From contig NC_089393.1 of assembly GCF_003171515.1 (NCBI RefSeq), positions 2,480,001 to 2,544,000 of the forward strand: DNA of 64,000 nt, given 5' to 3'. Shown one piece after another: positions 1 to 64,000 of this stretch. This stretch comes from Pyrenophora tritici-repentis. Its lineage: Eukaryota; Ascomycota; Dothideomycetes; Pleosporales; Pleosporaceae. Below the pieces are notes generated by a model. It did not search any database. It saw nothing but the letters and a program-made list of their open reading frames with translations, and was not told where the DNA came from. A program made the position numbers and the translations under genes. Positions within the stretch are counted from its first letter, which is position 1; each line of letters opens with the position of its first letter.

Positions 1-2599
1 CCAGGACAGCCTTCCAAAGCTACCTATCCCGGAGCTCGATAGCTCATGCAAGAAGTACCTTGCCGCCCTCAAGCCATTACAGTCGCCAAAGGAACACAGC
101 GACACGATACATTCAGTAGAAGACTTTCTCAAGTCCGATGGTGTTATTCTGCAGGAAAAACTGAAAAAGTACGCGAATGGAAAGGCCAACTACATTGAGC
201 AGTTCTGTAAGTACCCATGTTCCCATGACCCGTATCTAAAGGTGTCATTCATATCTGCAACGCATGCGCTAACCCCATGATAAGGGTACGATTCGTATCT
301 CAACTTCGACAACCCGGTGGTACTTAATCTAAATCCATTTTTCTTACTGGAAGACGACCCCACCCCTGCTCGCAACAACCAGGTCACTCGTGCAGCCTCG
401 TTAGTGGTCTCGGCCTTGTCTTTTGTCAGGGCTGTCAGAAGAGAGGAGCTGCCGCCTGACACCATCAAGGGTCAGCCACTATGCATGTACCAATACTCGC
501 GACTGTTTGGTACAGCCAGAATACCAACAGAGAATGGATGCCAGATAGGTCAGGATCCAACCTCAAAGCACATTGTTGTCATGTGCTACGGCCAGTTCTA
601 TTGGTTTGACGTCCTGGACGATAACCATGACCTGATCATGACTGAGAAGGATATTGCTCTCAATTTGCAAGTTATTGTTGATGACGCGCAAGAAATTCCC
701 ATCCAGGATGCTGCAAAAGGAGCACTGGGTGTGCTCAGTACCGAGAATCGAAAGGTCTGGGCTGGCCTACGCGACGTATTACACAGGGAAGAGGGATCAA
801 ACAACTCCGACTGTCTGAACATTGTCGACTCGGCCCTCTTTGTGTTATGTCTGGACTACACCGAGCCACAGACTGGCGCTGATCTCTGCATGAACATGCT
901 CTGCGGAACTAGCAAGATTGAGCGCGGTGTTCAAGTCGGTACATGCACGAACCGTTGGTATGACAAGCTTCAGATCATTGTGTGCAAGAACGGAAGCGCG
1001 GGCATCAATTTTGAACACACCGGTGTCGACGGCCATACAGTACTTCGGTTTGCTTCCGATGTGTACACTGACACCATTCTTCGCTTTGCCAGGACCATCA
1101 ACGGCAGCGCACCCAGTCTCTGGGCCTCGTCTAGCCCAGACCCAGCGAAACGCGACCCAGAAAGCTTTGGAGATGTGCAGACAACGCCGCACAAACTCGA
1201 ATGGGACATGTTGCCTGAACTGAGTACAGCCCTGCGGTTTGCCGAGACACGTCTGGCAGACCTGATCCAACAGAACGAGTTTGCCACTCTCGAGTTCCCA
1301 CATTATGGTAAGAACTTTATGACGTCCATGGGCTTCTCGCCCGATGCTTTCGTCCAGATGGCGTTTCAAGCAGCCTACTACGGATTATACGGAAGGATAG
1401 AGTGTGTCTACGAGCCCGCCATGACCAAAATCTACTACCACGGCCGCACAGAAGCCATCCGCTCCGTCACCGAAGAATCCGTCGAATTCCTCAAAACCTT
1501 CTGGGGCGAGAACCCCGCAGCGCAAAAAATCGAGGCCCTCCGCAAAGCGTGCCAGAAACACACTGAAAACACTAAAGTGTGTTCAAAAGCCCAAGGACCA
1601 GACCGCCATCTCTACGCCTTGTACTGCATTTGGCAACGCGCCATTGACGAATCCCAAGATTTCGCCAGCAGCGACGGCTGGGACTCTACCCGGCCCTCAA
1701 GCCCAGACGCCTCATCCCCAAATCGCAACTCGCTCCTCTCAGAAACGGGTTCCATCTCCAGCTCCCCGCCACCACAACATCAACAACAAGTCCAACACTC
1801 GATGCCCGCCCTCTTCGCCGACGCCGGCTGGGACAAAATCAACACCACCATCCTCTCCACCTCAAACTGCGGAAACCCTTCGTTGCGCCAATTCGGTTTC
1901 GGTCCCACGTCCGCCGACGGCTTCGGCATCGGCTACATTATAAAAGACGGCAGCATCTCCATCTGCGCATCGTCAAAGCACCGCCAAACATCCCGCTACA
2001 TCGACGCGCTGGAATCCTATTTCCTCGAGATACGCAAGCTACTCCGGCAAATCAAGCGTAGCAGAGGCGCATCGTCGGGTGATAAAACGGCTACGCGGGC
2101 GAGAGAGGCAGAGGATAGACCGTCGTTGTTGAAGCAGAGGGGGGTGATGAAGAGTCGCGGACGCATTATCCTAGGTGATAGTGCAGGGAGGTTACAGACG
2201 CCTAGTGAGAGTTTAGTCGATGACGAAGAGGAGGATGATGGGTTGGGTGGATGTAGGATTCCCCCTTTTTCTTCTTCTTCGCCTGCTTCTTCGCCTGAGT
2301 TTTCGTTGTTGGGGAGGAGGCGTGTCTCGAGTGTTGATGATTCTTTTTCTTTTCCTTATCTCCCATCTTCTTCTTCTTTTCCATCGGATGTCTTCGACTT
2401 GGCTGTTAGGAGAGGTGCCAGTGGTGGTGGTGGTGCTTTACCACCTACACCCCCACACTCCCCTCCTTTTACCCCCATGACACCAGTCCTATCCTCCAGC
2501 CCGCGCAAATCTGTCTCTGTTGTCAAACCCCTTAGGCCAAGGGCGCCGACAACGACGACGACGACGACGAAGCGGAAGCCGATTTTCTATTCTTCTTAG
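1..2599 (+). CDS. Carnitine O-acetyltransferase (5' end outside window)
   Basis: Transfers acetyl groups between CoA and carnitine, moving acetyl units between compartments. The visible part is exon 1 up to 206 (frame from base 2, containing LPKLPIPEL, a typical N-terminal motif), an intron 207-284 and exon 2 285-2599; the junction restores W-YDSYLNF. The active-site region is FEHTGVDGHT (catalytic His) and the carnitine/CoA-binding region is YEPAMTKIYYHGRTEAIRS. The C-terminal family block FGFGPTSADGFGIGY is present. After about residue 600 of the visible part the protein runs into a long Ser/Pro/basic low-complexity tail, as in Yat2-like rather than Cat2-like enzymes, and no peroxisomal SKL-type end is seen, suggesting a cytosolic form (inference). 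The enzyme class is secure; the paralogue is not. An exon-like open stretch at 2773-2907 could be an alternative 3' end. Confidence 0.93.
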
Positions 2600-3575
2600 C
2601 TTGTCCCCCTTATTTCTGTTTTTTCTTTCACACACCCTTTTCTTAATCTCCCCGCAAATCAACACTTGAGACCCCCCTTCCTTCCCCTACCCCCTTTCCT
2701 CTCTCACCTATTGTTCTTTTCGTATTGGTTGCACAAAGGCTAATTGTAACCCCCTTTTTTCCTCGCAATATAGATGGCTTCTTCGATGCAGGAATGCTGC
2801 GACATGCACTCAGTGCCAATCGAGACCACCAACAAGGCATGGAGCCTGTGGAGCGGGATGTTGTGAGAAGGAATATCGGAAGGAGGTTGAGGTTAGCCGA
2901 GTATTGAGCTGAGGTTATAGGTGCGTGGGTAGTGGAGAATGGGCTGGAGAGTCTCGTTCGATGGAAGCAAGGAGGGAAAGAGGGGAGATGATGGGATTTG
3001 AGTTTGATACAAACATCTCAGAATATGAATACACACACTATTACACCATTACCCAAATGCACAAAACTAAAGTACACAGTAAAAGATTTTCATACATTCA
3101 TATCCATCCACCCATCCATCCCTTCCCCCTCCACCCCACCCCTACCAATACATATCCTTCCCCTTCTCACCCCAAAAAACACAACCCTACCTACATACAA
3201 ATGAACAAAAGGGGGTATAAGTGACAAAACAGTATCCGTCTATACATCTTCACGCAATACAAATGCCACCAAACCTGCGCAATGCTGAACCAAACCCGAT
3301 TCCTCGGCCCCACAAAATGCGTGATAAACAGATAAGAAACCAATACGCCATCGCCACTCTGCACATGCAAGTCCTGTCTACGCGGCACCCTGACGCTAAC
3401 TCTCGCTCTGCCTGTGCTCCTGCTCCTGCTCCTTGGGTCTAATGTGGGAGGAGGCGACAAGGATGATATTTGCAACGAGGCGTGTTGTGTGGAAGGAGAG
3501 ACGGCACTTATCTCCGGCCCTGTGGGGGGACGTGTTAGAAAAGAGGGCAGTAGGTAAGCGGATGTTCAAGGCGAG
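2600..3575. other. Intergenic, convergent 3' ends
   Basis: Lies between the ends of the acetyltransferase and the Hook gene. Pyrimidine-rich just after the acetyltransferase stop, then A/C-rich low-complexity sequence around 3000-3250. Apart from an exon-like open frame at 2773-2907 preceded by an AG, I see no gene. Confidence 0.6.
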
Positions 3576-6526
3576 CTAACGTACTAAGACGCTTGCGCCT
3601 CCTCCAACAGCGGCTCGCTGTTTTCCGAGCCAGCCCTTGGGTGCTTCGGAGCGTCTTTGCAGGATGACGGTGTTGCTCATGAGGCGTTGGTTCATGTCGT
3701 ACCACATGGACTTTACGAGGGCGTTTTCGCGACGGAGGTTCTCGACTTCGCGTTGGAGTTCGGCCTGATGCAACATTAGAATTGTGTATGATGGAATGGA
3801 GGAGCGAAGAACTTACCGAGCCCTTTTCGGCACTCTCCTTGGTGGCCAGCTCGAGCTGCTCTCGTAATGTACCGTTTGCTTCGACTTGGTCTTGGAGATC
3901 CTGTTGCAGTAATGTGTTAGCTAGCGATGGTGTGCTAATAACAACTGCGTAACTACTACAATGATGGAATAAGGGGAATCTCAAAGTCGTCTTGATAAGT
4001 ATACTCAGGCAGCCAGGCCAGGGACAAACTTGCCGTCACACGATCAGACAAAGTCCGTGTCGTAGTGAGGTACTCTGTACCACGTGTCGCAGACTCAGGT
4101 TTCCGTTTTGGCGAGACTAACTGCGTTATGCGACCCCAGGTAGTTTGTCCCGTGCCAGCCGTCGAAGTAGACAGTTCAGATAATGACTTGTTCTTGCCCG
4201 AATGGCCTTTTTGCGGCGAGGCAGGTGAAACGAGTGTGGTAGCAGTAAACGACGGCTCAAGCTGGTGTCGCCTCATCGTAGAAATTGCAGTATCGAACGC
4301 AGAGGAAGAGGACTTGCTGTGGGAGATTTGCGCGCTGCTTACCTTTTTGGCCTTGTCCAGGGCCGCTTCTGCTGACAGGACAGTCTCGGCAATTTCCGAG
4401 CTCGTGCTGTCTAGCACGTTTGGCTGCGCTTCACCAGGTGCTTTGATCACTGTTTCTATCCGTTCGCGCATTTGGCGTATGGTCTCGACCCTCTTAAGCT
4501 CGAGAAGCTCAGCTGGAAGGTTTTCGCGGTCGAGTAGAGCTGCTCGCAGGAGGCTGGACTTTTCTGCATTTGCAAGCTCAAGCTCTCGCAGTCTGTCGTT
4601 GGTTCGTTCTTGCAGTACTAGCAGGCGTTCATGTTCTTTCTGGATACTGGCTGTTCGCACATCGTCGGCTACATCGGATTCTAGTAATGTTAGCGTCGTT
4701 GTATAGATGTGCTTGGAGACATACTTCTGTTGAGTTCATTGCGGAGTTCGGCCATTTTCAAGTCTTGCTCACGTAACCGGCGGCGGAGTTCTTCTAGTTC
4801 AGACTGTGCGGTTTGTAGTTTCTCGTTTTGCTCCAGGAAAGGTCTGCTGGCGTTAGTAAGGAAGAGAGTAACTGGAAGATACCACCTACTTTTGACTTGT
4901 CTCGTCCTTTTCCATCATCATATCGGATCGTAGGCCTAGGTTTTCCTGCATCTGCTTAAGTGTCTCACTTTCCAGCGACTTCAGGCGAGCATTGAGAATA
5001 TCGACTCGTTGTTGTAGGGCAATCGCATCGGCGCTCACACGTCCATCGGTAACGGGCTTGGTGTCGGATTCTTGGTTGTTTTCGTCTTGTGAGAGCTCGT
5101 CTTCCAGACTATCGCCGCGGTCTGCGTGATTCGACGATTCCAGCTCGCGTATCCGCTCTTCAAGTTCCTGCTTTGCGTCCTCGGCCTTGTACTGTAACTC
5201 GCGTGTCTGTTCCAGCTGCTTCATAAGGAGCAGGTTCTCGTGTTCGACCCGTGTCCGTTTGCCCTTTTCTTCGAATATGGCCTGCTCACCGTTGGCAAGC
5301 GTCTGTCCATTCTCCTTGATGATGTTTTGCAAGACTTCATTCCGTTCCTCGACACTTTCCAGCTGTGCTAGCCGTTCGCGGGCCTGTTGGTAGTCTTCCC
5401 GTAGTGTTTCGAGCTGTTTAGTCTCCTTGGTCAGAGACTCAATCTTCTTCTTAAGATTCTCATTCGCCTTTGCTTTTTGGCTCAACTCATCCCTTTCGGC
5501 CTTGATGAGTTGCAACTGATCACGCAGTTCCTGCTTGGATCCTTCCTCGCCCTGTAACCGGTCGAGACGGCGCTTCTGACTGTCCATGATGTCCCTCGCG
5601 TTGGCCAGATCCTGTTCCAGTTGATCGATATATTGCCGGTCCCGTAGCAGGTCGTTCCTTAGGTTTTCGACATCGTCGGATTCGGCGCGTTGTGCTTGGC
5701 CAGCCCGGACGTCCAGATATGCACTTGCTTCCGCGACCTCTTCTTCGAGCTTGGCGATTCTCTCCCGCGAGACTTTGAGCTCCTCGCTCAGTTTCCCAAC
5801 CTGCACTTTGAGTGCTTGCCGGTCCTTGTTGGCTTCAAACAACTGTGCCTCCTGCTCCAGTTCGTTCCCGGGTGGTGATGGCGCGCCAGAAAGTGTTCGT
5901 GTGGGCGTTCTATAGCCAGTGAGATTCGGCTCGGCTGTCAGTTCTGCGTCGACGCCAAGTTCTGACATTCTCTGGTCCAAGGCCTGCATTTCCTGTATGG
6001 CCTCGGCAATCGTCTCTGCGGTCTTGGTGCCCAGCTTGGGCATGACTTGCAACATTCGCTGGTTGCTGCGTGGCGAGAAGCAGGCGGCGAGCAACACGGC
6101 CATTGTGAGTTTTGCGACGAGCATGGTGGATCCATCCCGTGCGCCCGTCTTCAGATCCGGAATCATGCGCTTGGTGAGGACGGGCAGCTGCTCGCATTCC
6201 TCCCGTATGTACATGGACGTGGCCCGCTCGATGTGCTTGAGGTTCTGCCATCGCGGTATCCAGTTGTCTATCTTGGACTGTCTGCGGTGGTGTGTCTCTT
6301 CAAAGTTGGGGAGGGACTCGTTGAAGTAGTCCGAGTCGATGTCGGCGAGGATTTGCCATAGTATCTGGCCATCTTCCAGTTGGCTCAGTGTTGTGATTCT
6401 GTAGGGCAGGTCGAAGGTGTTGACCTGCGTATTGGTCGTCAGTTGTTTTTCTCATGATTGCCTGGGAAATGGGGGGCATACCCAGTCAAGGAGCGCCTTG
6501 AGCAGCTCCGGCTTGAAGTCGTCCAT
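3576..6526 (-). CDS. HOK1: Hook-family dynein adaptor on early endosomes
   Basis: Fungal Hook proteins link early endosomes to dynein and kinesin-3. Start at 6526 (MDDFKPELLKALLDW). The N-terminal Hook domain follows (FDLPYRITTLSQLEDGQILW..., about residues 1-170), then several hundred residues of coiled coil rich in E/K/Q/L, and a C-terminal cargo-binding region containing WYDMNQRL. Proposed exons: 6526-6482, 6424-4890, 4843-4725, 4680-4005, 3934-3817, 3764-3576; they sum to 2682 nt, an exact reading frame of 893 aa. All but the 4/5 junction have clear GT..AG sites; that junction (donor GTATAC at 4004, acceptor TTATTAG at 3935) is the only one I found that keeps frame and avoids stops, so treat it as provisional. 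Length is close to fungal Hook proteins. Confidence 0.9.
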
Positions 6527-7270
6527 GGTGCAAAATGGCGGGGCCTGGAATCGGCGTCTAAGGTCAGTGTAGTGGTGTTTGATCGGGGCAAGTTGGGTCG
6601 GCAGCCACGCATTTCGGAGAAGCGATTTTATCGGTGAGTTGTTGGACGTGCTCGACGAAGCACAGGTTGTTCCTTGTTCACGGACGTGTCGACGCGTTCG
6701 GTGAGGTTGGGTGTCCCCAGCGCTAAGCCGAATAGCAGCAAATTCCGCGGCGGTGTAATTGCTGACCGTGACTTGAGTCGCAAATCGGGGCCGCAGCAGA
6801 CGTCTTCACCAAGGCGCCGACAAAGGTCTGGACATGACGCGCATGAGGCCGCCGTGGTGCGCTGAGACGATATGCACGGCCCCTAACCGCACCCATGGCG
6901 GGGAAGGAGCCGCAGCCGGGTCCCACCATCGACTCGACGCACATGAAAAAAAACCTAAACTGTAAACACTACTTCGACTCTGTTTACGGTATGCATTTTG
7001 CTTCTTCTTTGTTGCTATGGCACTGCGAGAACGTTGCGCATCGTTACGATTCGCCAGCACACACCGGCTCGGCTCGGTGCCAAACAAACACGTCCCAGCC
7101 ACTCCCGCGATGCGATAATCATATGCAATTTGGTATCGTTGAGTAACTTTATCCGGGACTCGGAAAAACAATACAAGCTCCCAGTGTAGCTGGTTCATGC
7201 TCAACTTGACACTACCACACTAACACGCTGTTATAACACCCCCTATCCCCCTATATCAACTAACCCCCCT
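6527..7270. other. Intergenic, Hook promoter side
   Basis: Contains the 5' flank of the Hook gene and the 3' flank of the I9 gene. No convincing coding frame or RNA gene seen. Confidence 0.6.
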
Positions 7271-7657
7271 CTAGTCCTGCTGCGTGGTAACAATACCATC
7301 CTCCTCAATTTCGCACTTGTACACATCGCTCAGCGCAGTTACCATCTCAAGCGCCGTAGACGGGGCCGTGGCAGCAAAGCCTTGGATAATGTTGTACTCG
7401 TGGGTAATGACGCCTGAAGCACCCAACGTCAGCAAACGTCCTCTGTCATGTTACATGCGCCCTGGACTGTAGGACCTAATGTAGCATATAGTCTATCATC
7501 ACTTACCTCCAGCTTTCTTGATGGCGTCTTTGCCCTGCTGTACGATCTCATTCGGGGTGCCCTTTGGCCAGCTGATAATAACGGATCGCTGTGGTGCGAC
7601 GGCCATGGCAAAGGTAGCGAGGAGCGCGACGAGAAAGGTGAAGATGACGGAGCGCAT
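7271..7657 (-). CDS. Small secreted peptidase-inhibitor I9 domain protein
   Basis: 97-aa protein. Start 7657 gives a hydrophobic signal peptide (MRSVIFTFLVALLATFAMA) followed by an inhibitor-I9/subtilisin-propeptide-like fold: RSVIISWPKGTP, then IVQQGKDAIKKAGG, VITHEYNIIQGFAATAP and ALEMVTALSDVYKCEIEEDGIV. Exon 1 is 7657-7507 and exon 2 is 7413-7271, with GTAAGT donor and TTCAG acceptor; the sum of 294 nt is in frame. In the family, stand-alone I9 proteins such as yeast Pbi2 inhibit subtilisin-like proteases. There is no peptidase domain attached, so this is a free inhibitor or chaperone. The signal peptide suggests secretory-pathway or extracellular action, unlike cytosolic/vacuolar Pbi2 (inference). 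Confidence 0.85.
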
Positions 7658-8626
7658 GCTGAAGGTTTACGGATCGTGCAAGGCGTGATGTAGTAGTCGT
7701 GCCGTGGGTAGTCGCGAATGTGGAGGCGGACAATAGGGTTGTGGGGCGGTGATTGCGCTTCAAAGACCTTCTTATCGAGATATAGTACCGTCAAAGTGTA
7801 GCTGGTTATTGGTGGTTGCTAACGTGTCGTGCGGTGCCTAGAAAGAAGGAGGAAGGTGCTGCTTCAAATGGATGGTCCGGATACGGCAGGCGCGTTGTGC
7901 GTCACGGTCTCAGGTCACGCCGCCGCTGGCCCCTCGTCACAGCCACGCATCAATGCCCTCTTGGCACCCTTTCATCATTCGAGACATCACAACGTCACTC
8001 ATATGCAAACACACCTCATCTTGGGGGTTAATCGTGATTTATTCGCTTGGTCTTGTGTGCCACCTAGCTCCAGGCTCACGACAATTGCCATTGTAATATA
8101 ACCGAAGAAGAAGAAAAGAAGCCGCTCCTTTGGCGGCAGTGCTAATGATCGTACTACGTCTCGTAATTGTAATCGTGCTTGTGCTGAACGTTCCTTCTTA
8201 TGCACCAAAGTGCCATAGTCGTGAAGAACAAGCGATTGGCTGAAAAAAAGCAACGGGGCAAAGGAGGGGTAAAATACAAGCAGTGAATGCAAGGGGAAAA
8301 AAGGGGAAAAGGGGGAAGAAACAAGATGACTCCATGTAGCCGGTACCCATGCGCCATAAGATGCCCGAGGAAGCCTAGGCTTCGTGATGATGCTCGTGTG
8401 GTCGTACTATACAAGACCGGCCTGCCAGAGGAAAAATAGGTTGTTGATGGACCCAACCGACCCACAGACAAAGACCGGTACATACAAGGAAGATCGCCTC
8501 ATATCATGACACCCGCCAAAACCAGCCTAATTTACCGGTATTTATGTTGCGTAGTGATATGCTGAGGTATCCATGTGCTTTTGATCGTACTTTTGCTCTC
8601 GTCAAGTCGTAACGTCGTCGTCCGTC
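7658..8626. other. Intergenic: I9 promoter and PUF 3' UTR
   Basis: The 7658-8000 part is the upstream flank of the I9 gene and the 8100-8626 part is the likely 3' UTR of the PUF gene. Short open frames here look random in composition. Nothing else supported. Confidence 0.6.
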
Positions 8627-11600
8627 CTAAAACCAGTTGCCGTGACCACCGTTGGACTGCGCAACTCCATACTGAGGTTGGTGCTGCTGGTAGCTGTTGT
8701 TGTGGTGGTGGACGGGGTTGGGCATAGGGTGAGGCTGGGATGCGTTGCTCAAGCGGTGCGGTTGACGGTGAGGTTGCGGAGACAGAATAGCAGGACCATA
8801 GTTGGCCGTAGCAGTGTACATGGGGGGCTGATACTGCGGAGTCTGAGTGTACACCAAGTTTGAGTCGGCACTACCTTGAATCGCGCCGGGAGAGGTTTGA
8901 CCAGAAGTGCGACCAGTGTAGGCTGAAAGACGGCTCTCGCGCTCTCCAACCTTGCTCATGATGCGACGACCGTACGGAGTCTGACGGATAGACGGGAGAA
9001 GCGGACGCATCATTTCGATGAGATGCATGCACAACTCGGCAGGAGCAAACTCAAGCGCCGTCTGGATGACATAGTTGCCGAACGAGTCGCGCATGAGCGA
9101 GTTGAGCTGCTCAACGTCAAGCAACTCCTCAATCATCATCGCCTTGACTTGCGGCTCCGCGCAACGAATGCACTTCTCGATGACGTTGGAACTGAACTTT
9201 TGCATCGAGAGCTCGCAGATCTTACCCTGGAAACCTTGGCACATAGGCGTCGTGAAGGATGCGTCGTTGAGATCCAGAATGTACTGAATCACATAGTTGC
9301 CGAATGGGTCTTGTACGAGCTGGAAGCTGTGCGCAGTGATCTTGCGGATGAGATCAACCTTCTGGAAGCCGGAAGCATGGTCAATGCAGCGCTGGAGAAC
9401 ACAGCATCCATGGCGATGAGTACCGACAACAACACAATGTTCGCCTACAGCGTCAAAGATGAACTGAGCCTCAGGCGACTTGAGGTGGTTCAAGCACTTC
9501 TGGATGACGTGGTTACCATTCAGATCCTGAATAAGATCAACGACCTCTCCGGACAGAGCCTGAATGATCATCTGAGTCTGAAAATGTGTTAGCTTTCTGG
9601 TCATTCATAGTTGGGTAATATAACTAACCTGCTCGTCGGTGGAAATGAATTCAATCATCTTCTGCAGAGCCCGAGTACCGTGCTGGTTGAACGCAATTTG
9701 GACCATGGCAGAAGTAGCGTTGCGAACAAGTGTGTTGCGCTGTTCATCGTTGCAGTACTCGAGCAACTTCTGACAGAGATAGTTGCCGAATGGGTCCGTC
9801 ATGAGCTCCACGACGTGAAGGGCAGTCTCGTCGAAGATGATCTGGATGTGCTCAGGGTTACGCTCCTCAAGTTTCTTCTGCAGGAACCGACATCCATGCT
9901 GGTCTTTGCACAAGCCGTAGATCTCCTGGCGGGGCATAGTCTTTAGGTCGTAGCTCATGTACTTGTTGGCATCGTTCTGCAGACGACGAGTCTGAATGAC
10001 ACGAGCTTGACTGTCCTGAATACGCCCACCTGGTCCGTATGTAGCATAGGGGTTGAACTGGGGTCCATTGCCATACATGCCGTTGGGCGCGTACTGAGGA
10101 GGTCCACCATACTGAGGTCCAGGTCCGGATCCAGCTCCAATGTTCAGGCCGCCCATGCCTGCGTTGAGCATCGACATGCCATAAGCATAGTAGCCGTTAT
10201 TTGCGGCCGAAACAGTCGAGTACTGAGACATTGCTGGCGAACCAATCGATGACATGCTATGCTGAGAGGCGGCAGTGGTCGAAGGTCCAAAAGGAGCGGC
10301 GCTAGCGTGCAGACCTGACTGCGCATCCCTGGTACCAGTTGAGAGATCGCGACTATGGCGGTTTGACATGCCATTCTGCATACCGTTCTGCATACCGTTC
10401 TGCATGCCGTTCTGCATGTTGTTCTGCGGGATCCGACCAAGACTAACGTTGTGGTTGTGAAAGTGTTGCTCCGAGTGCGGGGTATAGCCATTCTTCAGTG
10501 TCGGAACATCGCTGGTGGAGTAGGACTGAGTCAGCTTGGGCATGCCGTTCGTAGGGCTGGCGAAGCTGGCGCGCTTGTTGTCGGCGTTCATGGGAGCAAA
10601 GTTGAACTCAACAGAGCGGCGGTTGTTGGCCATCTTCTTAGGAGTGGTCTCAATGTTACCACCAGTCCGAGCAGAGTCATAGTCATCAGCCTGGGGAGCT
10701 TTGCGGAAAGTGTTAGCAGGAAGCGACTGTTGAGCTTGACGATGGCGGTATCCATTCCAACCAGTGTATTGAGCTTCCGGGCCAGGGGATTGGGAAAGGG
10801 CCAAATCAAGCGCAGCCGAAGATGCAGAAAGTTTCGTACCATTGCCATTACCAGCACCGTCATGGCGTACTAGCACAGGAAAGTCGTCCTTGGTGTTACC
10901 CATTTGAAGGAAAGCCTTGCGCTCACGTGAAGCACTAGACTTGTCGTCTTCACGGAACAGAAAGCCGGCTGTGTCGATGTGACCAAGAACGGAAGAAAGA
11001 TCTGGAAGGTCTGGACGATTGCCGTAGTCCATCCGGGTAACGGGCATAGACATGCGGTTGTTCCTATTTAGGTTAGTTTGATGAGTTGCCAAGGGTAAGG
11101 GTCAAGACAAATTGCAATTGGACTTACTTGCGGGCTGCTGGGCTTAGCGGGGTGAAGTCGTCGTTGTCGAAGTCGTCCTGTTCCTCATCCGAGTTGCGGC
11201 GAGATCCTGGCATGGAATGGGAAGGCAAGTTGCTGCCGTGGACGTTGGACGGAGGAGACGTGACTTGCGAGTTCGCGCGGCTACCACGAGGCGTAGTCAT
11301 GCCCAAGTTGACGGTGGGTGGCATACTGAAGCGATTGGGTCGCGACAATGCTGATGGAAAGCCGTTGCCCTCGCTGTACTCAGGTGGTGTTGTAGGCTGG
11401 CTGTGGGCAGGGCCGCCATAGTTGCCATCACGGTCCATCTCTGCTTCGCCGTGTTGAGCCTGGAGGTTGAGCAGCGCCATCTCAGCGTCGAACCGCCGTT
11501 TGGCTTCTTTGAGATACTCGTGTTCGATCCTTTTTCTCTCGAGCTAGCAAGCTGTTAGCTGGTCACACGGGCCGGCGGATAGGTTTGTCGCGAGGCAACA

Positions 11601-12339
11601 AGATCCCTAGTGACGTAGGATGCGTGAAAGTAAAAACAGAGGTTACAGGTAAGCAAAGCGAGGATTTGAGAAAGCGGAAAGCTGTACAGATATGGTGATA
11701 GCAATGCCTGTGAGGTTGATGGTGTTGTGTATGAGAGAGAAAAGACAGAAAGTTGTTTATCACTGGCCGTCACCTAGGCAGTGAGTGGCCTGGTGGGTCC
11801 AATCCAATCTCACTTCCAATAGCGAATGAGGGGTAACGTGGTTGTGGGAGATTAAATCCGCAGTGAAGTTGACTTACAACTTGGAGCTTGTGGTAAGTCT
11901 GTCGCGATTGGTCGTTAGCCCAACTCTTGATCACCGCGTATGTTTACAACTGAAACGACAACCACTTCAACAACCGGCGCAGAATGTATGATTCTACTCA
12001 AGTCTATGCGCGTGGTTGTGGAAAGTGTGGGAAGCGGAATCGCAAAGCGCCTTTGAGGACCAGCACTTGCTTCCAGCTCCTGCTTGTATGAGAATGCCGA
12101 CATACCGCTGTTGTGAACTCGGTCGGCTCTGCCGCCTGTCTACGTTGCTGTCCGATTGGCGACAAAGGCATACTCAGTGTCGGAATGTTGTTGGTCGTGA
12201 AGCGCCGGTGCAGCGTCGCGCGGCCATCGCCATTCTGGTTCTGGTTCTGGTTCTGGGCGGCGCGATTCAAGGAAAGGAACGAGGTTTCTTCACGAGGAGA
12301 TCGAAGGCCGTTGCCTCCCCCCATGCCTTGGTAGGCCAT
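8627..12339 (-). CDS. Pumilio/PUF-family RNA-binding protein
   Basis: Binds 3' UTRs and controls mRNA decay and translation. Five exons: 12339-12106, 11925-11878, 11543-11128, 11063-9629, 9577-8627 (3084 nt in frame, 1027 aa). The N-terminal two-thirds is disordered, rich in N/Q/G/S, with SWANDQSRQTYHKLQV joining into a short basic helix. The C-terminal PUF domain shows eight repeats with recognisable base-contact residues: HGCRFLQ, FGNYLCQ, HGTRALQ, NGNHVIQ, HGCCVLQ, FGNYVIQ, SSNVIEK, FGNYVIQ. By the published PUF code this order fits a UGUANAUA-type site (inference). The sequence GLCKDQHGCRFLQKKL resembles yeast Puf4/Mpt5 more than Puf3. The 335-nt intron between exons 2 and 3 is long for this genome and might hide a further small exon. 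Confidence 0.93.
10367..10426. repeat. 12-bp tandem repeat inside the PUF gene
   Basis: Five imperfect copies of a 12-bp unit (catgccgttctg type) encode repeated QNGM in the disordered region of the PUF protein on the minus strand. In frame, so copy number can vary without breaking the gene. Confidence 0.9.
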
Positions 12340-12991
12340 GCTGACTGGAATACTAGAAATACACTGGCACTCAGGTCAGCGCGACTACCCTTGAAGCTGG
12401 TGTGGGGGTTCGGCGGGCGGTGTGAAGTTGAGATGAAACCGCAGCCACCCCGTGTAGCATGCCCGAAGCGCGAATACATACATGATATTTTGTACAAAGG
12501 GCAAGTGCCCTTACTGCCCTCACTGCCCGCTGGCTTTGATTTCACAAGGTACAGGTGGAAACGTTGTAGGAGGCTCGGTATGTAGGCAGGTACGGAAGGC
12601 GCTGTGGTGCGGGTCACGGCAGCGCGCACCTGATGGCCTATGCACAATACGAGTCGTGGGTAAAGACAGTCTTGGAGAGTCTGGAAGTATTGGCCACCCG
12701 TTCAGACTTCAGGCCGAGAGAGCGAGTCTATGAAGCAGATGTGGAGCGTTGGATTCACAGGTCAGGGTCCATCAGGGGACGATGTGGCGCGCCAACTAGT
12801 GCTGGTGGGATTCCGCACATATTGCGCTGCTGTCGTCGCGTACTCTGCCCAATTGAGGTTTTGGACCCTCGTGTTCACCCGCAAGCCTTTGATATGCAAA
12901 GGAAGCTCCTTGGAAAGTATCTAACCCTCAGGACTTAGTTGGGTCCTGGGATTGAGGCCTGCGGTGTGGCCGTAGCCTCTGAAGCAAGTAG

Positions 12992-13316
12992 CTAGTCGAC
13001 CATATACCAGCCTATGCTCATGCCTGGTCCCAGCCATTTTGGACCGCTCGCCTCAACTGTCAGCCTTCCATCATTCCACGCGGCCCACTCCCGCTCTCTG
13101 CGCGGCAAACGTGGTCCAGCATGTCTCTCCAGACCCTGGGATGGGATGGAGATGCCGTCGGAGCGGTGGGCAATTCGGACCCTCACGTCATCCGGCAGCT
13201 CATCGTCCAAGAAGTAGCCCGACCAGTCAGACTTGCAGCCTAGGTACCACCATACGCGCAAGGAGGGGCAGTGTAGCTTCCACGGCCGAAGTGGAAGGAC
13301 TGGCGGGGCATCCATC
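12992..13316 (-). CDS. Possible small hypothetical protein or gene fragment
   Basis: An open frame of 107 aa from an ATG at 13316. Residue use is protein-like (LHCPSLRVWWYLGCKSDW, FLDDELPDDVRVRIAHR, a WAAWNDGRL segment and a GWYMVD end), but I do not recognise a family, see no signal peptide, and the frame stays open upstream of the ATG, so it could be the last exon of a gene or a decayed fragment. Low confidence. Confidence 0.25.
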
Positions 13317-14581
13317 GTCTCAAACACCGACGCATGCCGCGCCTGTAATGAACATGTCGTGCAGAATGGGCGGACTGAAACCTGACCGTACACTGATGTT
13401 ACGATTAGAGGCCGAGAATAATTGCCGATGGTGTATCATTTCAAGACATCTGGCCAGACTTGTTGGCTTACGCAGATATCCGTGTATGCTTCTTCGCAAT
13501 GCTGTAGATCTTGTCAAATGAGGCGCCCGAGTCCGAACGCAGCCAATACAGTTCGGCAAGGCCTGACCGCTCTCGTTTCAGATTCGAGAACCAGGCATTT
13601 CCCCGCACGCGCCTTGCATCTACCAATCAGCAAGGGGTGGAGGTGGGATTCGTGGGACCGGCTAAAAGCAAGGCCACAGTGGTGCTCTTGTAACAATCAA
13701 ACAAAGTGTACAAGACAGCGGAGATGTTTCGTTTTCAGTTGGCTCCTAGCTGACAGTTCGGTTGCGACGTTCTCATAGAGTTCCCGTGGCAAGAAGCCGC
13801 CACACGTGTGCTGATGAGCTAGCACTAATCAGGCTGGTTCCGGGCCATCGGTACCAACGCAAGCGAAAGCGCTGTAGATGAACTCTTGCAGCTTCCGTTC
13901 CTATGTGTGCCTCCGCGCTGATGGCCCTCGGAGACTGCTGCAGGGTGCCCGTGACAGCACAATAGCGACGTGCATTGTCACGAATGTGGCTGACAAGCTG
14001 AAAGATCTGCTCAAGAGCCCTCTGGAAGGAGTGGGAGGACTTGGCATGCACTGCCAATGGCAAATATGACCATGGGAATTGAAAGCCTTCACTCCTCGTT
14101 GATTAGTAGTTGTATATTTGTATGTACCTCCCAAATTTAATCGTTTATCCAATTTTCTATGCCGATAGTGAGTATGGTTTCTTTTTGCCAGCCTTCTTAT
14201 CGCTACCCAGGAAATGGGTAACATGGCAATCTACTTCTCGCTCCTAGTTTGGGCCCGCATATATCGATGGATCCAAGAGCTCAACATGATCGAAATATCC
14301 CTCTTGAGTAATTACTGCAGGAGGATCGTGCCTTCACTAATGGAGGCCAAGAGGCGACAAGCGCGTCTTCAGCTCCTGAGGGCTGGGATATATCCATCGA
14401 TCCATTTGCCTTCACGTTGCAGGTGTTTACCATATTGATCTTGATCTCACGTGGGGCACGTCTCTTATACATAACAGCAAGATAGATATTTGGTATGGCA
14501 TATGGCTGAAGGTGAGCACCTGACGCAGCTGAACCGAGGTCTGCCTTAGTTCGTGCGATCCCATCGACGAAACACAATCGA

Positions 14582-14614
14582 CTTGGCTCCATCCCCTCTT
14601 TTAACGGAGCCAAG
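14582..14614. repeat. Perfect 9-bp inverted repeat
   Basis: CTTGGCTCC at 14582-14590 and GGAGCCAAG at 14606-14614 with a 15-nt loop, about 100 bp upstream of the dehydrogenase start. It could be a cruciform or factor-binding dyad; no function can be assigned. Confidence 0.6.
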
Positions 14615-14715
14615 CCCGCAACACCCTACTAACTTGATGGCCTACTAGTAGTCTGCCTTCAATACCGCTCAGTATTCGCATCGTATCGTACCTAGACCCG
14701 CATACCAATCCACAG

Positions 14716-15897
14716 ATGGCAGGCTTAGTAAAGCGCGTACTCAGCCTCGTCACCACGTCGGCGGGCCATGTAGCATTCAACCCTGTCATCACAGCAGCTC
14801 TCCTATGGATTTTGACCAAAGGACCTCCACAGATCCGTGGTCAACTGACTAGCAGGATCGCGGCTCTTCAAGATCCTCGACGATATGCGCAAGTCGTGAG
14901 AACGCTGAAGTGGTGTCTGGCTTTCGGGACTATGCGAGTCGTCAACAAGCAGATGAACCACATTGCTCTGAACGCAGGAAGAATTCGAAGTGAAAGGGCG
15001 AGATGGAACTGGGACCAGGAAGTCGCTGCGATTACGGGTGGATGTAGTGGTATTGGTGAACTGGTCGTCACCAGGCTGGTCCACAAGGGAATTAAGGTTG
15101 CGGTTCTGGATATCCAGCAACTGCCTCCAAGTCTACAGGGCTGTAAGACTCGTCAGCTTTATATACGCTTCTTTTGAGCGCTAATAAAGATTACTAGACG
15201 CGGATATCAAGCTCTTTACATGCGACGTTACGAATCCATCTGCAGTCTACTCAGCCGCAGAGAAAGTAAAAGCAACATTTGGTGCTCCTACTATTCTCAT
15301 CAATAATGCTGGGATCCTTGCAGCACATACCATTCTGACGACGTCTGATGATTATCTCCGGAAGATTTTCGACGTCAATGTACTTAGTAACTGGTACACG
15401 ACCAAGGCATTCCTCCCAGATATGCTTCGAAACAACAAGGGTCATATTGTGACGGTTGCCAGTCTTGCAAGTTATGTTACCGTCGCTGGAATGGTAGACT
15501 ACACAGCCACCAAGGCGGCCATCTTAAGTTTCCATGAAGGTGTGTTTTCCAACTTTATTTCTTCGTACGTTGAGCTAACTTGTGAATAGGGCTCAATCAA
15601 GAGCTCCAGCTTCATTACAATTCACCAAATGTTCTCACGACATCGATTCATCCTAATTGGGTTCGCACACCACTGCTCGGACCCTTGGAATCGGCAATTA
15701 CGAGCCAAGGCTCTGAGATTATCGAGCCTGCGGCTGTGGCTGACACGATTGTCGACCGTATTGTTAGCTGCACCGGCGGGCAGATCTGCTTGCCGAATAG
15801 TGCAGGTAAGGCGAGTCTGCTAAGAGGACTGCCGAATTGGATCCAAGAAAGCGTGAGGAGTGAACCCAGCAAGCTCATCTTCAACAATGTAAAGTGA
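14716..15897 (+). CDS. Short-chain dehydrogenase/reductase (SDR), membrane-anchored type
   Basis: 358-aa NAD(P)-dependent oxidoreductase. Exons 14716-15142, 15198-15539 and 15590-15897 (1077 nt in frame). The N-terminal ~85 residues include a hydrophobic segment (FNPVITAALLWILTKG) and a family-specific helix region before the Rossmann fold. Cofactor motif TGGCSGIG, structural NNAG, and the catalytic Ser (VASLAS) and Tyr-x3-Lys (DYTATKAA) are all present. The layout resembles fungal proteins annotated as SDR16C/RDH10-like retinol dehydrogenases; the true substrate cannot be told from sequence. It stands alone, not in a cluster. Confidence 0.92.
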
Positions 15898-16292
15898 TAG
15901 CAAATGATACAGAAGTCAGTTCATATTTCCACATGATGCCGCTCCTCCACATTGTGCGGCCGCCATGCAACCCTGACAAGCAAGGCGCTGAGCTCGGCGA
16001 AACTTATGCAACGACACACAACGGGTGGTGACACGAGTATGACTTGCAGCTGCCAAAATACCGCTTTGAGTAGGTTCTGGTCGAAGGTGTTGAACACTGC
16101 ATGCAACGTGCCGTGTACGCATGAAGTGTGTGTGGGCTCTTGCCGCGCTCCCGTACCCTTCACATCGTTAGCGGCTCGGTGAATCGCGTGGAAAGCACCG
16201 AGAAACGCGTCGCGTCTCCTCTACAATAAACCACTTAACTACCCCGTCATTAACATCACAATAGCGTTACATCATTTACGATAATTTCAAAT
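15898..16292. other. Intergenic, RNase H2A promoter
   Basis: Short spacer between the dehydrogenase stop and the RNase H2 start. It holds an ACGCGT element at 16206 (an MluI cell-cycle-box-like sequence, plausible for a replication gene but seen only once). Nothing else supported. Confidence 0.5.
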
Positions 16293-17370
16293 ATGGCAGA
16301 ACCACAAGAGGACGTGCAAATGGACCCGCAAGAGATTGAGTTGGAGACACCCCCTTCGGACGTTTTCATGGCACCGTCAATTACCAAGTCGGAGATTCTG
16401 GGGGGAAAGTCATACTCGCATTTTTCGCCAATACCGAAGCAAATTGCGGACAACATGTCTGGAGAAGTCGTACTAGGTGTGGACGAAGCCGGGCGAGGCC
16501 CTGTACTGGGTAAGAGGTCACCACCAAACTAGAGGCAATGCACCCCTAACAATACCAGGCCCAATGGTCTACGCCCTTTTCTATCTACCGATTGAGCTGC
16601 ACCACTCCCTCCTCGCTGATACCCACCACTTTGACGATTCCAAGGTCCTGACGCCTGAAGTACGTTCCAACCTCATGCGCAAACTATGCACAAAAGGCTC
16701 AGATCTCTACGACGCTGGAGGGTGGGCTACACGGTTACTGTCCGCACAAGACATCTCAGCGCATATGCTGTCACCTTCGGTGTACAATCTGAATGCGCAA
16801 GCCATGGACGCGACGATCGATTTGATCAAGGGTGTGTTGGCGCAGGGGGTCAATGTCACGGAGATCTACATCGACACCATTGGCAAACCAGAGATTTACC
16901 AGAGAAAGCTGGAACGAATATGGCCTACTATCCGCATCACAGTAGCCAAGAAAGCCGACAGTCTGTATCCCGTTGTCAGTGCCGCGTCGGTGTGCGCAAA
17001 AGTGACCCGAGATGCGGCTCTCGATGTCTGCTACGAGCCTTACCACAACCGCAACAACGAGGCAGAGCGAGGCACAGATGTCAAGGTAGCCTGGGGATCG
17101 GGATATCCATCTGATGCACGGACGACGACCTGGTTGAAGCAGAACATGGATCCACTATTCGGTTGGGGCAGCGAGACTCGTTTCTCCTGGGGTACGGCGA
17201 AAGAGTTGCTAGAAGGGAAGAAGGCCGATGTCTCTATTGACTGGCCAGTAGAAGACGACGGCAACGATATGCGCATGACCGACTTCTTTGTTGGCAAGAA
17301 CGAAAGCGTCGGCGATGAGCTTGTCGATTGGTTTGGGAAACGCGTTACTGAGGAGATGGAGGTTTTTTGA
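16293..17370 (+). CDS. RNH201: Ribonuclease H2 catalytic subunit A
   Basis: Removes ribonucleotides and RNA primers from DNA in the nucleus. Exon 1 is 16293-16509 and exon 2 is 16559-17370 (1029 nt, 342 aa). The junction G|GC gives the type-2 RNase H core VLGVDEAGRGPVLGPMVYA, with the metal-binding Asp-Glu. Further family motifs are DDSKVLTPE, IYIDTIGKPE, VSAASVCAKVTRD and WGSGYPSDARTTTWL. The acidic ~45-residue N-terminal extension and the C-terminal MTDFFVG stretch (a PIP-box-like segment for PCNA, inference) fit eukaryotic RNase H2A. Start chosen as the first ATG of the open frame, just after an A/T-rich leader. Confidence 0.95.
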
Positions 17371-18136
17371 AGAATGGAGCGAACAAAGCTCGGAAGACTA
17401 CCCAGCAAATCAAAAAGACATGTTTGGATCGCTACTAGCAGTGGAACTCGACTCGGCATAAGCTGCCGAGTTTAAAGGGAGGCTAAATGCGAGTACCATG
17501 TGCACAGCTCATCGACCCAGCCCTACGCCCAACGATACGCACAGGTACCAACAACGGCTTCCCAACACTGCACGCTAGTCTTCTAGGGCTCACCAAACCT
17601 ATAGCTGAGGCTATACTTGACCCAGCATCAGGCCTGTAAGGAGAAACCCCTGAAAATACTTCAATCAAACACGCAGATAACCGAGGCTCCTTCTTGAAAA
17701 ACAGCGTAGAAGTACTCCGAATTGCCCCTCTTCGGTAATTCTGCTTGTGTTTTGGTACATGCCTCTATTGGGACGTTTCTTTTGGGTGTCCAAGCTTGCA
17801 ATGTACACCTGTTGGCAGGGGCTTTATGACAACAGTTGGTAGCGCAACGCACTAGCCACCAACAATCCGCACTTCACAACACCGTGCGACCAATTCACTA
17901 TATAGGATTCCAGAAAATCGCCTTATTTGGCGACCTCTCGCTTACTCTTACCAACTGTTTTTTATTCTCCGCTTTTCTTTGTCAATCACACAGCTATCGA
18001 CGTAATCATTTATTACTCAATACCACTACCTCGTCGCATTATTTTTGTCGGAAATTTACATTTCGCCCACATGTTCGCCGATACTTTTGCGAATTTTGCC
18101 TTTGGCAAACAAGCTGGCACGACAAGACAGCACAAT
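17371..18136. other. Intergenic
   Basis: Between RNase H2A and the next gene. The 17900-18136 part is T/C-rich and probably the 5' leader of the downstream gene; the same frame is open upstream to an ATG at 18071. No other feature seen. Confidence 0.5.
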
Positions 18137-19216
18137 ATGGAAGCACCTTTATCTACGGACTACGCCTTACAGCCGTTTCGCGATACATATGAGCATGATC
18201 CAGCCTTCAAGCCCAACGAACCTCTGGAAAAGTGCACTAGAACTAGATGCTTCACACGAAGAGGCGGTATAGCCGATCGCGGAGAAGGCAGCTATTCTAC
18301 AGCGCCTATCAAACGACGAAAAGCAAGCGATGGCGAGACTGATGGCTTAATTTATCAGAGCGATGCCATCCACGAGGAGCACGAAAGCAAGGATTCCACG
18401 AGCCCTCCCTCACCACCACTGTCCCCCAAAACGATAGTGTTACCAAGAATGCGAACAAGGCAGCGAGGAGAGCGCAAACGCAACGGCCACTCACATGCTT
18501 CATCGAAGCGCCGGCCGAGCTGGAAACCGAACCTCAAGAACGAGTTCGTACGACGTGGCTCCATCGATGCCATTATGGCGCTCTTCAACGAGCAAGTCTG
18601 GTATGACTCAGACATGAATACATGCTTCATAGCAGGGAGAAGAAGAAGCAGTGTACCGGCTACCGAAGGCAAGACAGAATTTGGATTCACCAACACGGAT
18701 AGAACGAACCAACGTCGGCCCTCAACACTACTACACCCTTCATCGCCCACTCTCGGACCCACAGCAAACTACACATGCTACCAACCAACCCCACTCTCTA
18801 GTCCACCGCATAAACAAACCCCGTCAACGGCATCACCTACAAGGCCAACTATGCCCGCGAGAAGAGGCTCATCACTCCTCCACCCATCCCGTCCTTCCAG
18901 CGAAATCCTCCTAGAGTCCCCATTGAAAACCATCATAAAGCTACCTCCGACACCGCACAGTAAATCGCAACCCAGAACCCCAACCACCCGTCACGCATCA
19001 CCATCCGCATCACCGAAACAACGACGCCTACAAAAAAGTACAGAGTTTGTGTTCAAAGTACCAGAATATTCTCTCGATGCTTCGTCATGCGATGTCTCTG
19101 GCTCCGCGAGCAAATACCGCAAGGGATCGGTCATACATTCTTGCCTATCGGAGTCGGAGAGTGATGACGAGGAGTTGGATGAACTGCCACCGCTGTATAT
19201 GGGGAGGTTTAAGTGA
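18137..19216 (+). CDS. Hypothetical Ser/Pro/Arg-rich protein
   Basis: 359 aa from the ATG at 18137, chosen because it has A at -3 and G at +4; an in-frame ATG at 18071 with weaker context would add 22 residues. No family recognised. The protein is mostly disordered, with Ser-Pro clusters (STSPPSPPLSPK, SPTLGP), basic patches and an RRGS-type motif repeated three times (VRRGSIDAIMALF, ARRGSSLLHPS, GRRRSS), which look like basophilic-kinase sites. A more ordered block EFVRRGSIDAIMALFNEQVWYDSD may be the conserved core. It ends in an acidic tail (SESESDDEELDELPP). Nuclear or signalling role possible but unproven. Confidence 0.7.
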   Translation: MEAPLSTDYALQPFRDTYEHDPAFKPNEPLEKCTRTRCFTRRGGIADRGEGSYSTAPIKRRKASDGETDGLIYQSDAIHEEHESKDSTSPPSPPLSPKTIVLPRMRTRQRGERKRNGHSHASSKRRPSWKPNLKNEFVRRGSIDAIMALFNEQVWYDSDMNTCFIAGRRRSSVPATEGKTEFGFTNTDRTNQRRPSTLLHPSSPTLGPTANYTCYQPTPLSSPPHKQTPSTASPTRPTMPARRGSSLLHPSRPSSEILLESPLKTIIKLPPTPHSKSQPRTPTTRHASPSASPKQRRLQKSTEFVFKVPEYSLDASSCDVSGSASKYRKGSVIHSCLSESESDDEELDELPPLYMGRFK

Positions 19217-19658
19217 GATCATGGTAGGGTTGCGTCAGGCTGCATTTAAGTGTTGTGTGTATATAATCGATGTGAGGTTGGAGGTGTAGTGATGTAGATA
19301 CTATGGGGGTTTGTGCTTGTAAATATGGGTACTGGATAACTGGAAGGAACGTAGCCTGAATGGTGGGCGTTGGAGGATTGCGTGGATTAGGTGTATGGAG
19401 TAAAGAGGAAATAGATTATATAGATATTCGTCATTGATGTTGGGTCTTTGGACTGTGACATGAACATAGAGAAGAGTCAGGTAGCCCTCTTGTAAATAGT
19501 ATAGATTGAGCTCGTAATTCATCGTCTTTTTCACAATATCATCATGAACTACGAATATAACTAAACGGTGGTATTGTGCGAGTGATGACATATCCACGGG
19601 CGCGCTAAGGCCACGCTAGGTATGACTTCCTCATCTTCTCCGAAGCTTTTGCCCTTCC
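19217..19658. other. Intergenic, convergent 3' flanks
   Basis: Spacer between the 3' ends of two convergent genes. A/T-moderate, no open frame of note. Confidence 0.5.
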
Positions 19659-20723
19659 CTATTCTATCCTTCGCTTCGATTCCAGCATAGACTCAAATAT
19701 GATTGGGTTCAGAGCCTTCCCAGTGAGAGCATCCACCAGAATCTCACCAGCTCCATCGGGCCCATGAATTTCAACAATATTTCGGATATAAGCCGAGCTG
19801 AGATCCGACATACCCTGAGCAAGTAACAGGCTACGAGCGGGGACAAACCGAACCACGATCTCTGGATCCTTCCTATTCTTACATATCCATGGGTGACCGC
19901 TTTCCCGAAGAGAAACAGAAAGAACATTTCGCGCTTGCTTTTCTAAATCCTCTGGTTTCTGGAAGTCACGTTCGATTATCTGTGCCTGGAGAGGATAAAG
20001 GAGCTGTGTTATGACCTGGGTGGCAAACTCGCCTTGCTCGATTCGTGCAAGCAGCCGCTCATATACTTCAGATTGAATCTTCCAGTTCAGGTAATGATGA
20101 AGTTTCACAGGCGTACCGTTGTCCGTATGTTGTTCTAACGCCCTCCCTGCGTCGCTAAATACCGATTCCTCCCAGAGCTCACCGCGATGCTGCAACTCGG
20201 TAGTGCTGTCCAGACAATCTACGCCCCAAACAGTTACAGGCGAGACGCGGAAACCGTCTTTGGAGATTGCCTCTTCCAACGCTTGCGGGAACTTTTCGTC
20301 CAAATAATCTTCCTTCTCGTTGGGGTCTGCCCAACACCAAGGCGAGAGCAATTCATCCGACCAAAGCTGAGATCGTTCGTGTGCCGACAAGACGGAAGTT
20401 TTGGGTTCTCCATGATGACGCATCTTCTGTGCGACTCACTTACTAGGCCCAGGGAGGATTGTAGCAGCAACGGCGTTTTCAAACGATGATCGGAAGAAGG
20501 CGTGCGTTAGCAACAGTTTGTGTCCAAGATGCGGCGGGTTGAAGGAACCGGTGAAGAGGATTATAGTGTTTGTAACTTCGCTTCGTAAGTTAGGAGCCGC
20601 TGCGTATCCTGGATGTGGTTTGAAGATCGCTGATGGAGTGTAGTGGTATACTTTCTCTATTGCGGCTCGCATGTAGGGTTCAAACGCGGTAGTGCGAACA
20701 GGTACCGGAGTTGTTTTCGACAT
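19659..20723 (-). CDS. NMNAT-like nucleotidylyltransferase with in-frame stop or mini-intron
   Basis: Nucleotidylyltransferase-superfamily protein: FTGSFNPPHLGHKLLLTHAFF carries the HxGH nucleotide-binding motif near residue 60, and the C-terminal half has VVRFVPARSLLLAQGMSDLSSAYIRNIVE, the ISSTxIR-like block. It resembles fungal Pof1/NMNAT-like proteins rather than true NAD synthases (tentative). Both halves lie in one frame, but a TGA sits at 20438-20436. Either the gene is broken, the stop is bypassed, or a 36-nt intron is removed (GTAAGT at 20443, AG at 20408), which would restore frame as ILPGP-K-PKTSVLSAHERSQLW, matching the expected spacing to the ERxxLW block. 36 nt is very short for this genome. 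Confidence 0.75.
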
Positions 20724-21173
20724 GTTTGAGTTGTCAAGTTGAAGTCGAATTTTACTCTAACTAATTATTCCAAGTTTTTATGTTCCATAGCGTGCCATAA
20801 CAGTCTCAGGAGATCCCTAAGACAGTGTTTAGGCTCAAAATTGCGCTTAGAACATCCATGACAGCACTAGAAAATACGCCTAACAGATTTCCAGGCTCTA
20901 AATTTAGTATCTATCCCAAGGTAAAGGAATCCTGGAGATGAATATCCACTGGTGCATTCCCACACTGGACGTACAATCACTTAACACACAATGTTTTGGG
21001 TACACAACGTATATCATTGTGTAGGGGCAGTGTCGTAGACGACACGAATAGTACGCAGCACTATGAACGAAAAACATCCAACTCTACACAAGTGAGAGCA
21101 CAGCGTATTATACATGAAAAGCTTCAACGATTTATATATACCCCTTCTATCTGTACCTTTCATAACCATACCT
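20724..21173. other. Intergenic, divergent promoter region
   Basis: Lies between the divergent nucleotidylyltransferase and kinase genes. Contains a TATATATA run at 21133-21140 shortly upstream of the kinase frame. Nothing else supported. Confidence 0.5.
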
Positions 21174-21245
21174 ATCCCTTTCAACACAACCAAGAACATC
21201 CCTTTCAACACAACCAAGAACATCCCTTTCAACACAATCAAGAAC
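21174..21245 (+). repeat. Three 24-bp tandem repeats abutting the kinase start codon
   Basis: Three copies (21174-21197, 21198-21221, 21222-21245; the last has one change) of a unit that reads IPFNTTKN in the kinase frame. The array ends directly at the ATG at 21246. Because an in-frame ATG exists at 21114, the repeats may be coding or 5' UTR. Confidence 0.92.
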
Positions 21246-22439
21246 ATGCCGCAAATCACCGAAGATCAGTATGACGCTCTGCATGACGGAGGCGAGATCC
21301 AGATCGCTCGATTTTTCGAAAACAACCCTGAGTTTCTAGAACCCAACGACCGCACTCGGAAAATCTGGCAGGATATCAACGATGATGACGAGCTTCCCCT
21401 CTCAGCCGTATGGGACCAGTCTCTCGCTTGGACACAGCTGTTCATCACCGGGCCAGACCCATCAGACCGTGACGCCATTAAGGCCGTCACTACCGTGATA
21501 AAGCATGAACTCATCTTCAATTTGAGCAGCATTCACAACGCCGGCGTATTTGACGTGGGAAAACAGTTGGGTGGTCGCTGGATGATCATTCGCGGTCTCA
21601 ACAACGATGGCTGCTGCAACCAAGGCGTTTACTTTGTACAGGACGAGACAAACGCAGAGACGTGTGTTATGAAAGTGCTTTCCACAGAAGCCATGGGGAG
21701 TAACGATGCTGCGCGAGAAATTGGAGTTCTCGCCCGTCTTTCCCATCCAAATATCGTGTGTCTTATTGATAGTCATGTACCGGATCCTACTCAGCGCCAC
21801 GCGGCACCCTGGCTGGTGACTGAGTACTGCAACGGCGGCACACTAAACGACTTCATTATCTCGTGGAAGGAAAAGAAGGAATTCGTGCCGGAAGCTTGGG
21901 GTGTGGCATATCTTTGAGTCTCTGGTCGCTGCTGTTCGGTACCTGCATTGTGGGCCTGAGGATTCGTCACAGGAAACATGGGGGCCTATCATCCACCGCG
22001 ACATCATCCCCGGCAACATCTTCCTCACATACCCAGATCCATCCAACACCAACCCCGACCCAGCCTCTTCCACCGCACCACCCTTCACCATCACCCTTGC
22101 CGACTTCGGTTGCGCAATGCCCTACTCCCCCCCCGGAAACTAAACTCCCAATCATAGACCCAGAGTACTGCCCCCCCTGAAGGCTCAAAAGCCGCAGAGC
22201 CAACAGACATATACCAGATCGGCGTCGTGCTGATGAATATGTACTGTATGATCGATTGGCCTGTTCAGGAGAAGTCAAAGGCGGCGGCTTTGGAGCGAGG
22301 CGACTGTTGGCCGGGATGTAAGGGATATTCGGAGAATTTGCGGTGGTTGCTGGGGAAGTGTGTTTGTGAGGATCCCGCGGGTAGGCCGGGGGCCGAGTGG
22401 TTGTTGGAGGTTATTCGGCAGGCTAAGGCTGGATTATAG
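21246..22439 (+). pseudogene. Protein kinase, broken by three homopolymer frameshifts
   Basis: Kinase-fold protein. Frame 1 (21246-21900) has an acidic N-terminal region, a degenerate Gly loop, VMKVLS (ATP-site Lys), a helix-C region and LVTEYCNGGTLNDF. The frame then shifts at GGGG 21898-21901 to IFESLVAAVRYLH, IIHRDIIPGNIFL and LADFGCAM, again at C8 22127-22134, and again at C7 22171-22177 to EPTDIYQIGVVLMNMY and the C-lobe, ending at 22439. Each run behaves as if it has one extra base. The catalytic loop is HRDIIPGN, lacking the usual Lys of HRDLKPxN, so activity would be doubtful even when intact. Three homopolymer shifts may be real decay or assembly error. Start at 21246 or 21114. Confidence 0.8.
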
Positions 22440-22479
22440 GTGGTTTGAGTGATATATATCACACAAAGGTAAGTGAGTG

Positions 22480-22682
22480 TGTCGGAACATGCGCGTACAG
22501 CCAGCCCGGCGAGTTTTTCCGGGCCGGAAGCTTGGACCACTAGTTAGACCAAGCTTCCCGCTTAGCTCGCAACCGTACATATGGAGATCTCTCCATCCAG
22601 CTCTTGCTCACTACTAATCAAATACTATACACTTTGTTCGTTGCAACGACTGCTAGTATTCGACACCTTTGCCGTGTCAACA
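22480..22682 (+). repeat. 5' LTR of element 1
   Basis: 203 bp. Contains two nested hairpins: GCCCGG/CCGGGC (22504-22509 / 22519-22524) and the perfect 10-bp GGAAGCTTGG/CCAAGCTTCC (22526-22535 / 22549-22558). Confidence 0.95.
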
Positions 22683-23020
22683 CTGATCAGTGGTTGATAT
22701 GACCACAGATCGGCAAGACATCTGTGTACAGAGGGCCCATCAGCATTGCGTCTGTGTAGCCTAGGTAAAGAAGCGACTCTTAGTACGACCTTGTATCGTA
22801 TTAAGCAGTGCGAAGAACAGATCCGCCCACGAGCGTTCGTTTCGGCTGACGGAGTCTGAAAGAGATCCAGAACTAGGGATCTGCGTCAACTACGCACCAA
22901 AACCCGACAAAATCACCGGCGAGCAACCCCGCCACAGTCAACCCCGCGACGAGCGACCTACGGGCAATCTACAAGCGACCCACAGGCAACCCCGCGACTC
23001 ACAAGCAACCCACCGGAATC

Positions 23021-25177
23021 ATGCCTACAAGCATTACTACCCGGCAATGGTACCCAAAGGTGTACGCGGACGAGTACACCAATACCCAACTCGACATTGC
23101 AACCGATGCTATTATCCCTGGTCAGATAAGCACTATTGCTATCGACTGGATGATACAGGCCGAAGAGAACGGAGACTTTGACATCATGCTTATTCAAGAC
23201 TTCCAAGAGACATTTGCAGGATGGTCTCTCAATCATTTCAATGCAATGGACATGCGAGTCCGTACAGCAGTCAAGAACATACTCCGCGACCGAGGTGTCT
23301 ACATCGAGAAGAACAGCCGCAACACCATCGCACAACAGCTAGTCAATCTCCTTAGCCTTACACGCTCTCCCGACTGGCCCATTGACGAGCTCAACGTTAT
23401 GCGACTCAACCCAGACTTCAAATGCCGACAGATAGCAGAAGAGGCACAACACGCTAGAACAACTCAACAAAGCAGCAACCCGCCAACTCAAAGCGCCAGT
23501 ATAAACTATGCGCCATCTCCTGCTCAGGCAAACGTAACAGCCCTCACCAACCTCGCAAAGGTATACAGTGAGGAGGAGAAGTTCAGTGGCGACAAGTATG
23601 ACGTCCTCGACAACAAGATAGTCATCTTTAAAGACCATTGCGAAAAGGTTGGCATTACGACACCAGCACAGTACAAACTTGCAGTCTCTACTATGCTTAG
23701 AGGCAAGGCCTCAGCATACTACTACAACTACATTGCTCCACTCAACCTAGACTACGACAGCATTATCAAGAAACTAGGGGAGTACTTTCACACGAGCGAG
23801 AACTACCAAATGTTCTTAAGTGAGTGGCGCACCATTATGCTGAAAGACGTCATCGCCAACAACCCCGACAAGACACTCACCCAGTGTCTCGACATAGTCA
23901 TCGACAAGCTCCAGCTGCTGCACCAGGCAATGACTCAACAGAATGGACCAAGCGAGCTCGCTCTTACAAGCCAACTTATTGCTGCCTGTCAAGGCGTCGA
24001 AGCATGTAGCGCAGTCCTTATCCGCCCAGCTTCAACCTTTGAAGCCGTTGCCTCAGAACTCCGCAACGCTGTCGGCAACTGGACGCGCTGCCATCCGCGC
24101 TCACAGTTCAACTGCGAGGAGTCCGATCCGAGCGAAGACGCGTTCTACACAAACCGCCGATACAACCGCAACGATAGCGGACAACGCGACAAACCGCGCA
24201 ACTATAGCGCACAAGGCCAAGGCGAAGGATCCCGCAACTACAACCGCGGAGGATCCCGCTTCCAACGCAGCTTACCCCGATCGCAGTACAACGATGATAC
24301 ACAGCGCCGCAATAACAGGAAGTGCTACGTCTGTAGCAAGCCAGGCTGCTGGTCAACTCGTCACTCTAGAGAAGAGCGAAAGGAAGCGCAACAACGTTTC
24401 CGGACGTACGTGCAGACCCGCAACGTCGATATAGACTACGAAGCTTTCCTTGCCCAGTTTGAGGGCATTGACCTTAATGACGACGACGATAACGGCGGCA
24501 CGGACGAAGAACTCGACGCGTTCTTCAACAACGACCAGTTTGATACAAAGCACCAGTTTCTCACTGCTACCTGCGGTGCAGTTGATGGAGGAACAATGGT
24601 ACGCAACCTCAACAACGCCGCCGCTCTACACGCGATCACGAAGATCGACCCATACGCCGGCAACGACATTGCCAAAGAGGCAAGCCACCTCTTCACACTC
24701 GATCACCGGTACGGGCGCGAGCAGTTCCAAGGCATCATGCCAGACACCGGCGCGGCCGGAGTGTCTACAGCAGGCAAGCAACAGGTTACAGCGTTACACC
24801 GCATCCAACCGTTATGGATTGACAAGTCAACTGCTGGCCGACACCGGATCCGATTTGGGGATAACCCGGAGTGTGTTTCTATCGGCGACGTCAACGTCCA
24901 GACACCCGTTGGAGTGATTAGGTTCGCTGTAATGCCTACTAACACACCGTTCTTACTCTGTCTTGATGACATGGACCGCCATGGCATCTACTTCAACAAC
25001 GTCGACAATACGCTAGTTCATCAGTCCAAGGAGTACCCAATTGTCCGCAAGTGGGGCATCCATGGCTTCTTCTCAACAAGCAGGAGACTGCCACCCACTA
25101 TCTCACCGAAGGAGAACTCCAGCAACTCCACCGACGTTTTGGGCATCCAGCCGCCGCACGCCTCTACAAAGTCCTAG
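23021..25177 (+). CDS. Element 1 Gag and aspartic protease
   Basis: 718 aa from the first good ATG after the leader. The Gag part has the DKYDVLDNKIVIFKDHCEKVG and YFHTSENYQMFLSEWRTIM regions typical of fungal Copia. A zinc-knuckle-like motif, KCYVCSKPGCWSTRHS at about residue 433, has Cys-x2-Cys-x4-Cys-x4-His order rather than the standard CCHC. The protease active site is PDTGAAG at about residue 572. The last ~40 residues overlap the next frame, so Pol is probably made by -1 frameshifting; after WG the Gag frame drifts into unrelated sequence. Confidence 0.93.
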   Translation: MPTSITTRQWYPKVYADEYTNTQLDIATDAIIPGQISTIAIDWMIQAEENGDFDIMLIQDFQETFAGWSLNHFNAMDMRVRTAVKNILRDRGVYIEKNSRNTIAQQLVNLLSLTRSPDWPIDELNVMRLNPDFKCRQIAEEAQHARTTQQSSNPPTQSASINYAPSPAQANVTALTNLAKVYSEEEKFSGDKYDVLDNKIVIFKDHCEKVGITTPAQYKLAVSTMLRGKASAYYYNYIAPLNLDYDSIIKKLGEYFHTSENYQMFLSEWRTIMLKDVIANNPDKTLTQCLDIVIDKLQLLHQAMTQQNGPSELALTSQLIAACQGVEACSAVLIRPASTFEAVASELRNAVGNWTRCHPRSQFNCEESDPSEDAFYTNRRYNRNDSGQRDKPRNYSAQGQGEGSRNYNRGGSRFQRSLPRSQYNDDTQRRNNRKCYVCSKPGCWSTRHSREERKEAQQRFRTYVQTRNVDIDYEAFLAQFEGIDLNDDDDNGGTDEELDAFFNNDQFDTKHQFLTATCGAVDGGTMVRNLNNAAALHAITKIDPYAGNDIAKEASHLFTLDHRYGREQFQGIMPDTGAAGVSTAGKQQVTALHRIQPLWIDKSTAGRHRIRFGDNPECVSIGDVNVQTPVGVIRFAVMPTNTPFLLCLDDMDRHGIYFNNVDNTLVHQSKEYPIVRKWGIHGFFSTSRRLPPTISPKENSSNSTDVLGIQPPHASTKS

Positions 25178-28029
25178 TAAAGGCAGGCCACGACGACATT
25201 GACAAGACGCTAATTGATGAGATTAACAAGTTCTGTCATCAGTGCCAGATAACTGCTAAAGCACCAGGCCGATTCCGCTTTACTCTACGCGATGACAACC
25301 TCGACTTCAACTCCCGCGTCATCGTCGACATTATGTACATTGACAGTAAACCAGTCCTCCACGCCGTTGACGAAGCAACTGCTTTTCAAGCCGCCCGCTT
25401 TCTTATAGACATAAAAGCAAGCACAACATGGGACACGCTGCGCGCTATGTGGATTGACATGTACGTTGGACCGCCCGACACTATCGCGACCGACGCTGGC
25501 ACAAACTTTGCGAGCAAAGAGTTTGTTGATAATGCCAACGCGATGATGATAGAAGTCCACGAAGTACCAGTTGAGGCCCATCACTCGATTGGCAAAATTG
25601 AACGCTACCATGCTGCCATCCGACGAGCGTTCGAAGTCATCTCCGCCGACATCGGTGCATCTACGACGACGAAGGATGACATCCTCCAGATGGCTGTCAA
25701 GGCTGTCAACGACACCGCCGGACCTGAAGGACTTATACCAACGCTGCTGGTATTCGGCACCTATCCACGTCTCTCCAAGACATCACCGCCATCTCCCTCA
25801 ATCACCGCGCGCGCAACGGCAATACGCAAAGCGATGGCAGAAGTCCGGAAGATTAAGGCAAAGCGACAAGTCAATGAAGCTTTAGGTACCCGTAACGGGC
25901 CAAACAACATCGTCACGCAAGTACTAGAACTACCGCTGCAGAGCAACGTCAAGGTGTGGCGTGAAGGCCTCGGATGGACTGGCCCGCACACTCTCCTCGC
26001 CCTGAACGACGATCAGACTGCTGCTATCGTCGACGCTCATGGGAAACAAGCAAGTTTCCGCATCACCTCTGTCCAGCCGTATCATCAAGACGACACTACA
26101 AATCTCCCGCGACCTGACGAGGAACAGCACGGCGATGAGGAACAGCACAGCGAGCATCAGCGCGACAATGACGACTTTATTCCCCCAGAAGAGCCACCGC
26201 AACGCCGAGGACGCGGCCGTCCCAAAGGCTCCAAGAACAAGCCGAAGACACACGCTGCTAACCTCGCACAGCGCGAGAAAGACGACATAGTGCTAGCCAG
26301 GACACTGCGCACTACCGGTAAGATCACGACACCTGGAGAACCTTTTGAGCTGTCAACCAAGACAGAGATTGACGCTCTCATTACCCGCGGCGTCTTCCGC
26401 TTTGAGCCATTCAATCTAGCCAAGCATGGCGGGATCCGGATCTTCAAGTCCCGCATTGTCAATGAAGTGAAAGGCAAGACCACCGATAAGCCGTACGAGA
26501 AATCTAGACTAGTTGTACAAGGCTACGCCGATGATGGCAAGAAGATTGTACTCACCCAGAGCCCCACGATACAACGCGCAAGCCAGAGGATCATTATTGC
26601 TCTTGCACCGGTATTGATCCAAATGGGCATGAAGTTATGGCTCCGAGACATCACGCAGGCGTACACGCAGTCCGACGACCGCCTCCAGCGCACTATCATT
26701 GCAGACCTGCCTGTACAACTCCGCAAAGTGTACCCACAAGGAACCATCATGGTCGTGGTGAAACCACTGTATGGCATCGCCGAAGCAGGTGCCTACTGGT
26801 GGTCAACATACTTCAAACACCACACGACGACACTCAACATGGAGACGTCTACGTACGACCCATGCCTCCTCATCTCCAAGGCCACCGACGCTGGAACAAC
26901 CACAGGTTTCGGCATTGTTGGCATGCAAACCGACGACACTCTTGGTCTCTCAGACAACGCATTCGCTGATAGAGAGGACAAGGAGCTCCGTTTCAAAGCT
27001 AAGGACAAAAAGTACCTCACAGACACTGACCCTATCGAGTTTAATGGCTGTATGGTACATCTTGGCAGTGGCAACGTCATTACTTTACGGCAGAAGAAGC
27101 AAGGTGAGAAACTTGAGAACGCTGTTGATGCAAAGTCCTACATACAACAACGAGCACGAGGAGCATATATCGCGACTATCTGTCAACCAGAGGCAAGCTT
27201 TGATCTCGCCGCTGCAGCGCAAGCGACTGAACCGACAAAAGAAGAAATATCCAGATTGAATAAGCGCATTAACTGGCAGAAGAAAAACGTCTCTCGCGGA
27301 CTTAGCTACGTGCCTATTGAGATGAAAGATCTCAAGCTATACACGATGGTGGACGCCTCGTTTGCCAACAACAAGGACATGAGCTCTCAAATGGGATACG
27401 TTATTATTCTTGGTAACGAGACTGCATCTTCAGACGGCAGCTTTAAGATACGTGGCAACATTATTCACTGGTCCTCCACTAAATGCAAACGCGTCACAAG
27501 GAGCGTTCTAGCATCGGAGATCTATGCAATGGCACATGGCGTTGACATTGCACTGGCCATCGGCACCACGATTGACATGATTATGGACCGACTGTCTTTC
27601 CCTAAGGTCTCTATTGTCGCATGCACGGATTCACGATCCTTGTACGACTGTCTCGTCAAACTCGGCACTACTAAGGAGAAACGTCTCATGATAGACATCA
27701 TGGCATTGCGCGAGGCATACGAGCGCAACGATCTCATGGATATCCGCTGGATTGACGGCAGAGACAACCCAGCAGATGCGATGACAAAGGCAGCGAGCAA
27801 CTCTGCTTTAGAGCATCTCATTGACACCAACGAGCTCGAACTTCGTGTACAGGGATGGGTGAATCGCGACACCACAGGCATCGAGCCTACGAACAAGCCA
27901 GGCACCAAGCCTACGAACAAGACAGGCACCGAGCCTACAGACAAGACAGGCACCGAGCCTACAAACAAGACAGGCACCGAGCCTACGAGCGATGGCACCG
28001 AGCCCACGATTGATTGTGGTGAGAACTGA
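25051..28029 (+). CDS. Element 1 integrase, reverse transcriptase, RNase H
   Basis: Open frame with no independent start needed; coordinates begin where it overlaps Gag. The pre-integrase zinc region is LHRRFGHP...CHQCQ. Integrase catalytic residues are D (VIVDIMYID, ~95), D (IATDAGTNF, ~147) and E (GKIERYHAA, ~183). RT spans about 430-690 with WLRDITQAYTQSD and the active site MQTDDTLG (TDD instead of YVDD). RNase H shows VDASFANN, SEIYAMAHG, CTDSRSLYD and RWIDGRDNPADAMTK. The tail consists of GTEPTNKT repeats. Intact throughout. Confidence 0.95.
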   Translation: MGHPWLLLNKQETATHYLTEGELQQLHRRFGHPAAARLYKVLVKAGHDDIDKTLIDEINKFCHQCQITAKAPGRFRFTLRDDNLDFNSRVIVDIMYIDSKPVLHAVDEATAFQAARFLIDIKASTTWDTLRAMWIDMYVGPPDTIATDAGTNFASKEFVDNANAMMIEVHEVPVEAHHSIGKIERYHAAIRRAFEVISADIGASTTTKDDILQMAVKAVNDTAGPEGLIPTLLVFGTYPRLSKTSPPSPSITARATAIRKAMAEVRKIKAKRQVNEALGTRNGPNNIVTQVLELPLQSNVKVWREGLGWTGPHTLLALNDDQTAAIVDAHGKQASFRITSVQPYHQDDTTNLPRPDEEQHGDEEQHSEHQRDNDDFIPPEEPPQRRGRGRPKGSKNKPKTHAANLAQREKDDIVLARTLRTTGKITTPGEPFELSTKTEIDALITRGVFRFEPFNLAKHGGIRIFKSRIVNEVKGKTTDKPYEKSRLVVQGYADDGKKIVLTQSPTIQRASQRIIIALAPVLIQMGMKLWLRDITQAYTQSDDRLQRTIIADLPVQLRKVYPQGTIMVVVKPLYGIAEAGAYWWSTYFKHHTTTLNMETSTYDPCLLISKATDAGTTTGFGIVGMQTDDTLGLSDNAFADREDKELRFKAKDKKYLTDTDPIEFNGCMVHLGSGNVITLRQKKQGEKLENAVDAKSYIQQRARGAYIATICQPEASFDLAAAAQATEPTKEEISRLNKRINWQKKNVSRGLSYVPIEMKDLKLYTMVDASFANNKDMSSQMGYVIILGNETASSDGSFKIRGNIIHWSSTKCKRVTRSVLASEIYAMAHGVDIALAIGTTIDMIMDRLSFPKVSIVACTDSRSLYDCLVKLGTTKEKRLMIDIMALREAYERNDLMDIRWIDGRDNPADAMTKAASNSALEHLIDTNELELRVQGWVNRDTTGIEPTNKPGTKPTNKTGTEPTDKTGTEPTNKTGTEPTSDGTEPTIDCGEN
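27877..28008 (+). repeat. 24-bp coding repeats at the end of element 1 Pol
   Basis: About five and a half copies of a 24-bp unit encoding (GTEPTNKT)n at the C-terminus of Pol, in frame. Confidence 0.9.
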
Positions 28030-28171
28030 GACGGACACACATGCACACACACACAAGGGATGAATGGGTTGCATGTATTTGCGTTAGCCGGAATAGGAAA
28101 CTAGATACTTTTCTAGGAGCAGGATATTGTAGCAGATTCGGGGTACTTGGGAGCTGACTGTACGCCGTCAC

Positions 28172-28187
28172 AAAAAGAAGAAAAGCC
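28172..28187 (+). promoter_or_regulatory. Polypurine tract of element 1
   Basis: A purine run (AAAAAGAAGAAAAG) directly before the 3' LTR, the expected primer for plus-strand DNA synthesis. Confidence 0.75.
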
Positions 28188-28189
28188 AG

Positions 28190-28392
28190 TGTCGGAACAT
28201 GCGCGTACAGCCAGCCCGGCGAGTTTTTCCGGGCCGGAAGCTTGGACCACTAGTTAGACCAAGCTTCCCGCTTAGCTCGCAACCGTACATATGGAGATCT
28301 CTCCATCCAGCTCTTGCTCACTACTAATCAAATACTATACACTTTGTTCGTTGCAACGACTGCTAGTATTCGACACCTTTGCCGTGTCAACA
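28190..28392 (+). repeat. 3' LTR of element 1
   Basis: 203 bp, identical by eye to the 5' LTR, followed by the target duplication GAGTG. Confidence 0.95.
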
Positions 28393-28456
28393 GAGTGCGT
28401 CATTGATTGAAGAGTTTAGTTTATGTTTCAGCCTGTACGGTCGATATATTAGAGAA

Positions 28457-28693
28457 TGTTGAGAAGATGTAAGGTTCAGTCCAGGTCGGCGGGGATGAGG
28501 CTCGTGGAAGTAAGCCCGAGCAGAAGGACCGACGCGGAATGATGATCTGTCATGTAAATCCCCAGATCATCATGATAATAAGAAGACAGAACAACAGCTC
28601 TTAGTGTAGTTCAATCCAATACGTGGTGACCTAACATACCTCTACTCGGTTCCCTATGGTAGTCATACCACCAGAGGAGACCTTGTTCCAATA
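28457..28693 (+). repeat. 5' LTR of element 2
   Basis: 237 bp. Ends in TA rather than the usual CA; the boundary is fixed by the GAGAA duplication and by the second LTR. Confidence 0.95.
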
Positions 28694-28707
28694 GGTTATG
28701 AGCCCGG
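28694..28707 (+). promoter_or_regulatory. Primer binding site complementary to the anticodon arm of initiator tRNA-Met
   Basis: GGTTATGAGCCCGG follows the LTR at once. Its complement, CCGGGCTCATAACC, contains the CAT anticodon loop of initiator tRNA-Met. Drosophila copia is primed by a half-tRNA of this kind; the assignment here is by match to remembered tRNA sequence. Confidence 0.75.
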
Positions 28708-28743
28708 TTGCCTAACCCAACGTTATTGGTTTTAAACACCTAA

Positions 28744-28825
28744 CCAAGTCACGAAGGACTTAGATTCGAGAAGGAATCAAAAACACTCACCCAAGTCACG
28801 AAGGACTTAGATTCAAGCAGGAATC
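28744..28825 (+). repeat. 35-bp direct repeat in the element 2 leader
   Basis: Two copies (28744-28778 and 28791-28825) with two differences, 47 bp apart, between primer site and Gag. Could be a packaging or dimer signal; only the repetition is seen. Confidence 0.85.
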
Positions 28826-28930
28826 GGAAAAGAGAAAAAGTCGTGTACAACGCGGTTGACACGCAACCATACTTACACACACCGTCTCCACGCTCGAGAA
28901 CCGATAACGACTGCACCACCCGCAGAACAT

Positions 28931-28992
28931 CGCCCGCATCGCCCGCATCGCCCGCATCGCCCGCATCGCCCGCATCGCCCGCATCGCCCGAA
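28931..28992 (+). repeat. 9-bp tandem repeat upstream of element 2 Gag
   Basis: About seven copies of cgcccgcat, just before the Gag ATG at 29015. Confidence 0.9.
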
Positions 28993-29014
28993 TCAACCGC
29001 ATCACCCGCACAAG

Positions 29015-31987
29015 ATGGCTGCAGAGAAGGAAGAATGGAAGATCCCCCAGCTCACAGCCGAAAACCACGATACTTGGTTTCGCCGAAACAAGGTCAAGCT
29101 TAAGGGGAAGAAAGTCTTCTATGTCTGCGAGAAAAATCTGGTACAGCACTGTCAAATAGCAACAGCTAGTAGACTAACGGAGGCTATGGAAGAGTTGGAA
29201 ATTGCTGAAACAGACAAGCATACCAAGATCCGCGTCAACATTGAAAAAAGAGACAAGTACCTAGAAGATGAAGCCACTGCAATCGATCTCTTGTTTCGGT
29301 CGCTTAGCGAGGATGACCAAGCCCTCATTGACGAATACGATACTGCCTTCCAATTCTGGGCCTACCTACAAAAGAAGTACACCCAAACTGACGCCACAAC
29401 TGCCAACATATACATGACTAGAATTCAAACGTTCACATTTAATCCCGGGAACACGATTGTTGGATCATGGGAGAAGCTAAAGGACTACCGACGTAAACTT
29501 GTAGCAGCAGACGCCGACACCAACGGAGCTTACAAGGACTCTGCACTACTACTCGTTCTTATCAGATCACTTCCGAAAGAATTCAAGACTACGATTGACA
29601 CCTTAAACGCCCAACTTAACCTCACGGTTGAACAGAAACTTAAGTTTCTGGAAGAGAAGGAGGTTCGAGACCAGCAAGACGCCAACGAAAAAGCTCTTCC
29701 AGCATTCCGAAAGACGGAGAAGTATGTTCCGCCTTACAGGCGTCGAAATCATAAGAACTCGCCACTATCGTCTGACTCCGAATCTGGTGCCAAATTCACG
29801 GTCCAATGCTTCCTTTGTGATGGAGCCCATGGCGTACGAGACTGCCCAAGACGTGAGAGAGCTCGAAAGCTCCTTAAGGAATACGACGCTAAGAAATCAT
29901 CTAAGCTGCTCGTTAAGACACCTAAGCAAAGGAATTCCCACAAAAGGACTGGCAAAGCATATGGAGCCGAAGAAGTCAATTCAGAGTCAGATGAATTATC
30001 TGAGACCTCAGACTCCGAACCCGAGGAAATTGAGACATGCCGTCTCTCAAAAGACATCGTCGGTAAGGCCTCTCCATCTACCTGGGCTGCCGACACTGGC
30101 GCATCCTCTCACATGTCTGACCAACCCTCATTATTTAGACGAATGATTAAGATCAAACGAAGAGTCGTTCGGGTTGGAGGGGGAGAATTATATGCGGACT
30201 GGAAAGGAGAAGCTCAAGTGGTGTGTAAGGATGGATCGTCGACATGGCTGTCAGAAGTACTGCTTGTACCTAACCTTGGAGTCAATTTGTTATCAGGAAG
30301 AAGAATTTGCGCAGCAAGCCTGAAGGGTCGTTTCAATTCACACGCACTATACTTCAAACTAGGAAAGAAGGTTATTATTGAAGCAACTATGGACGACGGC
30401 CTCTACGTAGTGTCACACATTGCCGATGGATACCAAGAAACAGCATTTCTAGGCACGGAACTCCATGCACCAGTTAAGAGCGAGCTTAAGGTTAATGAAA
30501 AGGAGAGATACTTGCTGTATCACAGACGCTTCGCACACCTAGGACCTGCAAAGATTGCTAAACTCCACGAAGTTACAACTCTCCAGAAGAAGATTCAAGT
30601 TCCAGAGAAGATAGAAATCTGCGAAGTGTGTTCTCTGACGAAAATGAAGAACAGCATCCCTAAGCAGCTGAGAGAGCATAAGGCCACGAAGCTAGCCTTA
30701 GTACAGTTTGACATTGCAGGACCCTTTCCAACATCTCTGCGAGGAAACAGGTGGTTCCTCCTTATTATTGACAGTTACACGCGAAAAAACTGGGTTATCC
30801 CGCTGAAGAAAAAGGGAGACGCACAAAGGGAACTCCAAATCTGGAAGACCTTTGTAGAACATCAAACTGGCGAAAAGGTTAAAGCTGCTGGAACTGACAA
30901 CGCACCAGAACTTCTACAGCAAGCCGAGGAATGGAGAGTTACACAGGGCGTGGAAATTCAGCCTACAACAATTGCTTCCTCACACCAGAATGGACCAGCT
31001 GAGCGAAACATCCAAACCGCTGAAGCTGATATGAGAGCAATGCTGAAAGACGCTGGTTTACCAATTGAGTTTTGGGATGAAGCTGTCGAAGCAGACGCAT
31101 ACCTGCGAAACCGCACAAACACAGGACCCACGATCAATGGAAAGCAAGTCAGTCCTGAAGAGGCATTCACAGGAACGAAACCATCCATTGACCACATCCG
31201 TGTATGGGGGAGCAAATGCTATTCTTACATCAACCCCAAAACGATTCCAGCAGACCAACGACATGACAAGCTCGTGGACCGTGGCAGAGTTGGAGTATTC
31301 ATGGGATATTCTGAGACAACAAACAAGCAGTTCAAGTTCTATTCGCCAGAGCTTGGATACACCTCAAGGACAAGCCGATTATCAGTGGACGAATACACCC
31401 CTGGAGGAAAAGTTGAACTACGACTGCGAAACATACCAGCTGGACCACAAGGGACGCAGAATACGATGCCAGACCGAAAACCAAGAGGAAGACCTAGGAA
31501 GGATCTGGAATCATCTCCTGCAGAACCAATGGAACCACCTCCTGCCAAATCAATGGAACTATCTCCTGCAGAACCAATAGAACCATCTCCTGTCGAACTA
31601 ATGGAACCATCTCCTGTCGAACTAATGGAACCATCTCCTGTCGAACTAATGGAACCATCTCCTGTCGAACCAATGGAACCATCTCCTGCAGAAATAGTGG
31701 AGCCAGTTCCCGAGAACCCAATAGAACTGTCGTCGGCAGAGCTAACTCCCGAACCAGTTAAGCGTCACAGAGGAAGACCAGGGAAGCTAACGACTATCCC
31801 CCTACTGCACCATCTGATGAGCGGGTTCCTAATCTTGTGGACGAAGAGGGACCCGAAGAACCGTATACCCAGTCTGTACGAGAAGAGGAGGCTCCACGAT
31901 ACTTCACCAGACAAGCCAAACGAAAGAGGTCTAACGAAGAGGTTGTTGAGGACGAGAGATTTAGCAAGATCGTTAAAGCTATGCTAG
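29015..31987 (+). CDS. Element 2 Gag, protease and integrase
   Basis: Start at 29015 (MAAEKEEWKIPQLTAENHDTW), a good Gag N-terminus; the open frame further upstream is the repeat leader. Gag of the UBN2 type is followed by a zinc knuckle CFLCDGAHGVRDC (about residue 264; Cys-x2-Cys-x3-His-x4-Cys, one residue short of the standard spacing), protease WAADTGASSHMSD (~359), pre-integrase HRRFAHLG...CEVCSLTK, and integrase D (VQFDIAGPF, ~565), D (AGTDNAPE, ~627) and E (NGPAERNIQ, ~661). A Pro/Glu-rich repeat follows. After about 31790 the frame becomes unrelated sequence and ends; the expected continuation (NDYPPTAPSDERVP...) is in the -1 frame. Confidence 0.93.
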   Translation: MAAEKEEWKIPQLTAENHDTWFRRNKVKLKGKKVFYVCEKNLVQHCQIATASRLTEAMEELEIAETDKHTKIRVNIEKRDKYLEDEATAIDLLFRSLSEDDQALIDEYDTAFQFWAYLQKKYTQTDATTANIYMTRIQTFTFNPGNTIVGSWEKLKDYRRKLVAADADTNGAYKDSALLLVLIRSLPKEFKTTIDTLNAQLNLTVEQKLKFLEEKEVRDQQDANEKALPAFRKTEKYVPPYRRRNHKNSPLSSDSESGAKFTVQCFLCDGAHGVRDCPRRERARKLLKEYDAKKSSKLLVKTPKQRNSHKRTGKAYGAEEVNSESDELSETSDSEPEEIETCRLSKDIVGKASPSTWAADTGASSHMSDQPSLFRRMIKIKRRVVRVGGGELYADWKGEAQVVCKDGSSTWLSEVLLVPNLGVNLLSGRRICAASLKGRFNSHALYFKLGKKVIIEATMDDGLYVVSHIADGYQETAFLGTELHAPVKSELKVNEKERYLLYHRRFAHLGPAKIAKLHEVTTLQKKIQVPEKIEICEVCSLTKMKNSIPKQLREHKATKLALVQFDIAGPFPTSLRGNRWFLLIIDSYTRKNWVIPLKKKGDAQRELQIWKTFVEHQTGEKVKAAGTDNAPELLQQAEEWRVTQGVEIQPTTIASSHQNGPAERNIQTAEADMRAMLKDAGLPIEFWDEAVEADAYLRNRTNTGPTINGKQVSPEEAFTGTKPSIDHIRVWGSKCYSYINPKTIPADQRHDKLVDRGRVGVFMGYSETTNKQFKFYSPELGYTSRTSRLSVDEYTPGGKVELRLRNIPAGPQGTQNTMPDRKPRGRPRKDLESSPAEPMEPPPAKSMELSPAEPIEPSPVELMEPSPVELMEPSPVELMEPSPVEPMEPSPAEIVEPVPENPIELSSAELTPEPVKRHRGRPGKLTTIPLLHHLMSGFLILWTKRDPKNRIPSLYEKRRLHDTSPDKPNERGLTKRLLRTRDLARSLKLC
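31505..31695 (+). repeat. 24-bp imperfect coding repeats in element 2
   Basis: Tandem units encoding (MEPSPVEL)n or (MEPSPAEP)n between integrase and RT, three of them nearly identical. Confidence 0.9.
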
Positions 31988-33639
31988 CCCAAGCTGGCCT
32001 TATAGAAGAGCAAACACGACTATCTGAGAAGGCTTTTGCAGCAACCGAGATCGCAGGAATCCAGATCCCCCAGACACACGAGCAAGCTATCAACGACCCA
32101 AAGTATGGAAAGCAATGGAAAGCAGCAATACTTGAAGAGATAATCGCGTTAATGGAGAATCGAACCTGGGAGGAAGTTCCAAAGCCAAAAGACGCGAACA
32201 TGGTTGATTCAAAGTGGGTTTTTACAGTCAAAACAAATCTCGACGGGACTGTTGAGAGGTTTAAGGCACGCCTTGTGGCAAGAGGTTTTACGCAAGTACA
32301 CGGAACAGACTACAACGAGACTTTCGCCCCGACAGTTCGCATGGACACCTTACGTCTGTTTATGGCCACTGTCGCAGCGGAAAACCTAGAATGTTTTCAC
32401 TTTGACATCAAGAATGCTTTCACAGAGTCGCATTTGAAGGAAGAGATCTTTCTTAAGCAACCCCAGGGAGTAGAAGTTAAGAAAGGATACGTCCTTAAAG
32501 TTCTCCGCAGCCTATATGGACTCAAACAAGCTGCTCGTGACTGGAACTTGTTAATAAAGAAAGAACTTCTGGCATGGGGATTCGTGCAAAGCCTTGCCGA
32601 CCCGTGCATGTTTATCCACGAAGAAAAACAACTCCGTATCCTCGTCTACGTTGACGACATTGCTGTTGCCGCAAAAGATCGAGCTCAAATTGATTGGTTC
32701 TACAAGAAGCTTTCTGGAAGATTCAACACCAAGAACCTAGGGGAGATTCATAAGATCCTTGGAGTACGAGTTACGCGAGACAGAAAGCGCCGCACAATCT
32801 ACCTCGATCAAGAACAGTACATACACGCAGTACTTGACAAGTTTGGAATGTCTAGCAAACAACACAGAGACAAGAAGATTCCATCCGCAGATTACACGTC
32901 ATTTAGGCCAGCCACTAACAACGACACCCGAATCGACATCACTGAATACCAGCAAGTGATAGGGAGCCTTATGTTTGCTATGGTTCTTACACGCCCAGAC
33001 ATTGCATTCACCCTCGGAAAGCTAAGCCAATACATGAGCGATCCAGCAGAACATCATGGCCATGCGTTGAAGAACCTGCTACGATATCTAAGGTCGACAG
33101 TAACAATGAAGCTACGCTACGGACCAGGGGGAGTACACTCGCAATTTGTCATCTACTCTGATGCTGACTGGGCAAGCGACATGGTAGACCGAAAGAGCGT
33201 TTCAGGGAGCACTGCAATGTTCTACGGAGGTCCAATATCATGGTCTAGCAAGAAGCAACGGTCTGTTGCAACGTCAAGCTGCGAATCTGAATACATCGCA
33301 CTATCAACATGCTGTAAGCAAGGCCAGTGGATTGCTCAAATGTTCAGAGATCTTGGGTTCCCAAAGTACATTGGAAAAGACACCAACAAGGTCCAGATGC
33401 TAGGAGATAACCAGGGTGCCATTGCACTTACAAAGAACCCTCACCTTCACGAAAGATCAAAGCACATCGACGTCTGTTATCATTTTATCAGAGACCTAGC
33501 AGAACAAGGTAAACTCGACGTGGCCTACGTGCCAACTGTAGATATGGTGGCTGATGGAATGACAAAGCCGTTGCAGCGAGTCGCATTCGAGAAATTCAAG
33601 AACCAATTAGGAGTTGTCCTTAGACCGGACCTGCCCTGA
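31837..33639 (+). CDS. Element 2 reverse transcriptase and RNase H
   Basis: Second open frame, overlapping the first by 151 bp in the -1 frame; it has no obvious start of its own. RT begins at QWKAAILEEIIALMENRTWEEV and VDSKWVFTVKTN, with FHFDIKNAFTESHL and the YVDD active site (LVYVDDIAVAAKD, about residue 270). RNase H: IYSDADWASD (~441), SSCESEYIALS, MLGDNQGAI, RSKHIDVCYHFIRD. In most Copia elements this is continuous with integrase, so a one-base deletion near 31790 or a programmed -1 shift is implied. Confidence 0.93.
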   Translation: MDEEGPEEPYTQSVREEEAPRYFTRQAKRKRSNEEVVEDERFSKIVKAMLAQAGLIEEQTRLSEKAFAATEIAGIQIPQTHEQAINDPKYGKQWKAAILEEIIALMENRTWEEVPKPKDANMVDSKWVFTVKTNLDGTVERFKARLVARGFTQVHGTDYNETFAPTVRMDTLRLFMATVAAENLECFHFDIKNAFTESHLKEEIFLKQPQGVEVKKGYVLKVLRSLYGLKQAARDWNLLIKKELLAWGFVQSLADPCMFIHEEKQLRILVYVDDIAVAAKDRAQIDWFYKKLSGRFNTKNLGEIHKILGVRVTRDRKRRTIYLDQEQYIHAVLDKFGMSSKQHRDKKIPSADYTSFRPATNNDTRIDITEYQQVIGSLMFAMVLTRPDIAFTLGKLSQYMSDPAEHHGHALKNLLRYLRSTVTMKLRYGPGGVHSQFVIYSDADWASDMVDRKSVSGSTAMFYGGPISWSSKKQRSVATSSCESEYIALSTCCKQGQWIAQMFRDLGFPKYIGKDTNKVQMLGDNQGAIALTKNPHLHERSKHIDVCYHFIRDLAEQGKLDVAYVPTVDMVADGMTKPLQRVAFEKFKNQLGVVLRPDLP

Positions 33640-33646
33640 GGGGGAG
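33637..33646 (+). promoter_or_regulatory. Polypurine tract of element 2
   Basis: GAGGGGGAG directly before the 3' LTR and just overlapping the RT stop region. Confidence 0.8.
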
Positions 33647-33883
33647 TGTTGAGAAGATGTAAGGTTCAGTCCAGGTCGGCGGGGATGAGGCTCGTGGAAG
33701 TAAGCCCGAGCAGAAGGACCGACGCGGAATGATGATCTGTCATGTAAATCCCCAGATCATCATGATAATAAGAAGACAGAACAACAGCTCTTAGTGTAGT
33801 TCAATCCAATACGTGGTGACCTAACATACCTCTACTCGGTTCCCTATGGTAGTCATACCACCAGAGGAGACCTTGTTCCAATA
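33647..33883 (+). repeat. 3' LTR of element 2
   Basis: 237 bp, identical by eye to the 5' copy, followed by GAGAA. Confidence 0.95.
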
Positions 33884-34025
33884 GAGAATTTATTTTTCTG
33901 TTTTGCATATTACAAGAATGATCCCCAAAAACTTTGAACAAGTGATAAAATATTGAGTTTCTGTTTCTGATCCCACTACTAAGACAACACAGCCATCGCC
34001 CTTTCCAAGAACCTTTTCACACCCC

Positions 34026-35928
34026 TTACTTCCCAACATGTTCCCTAATCTCCTTGCCCTCCTCCTTCTCAAACACACCATTCTGTCCCGCAGCAACAAC
34101 CGAGCTTCTCCTCCTCTCCGCGTCCATAGCCTGCTCCGTATCCGCATAATCGATGAGCAACTCGCCACGCTTATCGTACCTATGCGGCATATTGTTTGCC
34201 ACGCTCACAACATCGAAGGCGCCCGTAGTCTTGTGGAAGATCTCATCCATTTCCTCGAGCGAGCGGTACGCGGTTTCTGGGAAGAAGAAGTAGACGGAGG
34301 GAACCATTGCGGCGTTTATGACGGCGAAAATGATGTAGGTTTTGTAGCCGATGTTTGCGAAGGCGGGGGGTGTGATCATTACGACGAGGAAGTTGAAGAT
34401 CCAGTCTAGTGGGATATGTGTTAGCATGGTTTTGTGAAGTATGAGATACGATTAAGTGACTTACTGGCTGTAGTAGAGATTGCATTTGCAGGGGCACGGA
34501 TAGAGAGGGGCGTGATTTCAGCGGGGTACAGCCATGTCATGCCTAGCCAGCCGACGGCGAAGAAGGAGTTGAATACGAATAGGAAGACAGTCTACATGTA
34601 CTCTGTTAGTATATACCGATTTTGAATGTTGACATATGTTACTTACGGCCAGGAGTCCCAAGCTCTTGTTACCAATGTTGCTGGTAGCGCCGGCTAAGAC
34701 GGCCATGGACATTGACATTCCCGCAGCACCGAATATCATCAAGGATCGACGTCCAAACTTTTCAATTGTGAAGATGGCGATCCAGCTGGCGATCCAGTAT
34801 TCGGTGCCGTTGCAAGCGGATAAGAGACGGCTGAGGAAGGGCGAGAGACCGATGGAGTTTTCGAAAATGGTGGCTGCGTAGTAGGTTACGAGGTTGATAC
34901 CGGAAATCTTTGCTTTAGTTAGCAGTGAGTCTCGTATACCGTGAATTGCAATCTTACCTGCTGGAACATTTGGTTGACGTAAGCCAACACCGTGCGGTGA
35001 AAGTTGCGGTTCTTGTTCATCTTGAAGCAGTCCCTGAATCCACCACGAGCCATTTCTAGAGTAACATCCTTGACAGCCTGGAGCTCGGCTTGGATCTTCT
35101 TATCGGTAGGAGGCAGGTTGCTGAGCGCAGCCAAGACCTCCAAAGCCTCGTCCTCACGACCCTTCAAAACCAACCAACGCGGACTCTCAGGTAGCCCCGG
35201 AATCAAAGCCAGAATGAAGAGTGCGAGAATAATCTGAAAGGCGATGGGGAAGCGCCAGGCGATACTACTGGGTTCGAGGAAGGAGAAACCAAGATCGAGC
35301 CAGTAACTCAGCATGACGCCAAACACAATCATGGAACCCTCAATCATGACCATCTGACCTCTACGATGCGGTTTTGACGTTTCAGACTGCCATGTTGGGA
35401 CCGTACTTGTGTTCATGCCGTTGCCGAGGCCGGTGATCCAACGTCCGACGATGAGTTGAGCAAGACCGAATGACGCAGTTTGAAGAATGGCTCCTACGAC
35501 CATGATAGCAGAACCAATGAAGATTGTCTTTTTACGTCCGAGCATGTTACCGAGCCAGATGGTAGCTACGGCACCGAAGAAGCAGCCGAGCGTGTATGCG
35601 CCGACTATTGTATGTATTAGCGATGAATCATTGCACGATCTTTTGAATATATGGACACTAACCAGTGATGGCTTGGATCGTTGCGGCATGGCTTGTCGAA
35701 CTTCCTGGAGGCGGGTTGACGCTGTCGATTTCCGGGAAATACTTGACGAACGACTTCAGTGTGAGCAAACCGCCCATGACACCTTGATCTACTCGATTGT
35801 CAGGTCGTGTTGTAACCAAAATCTCATAGTAATTGCATACCATAACCAAAGAGCGCAAAGTCCGTTCCTGCGATCACCGCAATAGCCACATTGAGCTGCG
35901 TGCCTTTGAGGCCGTAAAACTTCCCCAT
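34026..35928 (-). CDS. MFS sugar transporter
   Basis: 542-aa plasma-membrane sugar porter of the major facilitator superfamily. Six exons: 35928-35841, 35788-35663, 35604-34958, 34907-34647, 34591-34465, 34405-34026 (1629 nt in frame). Family motifs: DQGVMGGLLT after TM1, GRKKTIFIGS loop 2-3, GRWITGLGNGMNTSTVPTWQSE, PESPRWLVLKGR before the central loop, GINLVTYYAATIFENSIG in TM7, and PETAYRSLEEMDEIF after TM12. Twelve hydrophobic segments are consistent. The substrate is unknown; ascomycete relatives include lactose/hexose permease-like proteins. The donor/acceptor sites are regular. The copia element 2 insertion lies 142 bp beyond its stop. Confidence 0.95.
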
Positions 35929-37223
35929 CTTTGAAGCTTGCCAGGGTGTTTGAACCAGACCGGGAATAAAACAAAATAACAGCGTAAACACCAATGCGGC
36001 AGGCCAAGCTCGTTTGCAAAAGTCGCGTACAAAAGATGGGAAGCAACAAAAAGATATGTTTTTACTAAGCGGGCGCGACAGCCCCGTCCTCTTAAGAGAA
36101 AAAAAGAAGCACTCGCGACTCTGCTGTGTCAATGCAACCCTAGAGTCCGTTCACACACCCCATCCCATGTACGGTAGGTAATGCAAGCGCGCCAGCGCTA
36201 CTGCCATAGTTTCTCTCGCGTTATTCCCCACAATCGACTCCCCGTCATGACGTGTGTTGATTGAGCCGCAGATGATCTCAACCCCGTGGAGTTTGGCGTG
36301 CGGAGAAAGGCACGCTAAACGCTGGGTATGGGGGACGGCAAGGTTGCCGTTTGTGATTTGATCGAGCCAAACATTTCATCCGTGGATAACAGCCGGCTTG
36401 CCTTGTTGAGTCTTTCCGGCGCGTTATGATGTCGCCAGACTGCCTGTTCTGTTCGCGACGTTGCTTTGCTAAGCATTGTGGAGCCGGAGAGGGACCGACG
36501 ACTCGGCACAAGGTCAAGGAATTGCTTGTCGGATTGCCGAGAAGCGTATTCCGTCGTCATCTTAAACAAGCCTCCTAAGACGACTCAGCGAACCCTCGTA
36601 ACGAACGTATCGAAGCCCGTTGGAACCGCGTACCTGTTGTTGTTTCCGTGATGGCTCAATTGCCGGAATCGCTGATCCAGATCATCAGGGACACATGCGA
36701 CCACGCGACAAGGCGAAGTTTGCTCGGGGGCCACGTTCAAGACTGTGGAGTCGACCAGCTATCTGTGGAGAAATCTAACCAGACTAGGTCGACATGGAAA
36801 TTTCGCCAGTACAAGTCTGGACCTTGAAGCGCCCTGACCGCAGGTAAAATAGCAATCCATCCCATCATGCCATCGTCATTGTTGTTGTTGGATTCTCCAC
36901 CCCAAGTGGACCTTTTGCGGATGCTCTACCCTTCAAGTATCGTGAACATCGATCGGAGGATAAGTACTTACCCTTTAAACCTCAAAACATGACGCCTTCT
37001 TCACAATCTACAGTTTTTAGGTAAAGCAGGTAAACAAGCAAATAACATATTCCATCAGCTCAGCATCTAAACAATCTCTAAATAGCAAGTATGCCGCAAC
37101 CGGAATCCAAAAGCCAAAACGCCCAGGTTGTTCCCAGTCAAAAACATCGGAACGAGGCTAGACTATTAGCTCCTAATTAACTAGCCCTCAGATTGCTCGC
37201 CTCGTATTCTATGTACTGCGGTA
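35929..37223. other. Intergenic, transporter promoter
   Basis: Upstream flank of the sugar transporter and 3' flank of the next minus-strand gene. No gene or RNA supported; short frames on both strands look random. Confidence 0.5.
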
Positions 37224-37946
37224 TCACTTCCCCTGCACTTCTACCGGTACACACCCAACCGGCCTCACAACCCCAATCCCAACCCCATCCACCACCTCCC
37301 CATTTGCTACCGACGTCCAAACCCGCCCCACATACTCATTACCCACAGCAGCCCCTGCTCCCACTACCTTCCTACACCCATCCTTCATAGCACAAAGCCT
37401 CGCCTTATTCCCACACTCACACTTCTTCTCCGTCTTTTTCTCCGCACCAACTTCCCGTGCCATATGCAACTTCCGTAGAACCAGCTTACCCGCGCGACGC
37501 AGACACCGCGTCGAGGTATCTTGGCTAGCGGTCACAGGCTCGACGAGGCCTACGCCGGCGAAGATGCCGGTGCGTAATTCGGGAGGGGAACCGATGGAGA
37601 GGGTGGGGAGGGTTTCGTCGTCTTCTTCTGTTGGACAGAGGATGGGGAAGAGAGATGGGGAGTCTGGGTAGATGGGAGAGTAGGACTCTGTAGCTTCGGT
37701 GTTGGCTGTGTGTGATGAAGACGATGGGGAGTCTGGGTAGGTGGGGGAGTCGGGCTCTGTGGTATTGGTCTTGGCTGTGTGTGATAAAGAAGATAGGCTA
37801 GTGTGCTGGTAAAGTGATGGGTCTGGGGATTCTGGGATGTCAGTGTCACTCACTGCTACGAGCTGTAGTGCAGGAAGAGGGGGCAACTCATAGACTCGGG
37901 TGTACGACTGCGTTGGTAAGGCAAAGTTTCTGTAGTTAAAAGACAT
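37224..37946 (-). CDS. Hypothetical protein with Cys-rich core
   Basis: 240 aa from the ATG at 37946 (MSFNYRNFALPTQ). Not recognised. The first half is low complexity with a duplicated block (DSPTYPDSPSSSSHTANT and YSPIYPDSPS), reflecting a repeated DNA segment at about 37640-37790. The second half holds the more ordered segment KLVLRKLHMAREVG, then KKCECGNKARLCAMKDGCRKVV, whose Cys spacing (C-x-C-x5-C-x5-C) could bind metal. No signal peptide or membrane segment. Single exon. Confidence 0.6.
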   Translation of the reverse strand: MSFNYRNFALPTQSYTRVYELPPLPALQLVAVSDTDIPESPDPSLYQHTSLSSLSHTAKTNTTEPDSPTYPDSPSSSSHTANTEATESYSPIYPDSPSLFPILCPTEEDDETLPTLSIGSPPELRTGIFAGVGLVEPVTASQDTSTRCLRRAGKLVLRKLHMAREVGAEKKTEKKCECGNKARLCAMKDGCRKVVGAGAAVGNEYVGRVWTSVANGEVVDGVGIGVVRPVGCVPVEVQGK

Positions 37947-38217
37947 GGTTAGCACTGATTACGGGAACAGAAACACAGTCAAGCTGGGAAATTTGTTATA
38001 TGAAATGCATTGTCGTTCATTATGAAGCAAGACAAACATTGTACTATAATGTGTCACAGTGCTCTAGCGTGAGTCTACATGAATCATCGGGATGTTATGC
38101 GAAGTAATGATATCGGCGTGAATCGACAAACTCCAAAACTTTTGGATTTCCGCTTGCTGAAGGCAATAAAATATGAACCTGGCATCCCAACGATGAATGC
38201 CAATAGTATGTGGGGTA

Positions 38218-39432
38218 TTATATGCGCATAGTCTCTCTCGCAGCAGGCTCCCTCTCCATTTCGTACTCGATTCCAACCTTCGGGCCCTTTGAACCCTTGG
38301 AAGGCTTCTTCTTGGGTTTCGGCGGTGGCCCAGCGGGACGCTTGCGCTTAAGGTTCGCGAGGGTCTTCTTGAGTGCTTCGGCATCCTCATCCGCTGACTC
38401 ATCCTCGTCCTCTTCACTGCCAGTGCCGCTCTCATCGTCATCGTCGTCGTCACCTGAGCCTTCATCTGGGCTCTGTCCACCGATCCAGTCTTCAAAGTCC
38501 TCCATATCATCGTCGGACTCTCCTTCTATGTCGCTCACGTATTCGACCTCGCCGACGCCATTCTCCATCTCCTCTTCGTACTCGTTCTCTTCGTCTTCCT
38601 CCTCGATACCGTCATCTAGGTCTTCGTCGCCCTTGAGCTGACCCTCCTTCTGCAGTCCTTTCATGACTCGTTTCCAGACATTTGGCTCAACGTTGATCCT
38701 GTGATTCAGTCAGTCTCACATCGAGAAAATGAATTCCGTAATATGCATGAGAGTGACAGAGCTCATTGAAAAGTTGTTGTTGTTGTTGTTGTTGTTTTTG
38801 GTCATCATTGGAAGACCTCAGGGTTAAAAAGCAATTGATAATCATAGCAGAGAGGGTAGCAAAGTGGGATGAACTTACGGTCGGTCACCATACGCGCCAC
38901 TGCGCAGACGATCGATAAGGACTCGCTCGATAGCACGCTCAACCTTTGCGGCCGCAAGCGCCTTGCGCTCACGTCCTTCCTCTCGCCGGCGAACCTTGGG
39001 TGCAAGCCTGGGTACAAGCCTTTCACCCAGGCGCTCTTCTTCCTTTGCTAATCTCCTTATTCGCAGGTTCACCTGAGTAAGGCGCGTCAAGCGCTGCTTA
39101 TTCTTGTGAACGAGGAACTTTGGGAAGTAGGCAAGGTGTTGGTCTACGAGCTCCAGCGCTTGAGCGTAATTCTTGGGAAGTTTTATCTTCTCCCACCACT
39201 TGGAGGGAAGGTGCGATCGCTCGATGGCCTTGATGTATAGGTAGAGTTCGCCGGTCGCAGAATCCGATCTTATGGTAGCATATCTTGAGTTTGCCAGAGG
39301 ACAGCTCTGTCTTGAGCAGTAACCGGAGACGTTGTGTTCATTGCGACAAAAGGTCTGGTCCTTGGTAGTCTTGAGCTTGAACGAGCAAAAGTCGGTGCCA
39401 ATAATGGACCACACGAGATCGTCGGAAGCCAT
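38218..39432 (-). CDS. MAK16: Mak16, 60S ribosome biogenesis factor
   Basis: Nucleolar protein required for assembly of the large ribosomal subunit. Exon 1 is 39432-38879 and exon 2 is 38698-38218 (1035 nt, 344 aa). The N-terminal domain is very typical: [46 protein letters not shown] (Cys-rich, zinc-ribbon-like) and [25 protein letters not shown] basic helical region follows, then [19 protein letters not shown], a long acidic stretch of Asp/Glu, and a basic Pro/Lys tail likely to carry nuclear localisation signals. It is divergent with the MSS1 gene, 201 bp between the two start codons. Confidence 0.97.
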
Positions 39433-39633
39433 GGTGTGGTTCGTGGCGCGTTGTTGTTGGTGGCGGCGTGGTGATTGAGTTCTGGTAGAAGCTGTCGCAG
39501 CCGTCCTGAGGGCGCTCGAGAAATAATTCTTAGCGCGCCAAGATTTCGAGAACCGCTGCACGGGCCCTCTGCGGAGGACGCCGGGGGTGCAGCGAACCAC
39601 AAACGTTATGAGCATGCAATAACTCAGCTCGGG
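39433..39633. promoter_or_regulatory. Shared bidirectional promoter, MAK16 / MSS1
   Basis: Only 201 bp lie between two divergent start codons, so both promoters must be in this stretch. No TATA box seen. Co-control of a ribosome-assembly gene and a mitochondrial translation gene is plausible (inference). Confidence 0.7.
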
Positions 39634-41778
39634 ATGAGAACTGTCGTCTCTTCTCTCCGTCGCAATCAACTCGGTCGATACAAAGCGTCCCATCTTTTCA
39701 AATCCAGCATTTGCCGTCTCATTGGACCACGAAGACAATTACTACACAATGCACCCCTCAATCATATCCAGCCCACGTTGAGAATACCCCAATATCGTCT
39801 TTACCATTATGCTCACGATGAGCCGACAATATACGCCCTTTCAACGGCCTCTGGTAGGGCTGCGATAGCCGTTATTCGCATCTCCGGGCCAGCATGTAGG
39901 AAGGTGGGCCATTCCTTCCAACACATCCCATAGCCAGTCACTCAATCCTAGTCAGATATATGAAGGACTCTGTCCCTCCACTGCCTTTCCAAAGCCTCGA
40001 TATGCGACTCTACGCAAACTCTACGCCCCAAATCTTCCTCCTTCGCCGACGACGATACTGGATTCCGGCGCACTCGTGCTATACTTCCCTGCACCAAACA
40101 CCGTAACTGGTGAAGATGTCCTCGAATTGCATGTACACGGCGGTCCAGCCATTGTTCGTGCAGTACTGGCAGCAATACCAGAGTGTGCGACAGTACCAGG
40201 AGGTTCTGCGCCAATGCGCACGCGAATCCGGTACGCTGAGCCAGGAGAGTTTACACGCCGAGCTTTTGCGAACAATCGCATGGACTTGCCCCAGATCGAA
40301 TCGCTCAGAGAGACATTGTCAGCATCAACTGAACAGCAGCGGAAGCTGTCTGTCAGGGGCACAACCTCGTCTTTAGCTGCGCGGTACGAGCACTGGCGCA
40401 TGCTTCTGCTGCAGGCGCGAGGCGAGCTGGAGGCCTTGATCGATTTCTCCGAAGACCAGCACTTTGACGAATCGCCCGCCGTCCTGTGCGCCTCTGTCGC
40501 AGCACAGGTCGACGCCTTACGTGTGCTCATGGAAGCGCACGTTGCGAATGCCGTTCGCGGAGAATTACTGCGCAACGGGATCAGCGTCGCCCTGCTGGGG
40601 GCACCCAATGCAGGCAAGAGCAGCCTGCTGAACCGTGTTGTTGGGCGAGATGCCGCGATTGTCTCACAGGAGGCGGGAACGACGCGGGACGTGGTCGAAG
40701 TTGGATTAGATTTGGGCGGGTGGCTTGTCAAGATTGGCGACATGGCTGGTCTGCGCAAAGCTGGTCTCGTGGGTGCGGATGTCGTTGGTGTAGTCGAACA
40801 GGAAGGTATTAGACGCGCAAAACAGCGAGCGCTTGAGTCGGACGTTGTGATTGTCGTTCAAGATGCCACCGCTGATATGGACCAAGAGGTGATGGAGACA
40901 GCAAAGCAATGCGTTGATTTAGGCATCGACGTGATAGTCGCCATCAACAAGACTGATCGTCTTCCTGCATTCTCTACTGCGCGCTCGGCATGGGAGGAAA
41001 AGATCCAGTCCACACTGGGCATTTCCAGCGATCGTATATGCTTCATTTCTTGCAACGAAACCACACCCACCGCTGGCAACATCAAGTCTTTCCTAGACAT
41101 CCTACAAAACACCTTCCAATCCATGACTGCCGCACTAGTCCCCGATTCCGATCCCGACCCAAGTATCTGGCAAGAATCCCTAGGCGCAACCGAACGCCAA
41201 CGTCTCCTCCTCTCCGAATCCCTCAGCCACCTCTCCACTTTCCTCACAACCGTCGCCAATCCCACAACAGTTAATCTTGCAGCCTGTGAATCAGGCGCTG
41301 GCGAGGCAGACGAGGTCGACATAGTGGTCGCAGCAGAGTGTCTCCGCTCAGCAGCCGACGCGCTGGCCCGCATCACGGGCCGGGGCGACAGCGGCGACGT
41401 AGAAGAGGTATTGGGGGTCGTTTTCGAAAAGTAAGTCGTCACGCTATCCCCATCTCTTTGTGTTCCTTTTGCCACTCCGTCCCGTGGTTGCAGGCCGGCC
41501 AGACTTGGCAAGGCGTTCTGTTACCTTGGCCCCATTTCCCCTGTGCGTCAGACGGTCCTCTCCCGGAAAAAAGGGGCGAAGATGGGGGCTTCGATGGGGA
41601 AAGCCACGACGGTTATAGCAGGGTGCATGTCTGTGCGGTGGTTTTTGTGCTGGCGCTTCCAGCGGTCGCGTAACCGATGGGTTTCTTTCCCCGTTGTGGG
41701 TCCCGCTTTACGTGAAGGGCATGTGATGGGACATTTTGCTGACGATGCCGCTTTTGTAGGTTTTGCGTCGGAAAGTAA
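39634..41778 (+). CDS. MSS1: Mitochondrial tRNA-modification GTPase MSS1 (MnmE family)
   Basis: With Mto1/MnmG it modifies the wobble uridine of mitochondrial tRNAs. Exons 39634-39903, 39956-41430 and 41760-41778 sum to 1764 nt (587 aa). The N-terminal ~60 residues are basic, a mitochondrial presequence. TrmE N-domain: [22 protein letters not shown] and [12 protein letters not shown]-domain: [12 protein letters not shown] (G1), GTTRDVVE (G2), DMAGLRKA (G3), NKTD (G4). The long second frame appears to end at 41434, but that stop overlaps a GTAAGT donor; splicing to 41760 gives ..VVFEKFCVGK, the conserved C-terminal FCxGK with its catalytic-site Cys. The last intron (329 nt) is unusually long. 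The exon 1 donor is the weak GTGGGC. Confidence 0.95.
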
Positions 41779-42602
41779 CTTGTTACTTTCATGAATTCAC
41801 AGACCAAGTACGAGTGAGACATGGATACGTTGTATTTGCCGCTCTGTCTGGGTAAAGAAAAACCACGATCTAGCTAACGAAAAATACACGAACAAGTTCA
41901 TGAAACAACACTGCAATATGGGTTGAAAAGATAACAGCAGAAACAAAGTCTTTGATTCCAGGTTGAAAAATTGTGCGCAACAATAAAATCATTCCAAACG
42001 CCATAGTCCCAGTCCCAACCCTGAAACCCAGTTCAAGAACCCAAACTCCATGCTTAATATACCCATTTCATCCATCTGTTTGCCCGTAACCCATAACCCA
42101 TGATGCGTATACCCATAGCTCAATGAAGAGCAGTTCCTGGATATCTCAGTCTTCCGATCTAGTAGTAAAACGCCGTGCTAAAAAAGAAACCCATGACCGA
42201 ATCCCAACCCGATAGACCGATGGGTCTTGTGTCCCTGAACTCCGATACTTGCTAAATGCTTTAGATGAAGAAACGATATGGTGATTGTACATTGTGGTGA
42301 ATAGGAAATGGAGATAGAAATAGTGAAGTGGGGTGGTGGTACAGTGGGGAAAGTAGAAAGAAATGTTGAATGGATGCTCAAGTGGTGGGGTGAGCTAAGT
42401 GGGAGAGGAAGGTTGGTGGTAATGTGATGTGTTGTGGTGATGGGGTATCCATCGTTCGAGGCGCTGTGTATGGGTGATGTGGCGTGGGTGGTGGCGGTAC
42501 TGGATGGCGGTACTGGGTTGACGGATAGTTGCCATCGTGAATCAAGCCACGCCGTAATGTCACTGCTGATGATGTTTCAGAGTGCGGGAGCAGCCGTTGG
42601 GC
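41779..42602. other. Intergenic, probable 3' region of the mini-ORF transcript
   Basis: C/A-rich on the minus strand, no supported gene. If the mini-ORF pair upstream is transcribed, this is its 3' UTR. Confidence 0.4.
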
Positions 42603-42665
42603 TTAGTTGTAGCCGCCGCGGCCCATGCTGGAGAACTCTTCCTGGGGGTTTGTTGGTGGGGACAT
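42603..42665 (-). CDS. Putative 20-aa micropeptide ending in MGRGGYN
   Basis: ATG at 42665, stop at 42605-42603. The peptide ends with FSSMGRGGYN. An independent mini-ORF 151 bp upstream (42777-42754) encodes exactly MGRGGYN and stops, using different codons for Arg and the Gly residues (CGT GGT GGA versus CGC GGC GGC). The synonymous changes suggest the peptide sequence, not the DNA, is kept. No longer protein can be assembled around it that I could support; the frame upstream is open but not protein-like. Could instead be the last exon of an unrecognised gene. Confidence 0.4.
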   Translation of the reverse strand: MSPPTNPQEEFSSMGRGGYN

Positions 42666-42753
42666 GTTGGTTCTTTGGAGTTTGTTGGTTCGAGTATAGA
42701 ACGGTATGGTGTGTTGGACTGGGAGATGGGTTCTGTGTTGTTGATGTCGTCGT

Positions 42754-42777
42754 TTAGTTGTATCCACCACGGCCCAT
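42754..42777 (-). CDS. Putative 7-aa mini-ORF MGRGGYN
   Basis: ATG-GGC-CGT-GGT-GGA-TAC-AAC-TAA. Repeats the C-terminal heptapeptide of the next mini-ORF. A TATAAA on the same strand lies about 370 bp upstream and the intervening DNA is C/T-rich, as in fungal 5' leaders, so both may sit in one transcript. Confidence 0.35.
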   Translation of the reverse strand: MGRGGYN

Positions 42778-45700
42778 TAGGAGATAGAGTGATGTAGTGT
42801 TGGTGTGGTAGTAGTCTCAGCCAAGAGGTGTCCTGGAATGAAACAATGCTGATGAAGGGGCGAACAAGTATACGACCAAGGAGTGGCAAGTGACTGATGT
42901 TGCTGATGAAACAAGGGACGATGATGGAAGAGTGAAGAAAGGTCGAATGTGGTGATGTGATGACTGGAATGAACTGACTCAACGAGAGAGGCGACTTGAC
43001 TTAAATGAAACAAGAGGCCGACAAAGACACCCAGACTAGCAAGATAGGAAACCGGACTAGAGAAGGAAAGAAAAGGGCGTTCGGGTGTTGTGACTAGACT
43101 AACTGACTGTTCTTTGCCTGCTTCTCGGCCAGGCATCCAAACCGTCTTTATACCGCACTGGTCACATTCAGGGCTCACAGTTCCCCTAGACCATCCAACC
43201 ACAACGGCGGAACGGTGGCGGCCCTCCCTGGCTCAAGCCACGCACAAGGCATCTAGTCATCAATCCCGTTACTCTCCGGACCGTCTGCGCAGCAAGCGAT
43301 GTCTTCTGTATGGATAGACAGGAATAAGTTCCAGGGTCCGTGGGTGGGTGGGTAGCGTGGCAGTGAGAAGAAGTAGGGCCCGCGGCGGGTGGGAGCTGGG
43401 GCATGGAGCCGCAACGCACAATGCACGGACAGACATGGAATAAGAAATGGGCGTGCGCGGCTGATGAGCCCCGGCCGCTTTTGCTTACATGGAAACATAC
43501 GGAATCGCGACTCGAGTTGGTGGATTGGTCGGGCTGCGGAAATGCGATTGCAAAGCAGATGGAGGTGGCATCGGTCCTCGTGGTCGGTGATTCACAATCG
43601 ACAAGATGCCGGTCGGAACGTCGGTCGGTACTTACTTCTCGCGACGACATGTGTGTCTGCCTGCCGCCCAGAGCGACCATATTCCTCTTCCACCACGCTG
43701 CATCCTTACTTTCCCCCACGCCATGACGAACGGGTCGCGTACTGTCTTGTACCAGCGCGGTTAGACTTTCCATTGCATGTGCACGGTACAGTCATACAAG
43801 CATCATCACGCCCAGCATCTTTTCCTACATCAGATAGCGTACCTGCGCATTCACTCCAAATCGCAACAACCCTCACCGAAAGAATGCATCCAATTCATCG
43901 TTTGCGATATGTCGTTCTAGATATGGCAACGAGAATCTCGAGTCAATTATCGCATCGTCGTACTGCTACTCGTCACTCCACTATCTAGCCAACGAGTGCT
44001 GTGCCGTACCTCGCTTCAGCGGGGCTGCATTCCGTGGACGAGGCCCTTGCCGTGTCACTAAGTACACTAATGCCTGCAAGCCATGTGCGAGCGCAAACTA
44101 CTCCGCCGTGACGTTACAACGTACCGTTCCAAACCTGAGGCCGCCCCATGGGCCTGGTTCGTCTGAAGCACCGAATCGAGCAGTCATACTGGCCGAGATT
44201 GCTGTTTCCAACCCACCGGGGGGTACAGTCCATGGCGTAGCGTTTGAGCCTTACCCGAACGCCCATATGCCTGCTGCGTCTTCGACTGGGACGCTCGACT
44301 CATATGCCCGACCGTTGGTGCCTGGATAATGGGTCGTCCTTCGTATATGCAGCTGTCTCCGACATGTGTAGCCACACTGTGAATGGCTCCGACTACATCG
44401 ACTATTGAGAGAATGCGCAGTTGACTGTTTTCCAATCAAGGTTAGCTGCCGTTGTGGGATACCAGCTTGATTGGAAACGCCTCCACATCGATATCCTATG
44501 ATGCAGGAACAGACCTGCTTGTGCACCTGCTGAAAACCGTGGTAACATCAACAACAGGGCTGTGAAGTCATGATTCCCGATGACCATGTGACTCGCGTGG
44601 GGAAGCGAGAAACGCTTGTACATCTTACACTACGACTGGGCGATGAGAATGACTACATTCACTCTGGTCGCGCACAGACTTCATTCACACCAATCCAATC
44701 AATCTTCGGACAGCGAGCTACGTCGCAAGATTTACCGAAGCCATTGGGCTGCAATAATCCACCTGATACGCCCTATCATTGCAATTGCCTGGGCCCACCG
44801 TTCAGCAAAAGGCAACATGTGAGACTTACCCAATACCTCATTCACACCCACTCACGTTGGCTCGGATCCCCGGTCCCCTTCGGCATCGGGAAATGCGCCA
44901 CGTTAGTGTAACCGGCAAGCTGCCCAGCCCATGAGCGCGAGCCTGTATTACGGGTTCCCGGCACCGTGGTCAAGGATACTCCTCGCCAAAAGAGGCAGTA
45001 CGGCTGCGAAAGAACCACCCCCGAGGGTGCCTATCTATGGGACGCCGAACGACCTACGATCGGTATCCGGTGCCATGGAAACCGAGGTAAACGAGTGGGT
45101 TTATTTCCCAAAGCAGACATGACCTTGGCACCACAAGGCACAAGGCTGTCCTGCAGGCGCACTTTTGATCGTAGATACAAGTTTGCAATATCGCCAAAAC
45201 ATGCTTGACAACGAATCAACGCGATAGGCGCATATCCCATCCCTCGCTATCCCGGATAAATCGGTTCGGTTTCGGTTCCAGCGTCTTGCAAAATAGATCC
45301 CAGCGTCCAGGAGAAATAAAATACAACATATCAATAGAACTATGTGTTTTTTGTACGCGCCCGTCTCGCAGCATGTCACTCTCCCGGCGATGATTGACCG
45401 ACCGTTCGAACAGACTGCAAGGCTCATATTCTGCAGGTCCCGAACATCTAGCCATGTACGAGGGCCCCAAAAATAGGACCACCTTATCCACACCTTACAC
45501 ACATACATCCCACGTGCAAAAATGCATCTGGATGGACAACTTCAAACAAGCGCGACAAGCGCTTGTAGGGCTTATAGGGCTGACTGCGCCATAAGGTCAT
45601 GTCAGGTTCAAGTCAGCACCTGCACCTGCATTCTCCCAATCCAGCAAGTCCGCCAGCCCCCCTGGTCCGATATGCTTTTTCCATTGGACACACGGTGCTG

Positions 45701-47093
45701 CAGGGTTAAGGCTCGGCTATGTGGGTATTTTGGGATCTACATGTGTCAGCTGCAGTAGGATTTTTGCCTCTTTGGGTGGTATTTGGGTGCATCTTAGGTT
45801 GGGCTGCGGGGATGGAGACCGAAGATGGGTTATTTTAGGGTCATTTTAGATGGACTGATGGATGAGTTTAGCTAGGTTGGGTTTGAGCACGTGATGGGTA
45901 GGCGGTAGGATTGGTAACCTAGAGAGAGTGCGTGTGTATACGTGGTCGTTGGGTTTAGACTTGTTTGGATTATTAATCTATGGGGACAATTTTGGTCCAT
46001 CGTTCTATCTGTTCTCTAAATCTACCTTTTCGCCTTGGAAAGTTTCTGCCTGAATCTCGCATTACTTGGGCGTTTTTGGTCGTACAAAATTTCCATTGCC
46101 TTCTCAAAACAGACCATTACATGTCGCCACTAACCTCTGACCACTAACCACCAACCCCCTTCCCCCTCTACCATCTCCATATCCATATCCATCTCCAGTT
46201 GCCTTCCTACCTTACTCTCCGGAAAAAATCTGCCTGAAAACGCCCTCCCTCGCACCTACCCCATCGCCCATGACCCATCCCACAGCCTCACCCACCGACC
46301 CACCTACCTCTTCTGTACAACAAGCATCCAACCTGAAACCCTCCGCACCCCCAAAATACAAATTTTCAAACACGCGCCACACCTGAACATAGTCATACCT
46401 CTTGCACAGCCTCTCATCTACTCTGTCCAGGAAAAGAACAAGAAAAATAAATGATCGGCGTAGGGCTGTACAGGGCGGGTGGTGGTGTTACACAAGGTGG
46501 GTGAGAAAAGTAAGCAGGCTGGGTTTGGGCGGGGTTCTGTGTATATGTTATACAGAGTAAACTATAATGGTGGTGGTGGTGGCGAAAAGGAAGAATTGCA
46601 GGCAGCTTTGGATGATGGGTGTGGGTATGGGTTAGGGGAGGTAGATTGATGATGATACATACAGGGATGATTAGTGAGCAGGCAAGAGTCATAATCATGA
46701 GTTCTTTCGACTCATATTGTATCAAGACTTCTCAATGCCTGTCTGACTTTTACGTGTTACACACTCCAACTCCTCATGGTGCGAGTACTGATTCTGTTCC
46801 TCGCATACTCCAACCCTATACATGCATGTATCAAGCACACTGTATGGTAAAACAAGCTAGTTCTCTAATGAAGATGAACATTCTAGTACGCTAGCAGAAA
46901 CAAGACCATCTACCATATGGGCGTACCTGCGCCTATCCAAGTACGCAAGCACCCTGATGAGGAAGCGTACTATGTTCGAAAGCGAGGCATGTCTTATCAC
47001 ACACGTCTACCACACCCCATTCCCCTCATATCCCTGGTCCATCCCCAATCTCATCCTAACCCTTGCACCCGAAACTCCCGCAGATATCCCCTT
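42778..47093. other. Gene-poor region
   Basis: About 4.3 kb. Apart from the TATA candidate I see no gene, tRNA, transposon protein or long repeat. Open frames are short and overlap on several frames without protein-like composition. The 46100-46400 stretch is strongly C/T-rich, and 46400-46700 contains a small GGT repeat. Confidence 0.5.
43147..43152 (-). promoter_or_regulatory. TATA box candidate
   Basis: TATAAA on the minus strand, followed by C/T-rich sequence (43100-42800). It points to a minus-strand transcript through the two MGRGGYN mini-ORFs. No other support. Confidence 0.35.
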
Positions 47094-48854
47094 CTACTCC
47101 CTACCTCCCGGTACCCTCCGTCCTAGATAAACATCGAAAGCCCACCCATCCGCCTCCCCATACCACGGTGCAGACCTAAAGTCCCACCTATCCAGCCCCC
47201 TTGGGAAGCTATGCTGATGCAACATCTTCACCCTATTCGCCATTGTATGTAAATGCACACCGTGTTCCCTCGCCACAGCCACCGCGCGTGTGAACCAGGG
47301 TGTATCTCTATCCTCAGGTGAGATTTCAGGGGGCGTATAATCTTCGTCGTAAACCGGCCAACCTTTACGTTCAACGTCTGCTAGGCAGATAGCTTCTAGC
47401 GGCCGTTTTGGCTCGCCTTCTTCGAGATATCGTCCTGTGACTAAGCCAATCACTGCGTTCTCGAAGCCGACTTTTGCGTTGGGTTCCCAGTGAATATGCC
47501 TATCTGCTAGGCCATCCCAGAGAACCAGTACCTCGAGTGTTTTCGGGAGACGCAGGGCGAAGAAACGCTCAAGCCATGCGCCGTCTGTCTCGTCTTCCTT
47601 TTTGCCAGTTTCGGCTTCATAGAAAGCATCGAGCTCGGTGTCTTGAGTGTTCATGCAGACCTGTTTCAGGGTTGTGAACTTCTCCAATTCTGCTGGGCGG
47701 AAGGCGTGGCAGCGGTAGCCGCGGATGTGTTCGCTATTATCGTGATTGGAGCCAAAGCCGTAGAACATGAGACTTTCCAGTGTGTGATTTTGGTAGTATT
47801 CGAGTGGAGTGATAATCATATCTGCGTCTTCGAGGAGAGCAGATCCGGCGCGGAAAGCGCATGATATAAGGGCTGATGGGGCAGCGAATAGGGCGTTGCA
47901 GAAAGTTTGGCTGAGTGCGGAACAATTGTCCAGGAAGAGATGTTTGAGGCTAGAGCTCTTGGCGGGAATGATGGTTCCCCAGGGCCTTTGGTCGTATTCT
48001 TGTGATACTAGGTCTCTGAAGTATATCTTCTCTATGCTGGGTAATTTGAAGAGATGGGCAAGGATTACGGTGTTGTAGGTTTGTGTGGTGGGATCGTAGA
48101 CACTGTCCATCCAGGTTTCAGAGATGACTCCGACGGCGATGTTTCGAAGGTTTTGTAGACCGGGGGGCCAAGAGGTTCCTTGGTTTTGGACATGATCAAT
48201 CAGAAATCCCAGATATCTGATACAGCAAAACCCCATCATCTCGTAACGCGCTGGCATAACAAGCTTGACGTCCTGCAGTCGCGGGCAATTCGCAATCAGG
48301 TTAGCTTTCAAGTGAGCATCTCCACCGGCCTCAATATTAGAACGCGCTTCAAAGACGCGAGCGAGCGAAGGGCCAGCCCAGCCTTGTCCTAGTCGTTCCA
48401 AATAGTCATCTGTTTCACCTGGGATATATCCCCAGGATATTGGCGACGTATTCGTGTCTTGGTCGATGGGAATATCGAACTTTAGTGACTTCCATTCCCA
48501 CCAGTGTTTGCGATCATACCAGATCTCCAGTGATCGGACATGCCATGCGAGGATGGGATCACCATAGCCCAATGCGCTTCGAACGAGGGTGGGTACGGTG
48601 ATGGGATCGATGTCAGACGAGACGCTGTATCTGTCGTGCGCGACATGATGGCGTTCAAGTATGTCTGAGGAATCTGCGAAGATCTTTTTGCAGGTGCAGG
48701 CAAAGTCCAAATGTGATGCTGGAGGAATGCGTTCGATTATTTCTTGTATAAGTTCGGTTGCAAAACGGGTGAGAAAACAGGGGCCGTGATGATGCGGTGT
48801 GTGAAGCCCCTCCAAGCGGGGAATTGCCGGAGTGTCATCAGAAACACCGCTCAT
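47094..48854 (-). CDS. F-box domain protein
   Basis: 586 aa, single exon, start at 48854. An F-box-like segment lies near residues 28-65 (FLTRFATELIQEIIERIPPASHLDFACTCKKIF), followed by an irregular leucine-rich region (LIANCPRLQDVKLVMPAR, LPSIEKIYFRDL, SSLKHLFLDNCSAL, KTLEVLVLWDGL). This is the usual layout of fungal F-box/LRR-like proteins that recruit substrates to SCF ubiquitin ligases. Substrate unknown. No transmembrane segment. Located between two gene-poor spans, with its own promoter to the right. Confidence 0.85.
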   Translation of the reverse strand: MSGVSDDTPAIPRLEGLHTPHHHGPCFLTRFATELIQEIIERIPPASHLDFACTCKKIFADSSDILERHHVAHDRYSVSSDIDPITVPTLVRSALGYGDPILAWHVRSLEIWYDRKHWWEWKSLKFDIPIDQDTNTSPISWGYIPGETDDYLERLGQGWAGPSLARVFEARSNIEAGGDAHLKANLIANCPRLQDVKLVMPARYEMMGFCCIRYLGFLIDHVQNQGTSWPPGLQNLRNIAVGVISETWMDSVYDPTTQTYNTVILAHLFKLPSIEKIYFRDLVSQEYDQRPWGTIIPAKSSSLKHLFLDNCSALSQTFCNALFAAPSALISCAFRAGSALLEDADMIITPLEYYQNHTLESLMFYGFGSNHDNSEHIRGYRCHAFRPAELEKFTTLKQVCMNTQDTELDAFYEAETGKKEDETDGAWLERFFALRLPKTLEVLVLWDGLADRHIHWEPNAKVGFENAVIGLVTGRYLEEGEPKRPLEAICLADVERKGWPVYDEDYTPPEISPEDRDTPWFTRAVAVAREHGVHLHTMANRVKMLHQHSFPRGLDRWDFRSAPWYGEADGWAFDVYLGRRVPGGRE

Positions 48855-49266
48855 CGTTGACCAAAGACGGTTCGTAGCATATGCGATTAAAAATGCAGTC
48901 GGAGTACGTAGTCTCTTTAAATTACTCTAAGCTTTACAGAAAGCGTGAGGCGTCGGGTCTGGATCAGTAGCTAAAGACTAGGCAGCCTGCAGGTGCTTTA
49001 GGCTAGTTAGCTCCCAGTTACCGTCTCTTACCTACCGCCTGTCAGTTGCAGCTTCCACCCACACCCACAGTTGGGACAAGGACGGGACCATTTGCGGGGA
49101 AGTGGCGATAGACAATGATTCTGATATAATCAGCTTGACGGTCGAACAAAGCATTGTAAATACAAAAGCGTGACAGTTAGCAAATCATCAATTTTATATA
49201 TTCGAACTTCGCGTGAGTGGTATCTAGAACGTGACTCGTAAAGACGCAAACCGGAAAAGTTATGGC
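48855..49266. other. Intergenic
   Basis: Upstream flank of the F-box gene and 3' flank of HUS1. Nothing else seen. Confidence 0.5.
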
Positions 49267-50524
49267 CTATGCGCTATAAGAGCTGATGAAGTACTACTTT
49301 CATGTGAGCTGGGCTTCGAGAAGATAACAATCAAACATACCGTAAGAACTGACTCGTCGTCCCCGTTGTCATTGGGGAGGTATACATAAAGAATCAATGC
49401 GTGCTCGTGGCAGAAGCCTGCTGCTCATTAGGATCGTGATTGAAGAGATGATGGTGCCCGCTTACACGCAATAACTCTTCCACCCAGTCTGCCTACACTC
49501 ATGACCTTGCCCCATTCACGTCCATCGATACGGACCGTGGCCCAACCCTCCTCGCTACGTCCATCAGCCGAACCTAGCTGCTTCATACGCGTACTCGGAT
49601 GTTCTGCGATACCATTTTCACCTCCAGCAACATGGCCAGGATCCAGCTCTGGATTGTTGAGGTCCGTCCATACAGACGATATATTCATGGCATCGGATTT
49701 AATGCTCATCTTAAGACAGCCATGCATATTCGCCGACACTTCCAACCGTGTCCTGGAGGCCGCGCTGCTTGATTTTGTATCTGCCAAAGCTATTTTGGTA
49801 AACCTGTCGCTGATGCTCTTGAGCTGCATCAGAGGTGGCAGTATGATATGCACGTCTGGTTCTCTACACGCTGGCTCGTGCAAATGTGCTACTGTGTCGG
49901 GTGGAAGCACTCGCACGGGTATCTCCTGGGTGACAATAGTCTCGCGGTTGCCCGCACCAAAGTCGTTATCAAATGCTGCATCGAACCCGTCGTCGTTGTT
50001 TGCCGTGGCGGCAGGGAATGCGCTATACGTGTTCGAAGACGTGGTGGTAACGATAGTGAGGGCGAGCATAGGCAGATTGTCCTTTTTCGTAAGGCGTATA
50101 TGAGCCGACGTCGCGTTGAGTGCCGACTTCAAAGCGCGATTAAGGGATGTGAGCGGAACCTCAAGGTTGATGACATTGTTCGCTGCCGACTGCACGCTGA
50201 TTGTCTCGAAGATTGAGTCCTGCGCTACGTATTAGCCCAGGACTGGAGAGACGATGCGGAAGGCTTACAATTGAGAGAACGCTAAATATGGTTAGATGGT
50301 ATAAAAAATGAACGTATCTTCAACTCACGCCCATACTTGGGTGCCCTGGTCTGGTATAATAGTGAAGCATACCTGCTCTTCGCTGAGCTTCACCCACGCA
50401 AGCGGGCCGAGCGAATTGAGCGACGCAGTGAGCTCTACACCTTGTCAATGATCCAGAATTAGTAGTACAGGATACACATACTCGTAAAGGTTGTGATATT
50501 CTGTATTGACGCCTTGAACCGCAT
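49267..50524 (-). CDS. HUS1: Hus1, subunit of the 9-1-1 DNA-damage checkpoint clamp
   Basis: Forms a PCNA-like ring with Rad9 and Rad1 that signals DNA damage to the ATR pathway. Six exons: 50524-50482, 50440-50329, 50281-50269 (13 nt), 50219-49466, 49417-49341, 49293-49267 (27 nt); total 1026 nt, 341 aa in frame. Key segments: MRFKASIQNITTFT, LAWVKLSEEQVCFTIIPD, DSIFETISVQSAANNVINLEVPLTSLNRALKSA, KLTKK-like RLTKKDNLPMLALTI, then the C-terminal ACFCHEHALILYVYLPND and ESVLTYFISSYSA, both family hallmarks recovered only by splicing the small terminal exons. An unspliced reading ends early at 49428. Gene identity is strong. Confidence 0.93.
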
Positions 50525-51126
50525 CGTGTCTCATCTACCGCTCGCTGCGGGCCAAATATCGCGACGCGTCGAGGAATGTGGAGGGGAAGATGCGCTCGGC
50601 CGAACATCATCGAGCGCTCCTGCAGTATAAACTACTCCCTTCCACCAACACCACACATTGCCCTAAAACCAGTAGCCATCATATAAAGCCATATCCCTTA
50701 ACCATACATGATGCGTGGCCTTGAATTTGGGATGACTGCAATCTGTTCCTGGGGAAGCCGTGATTCAGTGCGCACGCATTAGCACGGGGAATTTATCAAA
50801 ACATGGTCAAGGTATGCAACTGTATAGCAAACAGAGGTATTCTATGGCATAGGTGCTGCTTGTCTCAAATTTCGTCGTATTCGAGTGAATCTAGCATCGC
50901 ATGGAAGGAGTATTAGATTATATGAATAGGTGGCCAGGATGGCTTCTAATACTAATAAGCTAATATTTATTGTCGAATGGTATATATAGATAATTGGGGA
51001 CCCATGAAGGGATGAGTAACGATAAAACGCATGATACAACATGCTATCTAAAGCGCTTAAGGCGCTGAAAATCTACTCCGCACACGATCTATCCAGTGGT
51101 GACACAAAGGAAACTTTCAAAGAATG
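50525..51126. other. Intergenic
   Basis: HUS1 promoter side and 3' flank of the membrane-protein gene. A/T-rich around 50900-51040. No gene seen. Confidence 0.5.
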
Positions 51127-53152
51127 TCAAGATCGGACGCGCGATATCCAATCTCGGGCGCTGAACCGCTTAGGGCTCTCACGTTCGCCTTCACTTTCGC
51201 GAAGGTCGCACATTGAAACATGACGCGAGCGTATTATTGTGACCTCGCTTGAGTCTGCTTCGCTCTGGAGACTGGCCCGATGGCCATAATGTCTCTCCCC
51301 GCGAGGTTCTTCTGGCTTGGCGCGTGTTTCTGTGGGAGGGCATGTACATCCGGCTATGGGTTGATCTTTGTTGGTGCTGACGCGTTCCATCTCGAAGCTA
51401 TCAGGAATACTTAGACGTTCTCCATCAATTTCGAGAAAGATCTGGGGTATGGAGTTGTGCTTCTTCTGTACGGTCTCAACTTCCTGGTCGCTGTTGTCGG
51501 ACTCGACTATGGTCGCAGGATCCCAGATACCCAAACTGCTCTTTCTTTGGAGACCCAAGCCCTTCATGACCGTGTCTACTTCTTGTATGCTAACCCTGGC
51601 CTTGCCACTCTTCTCCCTAGCATTGTCCGAATCCGACCCACTATCCGTAAAGTAGGTGTAGCCAGATAGCTGTGACCAATCACTGACCCTGCGCGTACAT
51701 GTTGTGGATCCGGAGAAGCGTGAAGGTGGGCAGGGCTTGCTGAGTTTACGTGTAGATCGGATAGAAGGTGTCTCAATATCGAACTCGAGGTTGGATTCGT
51801 CGTCATAGAAGCGTGTGATGCTACCGTTGCTCTCACCATAGCTAGTATCCTTTTTGCTGTTAGGGAAGTATGCCGTGTTTGGGCGATACACGATAGTTTG
51901 ACCCGAGTAAGTATAGTTATGGGAGCGCGGATAGCTGGTAACAACGTTATCGACGTCACCGTGGGTTACGTGCACGACGCTGCCAGCTACAGGTCCGGAA
52001 ATGATACCGACACGGGGGCCAGGGGTTGAGGCTGGGGCTGGGGCTACAGGTCTGCTGATAACTTTACCCAGAGGCAGTAAAGTTGGTAAGTTGACCGCTA
52101 TTATAGTTGATAGGACTTCGACGAGGCCCCAAGTAATGTATGATAGGTTGAAGTTGTTGCGGTAGCCTATGTCAACCCAGGACGTGAGTACCAAGTTGGT
52201 TTGGATGACGGCCGCAGTGCATGCACTGTAATAGTCAGCTAAATGCACGAATCACGATTGTTCTGCGATGCGAAAAGCTTACAATAGTCCGAGGCAGACT
52301 GATATCAAAAGATATAGCTCAGTCCAGATTTTGAACTTTGATCCAATGGCATTTGCCAGAGCAAATATTAGTAACAGTATGCTGGTGATTGCATTGATCA
52401 CTGGAAAGACAGTTAGAAGAAGCTTGAGCATTGGATAGTGCTGATACTCACAATGGTTGGCCAGGGCCCAGTCCTCCGACTGACTTAGTGACATGCATTT
52501 CGCTTTGTCTCCATACGAAGAATCCCATGCTGCTGCGAGAGGAAGGCAGTGAACGAGTACCGATATGAACCATTCAAGGCTTTGCCAGAACACAAGCACT
52601 GGGTGTGTTAGTTCATCTGAGTATATTGCGTACCTTGGACAGGCTTACATATGAATCCAATGAGCACAACACCTCGGCTGATGTGCAAATAAGGATGGCA
52701 TCTGGCGTTAGTTATAGACATGAGACTGAAAGCAGCAGACAGCTTAACAAAGCCCAGCCCAAGGATGTGAAAGGACTTCAAAGCCCATATCCATGGACCC
52801 AGCTTCAGTGTGTTACCTTCAGACGAAGATGATTCGGCATATTGCTTCCCAACTCCTAGCTCTACAGCGCCGGTAAAGGTCACGAAGATGCCAATTGAGC
52901 AGAGCTATCACAGTATTAGTTGCGAGAGTCTCACATCAATAAAGAAGATCAACTTACAGTTGCCAGGAGCATGAAACCATCGTCGGCTCCGAAGGAGCGC
53001 AGGAGCTTTGCGCGAGTGAAGAGGCGTAGCGAATAAATCAAAAGAGCGAATAGGACCAATGTGACAACAATTGCAAGATAGATAGGGCCCCGGTCGTAGA
53101 CTAGCGAGGGCAGAGACGCAGCGAAACGAGTGACACTGCCATCGGCATCCAT
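51127..53152 (-). CDS. Rhodopsin-domain integral membrane protein (fungal, PTH11/SAT20-like)
   Basis: 604 aa. Exons 53152-52958, 52904-52649, 52598-52452, 52400-52283, 52225-51127 (1815 nt in frame). The first ~270 residues hold about seven hydrophobic segments: GPIYLAIVVTLVLFALLIYSL, IGIFVTFTGAVEL, FHILGLGFVKLSAAFSLM, VVLIGFILLVFWQSLEWFISVLV, LINAITSILLLIFALANA, ELYLLISVCLGLF, LSYITWGLVEVLSTIIAVNLPTL. This is the pattern of the fungal 'rhodopsin domain' family, often annotated as integral membrane protein. A cytosolic ~300-residue Ser-rich tail follows. Role unknown; some relatives sense surfaces or signals in plant pathogens (family knowledge only). Confidence 0.88.
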
Positions 53153-56100
53153 GGCAAGCTGAGACTACAGTATGTCTTGATGTTTCCTCGACGAACTCAT
53201 GCAACTCGGCCAGAAGGGCGAAGAAGACGGGCTATGAAACGACAAATGTTCGAAGAGAAGAAAGGAGCGTGATATGGAAAGGTGATAGAAGGTCCGGGAT
53301 GATTAGAAGAGGGCGTCCTGTGTAACTACATGAACATGGCGTTGAGCCGCAGTGCCACCGCTCATGCATGGCACACGGCTCCTCGCCGGAATAGATACGG
53401 TGATCTTGGAGCATCACCTGCACTGTGCGGGTCCAACCCAGCTGTCATTGCGAGCATGTAAGGTACGCGAGCGGGGAAGGCTATGCCGTGATACTACATT
53501 TGGATTCGTCATTTAGCTGCAGGGCTGCTAGTCTCTTCTGATACCGCCTGGGCACTCTAGTGATGATGTTTTTTTGCTTGATCAGGGTTGGTTCATGGCC
53601 TTCGCTTTCTTGATCTTAGCGATAAAGTGCTTTTTTTCAGGGTGTGGTTATCTTCCCCACCAGCACTGTCAAGATACTACTGATCTACTCCTTGGAAAGC
53701 AATTCTCCAGTACAAATTATGACCGATAGATATGCCGGCAGTCGGCTCCCGTGAGCTAGCTGATACAGCTGTCATGGTACTGTCGCGTGGAGAAGGCCTC
53801 AACTCATTCGGGTGCACGTGTCTTTCTCCATATGTACAACGTCAATAACAACTTCACAAGCTGGTGGCTTATGTCTTCGAGCAAGGGTAACGCTGGACTG
53901 CATATTGGAGAAGGTTATGGAAAAAAGGATTGGTAGTTGCAAAGACTGTTGCGCAGGGGCGTAATCCTCTTCTCCTGGGTAGTGCATATAAAGACCGGAT
54001 TTTGGTCGAGAGGGGCTGAGTACACTATTGTTTTTCCCTTGATATTCCGATTAGCGAACAGACATTGCGGATCAACGCCACTGCGATTTTCGATAGGCAG
54101 GGAATCCGTAGAACGGTGACCTATGGGATGAAATACGAGGTCGCCCGCTCACGCATCAAGTTAAATCGTGCCTATCTGGTGCGTACTCGCAAGTGCTGAT
54201 GCCTGCATATTAGCGGGATGAAACGCGCTTCTCAAAAAGCAAGACAGTGTTGAGTGGTGGTTATGGAGCTAAGGAGGAGGGAGGCTTGGACGACGGTCGC
54301 GGGGAGGTTCCAGCGACGTGCCGGTCTTGGCACGCTAATCTGGCTCAACAGCACCCTCCCATAAGCACAGTACCACTTCTGCTACAAACCATCGCGAAGC
54401 TAACTTTATCATCCCGTGTCCGACACCTCCAGACCAACCCTCGGTACCCTTTCATAAACATCATCGTCAAGCACCGATCTGTGCCTGGGGCCGAACGCTC
54501 CCGTGATCGACGATTCCGACTGCCCCGTATGCGCCGCGTCTCTGTTCAGTTCTCGGTCATCGCCGTCGAAGAGACCGCCTCGAGATGACTATGGCGGAAT
54601 TCGTGTGACTGTGGAGAAACACCATAGTCACACAGACTATTATGGGAAATTACGAGCAATGGGTACAGCCGGGCCATGCTTCAACGAATCTACGGTATTT
54701 CAGAGAATCAAAAAAGTATCTTATACACGGCGGTCTGGACTGTGGCTAGGCGACAATTGCAAATCTTCTTCCAATCGTGCTTGTCGTTACTCCTTCCTCT
54801 GAAAGGTCTATCAACCGCGCTTTTCGACCCAGATGGCGACTACTGCAATTACTACCGATTCCGTGAGCCGCCCTGCGTCGGGCCAGTACATGATTACACC
54901 AAGACTATGCCTTGGTGCATCTTTTTCGGCTTCTCGGCTTCTTCCGCCACGTTGCCGGGCGCGACACATGCAATTCCAGTCTCCGTTCGTCCCCGGTAAC
55001 CGTCGCCATGATGACCGGAACATGTCGCTGGTTGAATAAGACTTAGCATGCAAGCCTGCTAGCTTTGAGACTAGACTCGGGATGTGCAGCCTTCATCTGT
55101 CGAAACCGATTACAGTCCGGAGCGTTAACAGCCGTTGGCGAGGACAGGTTGCAAGTTAACCCGAAAGGTCTATCAGACCTACTGTATCACTCCATTTGCG
55201 ACTGATTCCATTAAGAGTAGGGCTATTCAGATACAAACAAACCCGCGAGCTCAATTAGTGGGTAGCCACGTGTCTTCAAACTGGTCATAGCAAAATAGCA
55301 GATCGCCCGGCTGTTTTCAACGATTGGAGTTCGGCAAAAACTCCCGTGCAACTACTTGTTCTAGCCGTTACTAAGGAAATTGTCCCAACAGTATACATCG
55401 GATTCTGAGATCAACATACCATGGCCATTGATTTGGTAGACAACCTCTACCGGATGCCCACTGATTGCGAAATTCCAAGGTAACTGAAGCTTCATCTAGA
55501 GACGTACCTTGGGCCATGAAATCTCCTAAAGTGAACAAGGGGAACCGATTTTAGTCCAACTCAACAACAGTATAGGAAAATGGCTGGCTGGTAGCGGTCA
55601 GAGCTACTAGAGGCTCGAGATGGGAGCCGAGCTCTGGTTTGGGTGTTGAAAAACTAACTTCCATGGCATTCTTGCATGCTCTTCTAATTTCGCATACCCT
55701 GCCATACATGGGCTTCTCAAACCGCATTGTATATTGCTACTTCCGCATATAAGACACCGTGCGAGTGAGATGGTTTTTCAAGACCGGCAGGACCCAGCCT
55801 CTCCATCTCCATCAGTGCAGTAAGACTATATTTATAGTTTGACAGGAGTGTTTTACTTGGTACACAGGGTGTAGCAGCCGCGCGTGCAGTGATGATCCCA
55901 AACCTTCGCCTGGCCTGAGTTCGCTATGGTTCACTTAGCGTTCAATCATGATTCAGGAATAACCCTATGGTCACCTCGAAATATGGCGTCGCAACAGTCC
56001 TATTCATTTTCCCCGTCGCGGCTTAGTTTTCCAGTAGACGCGATATCTGGAAGCGCTTGGTTCTGCCTGCATGCTTGTAGCATTAGGTACGTAACGGGAA

Positions 56101-57063
56101 TGGTGTACTGATCATCGCAGACAAGTGTACCCGCAGACCTTGGGGGCTATGCTGGCGGCATTATCATGTTAGCAGGAAAAGCAACTGTGAGATCGGATCC
56201 ACTGGTTTCCGTGATGGGGAGTTCCGCATTGCATTCAAGCGGATTTGCTTCCCCGCGTCATATAAGACCCACGAAAAAGAGTTCAAGCTTTTTATGTAAG
56301 CTTCTGACGCTCACGAACTCCCTTTAGAGATCAACCAATCGACTGATCTAAATATCCAACTTTTGTCAAGCTTTCCGGTGTTCTGTTGAGTTGATGCCAC
56401 TGACATCCATCTCACAGCATGACAACTCTGTCATCACCAGTCGTTCCACTGCTATTGAGCGGACTATTGCAGGGTGTGGTTTACTAAATTGAGAAAGGAC
56501 GACTCTGTCCTCATCAATGCGACCAGATCTGCTCAAATCAGCAGCCCTTACTTGAATGGTAATACATTCATTGTTGACTGTACTAGCCGAAGGTTGGTAG
56601 GTGTACTACCGCCACCTCTGCACAATAACCGTCAAAACTCCGATTAACTACCATGAAGAAGTCCAGTGTGTCTCTAAATCGCAATTGTTGCCACGATCCG
56701 TGAGTAAGCGAATTTGTGAAACTGTTATATCGCGCATTGAGATATCCAGATTCTTAGCACTCTGCAACAACCCATGACTGAACGGCAGGATGCATCCACC
56801 TACAAGTAGAACTCAATTAATCCTCCCATTCCGCAAGTAAAAGCGTCACGATGCCATGCCCCCACTCTGAGATTATCGGTTCAACCAAATGCAATGCTTA
56901 AGCCCCACCATCAAACCCCCTCACTAGCAAAAAATCTGTCCGACATGACCCCACCCCACCAACCCATCTCTCACCCCTCCAAAGCCAGCACCGCCTTCCA
57001 ATTCATTTCAACTTATCTACATATACCTATCATTTCCAATTTCTTTCATCATTACTAAGCAAC
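53153..57063. other. Gene-poor region
   Basis: About 3.9 kb with no gene I can support. One imperfect 12-bp inverted repeat is noted at 54603-54633. Open frames (for example 54247-54588) lack protein-like composition. The final 60 bases before 57064 are T/C/A-rich with TATA-like steps and may act as the leader of the tRNA genes. Confidence 0.5.
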
Positions 57064-57200
57064 GGCCTAATGGCCCAATGGCAAGGCGCTTGACTACGAT
57101 CACATCGAAATCAAGAGATTCCAGGTTGTAAGTTCAACCCTTCAATGCCTTGCATTCGAATCCCGACTAACACTCTTCCCAGCGACCCCTGGTTAGGTCA
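57064..57200 (+). tRNA. tRNA-Arg(ACG) with two introns
   Basis: Acceptor GGCCTAA (57064-57070) pairs with TTAGGTC (57193-57199), one G-T wobble; discriminator A at 57200. D arm GCC/GGC. Anticodon stem CTTGA (57089-57093) pairs with TCAAG (57111-57115); anticodon ACG at 57096-57098, with about 10 nt of extra loop (57100-57109), a normal nuclear tRNA intron. T stem CCAGG (57121-57125) pairs with CCTGG (57188-57192), but the T-loop TTCGACC is split after TT by a 55-nt insert, 57128-57182, with GTAAGT, CTAAC (57167-57171) and CAG. Removing both inserts gives a 72-nt canonical tRNA. The A box TGGCCCAATGG is intact; the B box is split. Could be an inactive copy, but all stems are intact. Confidence 0.85.
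57128..57182 (+). other. Spliceosomal-type intron in the T-loop of tRNA-Arg
   Basis: 55 nt, GTAAGT donor, GACTAAC branch site 11 nt before a CAG acceptor after a pyrimidine-rich stretch (actcttccc). It interrupts the T-loop between T55 and C56. The first bases also recreate a B-box-like GTTCAACCC. Confidence 0.8.
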
Positions 57201-57212
57201 GCAATATTTTCA

Positions 57213-57345
57213 GCATCGGTGGTTTAGTGGTAAAATTAGCCGTTGCCATTCCAGTTTCGGCTAGCCCCGGGTTCGGTAAGTTCAGAGCATTCTGAGAGAC
57301 AGTGAGCAGTTGAACTAACAGTTGAAAAGATTCCCGGCCGATGCA
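57213..57345 (+). tRNA. tRNA-Gly(GCC) with two introns
   Basis: Acceptor GCATCGG (57213-57219) pairs perfectly with CCGATGC (57338-57344); discriminator A. D arm GTTT/AAAT with A box TGGTTTAGTGG. Anticodon stem AGCCG (57238-57242) pairs with CGGCT (57258-57262); anticodon GCC at 57245-57247, with an 8-nt intron at about 57249-57256. T stem CCGGG (57267-57271) pairs with CCCGG (57333-57337); the T-loop TTCGATT is split after TTCG by a 54-nt insert, 57276-57329, with GTAAGT, ACTAAC and AG. Without inserts the RNA matches the conserved eukaryotic tRNA-Gly(GCC). Followed by a T9 Pol III terminator. It lies 12 bp after tRNA-Arg, same strand. Confidence 0.87.
57276..57329 (+). other. Spliceosomal-type intron in the T-loop of tRNA-Gly
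   Basis: 54 nt, GTAAGT donor, AACTAAC branch site (CTAAC 57315-57319) 10 nt before the AG. It interrupts the loop between G57 and A58, a different position from the tRNA-Arg insert. Both inserts begin GTAAGTTCA and share CTAACA. Confidence 0.8.
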
Positions 57346-57358
57346 ACTTGCAACATTC

Positions 57359-57367
57359 TTTTTTTTT
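57359..57367 (+). terminator. RNA polymerase III T-run terminator
   Basis: Nine consecutive T 13 bp after the tRNA-Gly end. A weaker TTTT at 57207-57210 lies between the two tRNAs. Confidence 0.8.
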
Positions 57368-58054
57368 GCGAGAGGGGAGGGAGAAGGGGAAAGAAGATAG
57401 GATAGACGCTTTTTTTGTAGCAAGGTAGGTAGGTGATATAGTATGTCTTATTGCTGTAGCTTTATGCTATGCGTATAATAGGCTTTAAGGCCCTTCTTTG
57501 TGACTATAAGTCTAAGTTGTACATTGTAGGCTGTGAAGGTATATACGCATGCTTGAATGACAGGTATCCCTGCCCCTCTCTCATCCTCACTTGATAATCA
57601 TTGTGGCCGCTTGGGTGATGTTGCTGTTGTCATGAAGTGCTACTCACCGGTGAATGTCGATTTCTCATCCTCATGTGCTTGCGCATTCACCGACGATAGC
57701 TTAACAACGGAAGGAAGCAAAAGAATAAGTTGGCGGACCCAAATCCTGTGATCCTACACCACACTACTTCTTTCACGCAATACACAGCCATCGCCAAAAA
57801 AACTCCTTTTGTAAGTCCTCTCCATCAGCAGAAGACCGCCATGAGAGCTCTGGATAGCTCTCGTGTTCTTTCCACGGGCGTAGCATACGGCAGCCACTAC
57901 CTCGTCACAGAAAATGGTGTCTTGGATGCATCTTCATTACCATGGCTCCTGGCTCCTACAACCAAAGCTATTTCCATCGCAACAGCAATGTCAGCCTCTA
58001 TAACTCAAGCAGACCAGACACCGGGTGACCACGTCACAACCGCGTTGAGAAAAA
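57368..58054. other. Intergenic or 5' leader
   Basis: Upstream of the small hypothetical gene. An open frame from 57841 continues into that gene's second exon and could be an alternative N-terminus. Nothing else seen. Confidence 0.45.
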
Positions 58055-58506
58055 ATGGACCCAAAGAAGCCAATTCCTGCGCGCAAGCCTTTGACGGCCA
58101 AGGAGACTCACGAAGTGAGAGCAATCATTTTCGACGTCATAGTTCGAACTCATCATGGCAGACACTGCAAAACTTGGGCTTCACCAACCCCCTGCGCACC
58201 GTCAACAACAGTACAAGAGATGAGGGCGAGCTCATTTCAGACATGACACCGACAGACGCCAATGTCGGCAAGCCCACTTCGATCAGGGAAAGCATTGCTA
58301 CGGCCATGAGCTCCATGCACCTGCCCGGGCCCAAGCCCAAGCGCTCGGCGTCCAACGAGCTTCTGAAGATTGACGACCTTGAGAACTACCAGCAAGCATG
58401 TACCGAGTACAAGCAGGCACTGAAAGAGGGTTGGAGCAAGGAGCGACTGTTGGCGCTGGTTGATGCCTGGCAGAAGATTGACGGGGGAGGAGGCCGCAAA
58501 GGATAG
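58055..58506 (+). CDS. Hypothetical small protein
   Basis: 134 aa in the preferred model: ATG at 58055 (A at -3, G at +4), exon 1 58055-58114 (MDPKKPIPARKPLTAKETHE), a 47-nt intron with GTGAGA and GCAG, exon 2 58162-58506. The C-terminal part SNELLKIDDLENYQQACTEYKQALKEGWSKERLLALVDAWQKID looks like a conserved helical domain. No family recognised. An alternative unspliced frame from the ATG at 57841 gives 221 aa with the same C-terminus; its N-terminal half is less protein-like. Transcript data would decide. Confidence 0.55.
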
Positions 58507-59134
58507 GTGGGCTAGAGCTCACTCACCTACGGGATTTGAAGGTAAGAAAAATGTCTTTGAACTTCCAGTATATCAATGTGCAGGTTGGCTAACAGTAATA
58601 GGGTGGTCTGCTTTGACATGTTTGCGTTTGTCGCGAGACGATGCGATGAACGTTCGGCGAGGCTGCGTCGATACCCACGATACCCACGATACCCTCAGAC
58701 GCGCTGGAGAAGCCTAAAAGTTTTTGTTTACTGGAATCGTGCCGCAATCAACTGCATTGGAAATTAGGGAGGAGAAAGGCGTTGCTGAGCAAGGCTGGGA
58801 GCATTGCAAAAAGCAAAAATCATGTCATGTATTTGAGCGCAACAGCGCGAGACCAGAATACAAAAGCAGAGGCGATAAGCTGAATAATCGCAAACCTGGA
58901 AACCCGATGGAAAGAAGGGCCGAAGTGATGAACGTTATGATGTGCCTTATGACGATCAGGAACGCGGACAAGGATTTTGGCGTAATTCGGTCGCCCCTAC
59001 GTCATCGCTCTGCAACCTAACATAACACAGCTGGTTCTTACTCTACCTCACACCACCAACACAAGCCATTGAAACTCTGCACAACACTCCAACTTTACCC
59101 ATTCACATCTAAAACTTCTCACATTCAAATCACA
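58507..59134. other. Intergenic, promoter of the AEQDR-repeat gene
   Basis: The last 130 bases are a C/A-rich leader (ACACAAC-type) typical of highly expressed fungal genes. No other feature seen. Confidence 0.5.
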
Positions 59135-59760
59135 ATGGGTTGGTTCAGCTCCACAGAAAAGTCCGCTGCGGCGACTCACCCCGTCAACCTCGACGTCACA
59201 AAAGAATACGGTTCAGCAGCCGAGCAAGACCGCTACGGCCAGCATTTCGCCTCCTCCACCGATGCCATCCGCCGCGGCATCGACAAAGGTGTCGACAAGA
59301 TCCAGAACGCAGCCAAGACCGCCGGCTCTGGTGCTGAGCAGGACCGCTACAGCGAGCACCTCAGCATTGGCGACCGTGGCTACAATGCCTTGAAGGCCGC
59401 TGCCATGTACAAGGGTGATGGCGCAGAGCAAGACCGATACAACAGCCACTTTAGCCCAGCTCTACACAGCATCGACGCCTTCAAGGCCATCAAGGCAGCA
59501 GGAAGCGTTGCCGCAAACGGAGAGAAGAACGCTAGCTGGTATGGATTGGGATACGATGGTCAGCAAAGGGCTAAGCTCTTGGCTGGAGGTGGCATGGGTG
59601 CTGAGCAGGTAAGTCAATCTTCCATCACAGCGACACAAGGACCATGTTGACAATGTTGTAGGACCGCCTAGGACAGCACTTTTCCTTGAGCAAGGACGCT
59701 GTTGCCAACGCCGCGCAGAGAGTACAAGACGGTGCAAGGGATGTACTTCACGGAAGATAG
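59135..59760 (+). CDS. Small protein with four AEQDR repeats
   Basis: 190 aa; exons 59135-59608 and 59662-59760 (573 nt in frame), start at CACAATGGG. Four copies of a motif near AEQDRY-x2-H-[FL]-[AS]: AAEQDRYGQHFA, GAEQDRYSEHLS, GAEQDRYNSHFS and GAEQDRLGQHFS, spaced by about 32, 29 and 56 residues, joined by Ala/Lys-rich helices. The intron falls exactly inside the fourth repeat (AEQ|DR). No signal peptide or membrane segment. Not recognised as a named family; the pattern resembles small stress-type hydrophilic proteins, but that is only an impression. Confidence 0.8.
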
Positions 59761-60518
59761 GATGACGTTGTAATATGATAGTTGAATGGAAGTGGATGAG
59801 CCTCAGATTATGAGGCTGATGATATGTACAACACTGAGATTGTATCAAAACAAAAAACATTCACGAGACAGAATTTTCGATTCATGTCTTTGCAGCAGTA
59901 ACATACAAGTCAATCCCAGAGACTGTCATGTTGTCATAATCGTATGAACACTCGTCAACTTGACGATGAAGAGAAACATGATGTCGGACCGGATATGTGT
60001 TTGTCCTAGCGTCATGAGGCGGGATCCCATTCGACGTCAACAGTGGGCCATCACTGAGTCACTTCTCACTTATTCCCTCGTTAATAGCGTTGCGGTGTTT
60101 GATTAGTGACGTAAAATTCAAGTAAGGCAGGACGGAGGATTTGCTAAGGTAAGATGAGTCGTTGGAACTCTTTTCTTTATATACTTATGTTGGCTTCAGG
60201 GTTCGTCAAGATGTATCTGTACTATACATGACCGGTCGCTTAGCCATTCAAGACGGCAGGAAGTAAGTCATACTACGCCAGTAATGAAACCCAACTGCAG
60301 GACACCAAACTACCATCCCCTCTCCTTGCACTCTCATCATGAAGTCCCTGTATATAGGCAAATTCCCCATTTCCAGCATTCTCTCTCACTCCACACCTAC
60401 GCTCTTCACTCTTTGCTCCACTCAACCCTCGACATCTCCTTCCACCAACCCACTCGTCACCAATGTCTATACCCTAAATGCGCCTCTCTAGCCAGATTAG
60501 CAAACTATCTCTTATACT
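59761..60518. other. Intergenic, convergent 3' flanks
   Basis: Between the AEQDR gene and the minus-strand gene that ends at 60519. C/A-rich near 60300-60480. No gene supported. Confidence 0.5.
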
Positions 60519-61157
60519 TTACATCCTCCCTTCATCCTGTGTAGCACCGGGGTGCAACATACCATCATTACCATGCAGCTTCCGGTAAGTAGCCATGCGG
60601 CCTGTAGCCGTAGCTAGAGAAGGAAAGTCGTCATTTTCGAAGTTGATCTTGGATACAGACGCTCCAGTAGAGAAGATCTTGGCCTCGGCGGGCTTCTCTT
60701 TAAACGGAGTCTGGTACCCAGGATTCGTGGTACGGCCGGTGCGGCGACCCATGGGCGGCGCGACATGGAAGGGAGGAACGTTGAGTTGGGCATTTGTGGG
60801 ACGGTGGCCTGGGGGTGCGAGTTGTCGCATCGTGGGGAGAAGAGGTTGGTACGGGGGAGTTTCTGGGCGCTCCATGGGAGGAGAGAAGGGTGCGCGAGGT
60901 GAAGATGGGCGAGAGACGTTTGAAGAGGCCAAAGTGCTTCGAATGAAATACTGGATGCAGACGAACCAGAGGACGATGAAGAGCATGGAGGCTATGACGA
61001 TAAGGTTGTGCTGGCCCTTGGGATCTAGGAACCAGTACTCAAAGAGCGTGCCGTGGAAGACGTCGTAGAAGCGATCTGCGAGCTCGTTGAGCGTGGTGCC
61101 GACGTAGACTTCTAGCGGGCTTGCCTCGTGGTATCGTGGGGGCGTCCAGATGGCCAT
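60519..61157 (-). CDS. Hypothetical single-pass membrane protein
   Basis: 212 aa, single exon, start at 61157 (MAIWTPPRYHEAS). One hydrophobic segment at about 51-73 (NLIVIASMLFIVLWFVCIQYF) after a short N-terminal domain with aromatic residues (DVFHGTLFEYWFLDPKGQ). The C-terminal 140 residues are Pro/Arg-rich and disordered, then a conserved-looking end (SKINFENDDFPSLATATGRMATYRKLHG). No family recognised. Next to another small membrane-protein gene on the same strand. Confidence 0.65.
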   Translation of the reverse strand: MAIWTPPRYHEASPLEVYVGTTLNELADRFYDVFHGTLFEYWFLDPKGQHNLIVIASMLFIVLWFVCIQYFIRSTLASSNVSRPSSPRAPFSPPMERPETPPYQPLLPTMRQLAPPGHRPTNAQLNVPPFHVAPPMGRRTGRTTNPGYQTPFKEKPAEAKIFSTGASVSKINFENDDFPSLATATGRMATYRKLHGNDGMLHPGATQDEGRM

Positions 61158-61531
61158 ATTGGTGGCATGTGTCGGGAGTTTGTGGACAGTATGTGGGTGA
61201 CTGGGGTGGTGGGTTGAGTAGAAAAGAGTCGGCGCACTTGGTTAAGAAAGAGAGGAAGAAAGAGAGGAAGAAAGAGAGGAAGAAAGAGAGGAAGAAAGGT
61301 AGGCAGTGTTTGTGTTCCTATTTACACTAGCGTCGCGTGAACTGACGGGTGTTTCTAGTACCCCTCCCACATGGTCCCTGGGGTGGTAGAGTGAAAGAAT
61401 AGCGCCTAGGCTGCCGCCAATCCAAACCAATTATTAGACATGGCAAAAGTCATCCAGACATAGATACAACAATTCGCCCTACAAGTCCTAGCAGCTCCCT
61501 GTACCACGCGTCTCAGTAATTCTCCGTCCAT
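61158..61531. other. Intergenic with purine repeat
   Basis: Promoter of the preceding minus-strand gene; contains the 12-bp purine repeat listed separately. Nothing else seen. Confidence 0.5.
61244..61298 (+). repeat. 12-bp purine tandem repeat
   Basis: Four exact copies of aagaaagagagg plus a partial fifth, about 90 bp upstream of the start of the minus-strand membrane-protein gene. Pure purine on one strand, so triplex-prone. Confidence 0.95.
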
Positions 61532-62074
61532 CTAAGCACCCTCAGGTTTCCCAAAGTTGGTATCAATCGTGACACTACCCTTGTACAAGCTGTCCTCTGG
61601 AAAATCCCACAGGTTCCTCCTAATTCTCGGCTGTTCCGCCACCTTAACTTTTGGTGCAAATATCGGACAAGGTTCCTTACCCAGAGCGCGCCACTTTGCT
61701 TCTACTATGTCAATTCCCATGCCTGGGGGGTATTGCGATGGCACCTTCTGGTGGTGGGTGGAAGCAATGACATTGGGCGGTAGTGGACGTCGTGTGGTGT
61801 TGCGTTTGCGTTTACGCAGGCGTAAGAGTGGAATGACTGTGAGGAAGATGAAGAAGATGAGGGCGTGTGTGAGGTATGGGTAGGTGGTGTAGAAATCAGA
61901 TAGAGCTTTTGTGATGGTGGTCTTCTGCTCTTCGTATGCATCATGTGCTTTGTCGAAAGAGAACAAGTTTTGGAAGAAACTGGACTCATTTTCCACATGC
62001 GAGTCTTCGGAGAGGCGCAAAAGTCGTGCTGCTTTTTCCAATTCCTCAAATTGGTTCCTGATACGCTCCTCCAT
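61532..62074 (-). CDS. Hypothetical single-pass membrane protein
   Basis: 180 aa, single exon, start at 62074. N-terminal amphipathic/coiled region (EERIRNQFEELEKAARLLRLSED), one membrane segment at about 68-86 (LTHALIFFIFLTVIPLLRL) followed by a strongly basic patch RKRKRN, then a soluble tail with VEAKWRALGKEPCPIF and NLWDFPEDSLYKGSVTIDTNFG. The positive patch suggests the C-terminus faces the cytosol. Not recognised. Confidence 0.65.
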   Translation of the reverse strand: MEERIRNQFEELEKAARLLRLSEDSHVENESSFFQNLFSFDKAHDAYEEQKTTITKALSDFYTTYPYLTHALIFFIFLTVIPLLRLRKRKRNTTRRPLPPNVIASTHHQKVPSQYPPGMGIDIVEAKWRALGKEPCPIFAPKVKVAEQPRIRRNLWDFPEDSLYKGSVTIDTNFGKPEGA

Positions 62075-62781
62075 TCCCGCGGTTGTGGGGCAAGTTGATG
62101 AAGTAGGGGAGTGAGAGGTAACGGAGGTGAAATGTATGAGACTGCGCGTGAGAGCAGTAGATATATCAACTGGTGGTTATTCTAACCGAGAACGTTCATG
62201 AACGCGCTTACACTGACGAATGAAACGCTAACTCTTTTGGGTATCTGTAGAGTCCAGTATCGCACTAGTGGTGAAACTCTGGAACTATACGTTCTGAATC
62301 ACTCTAGAACATGCAAGTCACTGAAATCACCTCAGCAACAGCCAGATATCACAGAACCTACACAAGAGTTTTCCAAAACACCCTCTTCTTCTCCCTCGTC
62401 AAGGTCGCGCTGCTCACGCAGGCCGTGATCTTCGCCATCGCGCTTGTCAAGCAAGAGGTGCATGGTGGCCAACGCCGGCACCGGTCGACGGGAGGGTAAT
62501 GTGGCGCTGTTGTGCCGTTGTCAGACGATAAGGAGACAATTCGTTGGGTTGCGGAGGAGGCGTAAGAGTTGTTGTGACATTTGATCCGACATCGTTTTGT
62601 TCGACTCGCGTTCCGCCTTCCGTCTGCCATCTTTTCTTCTTTGTTGTAGTTCCTACCACATACATGGCTTCTGCAATTGAATGTTCTTTTAGTAACCTGT
62701 ATCTCTATTTGTCTCTGCGTGACATACAAGTTTGAGAGGCCTTTGTTTAACAGAGTATCCCACTCCATTGCCTTCCCACGC
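62075..62781. other. Intergenic
   Basis: A plus-strand frame at 62311-62499 contains one hydrophobic stretch (FFSLVKVALLTQAVIFAIALV) and could be an exon of a small membrane protein, but I could not define its ends. Otherwise nothing supported. Confidence 0.4.
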
Positions 62782-63384
62782 TCAACGTCCTTGTTTTCTT
62801 GGATCTGGCGCGTAAATCTTTGTCCCTTGAGGCAACTTCCTCCTCCGCTCCTCCGTCCCTGTCATACTAACATCCTGCATGCCCGTCGTCAAACTCGACA
62901 CCAAACCAGATGATCGGCGCCTTACCAACCCCTTCTCATTCCCTATAGTCGTACTATCCTGCCTCACCAGACCACGGACCCTCGTCTCACCACCCCGAGT
63001 CGGCGCGTGCGATCCCTCCGGTACATCTAAGCCCTCGTACCTCTTCCGCAACTCCACAAGGCTCAACTCCATTTGTCCGATGATTTGCTTTTCTTCGTGC
63101 ATCACTTCGCAGAGTTCTTCCCATACGCTTTGTATTTCGGGGGAAAGCGGTGTGCGCTGGGATGGTGGCGGTGCCGGAAATAGAGGTAAGAACTCTGGTT
63201 GTGGGTGTAGGAAGACTTCGGGTGAGGGGGGTCCTTCCACATGCGTGTAGAGGCCGATGCCGGTAACGTAGGGGGTTGTGCCAGGTGGGACGTGGCGCTT
63301 GAAGGCGTTTATGAGGTCGCCGTTCATGCGGTGTTTGCGGACGGCGGCTACATCGGGTGGGATGGTGTTGTTGGAGGATGTCAT
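62782..63384 (-). CDS. Hypothetical protein
   Basis: 200 aa from the ATG at 63384 (MTSSNNTIPPDVAAVRKHRM); the frame is open further upstream but without protein-like content. Ordered block AAVRKHRMNGDLINAFKRHVPPGTTPYVTGIGLYTHVEG, a Pro-rich linker, then a helix (IQSVWEELCEVMHEEKQIIGQMELSLVELRKRYEGLDVPEG) that may form a coiled coil, and a basic Ser-rich tail ending PQGTKIYAPDPRKQGR. No known family recognised. Confidence 0.6.
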   Translation of the reverse strand: MTSSNNTIPPDVAAVRKHRMNGDLINAFKRHVPPGTTPYVTGIGLYTHVEGPPSPEVFLHPQPEFLPLFPAPPPSQRTPLSPEIQSVWEELCEVMHEEKQIIGQMELSLVELRKRYEGLDVPEGSHAPTRGGETRVRGLVRQDSTTIGNEKGLVRRRSSGLVSSLTTGMQDVSMTGTEERRRKLPQGTKIYAPDPRKQGR

Positions 63385-63879
63385 TTTGACTGTGTGGGAA
63401 GTGTGTGTTCTGGTGTGGGTTAGTCTTTGTGGTTGCGTGTGATAAGTCACGGATCGAAAATGTGAAAGAGTGAGAATTGCATAAATTGCAGTGAAAAAGT
63501 AGATAATCAGAAGACGACAACCAAAAGGGAAACCCCGATCATACTGGCCTCTCCTCTTGCCAATAGTGCTCATGCTCACCTGTGTGCTGCTCCTTCGCAG
63601 AGAACTTTGTCATGCACTTCTCACATATTCAATGCTACAGAAAACGTACTTTCTGAATAGGAATGCGCAAAGTGATGACCTTGCAGTTCCAATCCTCAAT
63701 TTCAGTGTGCGCCTACAAACAACGTGTCGTAGTAACAGCTGTCGCGCGTGTCGTATCGATAAGCTCCACTACTAACTATCCCCAATCGGCACTAGCTCCT
63801 ATCATCCCCGCTACCTACTAATCCGCCATATCCAGACCACCACCATCCATCATCAACGCGTCATGTCTAAATACACAAC
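63385..63879. other. Intergenic, divergent promoters
   Basis: Between the minus-strand hypothetical gene and a possible plus-strand gene at the right edge. Nothing else seen. Confidence 0.45.
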
Positions 63880-64000
63880 ATGTCGATCCGGTCTCGCTCC
63901 CGATCGAACTCCACAGTCTCAGGAACGCCGCTTTCTGGGACGGGAACCCTAAAAGTGCTGACATCAAGGTAAAATGGCATTGGCTGCTTTGTCCAAAAAG
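63880..64000 (+). CDS. Possible first exon of a gene running off the right edge
   Basis: ATG at 63880 opens a frame MSIRSRSRSNSTVSGTPLS... that reaches a GTAAAA donor-like site at about 63969. Basic/Ser-rich N-terminus, no identification possible. A competing upstream ATG at 63863 is in another frame and stops at about 63950. Low confidence. Confidence 0.35.

Follow-up and report, generated by a model that had tools for sequence, protein, structure and literature searches.

The window, by which we mean the whole 64,000-nucleotide stretch analysed here, carries on its forward strand two tandem tRNA genes, each of which is interrupted twice. The first, tRNA-Arg(ACG), extends from acceptor to discriminator at 57064..57200 (+) and its sequence folds into a cloverleaf after removal of a T-loop insert, and the second, tRNA-Gly(GCC) at 57213..57345 (+), is read from the sequence and by ARAGORN after the same operation. 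Each gene has an anticodon-loop intron at the canonical position 37/38, of 10 nt in tRNA-Arg (57100..57109, +) and of 8 nt in tRNA-Gly (57249..57256, +, as placed by ARAGORN), in agreement with the lengths of about 10 and 8 nt claimed in a first-pass annotation of this DNA. The tRNA-Arg gene is further split at 55/56 by 55 nt (57128..57182, +) of the form GTAAGT...CTAAC...CAG, with the branch-point motif CTAAC at 57167..57171 (+) and a B-box-like TTCGAATCC at 57155..57163 (+). The tRNA-Gly gene is split at 57/58 by 54 nt (57276..57329, +) of the form GTAAGT...CTAAC...AAG, with CTAAC at 57315..57319 (+) and without TTCGA. The branch-point A lies 12 nt from the end of the intron in tRNA-Arg and 11 nt in tRNA-Gly. 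The first-pass annotation had proposed for both genes this combination of a 37/38 intron with a T-loop insert at 57128-57182 and 57276-57329, and had attributed mRNA-intron hallmarks to the T-loop inserts; the arrangement and both sets of coordinates hold, and GTAAGT, CTAAC and AG can be read in each. The genes are separated by a 12-nt spacer containing only a T4 run (spacer 57201..57212, +; T4 at 57207-57210), and the pair is followed by a T9 tract of the Pol III terminator type (57359..57367, +).

ARAGORN found no tRNA in the whole window, nor in the 3.4 kb surrounding the Arg-Gly pair when anticodon-loop introns were allowed, and Rfam gave no match on 56000-58500 with E up to 1. Once the two T-loop inserts had been excised ARAGORN detected both tRNAs, as expected from the earlier claim that tRNA structure is restored by removing the inserts. 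ARAGORN labels the spliced window Arg gene Ser(CGA) because it puts the anticodon intron elsewhere in the loop; ACG is therefore our own reading of the loop, with a 10-nt intron after position 37. The length and sequence of this 37/38 intron differ across the four copies of tRNA-Arg(ACG) described below.

Interrupted tRNA genes were sought throughout one genome, that of Pyrenophora tritici-repentis (40.9 Mb, 41 contigs), by DNA similarity, by tRNA family search and with patterns describing an interrupted T loop, an intact T arm, or a B box with a T run. The window protein at 47094-48854 shows 100% identity to one of P. tritici-repentis, and the placement in the Pleosporales implied by the first-pass annotation is correct. 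The mRNA-type T-loop introns first described for two genes proved to have a wider distribution, with at least 29 mRNA-type inserts, at ten classes of site, in at least 27 nuclear tRNA genes representing 15 anticodon types. T-loop introns occur at 55/56 in four Arg(ACG) genes and at 57/58 in three Gly(GCC) genes and one gene each for Arg(TCG) and Asp(GTC), and a further Asp(GTC) gene has an intron at 30/31. Two Glu(CTC) genes have introns at both 8/9 and 57/58, and one at 8/9 alone. Introns lie at 13/14 in one gene each for Glu(TTC), Ser(TGA) and Ser(AGA), at 11/12 in one Gln(CTG) gene, at 10/11 in two Ala(CGC) genes and in the D loop of one Pro(CGG) and three Tyr(GTA) genes. Lys(CTT) and Leu(TAA) have one gene each with an intron at 52/53, and two Ala(AGC) genes have one at 53/54.

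The selectivity of the patterns varied. A branch-free pattern, GGTTCGGTN{30,60}AGATTCC, which asks for GT and AG and for no branch point, gave six matches in 40.9 Mb, all six with GTAAG and CTAAC (reversed control, 3). An interrupted-T-loop pattern containing TAAC gave eight matches, seven of them tRNA genes (reversed control, 18), and a second, loose pattern of this kind gave 13, four of them tRNA genes (reversed control, 8). The intact-T-arm pattern gave 12 matches (reversed control, 0), and two patterns combining a B box with a T run gave 119 and 152 (controls, 9 and 13). The tRNAs drawn from the 119- and 152-match patterns are selected sites among the matches listed, and as such the resulting counts are minima; these two patterns match only certain T arms and T runs, which leaves the census incomplete and skewed to T-loop introns. 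The genome DNA search misses short exons, two already known Glu copies having escaped it, and copy counts are therefore based on exact patterns, by which a gene differing inside the pattern would go unseen. Insert-free nuclear tRNA genes among those read number 49, so that by our own count 27 of 76 are interrupted, a figure from a biased sample, in which several patterns required T-loop inserts and sites were taken among the matches listed, and which omits the odd candidates L098, L131, L136, L142 and L145 and the repeat families.

All 29 introns have the form GTNNGY...AG, with 5' splice sites GTAAGT (12), GTACGT (6), GTAAGC (4) and four rarer forms (7 in all), and their lengths fall within 50-63 nt with a median of 55 nt. 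The extraction itself required GT and AG between exon anchors that we placed by eye, guided by tRNA structure and by paralogues; these guides locate the junctions only to a few bases, and at 20 of the 29 the boundary could be shifted by 1-3 bases because letters are repeated there. The branch motif was no part of the extraction criteria. It reads CTAAC in 26 introns and CTAAT in three, with its A at 9-17 nt from the 3' end in all 29, compared with a mean of 1.1 and a maximum of 6 among shuffled introns. Three introns had been selected on the branch motif, namely the two of the window, which were given, and that of Arg(TCG), found with the TAAC pattern only. The other 26 could be reached without it, through similarity, the branch-free, T-arm or B-box-terminator patterns, the search by tRNA family, or by being the second intron of a gene already fetched, and therefore selection on the motif does not account for its presence in all. 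A chance occurrence of GT..AG was rejected, given the branch motif in 6/6 matches to the branch-free pattern and the maximum of 6/29 in shuffles. Among the four Arg(ACG) introns, pairwise identity from 5' splice site to branch point is only 40-66%, and the invariant blocks in their alignment are GTAAGT, TTCGA, CTAAC and the final AG. The sole mRNA intron compared from the same genome, in MAK16 (located by tblastn, the intron being identified by eye), reads GTAAGT...CTGAC...CAG and at about 180 nt is longer than the 50-63 nt introns of the tRNA genes. By their sequence the inserts belong, as introns, to a known family, the spliceosomal introns.

Introns at unusual tRNA positions are also known from archaea, Cyanidioschyzon merolae and nucleomorphs, where D-, anticodon- and T-arm introns, up to three per gene, are described in the available portions of the sources (PMC3978253, PMC4090602, PMC9602550), and where, as far as two of these go, ectopic introns are of bulge-helix-bulge (BHB) type or of unknown mechanism (PMC4090602, PMC3978253). 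The introns described here resemble these in occupying the D, anticodon and T arms and in occurring several to a gene, and the ectopic introns of C. merolae are likewise said, in the text available, often to interrupt the A and B boxes. It could accordingly be proposed that the inserts are non-canonical introns cut by tRNA endonuclease at BHB motifs. We consider this very unlikely. In the one register tested, 0/29 introns can pair with the 3' exon to form the 4-bp central helix of a BHB motif with its 3-nt bulges (one has three of the four pairs and the others two or fewer), and BHB introns do not require GT, CTAAC and AG, yet GT, AG and CTAAC or CTAAT are present in 29/29. The TTCGA found in 10 of the 11 introns that cut the B box is a further difference from the ectopic BHB introns. 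Yeast tRNA endonuclease is moreover described, in the accessible part of a review, as cleaving strictly at 37/38 (PMC4033280). Anticodon-loop introns of that canonical eukaryotic kind are present as well, and ARAGORN puts one in 20/27 genes after splicing, both window tRNAs included; unlike the introns described here, they are short, confined to one site, cut by tRNA endonuclease and have no need for GT, CTAAC or AG.

Removal of the inserts restores recognisable tRNAs across the whole set. ARAGORN reports a tRNA in 27/27 spliced genes, with the anticodon assigned here in 22, while for the unspliced genes it reports nothing in 17/27 and the correct anticodon in three of the other ten. The five spliced genes that it names otherwise are three Arg(ACG), Arg(TCG) and Gln, and as read here these names reflect where the anticodon intron is put, or whether it is seen. 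For Glu(CTC), Gly(GCC), Lys(CTT), Gln(CTG) and Ser(AGA) there are intronless paralogues that match the spliced genes letter for letter in both the 5' and the 3' half. The uninterrupted copies of Asp, Ala(AGC), Arg(TCG) and Glu(TTC) diverge in mature sequence, so that there a test of paralogue identity is not possible. Glu(CTC) exists in three states, with no such intron (C2:4387111), with the 8/9 intron alone (C2:1453882) and with both introns (C2:2642359 and C5:347641).

Insertions in the D or T arm of eukaryotic tRNA genes are described, in the excerpted text of one review, as affecting, for the most part, a single member of a large set of synonymous copies and as taken for pseudogenes (PMC4090602). 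On such an account the genes reported here would be tRNA copies struck by insertions, with the real tRNA coming from uninterrupted copies. Uninterrupted copies are indeed present for 9 of the 15 types, namely Gly, Lys, Glu(CTC), Glu(TTC), Gln, Ser(AGA), Asp, Ala(AGC) and Arg(TCG), and the interrupted genes of those types could therefore be dispensable. Three copies of Gly(GCC) have an intact T loop, and the Gly gene of the window would thus not by itself prove need. The first-pass annotation had asked whether uninterrupted Arg(ACG) or Gly(GCC) genes exist elsewhere; they do for Gly(GCC), and for Arg(ACG) the outcome favours its split-gene reading, since an interruption is present in each of the four Arg(ACG) genes found and none of the 12 sites matched by the pattern able to detect an intact Arg(ACG) T arm is such a gene. 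For Tyr(GTA), a 17-base exon piece has exactly three matches in the genome, a count that a gene differing within the 17 bases would escape, and each of these genes carries the intron in its D loop. Only interrupted genes were seen, among those read, for Ala(CGC) (two), Ser(TGA), Pro(CGG) and Leu(TAA) (one each). That Tyr(GTA) and Arg(ACG) are interrupted in 3/3 and 4/4 genes found is strong evidence against pseudogenes, which would also not be expected to have exons that equal those of paralogues without introns, as they do in the five families compared, nor, as products of random insertion, to share splice signals. The probability that the interrupted genes are pseudogenes is in our estimation minimal.

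The positions of the introns bear on transcription. The internal promoter of Pol III comprises an A box at tRNA positions 8-19 and a B box at 52-62, according to the available part of one source (PMC3978253). With their final AG, the introns at 52/53 and 53/54 leave AGGTTCGA or AGTTCGA in place, while the 11 introns at 55/56 and 57/58 split the B box. TTCGA occurs inside 10 of these 11, including all four of Arg(ACG), and is absent from the other introns (0/18; Fisher p=5e-7), and shuffling leads to an expectation of 0.39 in 11 on average with a maximum of 4. This distribution suggests that the intronic TTCGA may act as a substitute Pol III promoter element in introns that split the B box. As a B box it is weak, being preceded by G in only 3/10. 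It lies exactly 14 nt before CTAA in 6/6 of the TTCGA-bearing 57/58 introns and 12 or 14 nt before it in Arg(ACG); such fixed spacing is no promoter requirement, and common descent may contribute. For the A box we considered whether the AG of the 3' splice site had been selected to rebuild it in the nine introns at 8/9 to 13/14, and dropped this idea, as the match across the splice site (7 of 8 positions in seven introns, 5 and 4 in the other two) is mostly no better than in shuffles and mostly expected from geometry.

The only B-box-splitting intron without TTCGA is that of the window Gly gene. A terminator of T5 or longer follows 26 of the 27 genes with such introns and all 25 intronless genes, frequencies that are partly a selection effect because the patterns combining B box and T run required a T run, and the window Arg gene is the only one of the 27 without T5 or longer within 45 nt downstream. 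The 12-nt spacer with only T4 suggests that Arg and Gly share one two-tRNA transcript, and from the presence of TTCGA in the Arg intron and its absence from the Gly intron we infer that this transcript would start from the Arg promoter.

These features also bear on whether genuine spliceosomal introns might here reside in Pol II-made or tRNA-like non-coding RNAs outside the working tRNA supply, a proposal to which we give almost no credence: Pol II transcripts are the usual substrates of the spliceosome and many of the interrupted genes have their A or B box split, but T-run terminators and upstream CATCAA match those of intronless tRNA genes, TTCGA is confined to B-box-splitting introns, the 17-base exon piece reveals no further Tyr(GTA) gene, and fission yeast U6, which is made by Pol III, is spliced according to the accessible text of the report (PMC10484740).

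Several features of the surrounding sequence were recorded in passing. The CATCAA motif lies within 70 nt upstream of 16/27 intron-bearing and 16/25 intronless tRNA genes (for example L072 and L073), and TTTTTTGC trailers are frequent at tRNA genes. No T5 run occurs within any of the 29 introns, an observation to which we give no weight in the argument.

We conclude with high confidence, on the strength of the sequence, that the inserts are U2-type spliceosomal introns within functional nuclear tRNA genes transcribed by Pol III. The sequence shows the introns themselves, their signals, the tRNA that remains after removal, the intronless paralogues, the ordinary terminators and the families for which no uninterrupted copy was found. 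In the pathway that we propose, Pol III would transcribe the whole interrupted gene, with the introns that cut the B box at 55/56 or 57/58 supplying a substitute TTCGA for TFIIIC, and in the window the Arg and Gly tRNAs would be made together from the Arg promoter. The spliceosome would then excise the 50-63 nt intron, presumably in the nucleus, and only after this would the D or T arm be able to fold, be modified and pass the export check. The 37/38 intron would be taken out by tRNA endonuclease and ligase, most plausibly thereafter. The splicing of a Pol III transcript is not without parallel, as a Pol III-made U6 with an mRNA-type intron is spliced in fission yeast (PMC10484740, in the portion available). 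In C. merolae, Pus4 is reported, again in the text accessible, to form no pseudouridine 55 in pre-tRNAs that carry an intron in the T arm (PMC9602550), which fits splicing ahead of modification. The suggestion in the first-pass annotation that such precursors may need both the spliceosome and tRNA endonuclease fits everything computed here, with the same type of intron in at least 27 genes; the coupling between the supply of tRNA and mRNA splicing that it envisaged would be a consequence.

To our knowledge GTA is the sole Tyr anticodon, and A34 of tRNA-Arg(ACG) becomes inosine, which decodes CGU and CGC. Every Tyr tRNA gene found is interrupted, and the making of the tRNAs whose genes are split in this way probably needs the splicing machines of both mRNA and tRNA. 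We think it likely, with somewhat less assurance than we attach to the nature of the introns, that translation depends outright on the spliceosome via tRNA, with all tRNA-Tyr and all tRNA-Arg(ACG) passing through two splicing machines and splicing thereby setting the decoding of UAU/UAC and CGU/CGC, and that the introns of the T loop also serve as Pol III promoters, carrying the B box they destroyed. We know of no precedent for such a class of tRNA intron. If the introns are spliced, the tRNA supply of an ordinary filamentous fungus hinges on the spliceosome, and essential genes escape tRNA-gene finders, as the blank result of ARAGORN on the window illustrates. Paralogues with and without the intron would then also form a natural system for studying intron gain, the splicing of Pol III transcripts and the takeover of a promoter by an intron.

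The nearest relatives of this arrangement are found in other small RNAs. The U6 snRNA of fission yeast resembles it in having a spliceosomal intron in a small RNA made by Pol III; in contrast to the hosts described here, which are at least 27 tRNA genes of 15 types, U6 is a component of the spliceosome itself, and its intron lies near catalytic nucleotides and is thought to stem from reverse splicing (PMC10484740, in the part of that paper available). The U6 gene of P. tritici-repentis (L147, G000:C2:1204080-1204390) matches positions 1-105 of the 105 of the Rfam U6 model and has no intron; a B-box-like AGTTCGAATC lies downstream of its T run. Fungal U3 snoRNA, another small non-coding RNA, is likewise encoded by genes with ordinary spliceosomal introns, which some paralogues have and others lack (PMC5832005, in its accessible text), whereas the hosts here are tRNA genes with internal promoters, most of which have a second intron of the endonuclease type in the precursor. 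The accessible portions of two reviews treat nuclear tRNA introns as substrates of tRNA endonuclease and contain no word starting with 'spliceosom' (PMC4090602, PMC4033280), and no report of spliceosomal introns in nuclear tRNA genes was found among the matches listed in a search of open-access titles and the opening parts of abstracts, subscription papers and preprints being outside its scope. The statement of the first-pass annotation that it knew of no described case in fungi accordingly stands within those bounds. The T-loop, Arg and Tyr patterns had no matches in prokaryote genomes and viral contigs.

A number of tRNA-like sequences outside the set of interrupted genes were also encountered. 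At L098, L136, L142 and L145, tRNA-like genes into whose anticodon arm ARAGORN puts 62-75 nt, no GT-CTAAC-AG signals were seen in those inserts; L145 passes the Rfam cut-off for tRNA, and L098, L136 and L142 gave no match. An 84-nt sequence like tRNA-Arg(TCT) has 19 matches of equal score (46.1 bits), L119 and L120 included, and two copies that were fetched have identical bodies and near downstream flanks and differ in their upstream flanks; it resembles a mobile tRNA-derived element. A dispersed repeat with a B-box-like element and ending in GGTTCGATTCCCAACA was found at L088, L090, L094, L100, L102, L105, L111 and L113, and although Rfam gave no match on L113, it is perhaps a tRNA-derived SINE. 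Within the window itself, positions 25051-28029 proved in a protein search to be no multi-intron gene, the match being to a Copia-type retrotransposon polyprotein of P. tritici-repentis with 98% identity over 85% of the query.
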